NCBI GenBank assembly: GCA_020152595.1
Contig: JAIGNY010001269.1
Location: forward strand, 62,001-126,000
Source of the DNA: Chiridota heheva
Lineage: Eukaryota; Echinodermata; Holothuroidea; Apodida; Chiridotidae
Direction of reading: 5' to 3'
Length of the DNA stretch: 64,000 bases
The notes under the pieces were generated by a model. The model had not been told where the DNA came from and ran no database searches. It saw only the letters and a list, made by a program, of their open reading frames with translations. Made by a program: the position numbers and the translations under genes. Every line of letters starts with the position of its first letter. The stretch's first letter is position 1. Positions 1 through 64,000 of the stretch are shown here, piece by piece.

Positions 1-204
1 GTATGCAGATCTTCAAATTGCTGTCCAAAAGAAAGCAGAGTTGAAAAAAGAATTGGATGAAATCAAAGAACAGGTGCAAACCGAACCTCTGCAACCTCAT
101 TACCATAAAAGGCAGGCACCCCAGTGGCTCAGAGGAAATATGCACCAACCCAATCTCCAACATCTCCAAGCCAGATCCAGACATTTGAAAGTCAAATAGA
201 GGAG
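1..204 (+). CDS. Partial exon, coiled coil and linker upstream of the MH2 domain (gene 1)
   Basis: This is the most 5' exon visible of the MH2-domain gene. Bases 2-110 read as a highly charged helix rich in K, E and Q (for example VQKKAELKKELDEIKEQ), typical of a coiled coil. Bases 109-204 read, in a different frame, as a Ser/Pro/Gln-rich linker ending FESQIEE before a GT donor at 205 (GAG|GTATGT, phase 0). The second frame joins cleanly to the next exon at 2722. The first frame runs into a stop at about 197 if continued. The break near 110 is either a one-base sequence error, a real frameshift, or a 38-nt intron (GT at 74, AG at 110-111) that would restore phase. The exon's true start lies outside the window. 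Confidence 0.6.
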
Positions 205-514
205 GTATGTCATGAATATTTATAAGAGAAAAATAAGCAATGTTTATGCACAAGTTTGTGATTGGAAGATTATGGACACACCACATGTGCATAATCCCAT
301 GACAAATAGATGCTAATTTTGTTTTGTATATATTTCTAAAAGAAAAAGGTTATTTACAGTGTATTTCATCAGCAGATGGGCAAAGCATGATCTTGTAAAG
401 GGCATCTTATACCCATCTCAATAATTAAATTGAAAAATGTTTTCAATAATTTAGAAAGAGCCAACAAATTTTCAAAGAAATACATACAAAATCACAGGAA
501 AATATTCCTTTAAA

Positions 515-582
515 GAATTAGGTCAGTCAAAGGCCTCTTTGATATAAGAGAAACTTGCTTTTGCACATAACTAATCCTTTAA
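515..582 (+). mobile_element. MITE-A right terminus fragment
   Basis: It ends with the MITE-A terminus (CTAATCCTTTAA at 571-582) and has the typical CTTTGATATAAGAG...ACTTGCTT interior. It abuts the TTAACCC element that begins at 579, the two sharing the TTAA. The part further left (380-515) resembles 20385-20570 and may be the rest of a related element. Confidence 0.5.
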
Positions 583-1610
583 CCCTTACTGTACCAGGGC
601 TTTAAAAAAGCGAGCCCAATGTTCGTAACGTTTTTTTGCATATGCATTTTTGACAACTTTCTTTTCATTTTCTTTCGTTACAAGTTTGGTTGGAATAGAA
701 GATATTTATCTTTTGAGTAATGATAGCCAATTTTGGAAACATTGGACAAAAAATACAATTTAAGCAATTTTGGCTAACTTTGGTCAACAAATGGTCAATC
801 TTTGCAGAAGTATAACTTCTTGTCAATATTGAAAACAGAGATTTGTGTTACATACTTAGATTCTTTAATGGAAAATTCTTTTCCAATGATACTACTCTAT
901 AATTTTTAGAAAGAAAGGAAAGATGACAAAACATCAAAAATAATTATAGTCAAAAGACCCCTGAAAGCTGCAGCAGAAAAATATTTACACAGTGGTTACG
1001 GTGAGACTCGAACCTGGAGCGCTCGTGTGCTAGCTGTGTACATTTCCTCTGCATTAGTAGTCATTCAAATTGGAGAGGTGAAATATAATTCTTATAAGAA
1101 AGTTTTAAATAGAGGTGGTATGCCTTTATTTGTGTCTCAAATGAAAGGAAATTTCAAGCACTTTCAAACAGCAGTTCAACGAAGCATGTGCGATATACGG
1201 TTAAGATACTATTTATGGTTCAAAAATGGCAGAAAATTCATGAATTTTTGAAGAAATTTTTCCAGAACAAAAGATTGCAGGTAGGGATTATAAAAATTAC
1301 ACTAGATACTATCATTTCTTAGGACTTGCGTGTTTGATTTTGAAGCAAAAATGTGATCCTAAAGTTATTGTAAGATTTAAAATCTTCTTTTAGCAATTTT
1401 TGAGTTTTACCCTTTTTCAATAAACTTTTTCTCAAAATTCTGTAATATGACCCCTATAAAATAGTTACATTTTGTGAAAGAAATATCTTATATACTTTTA
1501 AATGATACCAAAATTACTCCTATAGGACTGTGGTAAAGTCCTGATTTTATTTTTAGAAAAAGGTAGTTTGAAAATGGCGATACTGTCGCTGCGTGATAGA
1601 GTAAGGGTTA
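579..1610. mobile_element. Non-autonomous DNA element, TIR TTAACCCTTAC
   Basis: It starts TTAACCCTTACTGTACCAG and ends GATAGAGTAAGGGTTA, an inverted pair at a TTAA-type target. It is about 1.03 kb with no transposase reading frame. Diverged relatives are 31203-32277 (about the same length) and a miniature at 21287-21383. An internal stretch at about 995-1035, read on the minus strand, contains GGTTCGAGTCTCACCG, which looks like a tRNA T-arm/Pol III B box. Confidence 0.65.
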
Positions 1611-2721
1611 GATGTTGAAAATATTGTACTTAGTTTTCAAGATATGGCTATTCAAAGTTTCAGGCAATTTTAATGAATGCAAAATGTATGATATGTGTAG
1701 ACACTGGGAAGACAGCTTTAAATCTTTGGAGCTGGAAAAATTATATAGTTCCAGCAGTAATAACCATGTGAAAATTAGGAATTCGCAGGAAGAAAAAAAA
1801 ATCATTACATTTGTTTTTTATAGATTTCTTGAGTAAAAAAACAGTATATGTGGTAATTATTGGCTCTAAAAATGTCACCAATGTAATTTTGCGATGAAAA
1901 GTACATTAAATTGCAAAAGCGGGAGGTATATACACTGCATTAATAGATCTGTCACAATTTTTCATGGAAGATTTTCAACACCTTATTTTAAATCCGTGGA
2001 AAATTTTATAATTAATTCCAATTCAAAAATCGTTATGTAAATCTCTCCTTAATTTAAATCTTTGAAAATAATGAGAATACCTTTTCTGCTTAGATTTTGA
2101 TTAGAGGTACGTTTGAAATCCCTGAACTGTTTGCCAGAGCAGCATTGGCTCTTCATTGGCTCATTTAAGAAAATGGAGAGTTTTACTCTTTCATTCATCA
2201 CATTTTGGAATTTTAAAACTTGAAACTTAGAACAGCTGAAAAATAATCATTTTTTAACTGATTTTGTCAGAATATTTTGCAATATACAGTGTTGGAAATA
2301 TTATGTTTACTGGTTCATATACTGCCTGTTTCAAATGTTATTTGAGAGAAAATACTTACTGCATTATGGGTTCAACAGTGTATTGTGTGGATGTCCAGGA
2401 CAAGTGAAAATTGAACTCTGTGCAATGTAGGTAGACAAAATAATATGAGCAACAAAATAATCATGACCTTTTTGTCCTTGAATTTCTCTCATTCTTGTTT
2501 CCTTTATTCCTACCTCTAGAATGATCTGACCTCTTGAAAACCTTCGTTGTTCAGCTGAACAAACAAACAAACAAACTGAACAACATAAAGTGAACTGTGC
2601 ATAAATTAATTTCTGCTGTGCTCTGGGGAAAATAAAATTGGTCTTGATAGCTAGTAGACAAGTAAATGGTTGAAAGTGTTACCCAATGGATAAGCGTATA
2701 TTTTTCTTTAACTTTATGCAG
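1611..2721. other. Intron remainder with one LINE tail
   Basis: Gene 1 intron sequence. The only feature I recognise is a short LINE 3' tail at about 2511-2580 (CCTCTAGAATGATCTGACC then an AAAC-repeat tail), related to the RNase H LINE relics elsewhere in this window. Open frames here look random. Confidence 0.5.
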
Positions 2722-2876
2722 GAAATAATCAAAGACGTTAATCAGCAACTGTCACATCTCAGCCAGGGGGCATGGCTTAAAATGTATTTCATGGAAAAGG
2801 ATGTTAGACTGGGTGAATTCAACATCAGGTCCGATTCGGTGATTGCTGATGGTTACGTTTTCCAAATGCCAGGAAG
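2722..2876 (+). CDS. Exon: start of MH2 domain (gene 1)
   Basis: The exon is bounded by an AG acceptor at 2720-2721 and a GT donor at 2877 (phase 2). It encodes EIIKDVNQQLSHL, then GAWLKMYFMEKDVRLGEF, then SDSVIADGYVFQMPGR. The pattern W-x-x-x-Y-x6-R-x-GE-F followed by a V-x-DGY turn is the opening beta strands of the Smad MH2 fold (W..I.YYE...RVGE.F ... V DG). It is divergent from R-Smads and I-Smads, so this is a family-level call from reading motifs. No MH1 domain is visible, but the N-terminus lies outside the window. Confidence 0.85.
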
Positions 2877-3070
2877 GTAGGTACTGACTTCCCCCTCCCC
2901 AGGACCTCTCTCAACCCCTTCGGTTCCAGCTCCTCGGCAAAAATACACCCAAAAAATCCTATCTTCTCTGTATCACATTAACTATCCCAACGACGTTTGA
3001 TCCCCATCACGTCTTTCTACAATCCTACCCAACGAGTCTCACTACCTACTCACACTCTTTTCTCCTCACT

Positions 3071-3640
3071 TTAAAGGATTAGTTCAGTGGTCAAGCAAGT
3101 CTATTTCATATAAAAGAGAACTTCAAAAGAAACAAAATGGTGAAGAAAGCATTCAAACATCTTATTCCATTAAGGAGATATTTAAGTTTAAAGTTTGGTA
3201 TCATTTGTATAGAACCAACTGAAATCAGACTACTTGTGACGTCATAGCCTCAGATACCTCAAAGTCTTTATGTATTCTATCTTATTTTGTCCTGCGATTT
3301 TGTGGCTTATAAACCATGGGATATGTCAAAAAAGTAGTAAAGCTGAATCTAGGAGGGTATTTGTAATATACCACCAGAAGAAAGTTTGAAGAAAAATAAT
3401 TTAAATAGTGAAAAATTGAAATAAACTTTTTATAAATACACAAAGTCTTTGAGGAATCTGAGGTTGTGATGTCACAACTAGTCTGGTCTCAGTCATATCT
3501 ACAGAAATGATACCAAACTTTGAATTTGAATATCTCCTTAATGGAACAAGATTTTGCAATGCTTTCTTCACCATTTTATTTTGTTTAAAGTCCTCTTTCA
3601 TATAAGATGGACATGCTTCACCACTGAACTAATCCTTTAA
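3071..3640. mobile_element. MITE-A, complete fold-back copy
   Basis: The left end TTAAAGGATTAGTTCAGTGG and right end CCACTGAACTAATCCTTTAA are reverse complements. The two arms remain complementary for roughly 200 bp each (both contain AAAATGGTGAAGAAAGCATT in one sense and GTTTGGTATCATTT further in). TTAA at both ends suggests a piggyBac-type target. No coding capacity. This copy is the reference for tracing the 38-bp and 53-bp tandem arrays. Confidence 0.85.
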
Positions 3641-3929
3641 GATAATTTTCAAATTATATGCAGCAGAGGCGATAAGGTCACCAACTTGTTCATCCTGTTT
3701 TCCAGTGCTATTTATGATCAGGGTCACTATGGAAAGGAATTTCTCCTCCAGTTACTTCAACTTTCAGACAAATTTGCTTTCATCATGCATATGTATTTAT
3801 TCATTTGTTCAGTCTTGCTTAACACTTTTATTTCCTTTTCTCTTATTTGTATGCATCATTATTATGTGTTTTTGTATATTGTAAATTCCATCTCACAGTG
3901 AGTAAATATATTTAATCATTCAAACAATC

Positions 3930-4395
3930 AATTAGTCAGTCAGTCAGTCAGTCATCTAGTATAATGTGAGGCTGTGATGTCACCTCTAGTATAATATCAG
4001 CCATTTGCACACTTTTGAAATTTAACCTTGATTGTCTCCTAAATGACAATTTTTTTTTGTTGGAATACTGCTGTCACCATTTTTTATTTTTTTTACCGTC
4101 GTCCAGCATATAAAAAGGATCCTTTAAAGGATTAGATCAGTGGTCAAGGGAGGTCATCTCATATGAAATTAAACTTCTAAACAAACAAAAAAGTGAAGAA
4201 AGCAATTGAAAGAATCCAATTAGGAAAAATCTGTAATTAATTTTCTTTAAATACATTAACAATATTTAAGAAATTGAAAATGATGGTACCACCTTCTACA
4301 TTAGACCTGCTTCACCAGTCCTTTCCACAAAAATGAGACCATTTAAGTCCTCTTTTATACGAGATGAACTTTCTTGACCAGTGCACTAAACATTT
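3930..4395. mobile_element. Two partial MITE-A copies and a short TCAG repeat
   Basis: 3930-3955 holds AGTCAGTCAGTCAGTC. 3960-4127 is a right-half MITE-A (GTGATGTCACCTCTAG ... ATCCTTTAA). 4124-4395 is a shortened copy starting TTAAAGGATTAGATCAGTGG and ending with a decayed arm (CTTGACCAGTGCACTAAA) just before the exon at 4419. Confidence 0.65.
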
Positions 4396-4418
4396 GACAT
4401 TAAAACACTTTCTTGTAG

Positions 4419-4650
4419 GTTAGGTTTTGGTGCTCTCAAAAATCCATTGAGGGACAATCAAACGGAAAAAGTGCGAAGTCACATTGGTAAAGGAGTGCAG
4501 TTGCATAGAGACAGCGAAGGCAACGTCTGGGCTACGAGACTATCCAAGAACGACATCATCGTGAAGGGAAGCTTTGAGCCGGATAAACATTGTATATCGC
4601 AGGAGGTTGTGGCAATATATGGCAAGCTTCCAAGGAACATGCCAATGAAG
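4419..4650 (+). CDS. Exon: central MH2 domain (gene 1)
   Basis: The acceptor AG is at 4417-4418; the first base completes an Arg codon begun in the previous exon, and the exon ends in phase 0 at a GT donor at 4651. The protein reads RLGFGALKNPLRDN, then KVRSHIGKGVQLHRDSEG, then NVWATRLSKNDIIVKGS. This matches the MH2 core F-x-LG-x-LSN-x-x-R ... R-x-HIG-x-GV-x-L ... GEV-x-A-x-x-LS-x-x-x-I-x-V. The remainder includes EVVAIYGKLPRNMPMK. The acceptor lies only about 25 bp beyond the degenerate right end of a MITE copy (4124-4395). Confidence 0.88.
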
Positions 4651-4904
4651 GTATACTGTGCTTCTAATTTTAATGTATAGGACTTCTAAAAACCTACAGG
4701 TTTATTTTGATTTGGATGTTCATTTGAATTTTGAAAGGATGTTTCTTTCATTTACTTATTTTGGCTTTGAATACAAGGGTCTGAGAAAATTTATAGCCCA
4801 AATTATTAATTATTGCCAAAATAAATCAGAAAGATAATCGCAACACAATTAACATGGTGTACAGTATTGTAAATATCCTCAAAATATCAGATTGATTAGT
4901 CAAA

Positions 4905-5880
4905 TCATTTACGTGATGAATTATCATGTATTAAGCATGTAAGTGGATACCAAGACATCCTCACCTGACCTAGTTTCTTCAGGCCCATAAGGCTGCAGTG
5001 CACTCTCTCTGTTATTTGCAACTTGTCTGGCTTCTGTCCCAAGCTCCATCCCATCATTTTCCTGTCCTTCTCGACTGTTCTTGTCCAGGTTGTTCTAGGA
5101 CGACCAACTTTCCTTCTCCCCTCAGGTTTCCATGTCATAGCTGTCACACAGTGCTTAATAGTGCTCATGCGCATCACATGACCAATCCACCTCCACCTTC
5201 TTTTTACTTCAGTGCTGATTTTGTCATGTTTAGTGATTCTCAGTATTTCATCATTAGATATTACATATGGCCATCTGATCTTCAAAATTCTCCTGTAGCA
5301 TTTGAACATAAATGTATCCAGCTTTTTTATAGCTGCTACATTATCCATGTCTCGCAACCACACAAGAGTACAGACTTAATAAGAGAGTTAAACAGTCGTA
5401 TTTTTGTATATATTGAGAATGTGCTTGAGGTCAATGTCTTATTTAATTTCATAAATGCTACTCTTGCTTTAGAGATTCTGTTTTGGATCTCTTCCTCGCC
5501 ACCACCTTGTAAGCTTACTGTTGCACCAAGGTATCTGAACTTGTTTACTTCATTTAGTTATTGGTTATCGATATAAACTTTGTTTGCTCATTTGCTGTTA
5601 ACTTTCATGAGCTCTGTGTTATCCTTTTTAATTCTTAGCCCACTTTGTGCAGCATACTGATTGAGCCTGGTCACTTTGGTTTGCATGTGTTGATATGTAG
5701 ATGAAAGTAGAGCGATATCATCAGCAGAATCTAAGTCCTTAAGGGTTGACATGAACTTCCATCTACATGCAATTCCATTCCTATTATCATCAATCATTTT
5801 CATCATCACCCAGTCTACCACCATCAAAAAAAGGAAGCCTGACATTACATCACCTTGCTTTACACCACTTTGAACTTAAA
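4905..5880 (-). pseudogene. RTE-like non-LTR reverse transcriptase relic
   Basis: On the minus strand, 5845-5588 encodes FLFLMVVDWVM, then LKDLDSADDIALLSS (the catalytic box, with SADD in place of YADD or FADD), then GLRIKKDNTELM. Further along, 5363-4905 encodes AIKKLDTFMFKCYRRIL, then RRWRWIGHVMRM and GRRKVGRPRTTW, the C-terminal region of RTE/BovB-type elements. The frames are not continuous and the catalytic box is altered, so it is dead. It lies antisense in a gene 1 intron. Confidence 0.8.
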
Positions 5881-6999
5881 ACCATTCAGATTCCACAACA
5901 ACATCTATAACTGCACATTCACTGTCTTCATAAACACACACAATATATGTTCTAAGATTAATGTTGAGGTGGAGTGTGATATGACTGTAGGAGGGTCATT
6001 CGAGAGTGCAAAGTCCTTTGAACCATGCGTTAAATACGCATATAAATACAATGCAAAAGCATAATCTTTTCATAAGATTTCCATCTTAGATTGTTTAAAA
6101 TGAAAGAAGAAAAAAAATGAAAAACAAGAAAAGTTTACATACATTCTTTTGCTTTGTTAAGAAATTCATCTGTCGTAAATTCTGAAGGTCATGCTTTATG
6201 GGAATTTTAATGCATGGGTCATGACAATGCAAATACTCTATTGAAATTGTATAACACCATTTAAAAGAAATCTTCTATATATAACAAGAATAGCAAAGCT
6301 TTCAGTAGTTTAGTCCTGTGGGTTCCATTAAAGAACACCCTTGAATAATGCAGAAATAAACAGCATTATAATATACGTTCATACATACCTAGTACTGTAT
6401 ATAGAATGTATTGCGAATGATCATGCATTTTCCTGTGCTGCATGCATGAGTGCATTAAATCATGCATGTACATTATTGTTTTGGCAGCGTGTCTAAAATT
6501 TCCATTGTTCTCGTGTGGTGTACAATGAGCATATTTTTAAATGACGCTCGATAATTGTATGCATGTTTGTTCATATTGTCATGATGTTAAAAAATTACTC
6601 TTAAAGTATTAATTTGTTCATTTTTTTTCAATGTATTTCCCGATTTTTTTCTCTTCAATTTTTGAATAAAAATTAGCTGGATGCACTCGGACTCCACCCT
6701 CGTGCATCACTCAATATGTGCCCAGCTTCTATGCAGTATCTGTATCGAACGCATAGCGCGTTATTCATTAACCCTTTAATAGACTACAAAACCCAATTTA
6801 GACTTGTAGTACATGCAAGTTTGAAAGAAATGGCTGAAAGTGCTCTTCAAGTCCTCAGACACAGAAAGAGAGTTAGAGGTACTACCCTCTACTTTATGCT
6901 CTTCAACTGCAAAAAAATATTTCAGCTTTATCTTGAACTCATAAAAACAAAAGGTGCTATTCTGTAGTTTACATGTATAACTAAACTAAAATCTATACA
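5881..6999. other. Intron sequence, no recognised feature
   Basis: AT-rich gene 1 intron. There are several CATGCATG-like palindromes around 6420-6475. I see no coding signature and no clear transposon ends. Confidence 0.4.
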
Positions 7000-7017
7000 A
7001 GAGCCATGAAGGTGCTT

Positions 7018-7125
7018 ATCCTTGGTTTCCATGGCAATCAGAGTATGTGACTCCCCTGGACAGAATACCGATTGAACCCGGTACCTTTCACATACGAACA
7101 TGAAACCACTAAGCCACGGCACCTC
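7018..7125 (-). mobile_element. tRNA-derived SINE head
   Basis: Read on the minus strand it starts GAGGTGCCGTGGCTTAGTGG (box A-like) and has GGTACCGGGTTCAATCGG (box B) about 35 bp later, the spacing of a tRNA-type Pol III promoter. It matches the heads of the SINEs at 12545 and 13409. Confidence 0.65.
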
Positions 7126-7190
7126 AAAATGAAATGCTTAGCATGAAAACTTATAAAGTTATAACAATGCATACTTTGTTGATAATTCAG

Positions 7191-7392
7191 ATATTTGACA
7201 TCAAAGAGTTCAAAATTCAACTGGCCATTGAGTGTAGCAAAGGAAGGAATGGCATGGATCACATCAAGATCCAAAAGCTGTGTATGGTGTCCATCAGCTT
7301 TGTAAAGGACGCCATGAAGGACATCGATACACCATGTTGGATTACGGTGGTGGTTCTACCGGCTCTCAGGTTGGATATCCTTACTCCAAAAG
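7191..7392 (+). CDS. Exon: C-terminal half of MH2 domain (gene 1)
   Basis: The acceptor AG is at 7189-7190 and the donor GT at 7393, with one leftover base (phase 1). Joined to the previous exon it gives PMK-IFDIKEFKIQLA, the counterpart of the Smad LKIFN..EF...LA helix. It continues with KLCMVSISFVKD and TPCWITVVVLPALRLD, corresponding to Smad C-x-x-x-SFVKGWG...TPCWIE-x-HL-x-x-PLQWLD. The segment between SFVK and TPCW is only eight residues (DAMKDID plus the loop) and lacks the WG-x-x-YRRQ L3 loop used for receptor docking in R-Smads. No C-terminal Ser-x-Ser tail follows. Confidence 0.88.
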
Positions 7393-7738
7393 GTACAATT
7401 TTGTTACAGTAGAAAAAACTCATTATTTGTTACGTTTCCTTCACACCCTTTGACAGATAAGCCTGGTGGTACTTAAAATTTTGCACGTTCTGAACTGTCG
7501 ATATGGTAAAAAAAGACCCAGCAAAATATCATGAAACGTTTATCTTCATGGAAGCTTTTGTTTATTTATAATGAGAAGTGTGTTTTTGTTTTTTTAGGGA
7601 GAGAAGGGGTTGGTTGACCCTGGATTTCATCTCCACCCATTTTTATTTGTATTTGCTGTCTGAAAAATCATTTACAATGTAGATTGTAGGAACGATCACT
7701 GAATCATTGGTTAGCACAAAAAAAGTTTTTCAAGTAAA

Positions 7739-8214
7739 CAGTCTGGGAGATCTCTCAAAAATAGGGGATGAAATATCTCCAAGAAGTAGGATGTAAAAAA
7801 ACTATCGGAGCTGCCATTACACGATATTACTCATAATGCCCCTGTGCTCTTCCATACGCTTAGTGTGTGGATCAAACTTGAAACATTTGGGAAATTTGTT
7901 CTAGGCTTCACTACTACTTGAGATATTCCGAGTATTTCAGTACTTTTAAAACAAATGAACCAGAAATGTGTTGCTTCATGAAATTTCACTGTTTAGAATT
8001 TTAAAAAGTCAGCACGGAAAATCCTGACCTTGAGCAGAATTCTTTGATTGCGGTGAAGTGGTTACAATTTAGAAGACCCTCAGTAGGCCTGTATGTATAT
8101 TTACATGAAGATTGATTGGAAATTACGTTGACTATGGGTTCAAATCTTTGGTTATATGTAAACATTATCTCCAAGAAGAAGGGGATCCCTTATTTCTTTA
8201 GATCTCCCAGACTG
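7739..8214. mobile_element. TIR element (CAGTCTGGGAGATC)
   Basis: It starts CAGTCTGGGAGATCT and ends AGATCTCCCAGACTG, with a further imperfect inner match (ATATCTCCAAGAAG is present near both ends in the same sense). It is 476 bp with no coding frame. I could not find a convincing target duplication. Confidence 0.6.
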
Positions 8215-8390
8215 GTGAATTAGGTCATGTAGTTTTCCTAGCAGTTCCTTGGATTAATTGTCAAGTTATGATTCCTATAATGTGAGACAGAGCCATGCAA
8301 CATTGAAAACTTTTTCATCATTTTTAGAAACCAGAATGATTTATTTTTAAATATTTTGGTCCTTCACTGTCATATATTCCCTTTTCTCAG

Positions 8391-8467
8391 TTCAAGAAGA
8401 CATTTCTAAGATTGCCCATGCTATTAAACCTCCGACAGATGTTCAGAAGACCAACATGGGAAGATCT
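8391..8467 (+). CDS. Exon downstream of MH2 (gene 1)
   Basis: A good polypyrimidine tract and TCTCAG acceptor precede 8391, and a consensus GTAAGT donor follows 8467. In phase with the preceding exon it encodes VQEDISKIAHAIKPP followed by TDVQKTNMGRS. I recognise no domain. The acidic/basic helix just after the MH2 strands may cap the fold. Exon length (77 nt) and flanking phases (1 in, 0 out) fit the gene model. Confidence 0.75.
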
Positions 8468-8699
8468 GTAAGTACAGCTTTTATATACCTATACTCCTAT
8501 ACCCTTACAAAAAACGTATGTCAAATGTTCCAATTTCACGTGTGTTCGCACCAGTGTTTGCACCACTTTTACACACTTTCTAACTCATTCCACAGAATAA
8601 CTAGATTTGCCACTCGTTGTCACACAAAATCATGGAAACCACACACTTTTCTGTGTCCATGAGGACAATGTGTGTCTCCCAGGAAACAAGAGAAAACCT

Positions 8700-9180
8700 G
8701 TGGGTAGTACAGAACTTATTAGGTACAGTATTACTGTGCCAGCCCAAAATGAGAACCCTTCAGAGAAAGGGCTAATAGAAATAGTTTTGAGAGGTCCCAT
8801 TACATGGGACAGGAAGCTGAGAAGATCAAAATTTCAGTAATGGGAGAGAAGGGATGGGTCTTGACTATGCATATCCAAACTTGACGAGATCCATTTCAGA
8901 ACAAATTTCATGGGGAACTATTTTACCATGGACCCACACCAAAATTTGAGTTATTTGGTGAGGATGAATAACACCTCTTCAGCATAAAAAAGGGCCAAAA
9001 CCTCCAGTGATTCCCCAATTGAAAGAGCCCTCATCCAAAAGATATTATATAGTACTTTTAGGAAACATCACAAAATATCCTAAATCTTTTGCATTCTGGT
9101 ATGAAAAGGACCCTGAAACTCTTTCATCATATGCTTCAATGGAGCAAATAATTAATTCCATACTACCTGTGCCATAAGTA
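8700..9180. repeat. Dispersed repeat, copy 1
   Basis: Shares long stretches with 44735-45120, for example GGAAGCTGAGAAGATCAAAA, GATGGGTCTTGA, TATGCATATCCAA and ACACCTCTT...CAGCATAAAAAA. Non-coding; ends not defined. Confidence 0.65.
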
Positions 9181-9529
9181 CCAGAAAACATGTGATCTTA
9201 CATGACACTTTTTTTTGAAACACTTGACTAGTCATGAAGAAATACTGCCACAAATTTCATACCATGCAACAAACAATTTTGTATGAAAGTCTTTGTTAAA
9301 GTGCTAAACAACTCTGTTAGAGTTGGTCGTATTTTTCCATTTTCTATATGAAACCTTTTTCTTTGAAAAAAGTATTTATATATTTAGATATGGACTATAT
9401 TTGTGTGAAGGCTAAAAAAAATCACAGACATGTTTTTGTTTGGAAAGGTACATATATAAAAGGCTTTAATTTGATTTAGAGTGCGGTAACCATTCAAAGC
9501 ATTAACATAGAGGCTTCAACTATAGATTA

Positions 9530-10462
9530 TAAGCTTGTAAATGCCAGGTAACAGCTACAATTTGTAAATGCCAGGTAACAGCTACAATTTGTAAATGCCA
9601 GGTAACACCTTAATTTGTAAATGCCAGGTAACACCTACAATTTGTAAATGCCAGGTAACAGCTACAATTTGTAAATGCCAGGTAACAGCTACAATTTGTA
9701 AATGCCAGGTAACACCTTAATTTGTAAATGCCAGGTAACACCTACAATTTGTAAAAGCCAGGTAACACCTACAATTTGTAAATGCCAGGTAACACCTACA
9801 ATTTGTAAATGCCAGGTAACAGCTACAATTTGTAAATGCCAGGTAACAGCTACAATTTGTAAATGCCAGGTAACACCTTAATTTGTAAATGCCAGGTAAC
9901 ACCTACAATTTGTAAAAGCCAGGTAACACCTACAATTTGTAAATGCCAGGTAACACCTACAGTTTGTGAATGCCAGCTACACCTACAATTTGTAAATGCC
10001 AGCTACACCTACAATTTGTGAATGCCAGGTACACCTACAATTTGTAAATGCGAGGTAACACCTACAGTTTGTAAATGCCAGGTACAATTAAATGCCAGGT
10101 AACACCTACAATTGATAAATGCCAGGTAACACCTACAATTTGTAAATGCCAGGTAACCTACAATTTGTAAATGCCAGGTAACACCTACAATTTGTAAATG
10201 CCAGGTAACCTACAATTTGTAAATGCCAGGTAACACCTACAATTTGTAAATGCCAGGTAACACCTACAATTTGTAAATTCTAGGTAACACCTACAATTTG
10301 TAAATGCCAGGTAACACCTACAATTTGTAAATGCCAGGTAACATCTACAATTTGTAAATGCCAGGTGACACCTACAATTTATAAATGCCAGGTAACACCT
10401 ACAATATGTAAATGCCAGGTAACACCTACAATTTGTAAATGCCAGGTGCACCTACAATTTCT
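9530..10462. repeat. 27-bp minisatellite
   Basis: About 34 units of AATTTGTAAATGCCAGGTAA plus CACCTAC or CAGCTAC. The unit is a multiple of three, so long but meaningless frames appear on both strands. A block of several units near 9590-9720 recurs at about 9720-9900. Units decay and lose CC near 9960-10200. It ends about 130 bp before an RTE relic. Confidence 0.92.
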
Positions 10463-10590
10463 TTGTGTGATTGCTTTCCAAGAAAAGCATTTAAATTTCA
10501 TCATCAAATTGATGATGAATTTGCTACATTATCCCCTCGCTTTTCAATTGTGCAGTGTTAAGCAATGGAAAACTATCTGACTGATTTTCT

Positions 10591-11400
10591 TTGAAAACTG
10601 GGGTAAAACAAGGATGTGTAATGTCTGGTTTCCTCTTTATACTTACTATTGACTGGGTGATGAGAACCAGTATACAAGGCAGAAGGAATGGAATCCGGTG
10701 GAACTTAATTACAGCCCTAGACAGTCTGGACTACGCTGATGACATTGCACTTATTTCTAGCACCAAAGAACAACTCCAAGATAAAACAAACAAACTACAT
10801 GAAATAGGTAAAAGAGTTGGTCTAAAGATTAATGAAAAAGGACAAAGATCTTGCGCATTAACAACAAAACTGATGGAACAATTAAAGTTGCAAATGCAGA
10901 GCTTGACGATGGTGATAGCTTTGTTTATCTCGGTGTAACACTGTCCAAAGAAGGACGCACTGATGAAGATATAAAATGCCGAATTGGGCTGGCACAGGCA
11001 ACTTTCAGACAACTTGACAAGATTTGGAAATCAAACATCTACCGGATGAAAATTAAACTGAAAATATTTCAATCAAATGTAATCTCAGTACTCCTCTATG
11101 GATGTGAAACCTGGAAGCTGACAAAAGCTGACGAAAAGAAACTTGATGTGTTCCAAAGGAGATGCATTAGAATTATTTTAAAGATTAATGGCCAGTGAAA
11201 GTCATTAATGAAGAACTATATGAAAGAACAGGCACAGTGGAGATAAGCAAGGAGATATTTAAGAGAAGATGGAGATGGTTGGGTCATGTATTAAAAAGGA
11301 CAAAGAAAAGTATTCCAAAATATCCATCACCTGGACACCAGAAGGTAGAAGAAAGAAGTGAAGACCTAAGACTACATGGAAAAGAGTGGCATGTGAAAGA
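10591..11400 (+). pseudogene. RTE-like reverse transcriptase relic
   Basis: The frame from 10591 encodes MKTGVKQGCVMSGFLFIL, then SLDYADDIALIS (intact YADD catalytic box), then GLKINEK. A shift near 10850-10930 moves the frame, which continues FVYLGVTLSKEGRTDEDIK, LLYGCETWKLTKADEKKLDV and RRCIRIILKI, then another shift to NEELYERTGTVEISKEIFKR and RRWRWLGHVLK. This order is typical of RTE-clade polymerase C-termini. At least two frameshifts and no endonuclease domain make it a dead 5'-truncated copy. Confidence 0.85.
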
Positions 11401-11870
11401 AGGTAGTGTCATGGCATTTATGACATGCTGGAATGGCATGTGGGACAAGGTGGGATGGCATGGGGTACAGAGTAATGACATGTGAGACAGGATGGCATGT
11501 CATCTGGATTTCAGGTGGGATGGGACAGGGTGGGATAGCATGTGGGATAGGATGGAATGGCCTGTAGGACAGGATGGGATGGCACGTGGTACATGGAAGG
11601 ATGGCATTTGGGACAGGGTAGGATGGTACAGGGAGGGATGGGATGTAGGACAAGGAGGCATGGTATATGAAACAGGGAGGGATGATATATGGGACAGAGT
11701 AGCAAGGCATTTGGTGAGATGTCATCTTGATTGCAGGTGTGATGGCATACTATGGGCCATGTTGTGGAATGGTATCTGGATTTCATGTATGATTTCCTGT
11801 AGGGAGGGATGTAAGATGGGACATCATGCAGAACAGAAGGTGCGATGGCAGTTGTGACATAGTGTGAAAA
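11400..11870. repeat. GGGATGGCATGTGGGACA-type minisatellite, locus 1
   Basis: Irregular units of about 20-25 bp around GGATGGCATGTGGGACAGG. It continues from the RTE relic and ends with a unique tail (ATGGTATCTGGATTTCATGT and TTTCCTGTAGGGAGGGA) that is also present at the end of locus 2 (30255-30730). Locus 3 (40870-42150) carries the same unit in the opposite orientation. Confidence 0.85.
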
Positions 11871-12544
11871 GCATGTTATTAGCAGCGAGGGGATTTGTAT
11901 CGTTTGCAATATCTGCTAATTTTATTTGTCCTTTTCTCCATGAATTATTAACAAAGCACATTCCTTACTTACTATGTTAAGTAACCTGATATACAAAAGT
12001 TTAAGGGCATATTGTGTCCGTGCCCTGAAGAATTATATAAATTGCTTTCTATTTATATTATGCATTCCACTAAGTTTTGCACGTTGAAATGCAAGGTATG
12101 TTTGGCACTTACTATGTTTAGTTGTCTTTTATCCATTATGACGCACCTTCCTACTTGATATATGTTAATGATTTGTTCTACATTGTTGTCACCTAGTGCA
12201 CTAAGTAAATAAATTAAATTTTAAATTTCAGAAGATAAGTCTCTTGATATTGTAAAATGCTTTGAGTATTAATATGCCAGAGAGTCCTATTCTTGTGGAA
12301 TGCTGCCCAGTGTTCATTAAAATTTGGTATGAATTTTAGCATCTTATTTGGAAATTATATTGACTTTTCCTAAAAGTTTGATTCTTTACACCATTTGGGC
12401 AATTTCACTGCCATTGTTTTTCTGCCTGAATGCTTCCAATAGTTTTGCCAGAGCCTCCAATTTTTCAACATATTTGGATAATTTGCCAATTCTTCCTGAA
12501 TGCTTAGAGATCTTTTTGTATTTTAGTCACAGGTTTTGATGCGT
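11870..12544. other. Intron, no recognised feature
   Basis: AT-rich sequence in the 8468-14137 intron. No repeat ends or coding pattern recognised. Confidence 0.4.
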
Positions 12545-12985
12545 AGAGGTGCAATGGCTCAGTGGTTAAGGAATCATGCTTGTATTAAAAGATACCTGCA
12601 TTGTAGGTGCTGCACAGTAAGTGCTGCATTGTGAGTGCTGCATTGTGAGTGCTGCATTGTGAGTGCTGCATTGTGAGTGCTGCATTGTGAGTGCTGCATT
12701 GTGAGTGCTGCATTGTGAGTGTTGCATTGTGAGTGCTGCACAGTGAGTGCTGCATTGTGAGTGCTGCATTGTGAGTGCTGCATTGTGAGTGCTGCATTGT
12801 GAGTGTTGGCATTGTGAGTGCTGCATTGTGAGTGCTGCATTGTGAGTGCTGCATTGTGAGTGCTGCATTGTGAGTGCTGCATTGTGAGTGCTGCATTGTG
12901 AGTGCTGCATTGTGAGTGCTGCATTGTGAGTGTTGACATTGTGAGTGCTGCATTGTGAGTGCTGCATTGTGCCCTTGGTCATCAT
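12545..12985 (+). mobile_element. SINE with an internal 14-bp minisatellite
   Basis: The left part is a tRNA-like head (GAGGTGCAATGGCTCAGTGG, then TTAAGGAATCATG). At 12597-12965 there are about 26 units of GTGAGTGCTGCATT. The right part resumes the SINE body (GCATTGTGCCCTTGGTCA). The 14-bp unit equals the GAG(C)ACTGCATTGTG step that is present once in the sister SINE at 13480-13495, so the array grew inside the SINE. Confidence 0.75.
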
Positions 12986-13099
12986 GTCATGTGTATGGGT
13001 TTAACTTGTAACTTTAAAGATATATGAACAGGTAGCAACAACATCAGCTGAAAGGGTTAAAAGTAAACAAAAAACATGAAAACTGCAAAAAAAACATAA

Positions 13100-13380
13100 A
13101 AACTGCAAAGCGTGTCATCAAAATCAGTTACAAATCCACCATTTTACTGCATTTTAAAACTTACCTTTTTAGCATAAATTGCACAATATTTGATGACCTC
13201 AGAATGGGACAAATAGAAAATTGCTCATGTTAACCTGCTTTTCTATCCTTCCCCCAAATATTTTGAATGGGAGAGTTGGCTATAGTTAACAGGATATTGG
13301 ATATTATTATAACTTTGACCCAGATTTAGCAGTAAAACACAATTTGTGAACATTTGATATTCAAAATTTTGGAAAGAAAT
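13100..13380. repeat. Dispersed repeat, inverted relative to 50030-50290
   Basis: Reads as the reverse complement of the later copy: ATAGAAAATTGCTCATG here versus ATGAGCAATTTTCTAG there, and TTTTGAATGGGAGAGTTGG versus CCAACTTTCCCATTCAAAA. Non-coding. Confidence 0.6.
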
Positions 13381-13408
13381 ATGAAAGAATTACATTAACA
13401 ATTTCATA

Positions 13409-13645
13409 AGAGGTACATTGGTTAAGGAGTCTTGTTTGTATGCGAAAGGTACCGGGTTCGATACCTGCCGAGAGCACTGCATTGTGTCCTTGAGCAAGAA
13501 ATTTTACTCTACTTGCTCCAGTCCACTTAGCTGTGAAGTGAGTACCAACACTGCTGGAGAGTTAACCTGTGATGGACTGGTGCCCCATCCAGTGGAGTCA
13601 TGTGCTCTCATCTGCTTACGCCATGGAAACCGGGGATAACACCAG
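13409..13645 (+). mobile_element. tRNA-derived SINE, near full length
   Basis: Box A-like GGTTAAGGAGTC and box B GGGTTCGATACC (about 13454) are followed by the body GCATTGTGTCCTTGAGCAAG, GCTCCAGTCCACTTAG and GAGTTAACCTGTGATGGACT. The same body is at 46166-46395 and, partly, at 19720-19770. The 26-bp array starts at its 3' end. Confidence 0.8.
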
Positions 13646-13950
13646 CCCTATTGGCCTAATGGCCACACCAGCCCTGTGGGCCTGATGGCCATACCGGCCC
13701 TGTGGGCCTAATGGACACACCGGTTCTGTGGGCCTAATGGCCACACTGGCCCTGTGGGCCTAATGGCCACACTGGCCCTGTGGGCCTCATGGCCACACTG
13801 GCCCTGTGGGCCTCATGGCCACACTGGCCCTGTGGGCCTCATGGCCACACCGGTCCTGTGGGCCTCATGGCCACACCGGACCTGTGGGCCTCATGGCCAC
13901 ATCGGTCCTGTGAGCTTAATGGCCACACCGGCCCTGTGGACCTTCAACTT
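13640..13950 (+). repeat. 26-bp GC-rich minisatellite on the SINE tail
   Basis: About 12 units of GGCCACACCGGCCCTGTGGG plus CCTAAT or CCTCAT. It follows directly from the SINE end (AAACCGGGGATAACACCAGC). Each unit carries the inverted pair GGCC...GGCC and could form a hairpin. Open frames across it are artefacts. Confidence 0.88.
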
Positions 13951-14137
13951 CACCTGCTCATGCATCATCACTTTTGTGCATGCTGAAATTTTTGACAAAT
14001 TTTGATTTGTCATAACTAACAAACTATAAGTTGCTGTTGTGACCATTTAAACACTTCTGCTTAGAATTTGGCGCTTTTTCATTTCTGGATGAAAAATGAC
14101 CTTTCTACACCTTTAACTTTGATGCTTGAATTTTCAG

Positions 14138-14282
14138 ACAAGTAAGAGATGGGCCAAAGAAATCATGAGGCTATCAAACTTCCAGAAGGAGAAAAATGAC
14201 GGACGGTCAGCGAGACTGAATGGACAGAGGAAGTCACAAGAGCAGGGCATGTCCGCCAACTACAGTTGGGACGCGGACCCAG
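14138..14282 (+). CDS. Exon, basic linker (gene 1)
   Basis: The acceptor is TTTTCAG at 14131-14137 and the donor GTAAGT at 14283. Phase is 0 in and 1 out. It encodes a basic, low-complexity segment: TSKRWAKEIMRLSNFQKEK, then RSARLNGQRKSQEQG, then SANYSWDADP. It is continuous in phase with 8391-8467 and 19244-19330. I recognise no domain; it may be a helix plus disordered linker with Ser/Thr phosphorylation potential. Confidence 0.75.
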
Positions 14283-14566
14283 GTAAGTCTTTTAGCTTGA
14301 CCACAATGATTGGATTTTGAAAGATTCTGACATATATGTTAAAGTTTTTTCTTAGGTTATGATATAATGAAAAATGATATGAATAACAAAATGTTAAACT
14401 AAAAAGATATAAATATTTAAGATGTAAAAATTATAAAAATATCAATAAAAACACTTTATTCGCTTTACATTACATGGCTTTCAAGTGCATGAGGATTCAG
14501 CCAAAAACAAAAGACTTGAATATTCTTTTTGCATTTTTATAGATAATTTGTTTGATATGGAAAATT

Positions 14567-14695
14567 GATATGAATGCCAATGTTAAAGATATGGAAAATT
14601 GATATGAATGCCAATGTTAAAGATATGGAAAATAGATAGGAATGTCAACGTTAAAGATATGGAAAATAGATATGAATGCCAATGTTAAAGATAAA
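14567..14695. repeat. Short 34-bp tandem repeat
   Basis: Four units built on AGATATGGAAAATTGATATG and AATGCCAATGTTAA. Similar words recur near 16430. Confidence 0.75.
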
Positions 14696-14814
14696 AAAAG
14701 ATATGCCTTTTACATAGAACTTAATATCAGCTTTTGCATATGGATTCAGGTAGATATGAAAAAGTTGTATAATTCTTCCCTTTTGCGCTTTTGTGGATTA
14801 TGTGTTTGAAATAA

Positions 14815-15305
14815 AGGAAAATGATAGCAATACAAATTGATCAAGAAAATGATAGCAATACAAATTGATCAAAGAAAATGATAGCGATACAAATTGATCA
14901 AGAAAATGATAGCAATACAAATTGATCAAGAAAATGATAGCAATACAAATTGATCAAGAAAATGATAGCAATACAAATTGATCAAAGAAAATGATAGCGA
15001 TACAAATTGATCAAGAAAATGATAGCAATACAAATTGATCAAAGAAAATGATAGCAATACAAATTGATCAAAGAAAATGATAGCAATACAAATTGACCAA
15101 AGAAAATGATGACAATACAAATTGACCAAAGAAAATAATAGCAATACAAATTGATCAAAGAAAATGATAGCAATATAAATTGATGAAAGAAAATAATAGC
15201 AATACAAATTGACCAAAGAAAATGATAGCAATACAAATTGAGCAAAGAAAATGATAGCAATACAAATTGACCAAAGAAAATGATAGCATTACAAATTGAT
15301 CAAAT
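14815..15305. repeat. 28/29-bp minisatellite
   Basis: About 17 units of AAAATGATAGCAATACAAAT plus TGATCAAG or TGATCAAAG. Homogeneous at the left end and more varied at the right. Long frames on the minus strand are artefacts of the repeat. Confidence 0.9.
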
Positions 15306-15309
15306 AAGA

Positions 15310-16185
15310 AAAAGCCTTCTGCTGTTTACATAGAATCTATGTATATAGGCATTTGCAAATGGATTCAGGCATATATGAAAACGTGAAAAATCATTCCCTT
15401 TATATAGAAAATCTGTATGATATTTTGGAAAATGCTATTAATAACAAAATATCAGATTGATTTGCTATAAGGAACACGCATTTTTCTTTACATAGAATAT
15501 TCTTTATATAGAGGTGCACCCTATTGCAATGATGTAGAATTAGTTTTATTATTTAGTTTTATTATTTAGTTTTCCAAAATTAAACAAGTGTAAACTTCAG
15601 AGGCATATACTGTAGATTCAGGCAAATATGTATACAACTTGCAAAATTCTCTTTTTTGCCGTGTTATATTGATAATGTGTATGAATTGACAGGAATGTTT
15701 TTTTCTGGCTGGTGGCTCACTTTCGATAATTGTACAACAGGCCATCACAGGGTCAGGATGGTTTAAAACATTTCAAAATGCTTGTAAGACACAGCAAATT
15801 TACTTAGTGATATTTTATTTCTGTATCTGTTTAAGTGCATTCGAAGCATGGATCATTATTTGTGACAACTTTTTTCAGCCTAACTGGTAACTTGAAGACT
15901 TAATTTAGGCCCCTACTCAAGTTTTGTGACATTCCCCACTCATATTTAGGCCGGTCATTGCGATGGTTTTGTGGTGGTTGTTGTACGACTAGAACCAATT
16001 CTGTGAAAATTTATGGAATTTTGTTTTTTCAAGAATTAAAAGTTAATTTTTCTTATGGGGAAAGGGGCGTGGGGTGCCTTTAAAATGAGCAGAAATTCGG
16101 CCATCTAAATCGAAAACGTGCAGCCCTAAATTCTCAGTTTTTCATTCATAAGTTTGAATGATAATGAATAAAGAAAATTGATTAT
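15310..16185. other. Intron, no recognised feature
   Basis: AT-rich gene 1 intron between two arrays. No coding sequence or element ends recognised. Confidence 0.4.
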
Positions 16186-16195
16186 AATCTGACAA

Positions 16196-16375
16196 GCTGA
16201 TCATCCATAATCGGCCCAGCCTCTGATCATCCATAATTGGCCCAGCTTCTGATCATCCATAATCGGCCCAGCTTCTGATCATCCATAATCGGCCCAGCTT
16301 CTGATCATCCATAATCGGCCCGGCTTCTGATCATCCATAATTGGCCCGGCTTCTGATCATCCATAATCTGCCTGA
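16196..16375. repeat. 26-bp minisatellite
   Basis: Seven units of GATCATCCATAATCGGCCCA plus GCTTCT. Confidence 0.88.
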
Positions 16376-16474
16376 TTACGATTGACAAACCAATTATTGT
16401 TGGAACACTATTTTTTTATATTATGTAAAATTAATATGAATACCAATGTTAAAGATATAAACAAACTGGTAAAT

Positions 16475-19190
16475 TAGGTATGGTTTTAATTCATTACTCT
16501 ACATTGATATGCATGAATGGTGGATCAGGTGTGGTTTAATCATTACTCTGCATTTATATGCATGAATGGTGGATCAGGTGTGGTTCAATCATTACTCTGC
16601 ATTGATATTTATGAACAGTGGATCAGGTGTGGTTTAATCTTTACTCTGCATTGATATGCATGAATGGTGGATCAGGTGTGGTTTAATCATTACTCTGCAT
16701 TGATATGCATGAATGGTGGATCAGGTGTGGTTTAATCATTAGTCTGCATTGATATGCATGAATGGTGGATCAGGTGTGGTTTAATCATTACTCTGCATTG
16801 ATATGCATGAATGGTGGATCAGGTGTGGTTTAATCATTACTCTGCATTGATATTAGTCTGCATTGATATGCATGAATGGTGGATCAGGTGTGGTTTAATC
16901 ATTAGTCTGCATTGATATGCATGAATGGTGGATCAGGTGTGGTTTAATCATTACTCTGCATCGATATGCATGTATGGTGGATCAGGTGTGGTTTAATCAT
17001 TACTCTGCATTGATATGCATGAATGGTGGATCAGGTGTGGTTTAATCATTACTCTGCATTGATATGCATAAACGGTGGATCAGGTGTGGTTTAATCATTA
17101 CTGTGCATTGATATGCATGAATGGTGGATCAGGTGTGGTTTAATCATTACTCTGCATTGATATTTATGAACAGTGGATCAGGTGTGGTTTAATCATTACT
17201 CTGCATTGATATGCATGAATGGTGGATCAGGTGTGGTTTAATCATTACTCTGCATTGATATGCATGAACGGTGGATCAGGTGTGGTTTAATCATTACTCT
17301 GCATTGATATGCATGAATGGTGGATCAGGTGTGGTTTAATCATTACTCTGCATTGATATTTATGAACAGTGGATCAGGTGTGGTTTAATCATTACTCTGC
17401 ATTGATATGCATGAATGGTGGATCAGGTGTGGTTTAATCATTACTCTGCATTGATATGCATGAATGGTGGATCAGGTGTGGTTTAATCATTACTCTGCAT
17501 TGATATGCATGAACGGTGGATCAGGTGTGGTTTAATCATTACTGTGCATTGATATGCATGAATGGTGGATCAGGTGTGGTTTAATCATTACTCTGCATTG
17601 ATATTTATGAACAGTGGATCACGTGTAGTTTAATCATTACTCTGCATTGATATGCATGAATGGTGGATCAGGTGTGGTTTAATCATTACTCTGCATTGAC
17701 ATTTATGAACAGTGGATCAGGTGTGCTTAAATCATTACTCTGCATTGATATGCATGAATGGTGGATCAGGTGTGGTTTAATCATTACTCTGCATTGATAT
17801 TTATGAACAGTGGATCAGGTGTGGTTTAATCATTACTCTGCATTGATATTTATGAACAGTGGATCAGGTGTGGTTTAATCTTTACTCTGCATTGATATGC
17901 ATGAATGGTGGATCAGGTGTGGTTTAATCATTACTCTGCATTGATATTTATAGACAGTGGATCAGGTGTGGTTTAATCATTACTGTGCATTGATATGCAT
18001 GAATGGTGGATCAGGTGTGGTTTAATCATTACTCTGCATTGATATTTATGAACAGTGGATCACGTGTAGTTTAATCATTACTCTGCATTGATATGCATGA
18101 ATGGTGGATCAGGTGTGGTTTAATCATTACTCTGCATTGACATTTATGAACAGTGGATCAGGTGTGCTTAAATCATTACTCTGCATTGATATGCATGAAT
18201 GGTGGATCAGGTGTGGTTTAATCATTACTCTGCATTGATATTTATGAACAGTGGATCAGGTGTGGTTTAATCATTACTCTGCATTGATATTTATGAACAG
18301 TGGATCAGGTGTGGTTTAATCTTTACTCTGCATTGATATGCATGAATGGTGGATCAGGTGTGGTTTAATCATTACTCTGCATTGATATTTATAGACAGTG
18401 GATCAGGTGTGGTTTAATCTTTACTCTGCATTGATATGCATGAACGGTGGATCAGGTGTGGTTTAATCATTACTCTGCATTGATATGCATGAATGGTGGA
18501 TCAGGTGTGGTTTAATCATTACTCTGCATTGATATGCATGAATGGTGGATCAGGTGTGGTTTAATCATTACTGTGCATTGATATTTATGAACAGTGGATC
18601 AGGTGTGGTTTAATCATTAGTCTGCATTGATATTAGTCTGCATTGATATGCATGAATGGTGGATCAGGTGTGGTTTAATCATTACTCTGCATTGATATGC
18701 ATGAATGGTGGATCAGGTGTGGTTTAATCATTACTCTGCATTGATATGCATGAATGGTGGATCAGGTGTGGTTTAATCATTACTGTGCATTGATATTTAT
18801 GAACGGTGGATCAGGTGTGGTTTAATTATTACTCTGCATTGATATGCATGAATGGTGGATCAGGTGTGGTTTAATCATTACTCTGCATTGACATTTATGA
18901 ACAGTGGATCAGGTGTGCTTAAATCATTACTCTGCATTGATATGCATGAATGGTGGATCAGGTGTGGTTTAATCATTACTCTACATTGATATGCATGAAT
19001 GGTGGATCAGGTGTGGTTTAATTCATTACTCTGCATTGATATGCATGAACGGTGGATCAGGTGTGGTTTAATCATTACTCTGCATTGATATGCATGAAGA
19101 GTGGATCAGATGTGGTTTAATCATTACTCTGCATTGATATGCATGAATGGTGGATCAGGTGTGGTTTAATCATTACTCTGCATTGATGAT
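16475..19190. repeat. 49-bp minisatellite with higher-order structure
   Basis: About 55 units containing GGTGGATCAGGTGTGGTTTA, ATCATTACTCTGCATTGATA and TGCATGAAT. A common variant has TTTATGAACA instead of GCATGAATG. The rare variant CACGTGTAGTTT occurs at 17620 and 18061, 441 bp (nine units) apart, with the neighbouring variants also repeated, so a nine-unit block was duplicated. A partial unit (ATATTAGTCTGCATTG) appears twice, near 16850 and 18625. The array ends about 55 bp before the exon at 19244. Confidence 0.93.
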
Positions 19191-19243
19191 GTTGGTGCAA
19201 GTCCTGGAATAAATAAAAGTTGTATTTCTCACTTTTCGTGTAG

Positions 19244-19330
19244 AAGAGAGCAGTGAGGAGATGTTCTCATGGAGGGTCAGCACGTCCAGAAAAGGTCAAG
19301 TGCTCAGGTCACTGTCCATCCGAAATGCAG
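19244..19330 (+). CDS. Exon, Ser/Arg-rich segment (gene 1)
   Basis: The acceptor is GTGTAG at 19238-19243 and the donor is CAG|GTATGC. The 87 nt are in phase 1 both in and out, so the exon could be skipped without changing frame. It encodes EESSEEMFSWRVS, then RKGQVLRSLSIRNA. The RxxSxR-like strings are possible basophilic kinase sites (inference). A 2.7-kb 49-bp minisatellite ends about 55 bp upstream of its acceptor. Confidence 0.75.
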
Positions 19331-19714
19331 GTATGCTTAGAAAGTCATTTTATATCAATCACAGAAAAACTGTATTCAATCATTGCAAATAAAAAAACTA
19401 ATCTTTCTTTATAAATGACTGCTTTTATTAACAATATTTTTAAACTAATGCTTCATAAATGACAAAATTCATGCTTTTATTAACAATATTTTTCACTTCT
19501 TCCCATCTTCAGCTTGCTTTTATATCAAATAATCATATGCCTTATTATGTCTGGGTATAGCAAGAATGTATTGATGAAAGTTTTAAGTTACTCAACTGGG
19601 ATAAGGGGGCAAAGCTAATTGACAGGAGAGGAAACAATCCCATGCACCCCCCCCCCCTTACCCCTACCAGAAATATTCATCTTCTCAAACCAAAAAGTGT
19701 TGGGTGTGATTCCC

Positions 19715-19790
19715 CCACTCACATGTCATACATTGTGTCATTGAGCAAGACACTTACCCATGTAACCCCCTCTTTCATGTATATGATAGA
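19715..19790 (+). mobile_element. SINE body fragment
   Basis: ATTGTGTCATTGAGCAAGACACTTACCC matches, in pieces, the body of the SINE family at 13409 and 46166. No head or tail. Confidence 0.5.
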
Positions 19791-20042
19791 GGACTATTAA
19801 ACAGGCATGTGAGACTTCAGCTATTTAGCTGATTGCAACTATTTTCGAGCTAATTTAACTTTTTTCTGCATAATATTGACAATACTTAGCTATTTTGATG
19901 AGAAAATTGATCAATTTCAGCATGTGAGACTTCAGCTACTGTATTTAGTTGATTTCAGCTATTTTCCAAGCTAATGTCACCTATTTTCTGCATAATTGAC
20001 AATACTTAGCTATTTTGATGAGAAAATTGATCAATTTCAGTA

Positions 20043-20360
20043 ATAAGTGCACAGGGCACTTACAAAAATAGAATTGAACTCTTTTTAGGCTCAAAGTTGC
20101 TTCCAAAGAAGAGCCCATGCTCGGGGCATACCAGGAGTTATTACTGTGTGCTATCTGAACTGCATTGTGTGAACTGGTTCTATACTATCCCCTTAATATC
20201 CACCTTAAAGACATAGTGAGCGTCAGATGCAAAATAAGCAAATAATGTAACAAAACTTGAGTAGTTTAAGTCTTGAAATTAATCAAATGAAGTAGGTTAT
20301 GAAAATGTTGGGGGTGGGCTTATTAGATTAGGAGCGCTTAATACATGGAATACTGTCTTT
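20043..20360. mobile_element. MITE-D copy 1 (GTGC...GGGCACTTA type)
   Basis: Begins ATAAGTGCACAGGGCACTTA and ends in GCGCTTAATACATGGAATAC. Internal landmarks shared by four copies in the window are GCGTCAGATGCAAAATAAGC and ATGTAACAAAACTT. Other copies: 21573-21860, 53970-54425 and 59380-59670. Confidence 0.75.
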
Positions 20361-20605
20361 TTCTTTTACTTAGTGCATAGGGTACATGAGCAGGTGGGTA
20401 AACCATGTTCTTGTAGAGTGCATGTAATAATTAAACAAACACAAAATTTCAAATAATTAGAAAGAGAAAATTTAAATTTTGAAAAATATTCTTCAAAATT
20501 GCCTGAGATCTGCAAGTATGACATCACACTGTGCAACGGTTACTTTCCAACAAACTGGTGAAATCTTTTAATTATATTAACTCCAAAGTGGAATAAGATA
20601 TCAAT

Positions 20606-21135
20606 ATGGTATACACCAGTGTATCAACATGGTTGTACAGCAGTGCATCAACATGGTTGTACACCAGTATATCAACATGGTTGTACGCCAGTGTATCTAC
20701 ATGCTTGTACATCAGTGTATCAACATGGTTGTACACTAGTGTATCAATATGGTTGTACACCAGTATATCAACATGGTTGTACACCAGTATATCAACATGG
20801 TTGTACATCAGTGTATCTACATGGTTGTACACCAGTATATCAACATGGTTGTACACCAGTGTATCAATATGGTTGTACACCAGTGTATCAACATGGTTGT
20901 ACACCAGTGTATCAACATGGTTGTACATTAGTGTATCAACATGGTTGTACACCAGCGTATCAACATGGTTGTACACCAGTGTATCAACATGGTTTGGTTG
21001 TACACCAGTATATCAACATGGTTGTACACCAGTGTATCAACATGGTTGTACACCAGTATATCAACATGGTTGTACACCAGTATATCAACATGGTTGTACA
21101 TTAGTGTACCAGCATGGTTGTACACCAGTTTGTGG
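20606..21135. repeat. 24-bp minisatellite
   Basis: About 22 units built on ATCAACATGGTTGTACACCA plus GTGT or GTAT. The unit is a multiple of three and gives long frames in several readings, none of them coding. One unit near 20995 has a 5-bp insertion (GGTTTGGTTG) that shifts every frame. Confidence 0.93.
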
Positions 21136-21286
21136 CAATGATAGTCCTTTATCTTATATATGAAAGTGAAAATTCATGGGAATATTCTTTCAAAGAATTA
21201 GTCCAGTGGTGGTATACATTTGTTGTGTATGATAGGGGCTAAAAGACAGAACAGAGCCGTGTAAAAAATATACCGTATTTGAAATA

Positions 21287-21567
21287 TTAACCCTTAATCT
21301 ACCAGCATGCACCTGGGAGGCGGAGTCAAAGGCGGAGCATCCAAAACGGCGATGATATCGCTACGCGGTAGAGTAAGGGTTAATCACTCTTCCGAGCAGT
21401 AAAGTCAGGCTCGTTTCGCTTCAGTGACCCGGTGGGCCGCTCACCGGTTGACCCACTTGTCGCGGGCGATTAACCTTTTTCTACCAGTACTTTTTTTAAA
21501 TGCGCCTGGGAGGCGGAGTTAAAGGCGTGGCACCAAAAACGGTGATAATAACGCCGCGTGGTTAAGC
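21287..21567. mobile_element. Miniature TTAACCC elements
   Basis: 21287-21383 begins TTAACCCTTAATCTACCAG and ends GGTAGAGTAAGGGTTAA, a 97-bp TIR element. A second, decayed relative at about 21470-21567 shares CTGGGAGGCGGAGT and AAACGG. They are small relatives of 579-1610. Confidence 0.65.
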
Positions 21568-21572
21568 ACACA

Positions 21573-21860
21573 TGCTCTAATAAGCGCCCACCTGATAATA
21601 TAATTCATTTAATTATTTTGAAGACTTTAACATACAGTTAAAGTATAGTTTTGTTACATTCTTTGCTTCTTTTGCATCTGACGCTCACAATGCTTTTGTG
21701 GTGGTTATTGTGGGGCTAGTATTAAAGCGGTTCACATTTATGTACAATGCCATTCAAATAGCACTCTACGCGGCCCCCAAGCATTGCACTTATTAGGAAG
21801 AAACTTTGAGCCTAAAACGTTGTGGAATCATATTTTCATAAGCGCCCAGGTGCCCAATTG
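21573..21860. mobile_element. MITE-D copy 2, reverse orientation
   Basis: Contains AATAAGCGCCCACCTGATAA, TTGTTACATTCTTTGCTTCT, TGCATCTGACGCTCACAATG and a terminal ATAAGCGCCCAGGTGCCCAA. It is the reverse complement of copy 1. Confidence 0.75.
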
Positions 21861-21899
21861 AAAATGGTAGTTTCAATATCTTTTTCCATTCAGGAGATA

Positions 21900-22330
21900 T
21901 TATTCAGGAGATATTGTAAAGTTGTTATGGAAATGACAGGTGTGAAAAGTCTACTGTAGGTTATCGCTCTCATGCATTCTCACATTCTGAGCTATTGTGA
22001 AAGTATTTTAAAGAAAATTAATTTTCTTACTAGCTTTCTTCAGGTGGTAAATAATAGTTACAGTAGGTCACTTGATTCTGTGTACTAATTTACTGACTTG
22101 TCCAACAGCTTTCAAGCTATGTAATCTCAGGAAGAAAAACAAATAAGACAAAGATTATTGATCGTGTAATGTCATCACTTGTCTGATTTCAGTCATTTCT
22201 ACAAAAACAAGACAAGAATTTCAATTTGGATATCACCTTAACCTAATAAGACTTGAATGCTTTCTTCACCATTTTCTTTCTTCTAATATCTTTTATTGAA
22301 GATGAACTTGCTTGATCACTGAACTTATCC
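21900..22330. mobile_element. MITE-A right half leading into the 38-bp satellite
   Basis: Landmarks appear in MITE-A order: CAGTCATTTCTAC (22191), ATCACCTTAA (22232), TTTCTTCACCATTTT (22261), then GATGAACTTGCTTGATCACT and GAACTTATCCTATAAA. This last stretch is the MITE terminus (GATGGACTTG...CCACTGAACTAATCCTTTAA) and also the first satellite unit. Confidence 0.75.
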
Positions 22331-25300
22331 TATAAAATGATGAACTTGCTTGATCACTGAACTTATCCTATAAAGTGATGAACTTGCTTGATCACTGAAC
22401 TTATCCTATAAAATGATGAACTTGCTTGATCACTGAACTTATCCTATAAAGTGATGAACTTGCTTGATCACTGAACTTATCCTATAAAATGATGAACTTG
22501 CTTGATTACTGAACTTATCCTATAAAGTGATGAACTTGCTTGATCACTGAACTTATCCTATAAAGTGATGAACTTGCTTGATCACTGAACTTATCCTATA
22601 AAATGATGAACTTGCTTGATCACTGAACTTATCCTATAAAGTGATGAACTTGCTTGATCACTGAACTTATCCTATAAAGTGATGAACTTGCTTGATCACT
22701 GAACTTATCCTATAAAGTGATGAACTTGCTTGATCACTGAACTTATCCTATAAAATGATGAACTTGCTTGATCACTGAACTTATCCTATAAAATGATGAA
22801 CTTGCTTGATCACTGAACTTATCCTATAAAATGATGAACTTGCTTGATTACTGAACTTATCCTATAAAGTGATGAACTTTTGATTACTGAACTTATCCTA
22901 TAAAGTGATGAACTTGCTTGATCACTGAACTTATCCTATAAAGTGATGAACTTGCTTGATTACTGAACTTATCCTATAAAGTGATGAACTTGCTTGATTA
23001 CTGAACTTATCCTATAAAGTGATGAACTTGCTTGATCACTGAACTTATCCTATAAAGTGATGAACTTGCTTGATCACTGAACTTATCCTATAAAGTGATG
23101 AACTTGCTTGATTACTGAACTTATCCTATAAAGTGATGAACTTGCTTGATTACTGAACTTATCCTATAAAGTGATGAACTTGCTTGATCACTGAACTTAT
23201 CCTATAAAGTGATGAACTTGCTTGATCACTGAACTTATCCTATAAAGTGATGAACTTGCTTGATTACTGAACTTATCCTATAAAGTGATGAACTTGCTTG
23301 ATTACTGAACTTATCCTATAAAGTGATGAACTTGCTTGATCACTGAACTTATCCTATAAAATGATGAACTTGCTTGATCACTGAACTTATCCTATAAAGT
23401 GATGAACTTGCTTGATCACTGAACTTATCCTATAAAGTGATGAACTTGCTTGATTACTGAACTTATCCTATAAAATGATGAACTTGTTTGATCACTGAAC
23501 TTATCCTATAAAGTGATGAACTTGTTTGATCACTGAACTTATCCTATAAAGTGATGAACTTGCTTGATTACTGAACTTATCCTATAAAGTGATGAACTTG
23601 CTTGATTACTGAACTTATCCTATAAAGTGATGAACTTGCTTGATTACTGAACTTATCCTATAAAATGATGAACTTGCTTGATTACTGAACTTATCCTATA
23701 AAATGATGAACTTGCTTGATCACTGAACTTATCCTATAAAATGATGAACTTGCTTGATCACTGAACTTATCCTATAAAGTGATGAACTTGCTTGATCACT
23801 GAACTTATCCTATAAAATGATGAACTTGCTTGATTACTGAACTTATCCTATAAAGTGATGAACTTGCTTGATTACTGAACTTATCCTATAAAATGATGAA
23901 CTTGCTTGATCACTGAACTTATCCTATAAAATGATGAACTTGCTTGATCACTGAACTTATCCTATAAAGTGATGAACTTGCTTGATCACTGAACTTATCC
24001 TATAAAATGATGAACTTGCTTGATTACTGAACTTATCCTATAAAGTGATGAACTTGCTTGATCACTGAACTTATCCTATAAAATGATGAACTTGCTTGAT
24101 TACTGAACTTATCCTATAAAGTGATGAACTTGCTTGATCACTGAACTTATCCTATAAAATGATGAACTTGCTTGATCACTGAACTTATCCTATAAAGTGA
24201 TGAACTTGCTTGATCACTGAACTTATCCTATAAAATGATGAACTTGCTTGATCACTGAACTTATCCTATAAAATGATGAACTTGCTTGATCACTGAACTT
24301 ATCCTATAAAGTGATGAACTTGCTTGATCACTGAACTTATCCTATAAAATGATGAACTTGCTTGATTACTGAACTTATCCTATAAAGTGATGAACTTGCT
24401 TGATCACTGAACTTATCCTATAAAATGATGAACTTCCTTGATCACTGAACTTATCCTATAAAATGATGAACTTGCTTGATCACTGAACTTATCCTATAAA
24501 GTGATGAACTTGCTTGATCACTGAACTTATCCTATAAAGTGATGAACTTGCTTGATTACTGAACTTATCCTATAAAGTGATGAACTTGCTTGATCACTGA
24601 ACTTATCCTATAAAATGATGAACTTGCTTGATTACTGAACTTATCCTATAAAGTGATGAACTTGCTTGATCACTGAACTTATCCTATAAAATGATGAACT
24701 TGCTTGATCACTGAACTTATCCTATAAAGTGATGAACTTGCTTGATCACTGAACTTATCCTATAAAGTGATGAACTTGCTTGATTACTGAACTTATCCTA
24801 TAAAGTGATGAACTTGCTTGATCACTGAACTTATCCTATAAAATGATGAACTTGCTTGATTACTGAACTTATCCTATAAAATGATGAACTTGCTTGATTA
24901 CTGAACTTATCCTATAAAGTGATGAACTTGCTTGATCACTGAACTTATCCTATAAAATGATGAACTTGCTTGATTACTGAACTTATCCTATAAAGTGATG
25001 AACTTGCTTGATTACTGAACTTATCCTATAAAGTGATGAACTTGCTTGATCACTGAACTTATCCTATAAAATGATGAACTTGCTTGATTACTGAACTTAT
25101 CCTATAAAGTGATGAACTTGCTTGATTACTGAACTTATCCTATAAAATGATGAACTTGCTTGATCACTGAACTTATCCTATAAAGTGATGAACTTGCTTG
25201 ATCACTGAACTTATCCTATAAAGTGATGAACTTGCTTGATCACTGAACTTATCCTATAAAATGATGAACTTGCTTGATTACTGAACTTATCCTATAAAGT

Positions 25301-28300
25301 GATGAACTTGCTTGATCACTGAACTTATCCTATAAAGTGATGAACTTGCTTGATCACTGAACTTATCCTATAAAATGATGAACTTGCTTGATTACTGAAC
25401 TTATCCTATAAAGTGATGAACTTGCTTGATCACTGAACTTATCCTATAAAATGATGAACTTACTTGATTACTGAACTTATCCTATAAAGTGATGAACTTG
25501 CTTGATTACTGAACTTATCCTATAAAGTGATGAACTTGCTTGATCACTGAACTTATCCTATAAAATGATGAACTTGCTTGATTACTGAACTTATCCTATA
25601 AAGTGATGAACTTGCTTGATTACTGAACTTATCCTATAAAATGATGAACTTGCTTGATCACTGAACTTATCCTATAAAGTGATGAACTTGCTTGATTACT
25701 GAACTTATCCTATAAAGTGATGAACTTGCTTGATTACTGAACTTATCCTATAAAGTGATGAACTTGCTTGATCACTGAACTTATCCTATAAAATGATGAA
25801 CTTGCTTGATTACTGAACTTATCCTATAAAGTGATGAACTTGCTTGATTACTGAACTTATCCTATAAAGTGATGAACTTGCTTGATTACTGAACTTATCC
25901 TATAAAGTGATGAACTTGCTTGATCACTGAACTTATCCTATAAAGTGATGAACTTGCTTGATCACTGAACTTATCCTATAAAGTGATGAACTTGCTTGAT
26001 TACTGAACTTATCCTATAAAGTGATGAACTTGCTTGATTACTGAACTTATCCTATAAAGTGATGAACTTGCTTGATCACTGAACTTATCCTATAAAATGA
26101 TGAACTTGCTTGATCACTGAACTTATCCTATAAAATGATGAACTTGCTTGATTACTGAACTTATCCTATAAAATGATGAACTTGCTTGATTACTGAACTT
26201 ATCCTATAAAGTGATGAACTTGTTTGATCACTGAACTTATCCTATAAAGTGATGAACTTGCTTGATCACTGAACTTATCCTATAAAATGATGAACTTGCT
26301 TGATTACTGAACTTATCCTATAAAGTGATGAACTTGCTTGATCACTGAACTTATCCTATAAAGTGATGAACTTGCTTGATCACTGAACTTATCCTATAAA
26401 GTGATGAACTTGCTTGATCACTGAACTTATCCTATAAAATGATGAACTTGCTTGATTACTGAACTTATCCTATAAAGTGATGAACTTGCTTGATTACTGA
26501 ACTTATCCTATAAAGTGATGAACTTGCTTGATCACTGAACTTATCCTATAAAGTGATGAACTTGCTTGATCACTGAACTTATCCTATAAAGTGATGAACT
26601 TGCTTGATTACTGAACTTATCCTATAAAATGATGAACTTGCTTGATCACTGAACTTATCCTATAAAATGATGAACTTGCTTGATTACTGAACTTATCCTA
26701 TAAAATGATGAACTTGCTTGATCACTGAACTTATCCTATAAAATGATGAACTTGCTTGATCACTGAACTTATCCTATAAAGTGATGAACTTGCTTGATCA
26801 CTGAACTTATCCTATAAAATGATGAACTTGCTTGATTACTGAACTTATCCTATAAAGTGATGAACTTGCTTGATCACTGAACTTATCCTATAAAATGATG
26901 AACTTGCTTGATTACTGAACTTATCCTATAAAGTGATGAACTTGCTTGATCACTGAACTTATCCTATAAAATGATGAACTTGCTTGATCACTGAACTTAT
27001 CCTATAAAGTGATGAACTTGCTTGATCACTGAACTTATCCTATAAAGTGATGAACTTGCTTGATTACTGAACTTATCCTATAAAGTGATGAACTTGCTTG
27101 ATCACTGAACTTATCCTATAAAATGATGAACTTGCTTGATTACTGAACTTATCCTATAAAATGATGAACTTGCTTGATTACTGAACTTATCCTATAAAGT
27201 GATGAACTTGCTTGATCACTGAACTTATCCTATAAAATGATGAACTTGCTTGATTACTGAACTTATCCTATAAAGTGATGAACTTGCTTGATTACTGAAC
27301 TTATCCTATAAAGTGATGAACTTGCTTGATCACTGAACTTATCCTATAAAATGATGAACTTGCTTGATTACTGAACTTATCCTATAAAGTGATGAACTTG
27401 CTTGATTACTGAACTTATCCTATAAAATGATGAACTTGCTTGATCACTGAACTTATCCTATAAAGTGATGAACTTGCTTGATCACTGAACTTATCCTATA
27501 AAGTGATGAACTTGCTTGATCACTGAACTTATCCTATAAAATGATGAACTTGCTTGATTACTGAACTTATCCTATAAAGTGATGAACTTGCTTGATCACT
27601 GAACTTATCCTATAAAGTGATGAACTTGCTTGATCACTGAACTTATCCTATAAAATGATGAACTTGCTTGATTACTGAACTTATCCTATAAAGTGATGAA
27701 CTTGCTTGATCACTGAACTTATCCTATAAAATGATGAACTTACTTGATTACTGAACTTATCCTATAAAGTGATGAACTTGCTTGATTACTGAACTTATCC
27801 TATAAAATGATGAACTTGCTTGATCACTGAACTTATCCTATAAAGTGATGAACTTGCTTGATTACTGAACTTATCCTATAAAGTGATGAACTTGCTTGAT
27901 TACTGAACTTATCCTATAAAGTGATGAACTTGCTTGATCACTGAACTTATCCTATAAAATGATGAACTTGCTTGATTACTGAACTTATCCTATAAAGTGA
28001 TGAACTTGCTTGATTACTGAACTTATCCTATAAAGTGATGAACTTGCTTGATTACTGAACTTATCCTATAAAGTGATGAACTTGCTTGATCACTGAACTT
28101 ATCCTATAAAGTGATGAACTTGCTTGATTACTGAACTTATCCTATAAAGTGATGAACTTGCTTGATTACTGAACTTATCCTATAAAGTGATGAACTTGCT
28201 TGATCACTGAACTTATCCTACAAAATGATGAACTTGCTTGATCACTGAACTTATCCTATAAAATGATGAACTTGCTTGATTACTGAACTTATCCTATAAA

Positions 28301-28870
28301 ATGATGAACTTGCTTGATTACTGAACTTATCCTATAAAGTGATGAACTTGTTTGATCACTGAACTTATCCTATAAAGTGATGAACTTGCTTGATCACTGA
28401 ACTTATCCTATAAAATGATGAACTTGCTTGATTACTGAACTTATCCTATAAAGTGATGAACTTGCTTGATCACTGAACTTATCCTATAAAGTGATGAACT
28501 TGCTTGATCACTGAACTTATCCTATAAAGTGATGAACTTGCTTGATCACTGAACTTATCCTATAAAATGATGAACTTGCTTGATTACTGAACTTATCCTA
28601 TAAAGTGATGAACTTGCTTGATTACTGAACTTATCCTATAAAGTGATGAACTTGCTTGATCACTGAACTTATCCTATAAAGTGATGAACTTGCTTGATCA
28701 CTGAACTTATCCTATAAAGTGATGAACTTGCTTGATTACTGAACTTATCCTATAAAATGATGAACTTGCTTGATCACTGAACTTATCCTATAAAATGATG
28801 AACTTGCTTGATTACTGAACTTATCCTATAAAATGATGAACTTGCTTGATCACTGAACTTATCCTATAAA
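22299..28870. repeat. 38-bp satellite array of about 6.5 kb
   Basis: About 170 units of GATGAACTTGCTTGATCACT plus GAACTTATCCTATAAART. Two positions are two-state throughout: ATCACT/ATTACT and AAAT/AAGT. Rare variants (CTTCCTTG 24435, CTTACTTG 25460 and 27740, TTGTTTGATC at 23485, 23525, 26222 and 28350, a shortened unit at 22873) mark larger duplications. There is no reading frame. The array occupies most of the 19331-30801 intron of gene 1. Confidence 0.97.
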
Positions 28871-28954
28871 ATTGCTGCTAATATTGAATAAAATGCTTAC
28901 TCACTTTGATGAAATTAAATATCTTTCCTCTTATATTTCACATCCATTTTCTAA

Positions 28955-29060
28955 TCTTGCATTTAATTATCCCCTCGCCAACAAAGTTGGTGAAGAGGGA
29001 TATAGTATCTTTACTGTCTGTTGGTTTGTCCATTCGTTCGTCCGTCCACATCTGTTGTCC
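28955..29060. repeat. Dispersed GCCAACAAAGTTGG repeat
   Basis: CCCTCGCCAACAAAGTTGG plus a TTTGTCCATTCGTTCGTCCG run. A relative is at 62460-62540 and a reverse one is at about 51270-51360 (GACAAACAAACAGACAGACA). Probably a common short interspersed element. Confidence 0.5.
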
Positions 29061-29204
29061 ATCCAGCCTCTTGAATTGTTTCAGGTACTAGGGAACAAAA
29101 GATTGCTGCCCTAGAAAAAGAATTCCAACTATTTTTATGAAAGAAATTTAAATAAAGGAGAACAAATGCATTCCAGACTTCAATAGCAGCAATTAAAGGA
29201 TTTG

Positions 29205-29465
29205 TTCTGGGATGAAAAAAAGTTGAATAATAGAACTGACAACTGAATGGAATTTATAATGAAGTGTCTTGCGAATGAATAGCAAAAAAACAATAAGTCT
29301 TTGCTTGAGTAGTGGGACACCTAATAGACTTATGATAATCTGCAAATTAATCTGCACTGAATTTTCAAAGTTGAATGATAGATTTGATGACTGAATGGAA
29401 TTTATGTTATAGTATCTTGCGAATGAATAGCAAGAAAACAATGTCTTCGCTTGAATAGAATTTTC
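29205..29465. repeat. Two-copy direct repeat, about 150 bp apart
   Basis: ACTGAATGGAATTTATAATG...CTTGCGAATGAATAGC at about 29241 recurs as ACTGAATGGAATTTATGTTA...CTTGCGAATGAATAGC at about 29392. Confidence 0.65.
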
Positions 29466-29579
29466 CTTCAGAATTGGTAGAAAGATCAGCTCTATCTGGT
29501 TTATAAGGGGGAAAAAGTTGAGCATGTTTCTATTGCAAGTGACAGATTTAAGTTAAGGCTGGGGGGGAGAAGGGGTGTG

Positions 29580-30175
29580 GAGAGCTGTAGTGCAATAGAG
29601 AGAGAGAGTGGAGGTTATATTGAAGGTTGGAATGATGAGTGGGTTAAGAGTATATTTGGTAGATGAGTGGATGGCAAAAGATGGGTTGGGATAGTAGGTG
29701 AATGGCTGATGGTAGGAGAATGGTAGGTGAATGGGGATGGGGAATGGTAGGGGGATGGGGGATGGTCGGGGGATGGGGATGGTAGGTGGATGGGGATGGT
29801 AGGTGGATGGGGATGGTAGGTGAATGGGGATGGTTGGGGGATGGTAGGTGAATGGGGAAGGAATGGTACCGTGAATGGGGAATGGTACGTTGAATAAGGA
29901 ATGGTACAGTGAATGGGGAATGGTACAGTGAATGGGGAATGGTACGTTGAATAGGGAATGGTACAGTGAATGGTCATGTTGGGTGATAGAGGATGGCAGG
30001 TGAATGGAGGATTGTAGATGAGCAGGGGATGGCAGATGAAGGGGGGTGGTAGGTGAATGGGGCATGTTGGGTGATAGAGGATGGCAGGTGAATGGAGGAT
30101 TGTAGATGAGCAGGGGATGGCAGATGAAGGGGGATGGCAGGTGAGGTGAAGGGGGCATGTTAAGTTGATAGAAGT
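29580..30175. repeat. GGATGGTAGGTGAATG minisatellite, strand-biased G-rich
   Basis: Irregular units on GGGGATGGTAGGTGAATG and AATGGTACAGTGAATGGG. A block of about 85 bp (CATGTTGGGTGATAGAGGAT ... GGATTGTAGATGAGCAGG) occurs twice, at 29977 and 30063. One strand is almost free of C, so long frames on the minus strand are spurious. Confidence 0.88.
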
Positions 30176-30254
30176 GAGGGAATGGGAGTGAGAGGAAAGA
30201 ATGTTGGATGGAAGATGGTAGAATGATTGGTAGATGTAGGAATTAGGATGAAGG

Positions 30255-30735
30255 TGGGATGGCATGGGGGACAGAGTGTAATGACATGTGAGACAGGATG
30301 GCATGTCGTCTGGATTTCAGGTGGGATGGCATATAGGACAGGGTGGGATAGCATGTGGGATTGGATGGAATGGCCTGTAGGATAGGGTGGGATGGCACAT
30401 TGTACTTGGAAGGATGGCATGTGAGACAGGATAGTATGGCACATGGTACAGAGAGGGATGGGATGTGGGACAAGGTGGCATGGTGTATGGGCCAGGGAGG
30501 GATGGCATGTGGGACATGGTGGCATGAAATATGGGGCAGGGTGGCAAGGCATGTGGTGGGATGTCATCTTGATTGCAGGTGTGATGGCACACAGGTCATG
30601 TTGTGGAATGGTATCTGGATTTCATGTATGATTTCCTGTAGGGAGGGAAGTAGCATGGTATGATATGTGGAACAGAGGGTGGGATGGCAGGTATGACAGA
30701 GGCTGGAAAGCATGTAATTAGCGGTGATGGGATGT
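30255..30735. repeat. GGGATGGCATGTGGGACA minisatellite, locus 2
   Basis: Same unit and same right-hand tail (ATGGTATCTGGATTTCATGT) as 11400-11870. It sits about 70 bp upstream of terminal exon A, and its unique right flank (TTAGCGGTGATGGGATGTGT) also parallels locus 1 (TTAGCAGCGAGGGGATTTGT). Confidence 0.85.
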
Positions 30736-30801
30736 GTATTGTTTGCAATGTCTGGTTTTCTTTGCTTTTAATTATGCATAATAAACATTTGATTCATTCA
30801 G

Positions 30802-30875
30802 ACCGTTTGCACCGAATTCTTCAGCGGGATGGAATTCGAGTCTTACCTCCTATTCCGCCAAAATATCCAAACTAA
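30802..30875 (+). CDS. Alternative terminal exon A (gene 1), ends PPIPPKYPN
   Basis: A TTCATTCAG acceptor precedes 30802. With the single base left over at 19330 it reads DRLHRILQRDGIRVLPPIPP-KYPN and stops at TAA (30873-30875). The proline-rich PPIPPKYP tail resembles a short SH3- or WW-type ligand (inference). There is no splice donor before the stop, so this can only be a last coding exon. It competes with exon B at 32748, which accepts the same phase. Confidence 0.65.
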
Positions 30876-30939
30876 TGCAGCTCTTAATAATTTCTTACTA
30901 ACCATTTTTACAAAGGTGAGTTTTCGTTTTCACCATGTT

Positions 30940-31160
30940 GCTCTTACTTAATTCATGCATATTCACGCAATCATTTGAAGATGTTGGTTGTAATATGCAT
31001 ATTCATATCATTCATTATATCATATTTGTTGTAATATCATGATTATTCATGTCTCACTGCATATTCATGCATTCATAATACCATGTTGTTTGTAAATCAT
31101 GCATATTCATAATACCATGTTGTTTGTAAATCATACATATTCATGTAATTCATTATTAAC
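30940..31160. repeat. CATGCATATTCAT-rich tract
   Basis: Loose repeats of CATGCATATTCATG and ATAATACCATGTTGTTTGTA (twice, at 31077 and 31110). Non-coding. Confidence 0.55.
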
Positions 31161-31202
31161 TAATTTCACTCAGGTATTTTGAAAGCAGTGATGATCTTTG
31201 AC

Positions 31203-32277
31203 TTAACCCTTAAACGCCTGCTGAGTTCAAAACCTGACTGCAATTTTTCGGAACTTTTCATTCAAGCTTAATTTTCAAAAATTTCCTTTCGTTTTTTGTC
31301 ATTACAAGTTTCTTTTATATGAATGCTAAGACAATTAACTTTACAATAAAAGAGTTAAAATGACAAAAATATCCATATAAATATGATAATTTTGCAATTT
31401 TTTGGCAAAAATATGCCCTTTTTCAACTTTTCCAAGCTTGTATTTTTTTTGCTTGTGAATAATGAAAATGGAGGATTTTTAAGATGTATAAGTAGTTTTT
31501 GACATTCTCTTTCCATGATACTCTCAATTTTTTCTCAATGCAAAGCTTGTGAAAATAATGAAAATAAAACAAAAGAAATTACCTTCGTAATTATGCACTA
31601 AAAAAACAAAACAGCTCAACACAGCATCGAAGCCATGACCTTCCATACAACACACATACGCACTGACCCCTGAGCTGTGTAACAGACTGAAATCAGTGTG
31701 TTTATTTATATTCTTATGATTTTGAGCATGATGGTGACATTAAGCTCCGATGGGATAGTAGCGTAATATGTACATGTATCATTCAAAAGATCGCAGAGCT
31801 ACCATTCTAAGGATGTTTTTAACGAAGGGCAGTTGTATTCCGTTCAGGAGCTACGATTTTTTGAAAAAATTGGTCTAAAAAAGGCGAAAAATTGAGGAAT
31901 TTTGCAGAACTTTCACCAAAAAAGAGATTGATGAAAGGTACTGTCAAAATTTGACTAGATTTACACTCATTAAAGCATGCACTACCTACACATGTTTTAA
32001 GGCAAAGGGAAGGTCCTGAAGTATTATTAATTAGTAAGTATTTGAAGAAAAACAATAATTCTTCAAAATTTTCGTTTTTAACCATTTTTAAAGCGAGTTT
32101 ACTCAAGAAATTCTCAATATAACTCTCATCAAAAATGTTAGTTTATTGATAGACCTAGAATAGCTCTGTCAAATTATACCACGATCAGTGCTGTAGGCCT
32201 ATGGTAGAGTCCTAATTTTATTGTTAGAAAATAGCACTTCCATAATCGACAATATTTATCCGGCATTTAAGGGTTAA
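31203..32277. mobile_element. TTAACCC element, second long copy
   Basis: Starts TTAACCCTTAAACGCCTGC and ends CGGCATTTAAGGGTTAA. Length and interior order resemble 579-1610, including a tRNA-like patch (about 31620-31685) ending GAGCTGTGTAA, as in the first copy. Non-coding. It sits between the two alternative terminal exons. Confidence 0.65.
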
Positions 32278-32747
32278 TAATTACTAATGAAAACTACTAA
32301 AGGTCTTTGAACAGGTAGCAACAAGTTGAGCTTACAGGATGTACATTGTTGTTACTTATCAAAAGATCTTTTTTAAATATGAAATGACTGAGCTATTTAA
32401 ATCCTTTGAGGTGGCTGATTCTAGATTCAGGTAAAGGAGCTTTGGTAGCACTAGGGGGAAGGGAATGGGGAAATTTCCCCCAACCACAAGATCACTTTTC
32501 CCCCCAGAAAATTTTGTATTGGTAAAATGTTCTGTCAAGCCATACAGCTTTGCCCCACCCCCCCCCCTTCCACTCCCTCCTGAGACAAAGCTGCCCCTCT
32601 TTTTCACAATCCTGGAGCTGCCACTGTATATGAAGGAGGTAAAGATGCAAAAGCCTTCAGTTGTTTTTCATCTGTGATTCAATTTGTGAAGAGAGTTGGA
32701 AACGAGTGACAGATTGTTAAAATGGAATGCTCATTATCTTTCCACAG

Positions 32748-32886
32748 CCACGTTTAAATTACGCTATGCAGACTTTCCAGACAGCGATCAACCAACATCT
32801 CCCAATGGAGGGCTGGCAAATAGAAGGAGCTGGGCGAGGACGCGACAAGCTGACCGTGATCAAGGGGCCTTGGATACAGAAGACTA
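32748..32886 (+). CDS. Alternative terminal exon B (gene 1), ends DTED
   Basis: The acceptor is CTTTCCACAG at 32738-32747. Joined to 19330 it reads ATFKLRYADFPDSDQPTSPN, then GGLANRRSWARTRQADRDQG and ALDTED, with stop TAG at 32884-32886. GC content and codon use look coding against the AT-rich surroundings. The same upstream phase serves exon A, so splicing would give two isoforms with different C-termini. I see no clear AATAAA just downstream, so the 3' end is not placed. Confidence 0.6.
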
Positions 32887-32985
32887 GCACTATCAGCACA
32901 TAGGAGGGGAGAGGTAGGGGGCACATGTGCCCCCCCATCTCAGGAGAAAAAGCTTCAACTGTAGTTTAAAATATATCAGTGTTTT

Positions 32986-33560
32986 ATAAAGGATTAGTTC
33001 AGTGGTCAAGCAAGTTTATCTTGTAAAAAAAGTACTTTAAAAGAAACAAAATGGTGACCAAAGCATAAAAAAATATTATTCTGTTAAAGAGGTAGTCCAG
33101 TTTAAAGCTCTAGTTGTATCCTGTGTAGAAACGATTGATGTAGTAACTCTACTATAGAAGGTTGGCGCCCTAATCTTCACATTCTTAACAATTGTTAATG
33201 TATTTTAAAGAAAATTCATTTAAGTTTTTAACTATTTGAATTATTTTTCCTCAAACTTTATTCAGGTGGTAAATTATAAGTACCCCAACTAGATTCTGTT
33301 TAACTACTTTTCTGACATATCCCATGGTTTTTAAGCCACAAAATCGCAGGGCAAAATATGATAGAATACTGTACTTAAAGACTTTCGAGGAATCTGAGGC
33401 TATGACATCACAACTTGTCTTGATTTCAGTCGTTTCTACACAAATGATACCAAACTTAACTTGAATATCTCCTTAACGGAATATGATTTTTGAACGCTTT
33501 CTTTTGAAGTCCTCTTTTATATAAGATGGACTTGTCTGACCCCTGAACTAATCCTTCTAA
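32986..33560. mobile_element. MITE-A, second near-complete copy
   Basis: Left end ATAAAGGATTAGTTCAGTGG, right end CCCTGAACTAATCCTTCTAA. Internal words GAAACAAAATGGTGA, GACATCACAACTTGTCT and GGTGGTAAATTATAAG match 3071-3640. Confidence 0.8.
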
Positions 33561-34190
33561 GAAAAAGGCAGTCAAAGGGCCTAAAAAGTATTAGACTTCA
33601 TGTATACATATTTAACGACTCCAGAGGTTTAACAGTATAATATATGTATACATATTCAACAACTACTCTAGAGGTTTAACAGTATAATATAGGGGAGTCA
33701 TTTTCAGCTCCATTTAGTTAAAACAGTGCTAGAATATACATATTGATTTGCAAACTATTTACAGCACACTTTTCTAGTAATAGGATAATGTAAAGTGGTG
33801 TATCTGATAGAGGCTAGTGAGAATAAAACAGTACAACCACAAAATTTAAAACATTCTTTGTGTGGAGGAGAGAAGAACTGGAGATATATTTTTTTAAAGA
33901 AAACTAGCATTGGAAATCATGGAGCTTATCTGGGCCTGTTTGACTTGCTGACTTGTCTCCAAAATTTTGGAGACCAGTGATGATCAATCTGTTGGCTGAG
34001 TCTCCAATAAAAATTTATACTCACCTTATATAAGTTTCATAAGAGTTTTTAGATAGAGAATTTCTTAGGTTGGTTGGTATCTCAGCCCACTTAACGCTTT
34101 CTATAGCTGCAGTTAACCCAAATAATGGTTCATAATCATGCTCGTCAGCTCAGTTGGGCAAATGTTTGTAGATGTAGAAAGAACTCGTTT
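33561..34190. other. Intergenic, no gene recognised
   Basis: Contains a roughly 55-bp direct duplication (ACATATT(T/C)AAC...CTCTAGAGGTTTAACAGT at 33606 and 33650). No coding signature. Confidence 0.4.
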
Positions 34191-34194
34191 TATC

Positions 34195-34295
34195 TCTGTA
34201 ATCACCTACCTCTAGAATGATCTGACCTCTCAGGCACAATTTGACCTTCGTTATCGTGGTGCCGTTAAGCCCTCATTAAACAAACAAACTGTAAT
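34195..34295 (+). mobile_element. LINE 3' tail
   Basis: CTACCTCTAGAATGATCTGA, GGCACAATTTGACCTTCGTT, GTGCCGTTAAGCCCTCATTA and an AAAC tail. It is the same 3' end as the RNase H LINE relics at 39960 and 48130. Confidence 0.7.
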
Positions 34296-35200
34296 CAAAT
34301 GTTTATTAAAGAAAACATTGTTGCTGTTATCTTCTGAAACACCTGTAGACGTGTCACCTTTGCAATTATAGGTTCGGAATATTCTCGCTGTTTGTCAGTT
34401 TCTGCCAAATTGGGCTTAGAAACAAACTAAGGGTGACAGATTTCCAACATTTGGAACATTCCTTAAAGGATACCCTGGAGCTTATATAAAGCAATTACTA
34501 ATTCAAGTTTTAAATAATTGAGTGAAGATGCATCATCTGCCTTTGGGGCATAAGCCTTTATGTCTAGAGATTCATTTTGGATTGTATGCAAAGGTGTAGG
34601 GAAAAGGTTATCTCTTGTGTGTGTGTGTGGGGGGAACAAGGAAACAAACAAATTTCCTGGCTAAGTTGCTGCTCATCAGAAATTCTCATGTTATAAGATC
34701 ACCCTTCTGAAGTTTCCATTTTCCCCCAGAGTAGTTTTCCTTTAATTTGACCAAAATTGTTTGATTTTGTTCAAATAATTCCCTCATTTTACCTCCTAAC
34801 CAGGATAAAAGCATGCAATCAGGAAGGATTAATCCCTCAGGACAATTCATCCCAGGTCCCTATGTCTACAGCAGCTTTATTGTATATGAACAGCAGATTT
34901 CTTTGTAAAGTGCTTAGAAAATTGATCTACATATTATTGGAGCAATATTTAAATACTTAACACTGTTATTGTAAAATTTAGTGTTAATAGAGTTTTCCAA
35001 AATTGCTCAAAAGTTTGTTGGAAAGTCAAATCTTCCCAAAAGACGACATGAAAAATAGTCATTTCATTACCAAAGTTATGAGCTGGTAAGACTTCAAAAC
35101 ATTCGGGACAAAAGTCTTTCTAAAATTGCTACCTACTGTAGCTCCCTGCTACCTACTTACTGTAGCTTCCTCTCAAAAACTTACGTATTAAAGATGTTTA
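34296..35200. other. Intergenic, no recognised feature
   Basis: AT-rich; a short GT run at 34616-34632. No gene or repeat ends recognised. Confidence 0.4.
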
Positions 35201-35224
35201 CATTAAAGAAGCTGTCATTCAGTT

Positions 35225-35540
35225 TTATAGTGCTTCCATAAGACTTACTGTAGAGGTTTCAATGTACTTTGTAGTAATACACGATTATTCATATACTTGA
35301 AAGCAGTACTAAAGAAGTATTCTAAATTTATAAACTATTTATAGTATTCCTTCTTTTTTACCATGTGATTAAATGCAAGCATGTGGTCTGCTTTAGTTCT
35401 TTGAAGGGAGCTGGTAGCTGTAACACATTTACAACTTATTCCTTAACAGAATATGTGCATGATCAAAAGTCTTTCAGAATTAGCCTTTCTAGAAACTTAA
35501 AAGTATTCCAAAGTAATAACAAGTATAAATAAGGTGTAAT
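35225..35540. repeat. Segmental duplicate, copy 1
   Basis: AATACACGATTATTCATATA, GCAAGCATGTGGTCTGCTTT and AGAATATGTGCATGATC are shared in order with 37700-37995. The two copies flank the 22-bp minisatellite in the same orientation. Confidence 0.8.
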
Positions 35541-35799
35541 TTCAAGTTTGAGTCGAGTTACATAAATGTGTCGGACATACAATGAAATGGATTTTCTTGT
35601 AGGTGAAAGCATCTCATATTTTGTGCCTTGAGGCATGAAGATTTCTTTTCTTAGATGCATTCAGCCAGAAGGAAGGGGTGAATTTTTTTCTGATATTCAA
35701 TTCATTCAAAATACAAATGAAAAATAATTAAATATACATTTCTGTAATTTATTTCAACAACTTTTTGTGCAGGACTTTTAAGAGTTATAATTTTTCTGG

Positions 35800-37310
35800 A
35801 TGTTGGCACTGTGTAAGTTCCATTACTATGAAAGGTGTCTGTCTATGTTAACAATCGGATCCACAACATCAGGTTTAAGGATCTGCACCATCCAATATAA
35901 GGACTGACACCATTTAGTTTAAGGATGACTCTATTTGGTTTAAGGATTGACACCATTTGGTTTAAGGATTGATACCATTCGGTTTAAGGATTGACACAAT
36001 TCGGTTTAAGGATTGACACCATTTAGTTTAAGGATTGACACCATTCGATTTAAGAATTGACACCATTCTGTTTATGGATTGACACTATTGGGTTTAAGGA
36101 TTGATACCATTTGGTTTAAGGTTTGACATTATTCGGTTTAAGGATGGACACCATTCCGTTTAAGGATTGACACCATTCGGTTTAAGGATTGACACCATTC
36201 GGTTTAAGGATTGACACCATTCGGTTTGAGAATTGACACCATTCGGTTTAAGGATTGACACATTTTGGTTTAAGGATTGACACCATTCAGTTTAAGGATT
36301 GACACAATTCCGTTTAAGGATTGACACAATTCGGTTTAAGGATTGACACAATTCGGTTTAAGGATTGACACCATTCGGTTTAAGGATTGACACAATTCGG
36401 TTTAAGGATTGACACAATTCGGTTTAAAGATTGACACCATTCCATTTGAGGATGACTCCATTCAGTTTAAGGATTGACACCATTAGGTTTGGGAATGACA
36501 CCATTTAGTTTAATGATTTACACCATTTGGTTTAAGGATTGACACCATTCCCTTTGAGAATTGACACAATTTGATTGACACAATTCGGTTTTGACAATTC
36601 GGTTTGGTCTCAAGGATTGACACCATTCGGTTTAAGGATTGACACAATTCAGGTTTAAGGATTGACACCATTCGGTTTAAGGATTGACACATTTTGGTTT
36701 TAAGGATTGACAATTCTGTCCATTTTATTCGATTTAAGGATTGACACCATACGGTTTGATGATTGACAATTCGGTTTTTTGACACAATTCGGTTTAAAGA
36801 TTGACACCATTCCATTTGAGGATTGACATTCGGTTTAAGGATTAACACCATTCAGTTTAAGGATTGACACACTGGTATAAGGTTTGACACCATTCGATTT
36901 AAGGATTGACACCATTCGGTTTAAGGATTGACACATTCAGTTTAAGGATTGACACCATTCAGTTTAAGGATTGACACAATTCGGTTTAAGGATTGACACT
37001 ATTCAATTTTGACATTGACAGTTTAAGGATTGACACCATTGGGTTTGGATTGACTCCATTTTGACTCCATATGGTTTAAGGATTGACTCCATTTTGACAC
37101 CATTTTGACACAATTTGGTTTGACACCATTTTGACACAATTCAGTTTAAGGATGGACACCATCTAGTTTAAAGATGGGCATCATTCAGTTGAGGATTGAC
37201 ACCATTTTGACACAATTCAGTTGAAGGATGGACACCATTCGGTTTAAAGATTGACACCAATCGGTTTAAGAATTGACACAATATGGTTTAAGGATCTACA
37301 TCTGTACAAT
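35800..37310. repeat. 22-bp minisatellite
   Basis: About 60 units of TTTAAGGATTGACACCATTC plus GG, with many truncated units after 36560. The left border (TTGGCACTGTGTAAGTTCCATTA ... GGATC) is homologous to the array-free locus 39585-39690, which shows the sequence before expansion. Confidence 0.92.
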
Positions 37311-37699
37311 CTAGTATATGATCTGAAGCATAATTTATCTTGTAACTTAAGTTATGACTTTGTCTCTCTTGGTGTCGTCAGCCATGAATAAACCAAGAAA
37401 AACCTTGACTTGAACCGTTGGATGTTAATACATGGATCCACTTTATTTTATGGGTGCACCCAGGGCTGAGGCTTTCTCAAAATTATGAGGGGCAAATTTG
37501 GAGAAAACTGAGCCATGTCTGTGGGGTACGAGAAAAGAACCAGCTCTGTAGCCAGGATTTTTTCTCAAAGAGAGACATTGAAACTTTAAGATGGTGCAAT
37601 TAAGACAGGCTCCATTTTCCATTGTTTTTGTTTTGTCGTAAATTGATAAAATAATGTTAAGGAAGTTCTTTATATTAAGTCTATTGGGTGGGTATCTAA

Positions 37700-37995
37700 G
37701 TTTGAGAGGTTTAACTACATTTTGTAGTAATACACGATTATTCATATACTTGAAAGCAGTACTAAAGAAGTATTCTTGATTTATAAACTATGTATATATA
37801 ATGTTCTTTTATTTTCACTGTGTGAATAAATGCAAGCATGTGGTCTGCTTTAGTTCTTTGAAGGGAGCTGGCAGCTGTAACATGTTTAAAACTTATTCCT
37901 TAACAGAATATGTGCATGATCGAAAAGTCTTTCAGAATTAGCCTTTCTAGAAACGTAAAAGTATTCAAAAGTAATTACAAGTATTAATAAGGTTT
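37700..37995. repeat. Segmental duplicate, copy 2
   Basis: Partner of 35225-35540: same landmarks, with small differences such as a longer TATATATAAT stretch. Confidence 0.8.
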
Positions 37996-38109
37996 ATAAA
38001 AAAAATGATAGAGTATTTGCATTGTCATGACCGGTGCATTAAATCCCTGTAATAATACACGACCTTGAGTATCTTAGTTTAGTCCATTTTTACAACAGGT
38101 GAATTTCTT

Positions 38110-38645
38110 AACAAGCGAAAAAATGTATTTAAGCTTTTCCCTTGTTTTTCGTTCTCCCCTCACCGTGCACCATATCCTCCTTGCCTGCCCCCATCAACCT
38201 CCCCAGAGCTTCCGTCACCCCTCACAACTCCATAGCCGAGCTCTTCCAGAATAACTCCCCAAATAAAATGATCACCTTTCTTCACCTCTACAGCCATATT
38301 TAATCATCCTCCCCATCCCCTACCTATCTACCTACCGGTTATCATACCTGTCTACAAACCACGAGGCCCCGGGTTCAATCCTGGGGTGGGTAGACACGCC
38401 TTACTTTCATTGACTTGGTTGTCGATGTTATGTCTTTTTTAACAGCATTTGTACTGTCCCTGCACTTCCTTGTGTGTTCAACTCTCTCTCTCTCCTCTCC
38501 CCTACCTACTTTCACCCCAGCTTCGGTCCCAGCTTCCTGGCTAGCCCCCTTCTTCTATCAAATTTCTATCATCTTTTTACCAACGTCTGGAATGATCTAA
38601 CCTCTTGGGCACAATTTGACCCTTGTTGTCGCGGTGCCGTTAACA
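38110..38645 (+). pseudogene. LINE 3' relic with inserted tRNA-like fragment
   Basis: Encodes traces of the C-terminal zinc-knuckle-like region (CACCATATCCTCCTTGCCTG = HHILLAC) and FLHLYSHI, then the tail GGAATGATCTAACCTCTTGG and GTGCCGTTAA. At 38336-38400 a patch with CCCCGGGTTCAATCCTGG looks like a tRNA B box. The tail is interrupted at 38642 by another element. Confidence 0.65.
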
Positions 38646-39222
38646 GACCTGCCAACTATACGATTTTGCCATATTTAATACAGGAAAATGTTGAGAAAAA
38701 GATTGTACATTTTTTGGCACCAGAATACAGTACGTTTGTTTGTTTTTTATTTTTACTCATACTTTTTACGCTCGGTTGGCGTTCATGTCCTCTTGAAGGA
38801 TTTTTGCTGACTTAACCGATTCAGATTCAGAATACGATTTATAACCATTTGCGGCTGCCGCCAAAAAGTGTAGACTACAAGTTAATTATGCATAAGGCAA
38901 CCTACCTGCAACAGAGTTCCGATCAAGTTTAAGTACTCCAGTTCTATCAGACTGTTTAAGTAGCAAGATCTTTTGGCAAGCAGCAGGGATTCCATCCCAT
39001 CAACATACATTAAAAAATGAAGCACTCCAGAAATGCAAAAAGGCTAACTGCCGCATACAATAAGAGAAACTGAAAGTACAGTGGTAATTTTTTTTCTGCC
39101 ACAGTAAACCTTTGTTTTGTACATTTTGTTTGAACAGTACAATTTTTTTTTATCAAAAATACAACTTTTGTAGTTCCAGAATACAGTTTGGTGATCCTAG
39201 AGGTTGGCAGGTCTGTTGTTAA
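38642..39222. mobile_element. TIR element nested in the LINE tail
   Basis: Begins CAGACCTGCCAAC and ends GTTGGCAGGTCTG, with GTTAA on both sides as a possible 5-bp target duplication. The LINE tail (GTGCCGTTAA | GTCTTCATCTAACAAAC) resumes after it. Both interior ends carry similar words in opposite sense (GAATACAGT). No transposase seen. Confidence 0.7.
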
Positions 39223-39359
39223 GTCTTCATCTAACAAACTTTTTATTCTTTTTTGTTGTTTTTTGTTCATGTTAAACAATCCGACACAGAAATGTTATAA
39301 AAAGATTCATGTTTTGACATAGTGTTTATGTGCTTATTTCATGCAAGGTTTAAGGGACT

Positions 39360-39480
39360 TTACACTCATGAATGGCGCTTCTACAGTCCGGTTATTCTAC
39401 TTTGGTCAAAGTCGTTTGCCCCGTGTATTAAATATGCATATGAAATACCCCTCCTCAACATTTATCTATAATTAATGCGT
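39360..39480. other. Patch similar to 5990-6060
   Basis: TTAAATATGCATATGAAATA here and TTAAATACGCATATAAATAC there. Weak similarity, possibly an old interspersed repeat. Confidence 0.25.
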
Positions 39481-39564
39481 TTCCAGCGTTACCGGCACGG
39501 CGGCGTTGTTCACTTTTTCAAATGTATTAATGGGATGATACCTTTCCATACACTTAACAAGTTT

Positions 39565-39700
39565 ATGTACAGCATCTGGAACAGTTAGTTGTTGGTGCTA
39601 TGTAAGTTTTATTATTATAAGTTAACAGTAGTAGGATCCAGACGATCTGGTAAAGGGATGTGCACCATCCGTTAGAAGGATTATTAGAAGGTTTATATAG
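39565..39700. repeat. Array-free paralogue of the 22-bp minisatellite border
   Basis: GTTGGTGCTATGTAAGTTTTATTATTA ... GGATCCAGAC ... GTGCACCATCCGTTAGAAGG parallels 35805-35900, where the 22-bp array begins. Confidence 0.6.
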
Positions 39701-39964
39701 TGAAACTTGGATCTGTATCATTTTAAATATATCCATCATCTTCAATAGCCAAAACTCTGGAAAGATATTTACAGTACTACTGTATATCAACATTTTGAGA
39801 TATCTGCTTTTTCAAATTAAATTAGCTGTTTGACTCAAAAGTTGAAATGTTTTATGAATAAATAAAACTTCGTAAAGTGTCCTTACATTTAAGTTCTTTG
39901 TCTCAAATATAAGCTAAAATTTTGTTAATCATTCTGTTTTTGTTTACTGGATGGAGCAAAGTTG

Positions 39965-40735
39965 AATAACCCCATGTCCCACCTCCTCCCTGAACTCCTA
40001 TCGCCCCCCTCTGCAGGAAAAGAATTCTTTTCTTCTGGATATCCAGCCATGTTGGCATCCCCGGCAATGACAGAGCTGATTCAATCGCTAAGCTTGCCCT
40101 TAACCTCTCCTCTCCCAAAACGCTTTCTGACATCAAACCACTTATCGCTTCTATTGTTCATAATTGCTGGCAAATCTCATGGGACTCTCAAATTAACAAC
40201 AAACTCCACGACATTCAGCCCACCATTCCGACCAAACCCACCATCTACAATCTCTCCTGATCGACAACGTCTACATTACCCGCCTTAGAATAGGTCACAC
40301 CCACCTCACTCACTCCCACCTCCTTACTGGCTACCCCCACCCCTCTGCAACAATTGCCATTTCCCCTTCTCAGTCCACCATATCCTCCTCCATGCCTGCC
40401 CCTGTACAACATTCTCAGTGCTTCCTTCATAAGTCCATAGCAGAGTTCTTCCAGAAAAACCCTCCAGAAAAAATTATCTCCTTTCTTCATCATGCCTTCC
40501 TCTACAACCATATTTAGTCCTCCTCTCCCACCCATTTTTACCTACTTTTGCCTTTTTTTACACCCCTGCACTTCCTCTGTCGATCTCACTTCCTGGCTCT
40601 TACCCCCCTGTACTTCTCTCATACTCCTATTTTTTCTTCTTCCTACTTCTGAAATGATCTAACCTCTCGGGCACAATTTGACCCTTGCTGTCGTGGTGCT
40701 GTTAATAAGCCTTCATTAAACAAACAAACATATTC
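39965..40735 (+). pseudogene. LINE RNase H / 3' end relic
   Basis: In one frame it reads WISSHVGIPGNDRADSIAKL, then SDIKPLIASIVHNCW, then IGHTHLTHSHLL and the tail FLHHAFLYNHI before the stop. SHVGIPGNDRAD is the last catalytic block of LINE RNase H domains. It ends with GGCACAATTTGACCCTTGCT, GTGCTGTTAATAAGCCTTCA and an AAAC tail. It is 5'-truncated and about 75-80% like the 48130-49450 copy by eye. Confidence 0.85.
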
Positions 40736-40869
40736 TTTAGTTAATAATATTGAATTATAATTGTATGATAAAGTAAGAAAAATGCAATTTGTGTGATATT
40801 TAGGAATCAAAGCTAAAAATTGAAATGAAATGTTCACTTTCAACTAGAACAGTAATTGAAACCCACATA

Positions 40870-42150
40870 TGACCCGGTCAATTATAAAAATGGCATCTCA
40901 CACTTAAGTCCCACATGGCATCCCATGTCTAACATGGCATCCCACCCCATGTCACACATGACATCCCATCCCATGTCACACATGGCATTCCACCATATCT
41001 CCCACATGGCATCTCACCCCATGTCCCACATGACATCCCATCCCTTGTCCCATGTGGCATTCCACCATATGTCCAACATGGCATCGCATCCTATGACCCA
41101 CATGGCATCCCACCCTATGTCCCACATGGATCCCATCCCACATGCCTTGTCCCACATGGCATTCCACCATACAGTATATCTCACATGGCATACCACCATA
41201 TGTCCCACATGGCATCCCACCCTATGTCCCATATGGATCCATCATAGATGTATGTCCCACATTAATCCAACCATATGTACAACATGACATCTCTCCCTAT
41301 GTCCCACATGGCATCCCTCCCTGTGTCCCACATAGCATCTCTCCATCCCCCATGGTATCTCTCCCTATGTCATCACACCTTATGTCCCGCATCAGTAGCT
41401 TCCCACCTGTCCCACATGGAATCCCACCTTATGTCCCACATGGTATCCTCCAAATGTCATCCTACTTTATGTCCCACATGGCATCGCAGCCCATGGCCTC
41501 CTACCATATGTCCCACATGGCCTCCTACCCTATGTCACACATGGCATTCCAACCTATGTCACACTCTTGTTACTCGTGGTATTCCACCTCAAGTCCCATA
41601 TGGCGTTCCACCCTGTTTCACATGGCATCCCACCCAATGTCCCACAGGCTCCATGAGAAGTCCCATCTAGCTATCACAGTCCCTGATTAAGCATACTATG
41701 TATGAAAGTGTCAGTTCATAGAATAAGTTATATGCAAATGACTTGTTGAAATGGGGTGGGACCCCATGTCCCACATGTCCCACATGAAATCCCATGGCAT
41801 TCCACTATATATCCTACATGGCATTCTACCCTGTTCCACATGGCATCCCATCCCATGTTCCACATGGCATCCCACCCCATGTCCCACATGGCATCCCACC
41901 CCATGTCCCACATGACGTCCCATAGGCTCCATAAAAAGTCTCATCCTAGCTATCACAGTCCCTGATTGAGCATACTATGTATGAAAGTGTCAGTTCATAT
42001 AACTTAAATGCAAATGAAATGTTGAATAAGAAAAAAAGGCAGAGTCAAATAATTATGCCTAATATTACGCTTGGTGTATACCACATGGTATATATTATAT
42101 CATATGGCCCCCTATCCATGTCCCACATGGCATCCCTCCCTATGTCCATA
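40870..42150. repeat. CATGGCATCCCACCCTATGT minisatellite, locus 3 (opposite orientation)
   Basis: Units near 24 bp of CCCACATGGCATCCCACCCT plus ATGT fill 40895-41650, 41755-41930 and 42105-42150. The blocks are separated by a repeated spacer (CACAGTCCCTGATTAAGCAT, GTATGAAAGTGTCAGTTCAT, ATGCAAATGA) at 41670, 41950 and 42170. The array is the reverse complement of loci 1 and 2. Confidence 0.88.
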
Positions 42151-42249
42151 TGCAGTCACATCCTGTCACACTCCCTGACTGAGCATACTAAATAAAAAAA
42201 AGTCTGGTCAGTTCAGACACTGTAGCAACTTTATGCAAATGACCTCAAT

Positions 42250-43990
42250 AATAAAGGCGGAGTTTTATAATCATGCCTGATACAACCGTTCAATTTGTGC
42301 CCAAATATTTTTTTAAAGGATTTTAAATCTCCAGTGCTACGAGAGAGACGCTTGAGGATTTCTAAAGAATTTTGGAAAATTATATCATTTTACAGTTATC
42401 TTCTAAGGAATTATCAAATGTGTTGTAGACTTTTAGGAAACTAGTCTTCAATCTGTCTTAAGTGTCTCTGAAAAACTAACATTTTGTAGGGAAATTAAAA
42501 CCTTTCATAACTCTGAAGAAAATTTTAACATTTTCTGAGGAATTCTCAAAAAACTTTTAACATTTCTAAAGAAATCTCAGGAAAAACTGTGGATGGCCAG
42601 ACAGCTGGATGAAATCGCCATTACATAGGTTCGCAGTATCCTTCGCATGCTCACCAAAAACATGTAAACAAGTCAAAGTGAATTTTCTTTAGATAATGTT
42701 GCAAAGATTGCAAAATCTAATCTACAAATTGCAAAATCTACACTACAAATTGGAAATGCAGTGATAAAAATTGTATTTCTTTGTTGTTTATCTCAGAGAG
42801 ATGTAATGTCTGCACTATGAACTAAATATTCATTTTATAATTCTTAGAACAAACTTTCTTGTTTATCAAATAATTTTATAAAAATTAGGCCTCCAGAGAT
42901 TATTTCAGGAGAACTACTACTGTATGTATATCATGAATTTAAACTACCTTTTTCTATAGAGCTGTAACATATTTGGTTGCTCTATGGTTGATCAAAAAAA
43001 TAATACACAGAGACTAAAGAAATGTTTGAAGTTTTAATTTATTTCTTTCAAATGAAAATGCATGCACCTACCATCTGGAAATGATTCAGAAATTTTACAG
43101 GTAGTCAGGGATGCAAATCCCCCCTCTCCCCCTTGCAATCTGCCCACCCAGTACTCATCTCTATCCACACTGAAAGGCACCCTTAATTTCTGAAGTAATA
43201 AAAGTCAGTGAAAGCAGCTGGCAGCCCAAAAGTGAGAGGGTATTTTTTTGGAGTCTCAAGAATATTCAAACATACATTTTGTGCACTGAAAACATTTGAT
43301 ACAAATGTTCAAATTATTCATAATCATTTCTTACAAATATCTAAATAATTTTTAAGAAACATAAGTATTAAAACTATTCCTAGCTTTGCTATTTAAAAAT
43401 GCCCATGACGCCATCACTTTTAAACTGACAAAGCTCCTATAGAGGGATTTCATCACGTACCTAACTCATTTGGAAGCCTTTTTGCAGGGGAAGCGCCATT
43501 GCGTTTCACGCGTCTTCACACAGCTCAATCAACATCACACGTACAACAAACATACTGAATGCTAACCTACCTACCAGTTTAGCAAATTTTACTAATTGCA
43601 TTTATTTTTTGGGTCGCTTCCGATTTTACTTTATATTTTCCTTCAGTTTGATATATTCATACAATGAGTAACTTTTCACGTAAACGCCATCTGTTTGTTC
43701 GTTATACACAGACAAAGCCTACATACCTGATATAAAGTGCTCACTGCAAATCCTAGTGTGAACCATATAGGTTAAAAGCTGTTGCGTCACACAGCAGAAA
43801 CCCACTTTGAAGGTCAATCAGGATTAGATGGAAATCGAAAAAAAGTATTTTTATTCCTCGGCACACGTCTATTAGTGCAACCAATAGCACAGCAAGATTC
43901 CGGCATAATTATCTGACAAAAATTGGGTCTTCTATAACAACATGCAAACTTTTGAAAGTCTATTTAAGTATACAGCAGACGACAGTGTTC
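42250..43990. other. Intergenic, low in recognisable repeats
   Basis: No coding pattern. 43380-44040 is comparatively GC-rich, with several CG dinucleotides and a CACGTG. It could be a regulatory or old exon region, but nothing in it is diagnostic. Confidence 0.3.
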
Positions 43991-44224
43991 TTGCCCGACA
44001 AAATGGTGATGTAAACAAAGTCACGTGATCTCATGACATCAGCTGAAACATCCTTATAAGAAATTGAAAACGTTTTGTGGCTTTGATGTAATAAATATTT
44101 CTTTTATAATAATTACGAGTATAACACTAATTCAAAACTGTCCCAATGTATTATTCTGAGGTCCATAGAATATACACATATGCTTCTCTTGAACACAATC
44201 TCTGAAAAGTGAACTCGCCATTCG

Positions 44225-44519
44225 TCCCTGTTTTGACATAGTGACGAATGGTGCAAAAGTAGTTTTTGTTTTGACACAGTGACAAATGTGTAATTAACAT
44301 TAATTGCAAATTAATAGGCTTTACAAATAACTGCTTTTTGTGTTTGTTTCATTTATCGATTATTTACAATTGAAATAATTTATCCGTTATAGAGAACGAG
44401 GAAAATAATAATATAAATCATACGTAGTAATATGCATTTAAACACATTTGCCACTGTCAAACGAAAAAAAAGAAGCTTTTCCAGTCAACTCTATATTCGT
44501 CACTATGTCAAAACAGGGA
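44225..44519. mobile_element. Short MITE with 24-bp TIRs
   Basis: CCCTGTTTTGACATAGTGAC (44225) and GTCACTATGTCAAAACAGGG (end 44519) are exact reverse complements, extended inward by GAAT/ATTC. About 295 bp, AT-rich and non-coding. A third TTTTGACACAGTGACAAATG lies inside, at 44270. Confidence 0.8.
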
Positions 44520-44734
44520 TGAATTAAAAGTGTATTGAGGCATAGCAATTTCTACATAGATCAAAAGAGTTTTATCTGAGCAAGTCAGTTTTCGAGTTCC
44601 GTCTAAATAGTTTGATGAGTTTTATGCAAGGTTTGTTATGTACTGTATGATAGAGTGAACAGTTCAAAATCTTTATCAACTCTCTCAAAATTTAAGAATG
44701 AAAAATTCAATATGCAGTAAAATAGTCAAGGTAG

Positions 44735-45120
44735 AACAGAACTAATTAGATATTACTGCACCAGCCCAAAATAAACCCCCAGAGAAAAGGATCTAAAAAT
44801 ATTTTAAGAGTCCGGAAGCTGAGAAGATCAAAATTTTAGGAATGGTGGAAAATGGATGGGTCTTGATTATGCATATCCAACCTTGATGAGATCATTCATT
44901 TGGTGAGTGTGTACAACACCTCTTTATTTCAGCATAAAAAAAGGCTTAAAACCTCCTATGACCCCTATTGAAAGATATTATAAAGTGCTGTTCAGAAAAC
45001 ATCACGAAATATCCTAAATCTTTGGGTTCTGGTACAAAAAGGACCCTGAACTTGACTCTTTTATCATAGGTTTCAATGAGACAGCTAACAGTTCCTTGCT
45101 ACCTCAATTCTTTGGCTACT
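44735..45120. repeat. Dispersed repeat, copy 2
   Basis: Partner of 8700-9180, same orientation, with small deletions relative to it. Confidence 0.65.
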
Positions 45121-45177
45121 TTCTTGGTTGTTAATAGTTTTGGAGCAATGTAGTTATTGTCGCCTCTCCTATTCTTA

Positions 45178-45735
45178 CACCTTTTGAATTGACCCAATCT
45201 GGTCAATGTTTTTACACCTTTAAGTTTGACCCAATCTGGTCGATGTTTTTACACCTTTAGGTTTGACCCAATCTGGTCAATGCTTTTACACCTTTAAGTT
45301 TGACCCAATCTGGTCAATGTTTTTACACCTTTAAGTTTGACCCAATCTGGTCAATGTTTTTACACCTTTTTATTTGACCCAAACTGGTCAATGTTTTTAC
45401 ACCTTTCAATTTGACCCAATCTGGTCAATGTTTTTACACCTTTAAGTTTGACCCAATCTAGTCAATGTTTTTACACCTTTAAGTTTGACCCAATCTGGTC
45501 AATGTTTTTACACCCTTAAGTTCGGCCCAATCTGGTCAATGTTTTTACACCTTCAAGAATGACCCAATCTGGTCAATGTTTTTACACCTTTTAATTTAAC
45601 CCAATCTGGTCAATGTTTTAACACCTTTTAATTTGACCCAATCTGGTCAATGTTTTTACACCTTTAAGTTTGACCCAATCTAGTCACTGTTTTTACACCT
45701 CTTAGTTTGACCAATCTGGTCAATGTTTTAGGCTA
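45178..45735. repeat. 37-bp minisatellite
   Basis: About 15 units of GACCCAATCTGGTCAATGTT plus TTTACACCTTTAAGTTT. Confidence 0.92.
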
Positions 45736-46165
45736 TAACTTCTTTTTTCCATGAAATGATGACATCAGCACATGCACAAACTCTAGCCTGCCTTCCAGAC
45801 TTAGTCTTGTTTCACAAATTGCTGCAAAATGGAACAATTTTACAAGATTTTGATAAATCATTTTGCTACTTTGATGGTTTAAAGCAATTGGTTAATGTTG
45901 CCTCTTATGACCTATTAAGTATGAGCTAATATGGACATTGCTTTCAATGTATACTGTTATTTTCTTTTGTTCTGCAACATGATGACATCGGTTCACTAGT
46001 ACCTTCCAGACTTGGTCTTGGTTCACAAACTTGCCTTTCCAGTTTGACCTTGACTCACTTGGCTGTCAGTCTTCAGCATTTTGGTCCTTGAGATATCCAC
46101 ACTAGAAAGAATTGTGGAGATTTAAAACCCTTTTTATTCTGTGCCATTCATGCTGGGTACCATTT

Positions 46166-46400
46166 TGAATTCCACCACGAGTGCTGCATTGTGTCCTTGA
46201 GCAAGACACTTTACATGCTCCAGTCCACTCAGATATAAAATGAGTACCAGCATTGCTGGGCAGTTAACCTGCAATGGACTGATGACCTATCAACGGGGAG
46301 TCATGTATTCTCACTTCTGCACAGAAACCGGGGAAGGCCCATCCCCGGGGATGGGCTGGATTATGGATGTAGCTTTTCACTGCTCAGCAGTCACCTTCGT
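46166..46400 (+). mobile_element. SINE body in the RCC1L 3' region
   Basis: GTGCTGCATTGTGTCCTTGA, GCAAGACACTTTACATGCTC, GCAGTTAACCTGCAATGGAC and AGAAACCGGGGAAGGCCC match the SINE at 13409 after its tRNA head. It lies antisense to RCC1L and reaches to within a few bases of the stop codon, so it forms most of the 3' UTR if the AATAAA at 46133-46138 is used. Confidence 0.75.
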
Positions 46401-46403
46401 TGT

Positions 46404-46481
46404 TCACATGAGGTTTTTACTCAGTATAACAGTGTGGTCAACTCCACATGCTACATCTGTCACTTCACCAGGAACACAAAC
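46404..46481 (-). CDS. RCC1L: RCC1L, last coding exon
   Basis: Read on the minus strand, a TTGCAG acceptor is followed by VCVPGEVTDVACGVDHTVIL and SKNLM, then TGA. This matches the C-terminal blade of RCC1L (pattern G-E-x-VDVACG-x-DHMVTLAK). RCC1L is a mitochondrial RCC1-fold protein known to work in mitoribosome large-subunit assembly and mitochondrial fusion. A candidate AATAAA (as TTTATT on + at 46133-46138) lies about 270 bp downstream. The intervening 3' region is largely a SINE in the opposite sense. Confidence 0.88.
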   Translation of the reverse strand, partial: VCVPGEVTDVACGVDHTVILSKNLM

Positions 46482-46924
46482 CTGCAAATGAAAGAAAAGT
46501 AAGAATTTACATGCCTAAACAGATCCACAGGGGGGGCCCAGATCTACAGAGTGGTCCAGATCCCCCTTTTCAGTTAAAACAGATCCCACTTTTTGATTTT
46601 ATATTAATTTAATTTTGTTTATGCATTGAAAATATTTCTTTTCAATTTTCATTTCAAATTTACAGTTACTTCACTGACTTAATACTCTCATTATATATCT
46701 AAATGGCTGACCCTAACAGCACAATTAGGTTGGGCCCACGCTGTCAAACTTGGCAGAAAGTTGGGTCAACGTTGGATGATTGTACTATACCCAAAAATCT
46801 ACTTGCATACGTCGGCTCAATGTTGACAACATTTTATTACAAATACAATTTTTTGCCAATGGTTGCCAACAATTGGCTAACGTTGGCCCAATGGTGTGGG
46901 CAATCTGAAGACTTACAAAATCCT

Positions 46925-47600
46925 TGAAAATCTATTAATTAAATACACAGAGACTGTTGAGGAATATGAAGTAATTACTAGTCTTATTCCAGTCATTTCT
47001 ACCTAAACTAACTGCAAATTAAACTATTACTAGTCTTACTCCAGTCATTTCTACCTGAATCTAAATGCAATTTAAGCTATTACTAGTCTTACCCCAGTCA
47101 TTTCTACCTAAATCCGTCTGCAATTTAAACTTACTAGTCTTATTCCAGTCATTTCTACCTAAATCTAACTGCACTTTAAACTATTACTAGTCTAACCCCA
47201 GTCATTTCTACCTGAATCTAACTGCAATTTAAACTATTATTAGTCTTACCCCAGTCATTTCTACCTAAATCTAACTGCAATATAAACTATTACTAGTATT
47301 ACTCCAGTCATTTCTACCTAAATCTAACTGCAATTTAAACTATTACTAGTATTACCCCAGTCATTTCTTCCCGAATCTAACTGCAATTTGAACTATTACT
47401 AGTCTTACTCCAGTCATTTCTACCTGAATCTATCTGCAATTTAAACTATTACTAGTCTAACTCCAGTCATTTCTACCTAAATCTAACTAAAATTTAAACT
47501 TGAATATCCACACCTGAATAAACTTGAATATCTATTAAACAGAATCGGACAGAATACAATTCAATACATTTTAAAACCCTTGTTTTCACTATTTTGTTTT
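46925..47600. repeat. 53-bp array inside a MITE-A copy
   Basis: Flanks are MITE-A: ATACACAGAGACTGTTGAGG on the left, TTGAATATCTATTAAACAGA then TTTTCACTATTTTGTTTT on the right. In between are about nine units of ACTAGTCTTACTCCAGTCAT, TTCTACCTAAATCTAACTGC and AATTTAAACTATT. A single counterpart (ACTAGTCTGGTCTCAGTCAT ... TTTGAATTTGAATATC) is in the intact MITE at 3475-3535. Confidence 0.82.
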
Positions 47601-47660
47601 AAAAAACATGCCTGGCCACGCATTTTATTGTAATAAATTAATAAGAAACAAAATTCCTAC

Positions 47661-47746
47661 CCTCAGAGGAAAGAACTGGGGAGAGAGAGAGCTCAGTCCT
47701 AAACATCCGCTTCCGTTAGCACCCCAAGTATACAGGTCTCCAACAT
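47661..47746 (-). CDS. RCC1L: RCC1L, penultimate exon
   Basis: On the minus strand it reads DVGDLYTWGANGSGCLGLSS, then LSPQFFPLR, then a GT donor (GTAGGA). This is the RCC1 blade corresponding to GELFVWGKNxRGCLG...YFPWR of RCC1L. Phase is 1 in and 0 out, joining 50362-50535 to 46404-46481. A broken duplicate of its 5' half lies at 48021-48067. Confidence 0.88.
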
Positions 47747-48020
47747 CTGTACAGAAGAGAATGGGTGGGCTGGTTGGTAGACACCACAACAACAATGGTC
47801 AAGTTGTACCAGAGAGATTAAATCATATCAGAATAGAGGCACAAAATTGATAGTGTGCTGTTGGGGAGAAGGGTATTAGATGGAGGTCAGATGTTGTTGC
47901 AGTCGTTAATTTGATGAAGGGAAAAGATCGTTTTGGGGGTGGATTAACATGGAAGAAATCAATGATGGTATTGGAGAGTTCATGGGTGCACTGTGGGAGG
48001 GTGAGAAGAGAATGGGCTGT

Positions 48021-48067
48021 TAAACATCCACTTCCATTAACACCCCAAGGAAACAGGTCTCCAACAT
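48021..48067 (-). pseudogene. Partial duplicate of the RCC1L penultimate exon
   Basis: The minus strand reads DVGDLFPWGVNGSGCL directly after an AG acceptor at 48068-48069, nearly the same as the start of exon 47661-47746. Similarity stops after GCL: the rest of the exon and its GT donor are absent, replaced by unrelated sequence. It is therefore unlikely to splice productively, although its acceptor could act as a decoy. It lies between the genuine exon and a LINE relic whose 3' end begins about 50 bp away. Confidence 0.7.
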
Positions 48068-48124
48068 CTACACAGAAGAGCTAGGGTTACTACCATTTGA
48101 ATATCTTCATACAAGATAAATAGC

Positions 48125-49450
48125 TGTTTGTTTGTTTGTTTAATGAGGTCTTAACGGCACCACGACAACGAGGGTCAAATTGTGCCTGAGAGGTCAGATC
48201 ATTCTAGCGGTAGGAATGAAAGGAAATAGGGAAAGAATGAGAGAAATTCAAGAAAAAAAGTCAGAAAGCTGTGATCGAGAGAGGAGGTGCAAGGGTGAAA
48301 CAAAAACAAAGTAGAGAGGGGGTGGAAGAGGAGAATTAATTATGGTTGTAGAGGAAAGCATGATGAACGAAGGAGATAATTTTATCCGGAGGATTTTTCT
48401 GGAAGAACTCAGCAATTGAGTTGTGGGGAGCGAGGGAAGCTCTGGGAAGCTTGTACAGGGGGCAAGCAAGGAGAACATGATGGATTGTGAGGGTGCAGTG
48501 GCAATTGTTACAGAGGGGTTGGGGGGGAACCAATAAGGGGTGGGAGTGAGTGAGGTGGGTGTGACCAATTCTAAGATGGGTAATATGAACGTTTTAGATA
48601 CGAGAAAGGTTGTTGATGGTGGATTTGATCTGAATTGTGGGCTGGATGACATGGAGTTTGTTTTCAATTTGGGAGTTCCATGAGGTTTGCCAGAGGTCAC
48701 GAACAAGGGAAGCGATAAGCGGTTTGATGTCAGAGAGGGCTTTGGGAAAAAAGGTAGGGAGGAGGTTGAGGGCAAGCTTAGCGGCTGCATCAGCCCTGTC
48801 ATTGCCAGGGATGCCAACATGGCTGGGTATCCAGACGAAAAAAACACTTTTCCTGCAGAGGGTGGGAGGAAGGAGTTTCCGGAGGACGGGTGGCAAGTGA
48901 GGATATCCTATTTAAGATTGAGTAAAGAAGTAAGAACAGCCTTCGAGTCGGAGAAAATGGCAAAGTGGCTGAGAGGAGAGTACTCAATCAAGTTGAGGGC
49001 GAGGAGAATGGCCTTAGCCTCGGCTGAAAAGATGGATGAGTAGTCAGAAAGTCTGCTACTGAGGGTAATGCCTTGGATGACGGCAGCAGCAGCTGTCTTG
49101 TTGCCTTCCTTGACACCATCAGTATAGATGGAGGTGTAATTTGAGAGTTGGTCTTTAATTTGGTTGTGGAGATTGATGAAGAGGTTAGGGTGGGTTTGAG
49201 TTTTGTGATGAGTGGAGAGGTTTAGGTGGGCAGAAGGGAGGGGGTGGCCCAAGGAGGAAAAGTGGGCCAGGAGTAGGTGCCAAGAGTGGCGGGGTTGATG
49301 TCGAGATGGAAGAGGTCTGATTTAATGCGTAAGCTGAAGGAAGGAGATAGGGTTTTTGTCCTATCAAAGAGGGTGGAGAAATTGGGGTACCTAATGAGGT
49401 TGTAAACATGGTTATGGGTGTTGGTGAGGACTCTAAAAGCATAGGAGAGG
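48125..49450 (-). pseudogene. LINE relic with RNase H domain
   Basis: On the minus strand a decayed reverse transcriptase C-terminus (about 49442-49260) is followed by RNase H. YTDGVKEG, SAEAKAILLALN, FSDSKAVLTSL and, after a frameshift near 48905, SHVGIPGNDRADAAAK supply all four acidic catalytic positions. Next come CNNCHCTLTIHHVLLACPLY (cysteine/histidine knuckle) and the 3' end with an AAACAAAC tail at 48125-48145. This is an I/Jockey-like LINE type. The frameshift and 5' truncation make it inactive. Confidence 0.88.
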
Positions 49451-50340
49451 CTAAGCTATCTACATCTAAGTTTGGACTTAGTTTAAAGATATATAGACAG
49501 GTAGAGACTTTTTACCATGATGAAATAACCATCCTTACGAGGAATGGTCCATCAATCATTCATGGGTTTTGCACAAAGTCCTCCGAAGCATATAATGTAT
49601 ATTTTTATTTAGGCTCCACCAAGGACTAATCTGATTCACATCATTGAACAGCAGTTATGTGGCTTGATCCCCAGATGAATGACCTATTGTGTACAGTGTA
49701 ACAGTAGCTGGTTGCTAACAAGTGAACTGTGAATAGACAATGAAGATGTTGTCAGTTAAGAAGGTATAGATACCCCTGTATTGTGTATGGTGTAACAATA
49801 GCTGGTTGCTAGTCAATGAATTGTGAAGAGTCTCTCGGGTTGAATGGTGTGGATTACCCCTGATTTTGAGAAAATGGGGAGTGTCGGGTTGGAGGGGTCT
49901 AAGGGTCAAAAATTCTTAATGACCGAGACTGAAACAGCATTTAATTCTGAGCAAAACAATCTTCAAAGTTACAATAGCACTTATAGTTTTCAACTTATGA
50001 CAAAGTTTGTGACATTTTTCAGCGTGTAATTTTTATATTTTACCTTAATTTCAAATATCAAAGGTTCTCACATTGCATTTTAGTGTTCAATATATGTCAA
50101 GGTTATAGTCAAATTTAATTTCCTATTCACTGTAACCAACTTTCCCATTCAAAATATTTTGAAAGACCAAAAACCAATGAGCAATTTTCTAGTTTGTCCT
50201 ATTCTGAAGTCACAAAATATTCATGCACATTTCATGCTAATTAGGAATCTAAGTTTTAAAATGCTGTAAAATTTTTAACTGCTTATGATTCAACTTTTTG
50301 CTACCTAGTAATATACTTTTAAAATTTTGTCAACTTTCAA
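49451..50340. repeat. RCC1L intron with dispersed repeat (50030-50290)
   Basis: 50030-50290 is the inverted partner of 13100-13380. 49660-49850 holds two copies of a word pair (TGTA(A)CA(A/G)TAGCTGGTTGCTA at 49700 and 49795). Otherwise unremarkable. Confidence 0.55.
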
Positions 50341-50361
50341 AAAGCACAAAACATTAATCAC

Positions 50362-50535
50362 CTGTGACAGCTGCAAAATGGTGAAGTCCACACCTGACCT
50401 TTGACACCTTAACATCAGGGTTCAGCTCTGTTCTTCCAAAGAGTACTGATGGGATGTGTTGTGGGTGTGTACTGTCTGCTAGCTTTGGTCCTTTACCCAG
50501 AATGCCATATCCCCAGGTGAACACCTCGCCTTCAT
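50362..50535 (-). CDS. RCC1L: RCC1L exon with two RCC1 blades
   Basis: On the minus strand, after TTGTTAG, it encodes DEGEVFTWGYGILGKGPKL, then QHIPSVLFGRTELNP, then VSKVRCGLHHFAAVT. This is closely like RCC1L (VFVWGYGILGKGP ... FNPEIQVSRIRCGLSHFAALT). The VFTWG and CGLHHFAAV strings are the hallmark strands of RCC1 propeller repeats. Phase is 1 in and 1 out, with donor GTGATT. Confidence 0.93.
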
Positions 50536-50577
50536 CTAACAACAAAACAGTCAATAATTAGCATATATTAGCATATA

Positions 50578-50750
50578 CAGACCTCCGTGGGTAGTGCTTT
50601 GTCCTCTCACCCGCACATCCCGGGTCCATATCCCGGTGGGTGTGCAACCAATGAGTTCACAACTGGTTATCAAAGGCTGTGGTCGTCTTGATATAATGTC
50701 CAGCACTGGATGCTTTCGGGACGTTAAACCTTGCTATGCTATGCTATCAA
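50578..50750 (+). mobile_element. SINE family 2 with GCTAT tail
   Basis: Contains CCCGGGTCCATATCCCGG (B box-like), CAACTGGTTATCAAAGGC, TGTGGTCGTCTTGATATAAT and GTCCAGCACTGGATGCTTTC, then the tail TTGCTATGCTATGCTATC. A second copy is at 61808-61962. Confidence 0.72.
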
Positions 50751-51425
50751 CACTCTGTAAGAGTGCATACCTCATTAACCATACCCAATTATAATCTACC
50801 TCAGAAATCCAAGACCCACCAGGCTTCATCCCCAAAGAAAGAATTTTAATCTATATTGCTCATTTGCATCTAAACACTTCAGGATCATATACCCTGTGAT
50901 TGATTTCTTCCAAGGTTGTATCATTATTTTCACTTTTATTTTAGACTCATTATTCATTGTTTGAGTTCCTTTCAGGCAAGATTCACAATCCAACATATTC
51001 CTTTCATACCAAGTAACCATTTGTTCTGATTTTCTTTGGTACCAAAAACAACTTGACTTGTTTCTTTTGAGTCCAGAAAATTGATTAGTTTGTTTCCTTT
51101 TAGGGCATGAATTCATTGTTCACCACATTTTATTAGAGAGTACCAACTGAGTCTTGACAGATTTCACTCTAAAACATCCCCTCAATTCCTGCCCTTCCCC
51201 TGTTCCAATAAGTCCCAAATTTAAAATAAGCAGTAAAAAAACCACACACCAAATTTAATCAAAAGCCAGTAACTACTTGAGATATGTTGAAGACAAACAA
51301 ACAGACAGACAAACAAAATGCAGGCAGAAGTATACATGTAACCTCCTTCGTTAGCAGAGGAAAATCCAGTCACTATTTCTTGAGATTTTATTTCGCTTCA
51401 TTTATTTATTTGTTTCATCACAACA
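50751..51425. other. RCC1L intron, mostly unassigned
   Basis: No gene. 51275-51360 carries GACAAACAAACAGACAGACA and resembles, inverted, the GCCAACAAAGTTGG repeat. Confidence 0.4.
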
Positions 51426-51429
51426 TTCA

Positions 51430-51913
51430 AATGATGATGATGATGTCGACGACGACGACAATGATGACAATGATGATGATGATGATGATAATGATGATGA
51501 TGATGACAATAATGATGACAATGATAATGATAGTAATAATAATGATAATAATAATAATAATGATAATAATAATAATAATGATGACAATGATAATGATATT
51601 GATAATAATGATAATAATAATAATAATGATAATAATGATGATGATGATGATGACAATGATAATGATATTAATATTAATGATAATAATAATAATAATAATG
51701 ATAATAATAATAATAATGATGATGATGATGATGATATTAATGATAATAATAATGATAATAATAATGATAACAATGATAATGATATTGATAATAATAATGA
51801 TAATGATAATAATAATAATAATCATAATAATAATAATGATAACAATGATAATGATATAGATAATAATGATAATAATAATAATAATGATGATAATAATAAT
51901 AATAATAATGATA

Positions 51914-51966
<53 letters not shown>

Positions 51967-52012
51967 AATAATAATGATGATAGTAATAATGATGATAGTA
52001 ATAATAATAAAC
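51430..52012. repeat. GAT/AAT triplet microsatellite, about 580 bp
   Basis: Runs of GATGATGAT and AATAATAAT alternate with GACAATGAT interruptions. It ends in an uninterrupted run of about 20 GAT triplets (51915-51965), then mixed AAT. Reading frames through it (poly-Met/Ile or poly-Ile/Ser) are artefacts. Confidence 0.97.
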
Positions 52013-52144
52013 CTTAATGGCTTAACGAGTAGAGCACTCCTTTTAGTATCGAGATGATAAGACTAAATTTACTATAACTATATAAATACGTGTCTCTAAA
52101 CAACAGTAGAGAGAAAACAAAATAAGGAGAGAGAAAAAACCCAT

Positions 52145-52255
52145 ACCGTGACCCCCACCCTAACCAACCCACTCCACCCTAACCATCTCACCACACCCCC
52201 ACCAACCCACCACTCCACCCTAACCATCCCACCACACCCCCACCCACCCACCGAT
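52145..52255. repeat. CCCACC-rich simple repeat
   Basis: Units near ACCCCCACCCTAACCAACCC and ACTCCACCCTAACCATCCCA. One strand is almost free of G. Confidence 0.8.
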
Positions 52256-52489
52256 GGATAATAAGTAAGTTACATGAAAAGAGTACAATAATATTGGTAT
52301 TAGATATATTGATCACAAATAAACAGTGAAAAACATAACCTCCATCCAACTTTGCTGTCACAAGTAATTAGGGCTGCCATCTATCATTATCTTCTTTTAC
52401 GGTAAACAGCCGTTTGTCTATCCCGTTTAACATTTATATGGCTGATGATGTCATAGAATTTTAGGAAATTGATAACATTTGGTTCACTT

Positions 52490-53122
52490 TAACTCATTGA
52501 AGGAGATATAAAGTCTGACATAATCCTTATTTTCATATAATAGAATTAAAAATAACAAATCTTCTGACCAAGTTTCATAACTCCGAAGAAATCTAACATA
52601 ATTTTTGTAATTATTAAAAACTTTAATGCTACTACTAACTAGAACCATGGGAGCTGCCATTTTGATTTTAAAACATGCAAATTATGATGTCATCAGCCCA
52701 GCAGGATGTTGGAATGCTTTGTATTTCTTTTATAATCTATCTCAAGTTTTCTAGCTCATGAAAAATTGTTTTCTTTTTGTAAGGGTCAAGAACATTTTTG
52801 TGTACACATGAAAATGTCAAAACATGCTATTAAAACTTTGTGTCAAATAAATGTTGAATAAAAACATAATATAAACTTATAAAGAAATACATTATACAAA
52901 CTTATAAAGAAATACATTACATTCCTTAGTCTCTGTTGGGGAAATGTCATCATTCAGAAGATTTCAATACAGAATTAAACAAAATGGCAGCCTCCATGTG
53001 TTGATAAATAACTTGAGATAGGAATGAGATTTTGACTTGTTGTTTTAAGTAGTTGGTTTAGATTTTAATCCTCTATCATATGAAATAAGGATTATAATAG
53101 ACTTTATGTCTCCTTTAAGTAG
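52490..53122. mobile_element. Fold-back MITE (TTAAAGGAGACATAAAGTC)
   Basis: Left arm GAAGGAGATATAAAGTCTGA, right arm ending TAGACTTTATGTCTCCTTTA. Further in, CATGGGAGCTGCCATTTTGA on the left pairs with AAAATGGCAGCCTCCATG on the right. Arms over 150 bp. It ends about 145 bp from the RCC1L exon at 53268. Confidence 0.72.
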
Positions 53123-53267
53123 TAAGTAATCATTAAATGAAAGGAACATGTTTGAACAATTTAGTGAAGTTCTTTCAGTTATAATATGTTGTCTCCAAAT
53201 GTCCATATTAGTTTTAAATTAATTTTCACTTCTTTTTGTCCCTTTGCGCTCTAAACCTTCAACCTAC

Positions 53268-53355
53268 CATTCACAATTGCACAAATTGTTCCACCAGCTG
53301 CAACGGACGTTATTTTACCGCACGACTGGAACGGCAAATATCTCGGCTCACAAAC
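53268..53355 (-). CDS. RCC1L: RCC1L exon
   Basis: On the minus strand, after CTCAG, it encodes VCEPRYLPFQSCGKITSVAA and GGTICAIVN, with a GTAGGT donor. It aligns to the RCC1L segment V-x-x-PR-x-L-x-F-x-x-x-GK-x-x-x-x-A-x-GGT-x-CA-x-x-N. Phase 0 in, 1 out, which fits both neighbours. The plus-strand open frame over this exon is a shadow. Confidence 0.88.
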
Positions 53356-53969
53356 CTGAGAAGGAGGAATAAGTACAGCAGAGCGTTATTTTGCAAGGAA
53401 CAATACCAAAGAATTGCAAACACTAATGCACTTACAGCAATATTCCTATTAATAGGTTTTTACTTTTCTCTATATGATTGCTTTCAAATATGCTTAAAAA
53501 CGCTCTGATTTAAGTTTATAAGAAAAGGATCCACAAGTGGGGAAATGAGGATATTTTGTAGATCAGTTCTTTGCAATAAAACAACCATTTTGTACAGCTG
53601 ACATGGCTTGACCTGTGATAAAACAAAGTCATATCCGTTTAGGCTGTTCAGATGACCCAGCTACTCCAGCAAAAGGAGTCTTATGTATTTGCCATCGCTG
53701 GTCGCTCAAGTCCTCTACTGAACTTGAAGAATTCCTTGCCGTATTATTAATGTATGAGTGTTTGGACTGTAGCTCTGAAGGACTATCGACATCAACAAGA
53801 TTACCTGTGACTTATTAAAGACCAGAACAGGTTTGAAATTTTGAAGGAAAAAAAAAAAAAATGTTTTCCTGATCACATTTTCTGATAGGAGAGCAGATCT
53901 AACCATTGAAGGAATTTTTCATATTTCTTTCCTTCAATCTTTGACACAGTGGGTGCCACATATCACCTC

Positions 53970-54425
53970 TCCTCTAATAAGCGCCAACCAACATTTTTTG
54001 ACTAATAACGTAATTGATTAGATTAATTTGTAGACTTAAAATAAGTTTTGTTACATTCTTTGCTTATCTTGCATCTGACACTCACGATGTCTTTGTCGTG
54101 GTTATTGTGGGGCTAGTATAGTTTGTTTGTTGATGGCTTAACGGCACCACAACAACTAAGGTCAAACTGTGCCTGAGAGGTCAGATCATTCTAGAGGTAG
54201 GAAGTAAAGGAAACAGGGGGAGAATGAGAACAATTTAAGGACAAAAGGTCAAAAGCTGTGATCGTGAGGGGAGGTGCATGGTTGAAACAAAAACAAGCTC
54301 ACACAATGCAGTTCGAATAGCACAATGTATACGTGGTCTGTAGCATGGGCGCTTACTAAAAAGCAACTTCGGGCCTAAAAAGTGGTACAATTCTATTTCC
54401 GTAAGTGCCCCAGGCACTTATTGTG
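53970..54425. mobile_element. MITE-D copy 3 carrying a nested LINE tail
   Basis: MITE-D sequence (AATAAGCGCCAACC, TTACATTCTTTGCTTATCTT, TTATTGTGGGGCTAGTATAG) is interrupted at 54120-54300 by a minus-strand LINE 3' end (TTGTTTGTTGATGGCTTAAC, GGTCAGATCATTCTAGAGGT). It then resumes at ACACAATGCAGTTCGAATAG and ends GTGCCCCAGGCACTTATTG. The LINE inserted after the MITE. Confidence 0.8.
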
Positions 54426-54629
54426 TTGAATACAGTATGTCTTCTCTACTTGGACATTTAATGGTAGGTAATGATGCAATCCAAACTACAGTATTCAACA
54501 GATTAAAACAATTGACTTAAATACAAAAACATAGAGATATGCCCTTAAACATAACTAGTCCTATAAGTTAAGCCTCAGTCATGCTTACAAATGAAATCAG
54601 TGTTTGACTTTCTGCATTCATATATTTAC

Positions 54630-54700
54630 CTGAGTTTCTTCAGTAACAGCACCAAGTTGGTTATATTCAGAATTCCCCCATCCAAACACATCTCCCTTCT
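54630..54700 (-). CDS. RCC1L: RCC1L exon with WGNSEY motif
   Basis: On the minus strand, after TTTTGCAG, it encodes EKGDVFGWGNSEYNQLGAV followed by TEETQ and a GTAAAT donor. FGWGNSEY-x-QL is diagnostic of RCC1L. At 71 nt it is in phase with 59717-59827 (phase 1) and 53268-53355 (phase 0). The intron on its 5' side holds the 4.3-kb 56-bp minisatellite. Confidence 0.92.
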
Positions 54701-54859
54701 CTGCAAAATTAAGGACAGAACATGAAGCATAACAAAATATTATTTACCATAGATTATACATATAGACAATTATTTTATTATGTAGCGATCAATTTTTAGA
54801 TATGCCTCATAGAAGTGTTTTTACATTTCTAGGAATTTCATTCTTTTTGTTACTTACTA

Positions 54860-57800
54860 TTAGCTTTTATTTGTTTTGTAAAGCACCGCTGAATATTCTT
54901 GCAAGTACTTTTCTATTTGCTTTTGTTTGTTTTGTAAAGCACTGCTGATTAATCTTGCAAGTACTTTTTTATTAGCTTTTGTTTGTTTTGTAAAGCACCG
55001 CTGATTAATCTTGCAAGTACTATTTCTATGGGCTCTAGCTTGTATTGTCAAGGACCGCTGATTAATCTTGCAAGTACTTTTCTATTAGCTTTTGTTTGTA
55101 TTGTAAAGCACCGCTGATTATTCTTGCAAGTACTTTTCTATTAGCTTTTGTTTGTTTTGTAAAGCACTGCTGATTAATCTTGCAAGTACTTTTCTATTAG
55201 TTTTTGTTTGTTTTGTAAAGGACCGCTGATTAATCTTGCAAGTACTTTTCTATTAGCTTTTGTTTGTTTTGTAAAGCACCGCTGATTAATCTTGCAAGTA
55301 CTATTTCTATTAGATTTTGCTTGTATTGTAAAGCACTGCTGATTAATCTTGGAAGTACTTTTCTATTAGCTTTTGTTTGTATTGTCAAGCACTGCTGATT
55401 AATCTTGCAAGTACTTTTCTATTAGCTTTTGTTTGTTTTGTAAAGCACCGCTGATTAATCTCGCAAGTACTTTTCTATTAGCTTTTGTTTGTTTTGTAAA
55501 GCACCGCTGATTAATCTCGCAAGTACTTTTCTATTAGCTTTTGTTTGTTTTGTAAAGCACCCGCTAATTAATCTTGCAAGTACTTTTTTATTAGCTTTTG
55601 TTTGTTTTGTAAAGCACTGCTAATTAATCTTGCAAGTACTATTTCTTGGGCTCTAGCTTGTATTGTCAAGGACTACTGATTAATCTCGCAAGTACTTTTC
55701 TATTAGCTTTTGTTTGTTTTGTAAAGCACCGCTGATTAATCTTGCAAGTACTTTTCTATTAGCTTTTGTTTGTTTTGTAAAGCACCCGCTAATTAATCTT
55801 GCAAGTACTTTTTTATTAGCTTTTGTTTGTTTTGTAAAGCACTGCTAATTAATCTTGCAAGTACTATTTCTATGGGCTCTAGCTTGTATTGTCAAAGACT
55901 GCTGATTAATCTCGCAAGTACTTTTCTATTAGCTTTTGTTTGTATTGTAAAGCACTGCTGATTAATCTTGCAAGTACTTTTCTATTAGCTTTTGTTTGTA
56001 TTGTAAAGCACCGCTGATTAATCTTGCAAGTACTTTTCTATTAGCTTTTGTTTGTTTTGTAAAGCACCGCTGATTAATCTTGCAAGTACTATTTCTATGG
56101 GCTCTAGCTTGTATTGTCAAAGACTGCTGATTAATCTCGCAAGTACTTTTCTATTAGCTTTTGTTTGTATTGTAAAGCACCGCTGATTTATCTTGCAAGT
56201 ACTTTTTTATTAGCTTTTGTTTGTTTTGTAAAGCACCGCTGATTAATCTTGCAAGTACTATTTCTATGGGCTCTAGCTTGTATTGTCAAGGACCGCTGAT
56301 TAATCTTGCAAGTACTATTTCTATTAGCTTTTGCTTGTATTGTAAAGCACTGCTGATTAATCTTGCAAGTTCTTTTCTATTAGCTTTTGTTTGTATTGTC
56401 AAGCACTGCTGATTAATCTTGCAAGTACTTTTTTATTAGCTTTTGTTTGTTTTGTAAAGCACCGCTGATTAATCTTGCAAGTACTTTTCTATTAGCTTTT
56501 GTTTGTTTTGTAAAGCACCGCTGATTAATCTTGCAAGTACTTTTCTATTAGCTTTTGTTTGTATTGTAAAGCACTGCTGATTAATCTTGCAAGTACTTTT
56601 CTATTAGCTTTTGTTTGTATTGTAAAGCACCGCTGATTAATCTTGCAAGTACTTTTCTATTAGCTTTTGTTTGTTTTGTAAAGCACCGCTGATTAATCTT
56701 GCAAGTACTATTTCTATGGGCTCTAGCTTGTATTGTCAAAGACTGCTGATTAATCTCGCAAGTACTTTTCTATTAGCTTTTGTTTGTATTGTAAAGCACC
56801 GCTGATTTATCTTGCAAGTACTTTTTATTAGCTTTTGTTTGTTTTGTAAAGCACCGCTGATTAATCTTGCAAGTACTATTTCTATTAGTTTTTGCTTGTA
56901 TTGTAAAGCACTGCTGATTAATCTTGCAAGTACTTTTCTATTAGCTTTTGTTTGTATTGTCAAGCACTGCTGATTAATCTTGCAAGTACTTTTCTATTAG
57001 CTTTTGTTTGTTTTGTAAAGCACCGCTGATTAATCTTGCAAGTACTTTTCTATTAGCTTTTGTTTGTTTTGTAAAGCACCGCTGATTAATCTTGCAAGTA
57101 CTTTTCTATTAGCTTTTGTTTGTTTTGTAAAGCACCCGCTAATTAATCTTGCAAGTACTTTTTTATTAGCTTTTGTTTGTTTTATAAAGCACTGCTAATT
57201 AATCTTGCAAGTACTATTTCTATGGGCTCTAGCTTGTATTGTCAAGGACTGCTGATTAATTGTTTGTTCTATTAGCTTTTGTTTGTTTTGTAAAGCACTG
57301 CTAATTAATCTTGCAAGTACTATTTCTATGAGCTCTAGCTTGTATTGTCAAGGACTGCTGATTAATCTCGCAAGTACTTTTCTATTAGCTTTTGTTTGTT
57401 TTGTAAAGCACCGCTGATTAATCTTGCAAGTACTTTTCTATTAGCTTTTGTTTGTTTTGTAAAGCACCCGCTTATTAATCTTGCAAGTACTTTTTTATCA
57501 GCTTTTGTTTGTTTTGTAAAGCACTGCTAATTAGTACTATTTCTATGGGCTCTAGCTTGTATTGTCAAGGACTGCTGATTAATCTCGCAAGTACTTTTCT
57601 ATTAGCTTTTGTTTGTATTGTAAAGCACCGCTGATTAATCTTGCAAGTACTTTTCTATTAGCTTTTGTTTGTTTTGTAAAGTACCACTGATTAATCTTGC
57701 AAGTACTTTTCTATTAGCTTTTGTTTGTATTGTAAAGCACCGCTGATTAATCTTGCAAGTACTTTTCTATTAGCTTTTTTTTTGTTTGTAAAGCACCGCT

Positions 57801-59205
57801 GATTAATCTTGCAAGTACTTTTCTATTAGCTTTTGTTTGTTTTGTAAAGTACCACTGATAAATCTTGCAAGTACTTTTCTATTAGCTTTTGTTTGTTTTG
57901 TAAAGCACCGCTGATTAATCTTGCAAGTACTTTTCTATTAGCATTTGTTTTGTAAAGCACTGCTGATTAATCTTGCAAGTACTTTTTTATCAGCTTTTGT
58001 TTGTTTTGTAAAGCACCACTGATTAATCTTGCAAGTACTTTTCTATTAGCTTTTGTTTGTATTGTAAAGCACTGCTGATTGATCTTGCAAGTACTTTTCT
58101 ATTAGCTTTTGTTTGTTTTGTAAAGCACCGCTGATTAATCTTGCAAGTACTTTTCTATTAGCTTTTGTTTGTTTTGTAAAGTACCACTGATAAATCTTGC
58201 AAGTACTTTTCTATTAGCTTTTGTTTGTATTGTAAAGTGCTGCTTATTAATCTTGCAAGTACTTTTCTATTAGCTTTTATTTGTTTTGTAAAGCACTGCT
58301 GATTAATCTTGCAAGTACTTTTCTATTAACTTTTTTTTGTTTTGTTAGGTACCGCTGATTAATCTTGCAAGTACTTTTCTATTAGCTTTTGTTTGTTTTG
58401 TAGAGCACTGCTGATTAATCTTGCAAGTACTTTTCTATTAGCTTTTGTTTGTTTTGTAAAGCACCACTGATTGATCTTGCAAGTACTTTTCTATTAGCTT
58501 TTATTTGTTTTGTAAAGCACTGCTGATTGATCTTGCAAGTACTTTTCTATTAGCTTTTGTTTGTTTTGTAAAGCACTGCTGAATAATCTTGCAAGTACTT
58601 TTCTATTAGCTTTTGTTTGTATTGTAAAGCACCCGCTTATTAATCTTGCAAGTACTTTTCTATTAGCTTTTATTTGTTTTGTAAAGCACTGCTGATTAAT
58701 CTTGCAAGTACTTTTCTATTAACTTTTTTTTGTTTTGTTAGGTACCGCTGATTAATCTTGCAAGTACTTTTCTATTAGCTTTTGTTTGTTTTGTACAGCA
58801 CTGCTGAATAATCGTGCAAGTACTTTTCTATAAACTTTTGTATGTATTGTAAAGCACCGCTAATTAATCTTGCAAGTACTTTTCTATTAGCTTTTATTTG
58901 TTTTGTAAAGCACTGCTGATTAATCTTGCAAGTACTTTTCTATTAGTTTTGTTTGTTTTGTAAAGCACCACTGATTAATCTTGCAAGTACTTTTCTATTA
59001 GCTTTTGTTTGTTTTGTAAAGCACCGCTGATTAATCTTGCAAGTAGTTTTCTATTAGCTTTTGTTTGTATTGTAAAGCACCGCTAATTAATCTTGCAAGT
59101 ACTTTTCTATTAGCTTTTGTTTGTTTTGTAAAGCACTGCTGATTAATCTTGCAAGTCCTTTTCAATTAGCTTTTGTTTGTATTGTAAAGTGCTGCTGCTT
59201 ACTCT
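54860..59205. repeat. 56-bp minisatellite in an RCC1L intron
   Basis: About 77 units built on CTGATTAATCTTGCAAGTAC, TTTTCTATTAGCTTTTGTTT and GTTTTGTAAAGCACCG. A second unit class has TATTTCTATGGGCTCTAGCT and TGTATTGTCAAGGAC in place of the second half. Class 2 recurs at about 55020, 55640, 55865, 56090, 56262, 56710, 57217, 57325 and 57543, mostly within similar multi-unit blocks. Units after about 57.6 kb are class 1 only. Confidence 0.95.
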
Positions 59206-59379
59206 CTGTAAAAGTGAGCCCTGTATAAATGTAGCAAAAACTAATACTTAAATGAGACATAATCAAACCTTCACATACAATTTGTATCATTTAAGCTGTC
59301 CTTATGTTTACATTCCTTTCAATATGAAATTTCTATAGCAGTTCTTAGACCTTTAGACTACCATAATTCCACATAATTA

Positions 59380-59708
59380 GTGCCCAAGGCACTTAAGAAA
59401 ACAGAATTGCACCATTTTTTAGGCCAAACGTTTCTTCCTAATAAGTGCAATGCTTGAGGCCATGTAGAGTGTGTTATTCAAACTGCATTGTAGTGCCCTA
59501 CAATGACCACCACAAAAGCATTGTGAGCACCAGGTGCAAAATAAGCAAAAAATGTAACAAAACTTTGAGTATCTTAAGTCTTCAAATTTATCATATAAAT
59601 TATATTAGTCAAAAAATGTAGGGTGGGCACTTATTAGAGAAAGGGCGTTAAATACGTCGAATACAGGAATTCATATGTAAATCGAATACAGGAATTCATA
59701 TGTAAATG
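59380..59708. mobile_element. MITE-D copy 4 next to an RCC1L splice donor
   Basis: Starts AGTGCCCAAGGCACTTAAGA, contains GCACCAGGTGCAAAATAAGC and ATGTAACAAAACTT, and ends GGGCACTTATTAGAG...GAATACAG. Its final segment is duplicated (two GAATACAGGAATTCATATG), and the second copy ends about 10 bp from the donor of exon 59717-59827. Confidence 0.75.
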
Positions 59709-59716
59709 GTGCTCAC

Positions 59717-59827
59717 CTGATCTTGCCAAACAACAATCAGAAAAGGTCGCGACCTCCACGATTTTCTCGCCCTTCAAGTCACCCTGTAATCTTGTTGGGG
59801 TAGATACAGTACTGTAATGTCCTAACC
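59717..59827 (-). CDS. RCC1L: RCC1L exon with DCCLA motif
   Basis: On the minus strand, after TTTTTAG, it encodes (G)LGHYSTVSTPTRLQGDL, then KGEKIVEVATFSDCCLARS, with a GTGAGC donor. It matches the RCC1L stretch GLGHY...SPTKL-x-GDL...VIQVAT-x-x-DCCLA. Phase is 1 in, 1 out. Directly beyond the donor are two copies of a 25-bp segment containing GAATACAGGAATTCATATG (59655-59708), which belong to the end of a MITE. Confidence 0.92.
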
Positions 59828-60335
59828 CTAAAAACAGGAGATTGAGAGGAAAACAATAAAACATTATATATGTGCAGGGGATGTCACACATACATGAGCT
59901 GAAGAAGAGGGGGGGAGGGGGTCTCTTGGGTCCAACAAAAAGATTTAAGGTTTGATTAATTTTGCTTATTAATAGTATTGAACTAGATCTTTAGTAATTA
60001 AAAACACACAGACAACTCCAATATTGATGTAATTGAGCTATATACACCCAGTAATACATCACAAATTTAGCATAAATTAAAAACAATGAAACTTTGATTA
60101 ACCATAACTCAAAAACTAACAGTGGTATTTTTCAAAATTCAAAAATTTATCTGCTCAGATTCTAAAATAATAATCTCTGGATCATGATACCCAACAATAA
60201 ACCAGATCAAAGATAATAACATGTGTTCTCACTTTAGTGCAGGCTCGTGAGTCAAGCGCAAAAGGTAAGTCACTCAAAATCACAAAATGTATCGGAACGG
60301 CTAACTTTTCGTACAAAATGAAGAAGTTAATGCAT
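59828..60335. other. RCC1L intron, no recognised feature
   Basis: AT-rich. A G-run lies at 59909-59922. No coding sequence other than the exon already listed. Confidence 0.4.
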
Positions 60336-60337
60336 AA

Positions 60338-60560
60338 CTTGTTTGTTTGTTTAATGAGGTCTTAACGGCACCACGACAACGAGGGTCAAATTGTGCCTGA
60401 GAGGTCAGATCATTTTAGAGGTAGGAAGGAAAGAAAACAAGGGGAAAATGAGAGAAATTCAAGAACAAAAGTCAGAAAGCTGTGATTGAGAGAGGAGGTG
60501 CATGGGTGAATCAAAAACAAAGTAGAGAGGGGGTAGAAGGGGAAAATTATATATGAATAT
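60338..60560 (-). mobile_element. LINE 3' end
   Basis: Same 3' end as 48125: TTGTTTGTTTAATGAGGTCT, TAACGGCACCACGACAACGA, AGGTCAGATCATTTTAGAGG, then AGTCAGAAAGCTGTGATTGA. Confidence 0.75.
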
Positions 60561-60599
60561 AGAATTAAATAATGCATAACCAATGTGATCGCAGGATAC

Positions 60600-60725
60600 T
60601 GATCTGCATTTTTTGGGTCGCATTACTGGATCTGATCCGGATTAAGATCAAGTGACTGCTTGCGATCAGATCCAGTTATCATCATAAAAATTCAGCAGAT
60701 CGATCACCTAGTGGGTCTGATCGCA
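60600..60725. repeat. GATCTGATC-rich tract, block 1
   Basis: GGATCTGATCCGGATTAAGA, CTTGCGATCAGATCCAGTTA and GGGTCTGATCGCAAGCT. Related to 61725-61800 and 62090-62460. Confidence 0.5.
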
Positions 60726-60778
60726 AGCTAAACTCAAGTGCGCCCTCTATGTGGCTTGATTTAACATTTTCTAGCTCT

Positions 60779-61195
60779 CAGAGAATGGGTTGATGATTGA
60801 TGGCTTGTCACAAAATGTCACGTCACAAAATTTCAAATTTTCCACGTCTCAAATGTCACATCATTTTTGGCACCTTTTGCACAGAATGTCACATCAGTTT
60901 TGCCTTTGTCACATTTGATTGGAATAGATTCACACATGACCAGTTGACCGGTGATACTCATAGAAAGGATCATTTGGTTATGTCTGTTTCATGAAAAATG
61001 GAATCCACCACTAAAAAATTACCAATGAGTGTAAGTGAAGGGGTGAAACATGTCACAGAATGTCAGACAAATTTTAATACATCTGTTAATGTTCATTTTG
61101 TCATGAAATTGTCAAAAAATTGTCAAAGAATGTCACAGATTTTTGGACAATTTTTGTCACAAAATGTCACCGTGTCACGGATTTTCCATTCTCTG
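60779..61195. mobile_element. TIR element CAGAGAATGG with AGCTCT duplication
   Basis: CAGAGAATGG at 60779-60788 and CCATTCTCTG at 61186-61195 are exact inverted repeats, flanked by AGCTCT on both sides (60773-60778 and 61196-61201). The CAGAG start recalls hAT elements, but those normally make 8-bp duplications. The interior is rich in GTCACAAAATGTCAC words. Open frames inside have no transposase features that I recognise. Confidence 0.75.
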
Positions 61196-61355
61196 AGCTC
61201 TTTTGAATATGAACTGCAGGTTGTGTTATTGCATACATGAGCATGCGTCCTTTCAACTGGTGAATTTTCAGTCTCTCACATTTCAGAACATTTCTCACAT
61301 TTTGAGAACTAAATTTTTGAAATGTATTTAACATTAATCAAATCCTTTACATTAC

Positions 61356-61440
61356 CTGTCTGTCCATCTGCTCCCCATCCACAGCTGTATATATGCCCCT
61401 CGTCTGTCAGAAACAAGCTGTGATCATGCCCACATACGAC
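61356..61440 (-). CDS. RCC1L: RCC1L, most 5' exon recognised
   Basis: On the minus strand, after TTTGCAG, it encodes VVCGHDHSLFLTDEGHIYSC then GWGADGQTG, with a GTAATG donor. CG-x-DHSLFLT-x-x-G-x-VYSCGWGADGQTG is a near-exact RCC1L signature. The N-terminal exons (mitochondrial targeting peptide and first blades) should lie beyond 61.4 kb on the minus strand. I could not recognise them before 64000, so they are probably outside the window. Confidence 0.93.
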
Positions 61441-61807
61441 CTGCAAATATAATTTATTTAAAATTTGTTTACAATATTCATAGCATTTAAAGATACTGAA
61501 ATCTAGCAAATTATATTTACCTAGAGCATGAAATTGTGAGTACTGAGAAGAAATGTTTTTGAGTAGAAAGAGTTTTTCATTTTGTTTCTAAGGTATGGTA
61601 TTGAACAAAGTTTCAAAAGTTCTGATATATGTAAAATTTATGACATACTGCAGTAAGTTGGAGACAAGGCCACAATCTATTATCAGTATATTCTCATTTG
61701 AGTGCAAGGTGCAGTCAGACCCACTGCAGGTAAACAGATCTGCCAATTTTAATTGCGAGAACACTCATCGCATCTGATTGCAGTCACTTGATCTTAATCC
61801 TAGTCAA

Positions 61808-61962
61808 GGTGGGTCTGCAACCAGTGAGTTCCACAACTGGTTATCAAAGGCCGTGGTCGTCTTGATATAATGTCCAGCACTGGATGCTTTGGGACGTTAC
61901 CCTTGCTAACTTTGCTATGCTATGCTTTACTATGCTATGCTTTACTATGCTATGCTATGCTA
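61808..61962 (+). mobile_element. SINE family 2, second copy with longer tail
   Basis: Same body as 50578-50750 (GTGGTCGTCTTGATATAATG, CCAGCACTGGATGCTTTGGG). The tail is expanded to several CTATGCTATGCTTTA units. It is inserted within GATC-rich repeat sequence. Confidence 0.75.
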
Positions 61963-62089
61963 AAAATAGAGTTAATGATCCAGAGCAGGCTATCAGATCC
62001 ACCAATGAGATTCTCAAATAAATGTGCGTGAATGCATATCAGTAACCTGTGATAATGTTAGTTGCACAATATCATGTTATAACTTGTTT

Positions 62090-62460
62090 ACAGTTATCCT
62101 CAGATCAGGTCTGATGGCGTTCAGATCAGGTCTGATGGCAAGCGGCTCAGGTCTGATGCCAGTTCATGCATTCATGCCCAGGTCTGATAAGAAGCGATCA
62201 GATCAGGTCTGATAAGAAGCAATCAGATCAGGTCAGATCAGGTCTGATGGCAAGCTGACACTCATGTGGAAACACACAACATTGTGTTTTCTGCAATCCT
62301 CAGGCTGATTTATCATCAGGGGATCATGATCCGAGACAGGTCTGAGAACATAAGCGATCAGATCAGGTCTGATGGCCAAGCGATCAGATCAGGTCTGATA
62401 GCAAGCTCACACTCATTACCTCCTGCCATCCTCAAGCTGGTTGGATCCGGAGGTTATGTA
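62090..62460. repeat. GATCAGGTCTGATGGCAAGC repeat
   Basis: About nine irregular units of CAGATCAGGTCTGATGGCAA, many containing GATC. Interrupted at 62245-62340 by non-repeat sequence. Confidence 0.85.
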
Positions 62461-63520
62461 ATTTTGCCAACAAAGTTGGACTGAGGTTGTTTTCGACTGC
62501 GTTTGTCTGTTTATTTGTCTGGTTGCCATCAAGATATCTCAAAACTGATGATTGGATTTGGATTATATTTTGTATGTGTTGTGTTTGCTGCTTAAGAAAG
62601 AGTTAATTAAAATTTGAGACATATTGGAAGAGGGGAAGGGCACAAATGGAGGGGTGGGGATGTTTTGGGATGAAATCTGTCAAGACTTCTACTTCAAACT
62701 TTCCAATGGAATGTGCTGAACTGAATTTATGCCCTGAAAAGATTTCTAAACAATCCATTTTCTACACTCAGAAAAAAGAAAATCAAACCTAGTGGTTGGG
62801 CATCAAAGAAAATAAAAACAACTGCTTTAGTCATGAATGCAAAAGGATGGAATGTGAATCTTGCCTAAAAAGAATTCAAACAATGAATGCTTAGCCTGAA
62901 TAAAACTGAAAACAATGAAGGTAGATAACCTTGAAGTGTCTATAATGCAAATAGCAAATACTGATTAAAAGTGGGAAAGAGATTTGGGGATAAAACTAAG
63001 TGGATCTAGGATTTCTGAGATAGATTGTACTGGGGAGTGGGAGGGGGGGGAGGGGGAGCTTTACAAAGTTTTTGGCATGTTGGAATTATCAAGTGGGTGG
63101 AGGTATGCACTCTACAGAGTACTAAAAATCTAGTTCATCATTTTTGTGCTTAAAATTCAGCTTTTGTAGTAAGACTGTCTCTCCTGTATGATACAGGACA
63201 AAAAATAAACAGAACTATCATGAAACTATTTACAAAACATTTAATATGACAGTTCTCACGATTTGTGATATGAAGTGTAATAACTGATGGATGGGTAAAC
63301 TCACTTATAAATATTCTGTATATTTCTTTGCTTCTAGCAAGGTCTAAAAGTTATACCTGCAGAAATGGAGGATAATTGTTGTGGGTGATAAGACTGAAAA
63401 TTGAAGACAAATCAAAACCAAAAGGTTTTGTGATTCTGATGCTTTTTTTTTTTTTTTTCTTTCTTTCATATGCTGATTGATTTGCAAGTTTTGTATTAAC
63501 TGTCATGTCATTGCATATCA
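62461..63520. other. Probable RCC1L intron, no exon recognised
   Basis: Contains a GCCAACAAAGTTGG repeat at 62467, G-runs at 63036-63058 and a T-run at 63444-63460. I looked on the minus strand for upstream RCC1 blades and found none. Confidence 0.4.
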
Positions 63521-63524
63521 TGAA

Positions 63525-64000
63525 ATATTAGTTCCATATTTATTCATAAGCCACTCCCACCACCATGCAGACCAATCAAAATGTTGACAACATTAGCATT
63601 TGCAAAATGATTAACATTATCATCGCAAAACAGTTGCTTATTTATCCTATTTCAAGAATTTGTCAGTATTAAGCCTACTCATTAATATTCATGACATCAC
63701 TACCACAACATTAGAACAAATGTATAGACCATAACGCATCTGTGTACCAGTTATGGCATAAATCCAATACACCATTCATGAGACGTGGTGTTTACATCAT
63801 TTAGCACATTCACATTAAGCCCCACCTACCATGCATATTAATGACATCTGTTAATAGCATTTACACAATAAAACCAATATTAACATGCCCAGTATGATGC
63901 AAAATGGACATACAGTTGCTCATTTATCACATTTTCAAAATTGTCACTTTAAACCCCGCCCACTTATTAATGTGCATGACATCACCACCTAAAACAATAA
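63525..64000. repeat. Degenerate tandem duplication, CATGACATCAC type
   Basis: 63600-63715 (AGTTGCTTATTTATCCTATT ... TTCATGACATCACTACC) is similar to 63898-63990 (AGTTGCTCATTTATCACATT ... TGCATGACATCACCACC). Shorter relatives of AAGCCCCACC...CATGCATATTAATGACATC lie between. Confidence 0.5.

Follow-up and report, generated by a model that had tools for sequence, protein, structure and literature searches.

A satellite-like 38-bp array at the right end of an old MITE-A copy in Chiridota heheva, and recurrent tandem repeats from the ends of the same family

Repeats and exons of the window

The window is the whole 64,000-nucleotide stretch that was analysed (C1206:62001-126000 of a 1.1-Gb assembly). 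Its features, with positions numbered from the first letter of the stretch, are as follows.

3071-3640, forward strand: intact MITE-A copy with TTAA at both ends and 206-bp inverted arms (by alignment)
4390-4677, forward strand: MH2-domain exon
10585-10935, forward strand: reverse-transcriptase fragment
21856-22300, forward strand: old MITE-A copy whose right end probably seeded the array that follows (body score 117, shuffle maximum 25, outer side 22)
22301-28870, forward strand: 38-bp satellite-like array of 173 units (Tandem Repeats Finder, TRF), each unit being 35 bp of the MITE-A right end plus AAT or AGT
24541-25490, forward strand: block of 25 units that recurs 60 units (2.28 kb) downstream (by unit-type lag analysis)
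28873-28940, forward strand: outer flank of the array, with no MITE match above shuffles (outer score 22)
32986-33560, forward strand: second full-length MITE-A copy, of the other interior type (by alignment)
46974-47500, forward strand: 53-bp array of 10 units, apparently derived from internal sequence of a further old MITE-A copy (by alignment)
61312-61587, reverse strand: RCC1-repeat exon

Tandem repeats with a period of at least 10 occupy 34% of the window, in 38 merged arrays. At 22301-28870, TRF reported 172.9 copies of period 38 with 96% matches (~6.6 kb) and a direct count gave 173 units, in agreement with the roughly 170-fold amplification named in the original prediction. Each unit consists of GATGAACTTGCTTGATCACTGAACTTATCCTATAA, the final 35 bp of MITE-A, followed by AAT or AGT, three bases that resemble the host flank; the prediction that the terminal ~38 bp of the element had been amplified was therefore right as to the terminal origin and wrong as to the length. 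The last unit is complete at 28872 once the AAT at 28870-28872 is included, TRF having placed the end at 28870. Four unit types, which differ by C or T at position 17 and A or G at position 37, cover 163 of the 173 units. The other 10 are less common variants; two of these were delimited as 36-bp units, one of the two being the final unit as ended by TRF. A run of 25 unit types is repeated at a lag of 60 units and a run of 16 at a lag of 56, against a longest repeated run of 10 in 300 shuffles, so that blocks of the array were duplicated; the 25-unit block is a later segmental duplication within it. All matches of at least 95% to the 38-bp unit, among the matches listed, fall within this single 6.6-kb array, which on those matches does not answer to the classical description of satellite DNA (abundant, heterochromatic and Mb-scale). 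It does consist of head-to-tail units homologous to a transposable element, and is in that sense a TE-derived satellite.

The sequence before the array had been described as the right half of a MITE-A copy. MITE-A sequence does lie there in order, but alignments to six full-length copies start at 21772-21861 and end at 22335-22340, varying with copy and strand, which rules out a right half only and points to a nearly complete but old element at ~21.8-22.3 kb. Its left terminus was looked for at the locus and was not found. When aligned to the MITE copy at 3066-3650, the pre-array stretch together with unit 1 scored 140 (maximum 32 in 500 mononucleotide shuffles), and the 35 bp of MITE sequence in unit 1 scored 40 by themselves (maximum 26 in 1000 shuffles). 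Both alignments bear out the claim that the first satellite unit coincides with the MITE terminus: the array begins exactly at the right end of the pre-array copy, with unit 1 in register. Given a MITE end at the left edge and non-MITE DNA after the last unit, both edges of the array fall on unit boundaries, as in-place tandem duplication predicts. Microhomology was looked for at the junction of the window array, and none was found (overlap -2).

The 53-bp array at 46974-47500 has a unit that matches the MITE-A interior over 26 bp (score 37; maximum 29 in 40 shuffles), and is flanked by weak MITE remnants scoring 44 on the left (reached by 0 of 200 shuffles) and 38 on the right (reached by 1 of 200). 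Two MITE-A copies within 64 kb therefore appear to have produced arrays. The 49-bp array of 54 units (16476-19187) and the 56-bp array of 77 units (54857-59189) did not match MITE-A above shuffles.

MITE-A and its tandem ends across the assembly

The nine MITE-A copies compared are ~485-570 bp long and have the shortness, inverted termini and high copy number of a MITE, with termini that read AGGATTAG...CTAATCCT. TTAA stands directly outside the left end in seven of the nine copies, outside the right end in five and outside both in four. The inverted arms of the copy at 3071-3640 extend over 206 bp and are 84% complementary, as in foldback elements, which are defined by long inverted arms; those of the copy at 32986 span only 42 bp ungapped. 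The terminal AG of MITE-A agrees with the RR terminal sequence given as a feature of the Kolobok superfamily in the available part of PMC6004289, where Xenopus T2-MITEs (Kolobok) are characterised by a TTAA target and a terminal AGGRR. MITE-A starts with AGGAT, of which the first four letters fit that motif and the fifth is T, and we therefore do not file it as T2. By these sequence features the element appears Kolobok-like, in a family that resembles the Kolobok/T2 MITEs.

Exact 13-mers were counted over the entire assembly. The MITE-A terminal 13-mer, CTGAACTAATCCT, occurs 23,682 times (reversed control 16), or in ~12,000 copies if each has two ends. It stands in exact tandem in 731 pairs at 23-53 bp, in 617 pairs at 54-84 bp, many of which, among the matches listed, are multiples of shorter units, and in 2124 pairs at 95-125 bp (reversed control 0 in each class). 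A 13-mer ~60 bp inside the element occurs 20,272 times (control 259) with 57 tandem pairs at 23-53 bp (control 2), a complete list of which, read by eye, comes to 19 places; for one ~150 bp inside, the figures are 15,640 occurrences (control 41) and 39 tandem pairs (control 0), or 11 places by eye. Arrays of MITE-A interior words were seen at C1073:66937-67689 (41 bp), C1561:809481-810729 (21 bp) and C3373:18012-19259 (~30 bp). Per occurrence, the terminus is ~11-12 times richer in exact short tandem pairs than the two interior words. Among the matches listed (~100 rows, C1-C297, read by eye), the 731 pairs occupy 27 places, three of them (C58, C157 and C201) doubtful for their unrelated spacers, and scaling by pair number from these 27 gives, as a rough extrapolation, ~200 loci with terminal tandems at 23-53 bp. 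The array searches required the terminal 13-mer, so arrays that lack it were missed. A 2022 review (PMC9659126, section 2.2) called it unresolved whether satellites come preferentially from particular parts of transposons, and the counts of terminus versus interior test that question within one family. We conclude that array formation is a recurrent, terminus-biased process within one MITE family, and that births of arrays from the MITE-A interior occur but are rarer.

Loci were fetched for 20 of the 22 places listed outside the window array (6-8 kb each; C866 and C714 were left out), together with 20 short loci and 16 two-ended MITEs with flank, and 50 array rows from these were scored for MITE body on either side at a cut-off of 45, the largest shuffle score being 35. 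Ten rows too near the end of a locus were set aside (three inner, five none, two both). The remaining 40 rows are not all independent, since two may come from a single locus, and L059 and L063 are overlapped by L085 and L086. MITE body was present on the inner side of 30 of them, on the outer side of none, on both sides of none and on neither side of 10. The expectation that other arrays would start at a MITE-A end is thus mostly borne out. Arrays that are old or truncated are among the rows that lack MITE body, as is one of 32 bp (L044) that another TTAA element seems to have interrupted. One array scored as 'none', L047, owed this to a stray match that shifted its start, and when scored separately had its body inside (93 versus a shuffle maximum of 22). 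L059-L063 were scored outside the 50 rows: L059 and L063 were inner, and the flank of L062 was too short. Matches lay on both sides in L060 (226 inner, 67 outer) and on the outer only in L061 (16 inner, 66 outer); in the last two the outer match reads as one further 110-bp unit, truncated where the locus ends. The original prediction had also regarded the capture of a full history in one window, from intact element to satellite, as unusual; the history stands, but it recurs across many loci of the MITE-A family.

Two further readings of the array were weighed. MITE-A might have acquired a pre-existing satellite or inserted beside one, and a capture model of this kind exists for miDNA4, according to the available text of PMC12628747. 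However, the window unit is in register with the MITE end, most of the 23,682 occurrences of the terminal word are not part of short tandem pairs, and none of the 40 rows has MITE body on its outer side; on these grounds we reject capture, which we regard as very improbable. A chance resemblance or an assembly artefact, to which the high uniformity of the array might point (four types making up 163 of 173 units), has a probability close to negligible, as the alignment lies far above shuffles and many arrays of differing size keep the same register at other loci; chance resemblance is rejected for both reasons.

Several observations were made alongside these counts. At L044:1-3470, two 32-bp MITE-terminus arrays flank ~2.7 kb of sequence whose ends read TTAACCCTTACTCTCCC in inverted orientation, and which, judged by these ends, probably represents a different TTAA transposon that entered the array. 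At L039:3045-3197, 33-bp terminus repeats of both orientations adjoin. The 48-bp end of another TTAAAGGAGACAC-ended repeat stands in tandem at L038:522-619 and C3731:3374-3482; with only four tandem pairs, at two contigs, this repeat suggests that the terminal array process may extend beyond MITE-A.

Unit lengths, junctions and self-insertion

Units range from short (19, 23, 29, 30, 32, 33, 34, 35, 36, 38, 39, 40 and 41 bp) to longer (44, 45, 46, 47, 51-52, ~80-81, 99, 110 and 117 bp), and some include bases that belong to the locus rather than to MITE-A. The L031 unit shares locus-specific non-MITE bases with the outer edge of its array (an exact match of 12 bp, of which 8 lie beyond TTAA), and the units of L037 and L046, read by eye, carry non-MITE bases to the outer edge over ~10 bp or more each; L066, L068 and L047 share only 2-3 bp beyond TTAA-like letters with theirs, a weak match. 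At C272:1235860 the unit has a long non-MITE insert. Arrays whose units hold locus-specific non-MITE bases are most simply explained by an origin in place, which on this sequence evidence is the most likely one for them. C254:4223 and C758:14316-14939 have a similar ~80-bp unit with a non-MITE insert, a likeness that reflects either a duplicated locus or separated haplotypes.

The pairs at 95-125 bp behave differently from this irregular class. Among the matches listed (~100 rows, C2-C169, read by eye) they fall into ~45 places, nearly all of which show one of three junctions (99, 110 or 117), some with substitutions or small indels; four further listed places are multiples of 35 or 51-52, and L071 mixes unit sizes of 110-115, 99 and 99. 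In 20 arms of ten MITE-A copies, 26 of the 50 internal TTAA sites lie at 99 (7), 111 (4), 116-117 (9) or 50-52 (6) bp, and 23 at other spacings, some of which are probably the same sites moved by indels. The 99, 117 and 52 unit classes equal a terminal-to-internal TTAA spacing exactly, and the 110 class is 1 bp off the 111 site. At 35 bp, TTAA was present in one of the 20 arms and one-off matches in 12, such one-off matches being equally common at spacings of 20 and 40.

Two loci show MITE-A inserted into its own kind. L072 reads, in order, MITE 1 to its -110 site, the whole of MITE 2 and the final 110 bp of MITE 1, with a target duplication of TAA or TTAA. In L086, MITE 2 lies within MITE 1 at -52 with TTAA flanking both sides, and the 56 bp before MITE 2 match the expected MITE stretch with a score of 62 (shuffle maximum 47). 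These are 2 of the 16 two-ended MITE loci. An insertion inside the end of another MITE-A copy leaves a second terminus at a fixed spacing. The left terminus could be found in 15 of 35 loci, where it adjoins the remainder of MITE 1 in two, unrelated flank in 12 (among them L060, with only 50 bp beyond the terminus) and extra terminal units in L077. With a remainder in only 2 of 15, self-insertion that retains it explains few dimers, and for the majority of the observed two-ended copies one has to invoke either duplication in place or a composite that moved later. No prior report of terminal repeats made by self-insertion was found in titles and abstracts, a search outside which most subscription papers fell.

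In an alternative account of the genome-wide counts, transposition of a MITE subfamily with dimeric ends handed on the dimers from which many arrays grew, and new births are rarer than the counts suggest. Dimers of 52, 99, 110 and 117 bp do recur at many loci with identical junctions, and both ends of L077 and of L083 bear extra units. Against this, the many unit lengths and the locus-specific bases in some units need separate events, and the window array does not fit such a history; we consider the account credible, if on balance somewhat improbable.

Origin of the array and known parallels

We interpret the window array, with a probability of about 0.8, as a minisatellite of satellite-like character that arose in situ where one old MITE-A copy has its right end. 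Its register, the make-up of its unit, both of its edges and its orientation, with MITE body inside and unrelated DNA outside, were observed directly and uphold the central claim of the original prediction, that the satellite arose from one MITE-A end. A tandem duplication would have joined a point 3 bp outside MITE-A to a point 35 bp inside it, the first duplication probably occurring by template slippage or end joining, and unequal exchange would then have expanded and homogenised the array to 173 units, including the later copying of a ~25-unit block. Alternatively, a second MITE-A may have inserted ~35 bp inside the end of the first and the remainder been lost, 38 bp then being the 35-bp class plus 3. 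Arrays of 35 bp with a CCTTTAA/GATGG junction at several loci, the self-insertions at -52 and -110, and the TTAA at -35 in one of 20 arms (one-off in 12) speak for such an event, but the three extra bases of the unit reach the outer edge (AAT), matching in-place duplication, and no left terminus was found at the array's locus, so that we regard it as unlikely.

Genome-wide, the MITE-A end is a recurrent source of seeds by at least two routes: (i) an irregular in-place route, in which the unit can include the locus's own flank; and (ii) self-insertion, in which MITE-A enters TTAA-like sites within the end of its own kind, the observed cases being those at -52 and -110. Such a composite, delimited by its outermost termini, might later transpose as a unit and so yield two-ended copies that lack the remainder of the first element. 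Candidate causes of the preference for the terminus are self-insertion into internal TTAA, the only one with direct evidence here, repair of transposase cuts at the MITE-A end, and stalling at the base of the long inverted repeat.

Satellites derived from transposon ends are already known; what is new here is the measured terminal bias, the recurrent lengths and the recurrence within one genome. The nearest precedent is Xmix/Xstir of Xenopus, a T2-MITE (Kolobok) system that, in the available parts of PMC6004289 and PMC12628747, targets TTAA, as MITE-A may also do, and shares with MITE-A an AGG terminus and the coexistence of MITEs, tandem arrays and composites. Xmix carries tandem Xstir, described as an amplified internal segment in the accessible text of PMC6004289, whereas the source of Xstir is given as the TIR in Table 1 of PMC9659126, making an internal/terminal contrast with MITE-A uncertain; as these sources present it, Xstir is one named repeat, unlike the many unit lengths of MITE-A at many loci. 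Tetris TIR-220, from a foldback element of Drosophila virilis, likewise forms arrays from a TIR with long inverted arms but, in the available account (PMC4079207), has a single unit length of ~220 bp that is already part of the element, whereas MITE-A has many lengths, at single loci. In the TE dimers formed by double insertion (McGurk and Barbash, as summarised in PMC12628747), site preference also leads to expandable tandem copies; by that summary these are copies of the whole element, whereas the MITE-A repeat is a 52- or 110-bp end piece, because the second copy enters the terminal part of an element of its own kind. As outlined in PMC12628747, miDNA4 (a Tc1/mariner MITE of Xenopus tropicalis) resembles MITE-A in that a MITE drives a satellite; in that outline microhomology is invoked, and the repeat is a captured internal one, in contrast to MITE-A's own terminus.

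We propose, tentatively and as a doubtful rather than a favoured idea, that MITE-A may be a self-targeting maker of satellites, in which TTAA-like sites 52-117 bp (perhaps 35) inside its ends serve as targets and composites transpose again. If so, the recurrent spacings of the terminal repeats would be a direct product of transposition, and extrapolation would put the number of loci poised to expand into satellites at hundreds to ~1000. The starts of satellites are usually inferred from one finished array; MITE-A offers many starts in one genome, with differing unit lengths, readable junctions and stages from the dimer to 173 units.
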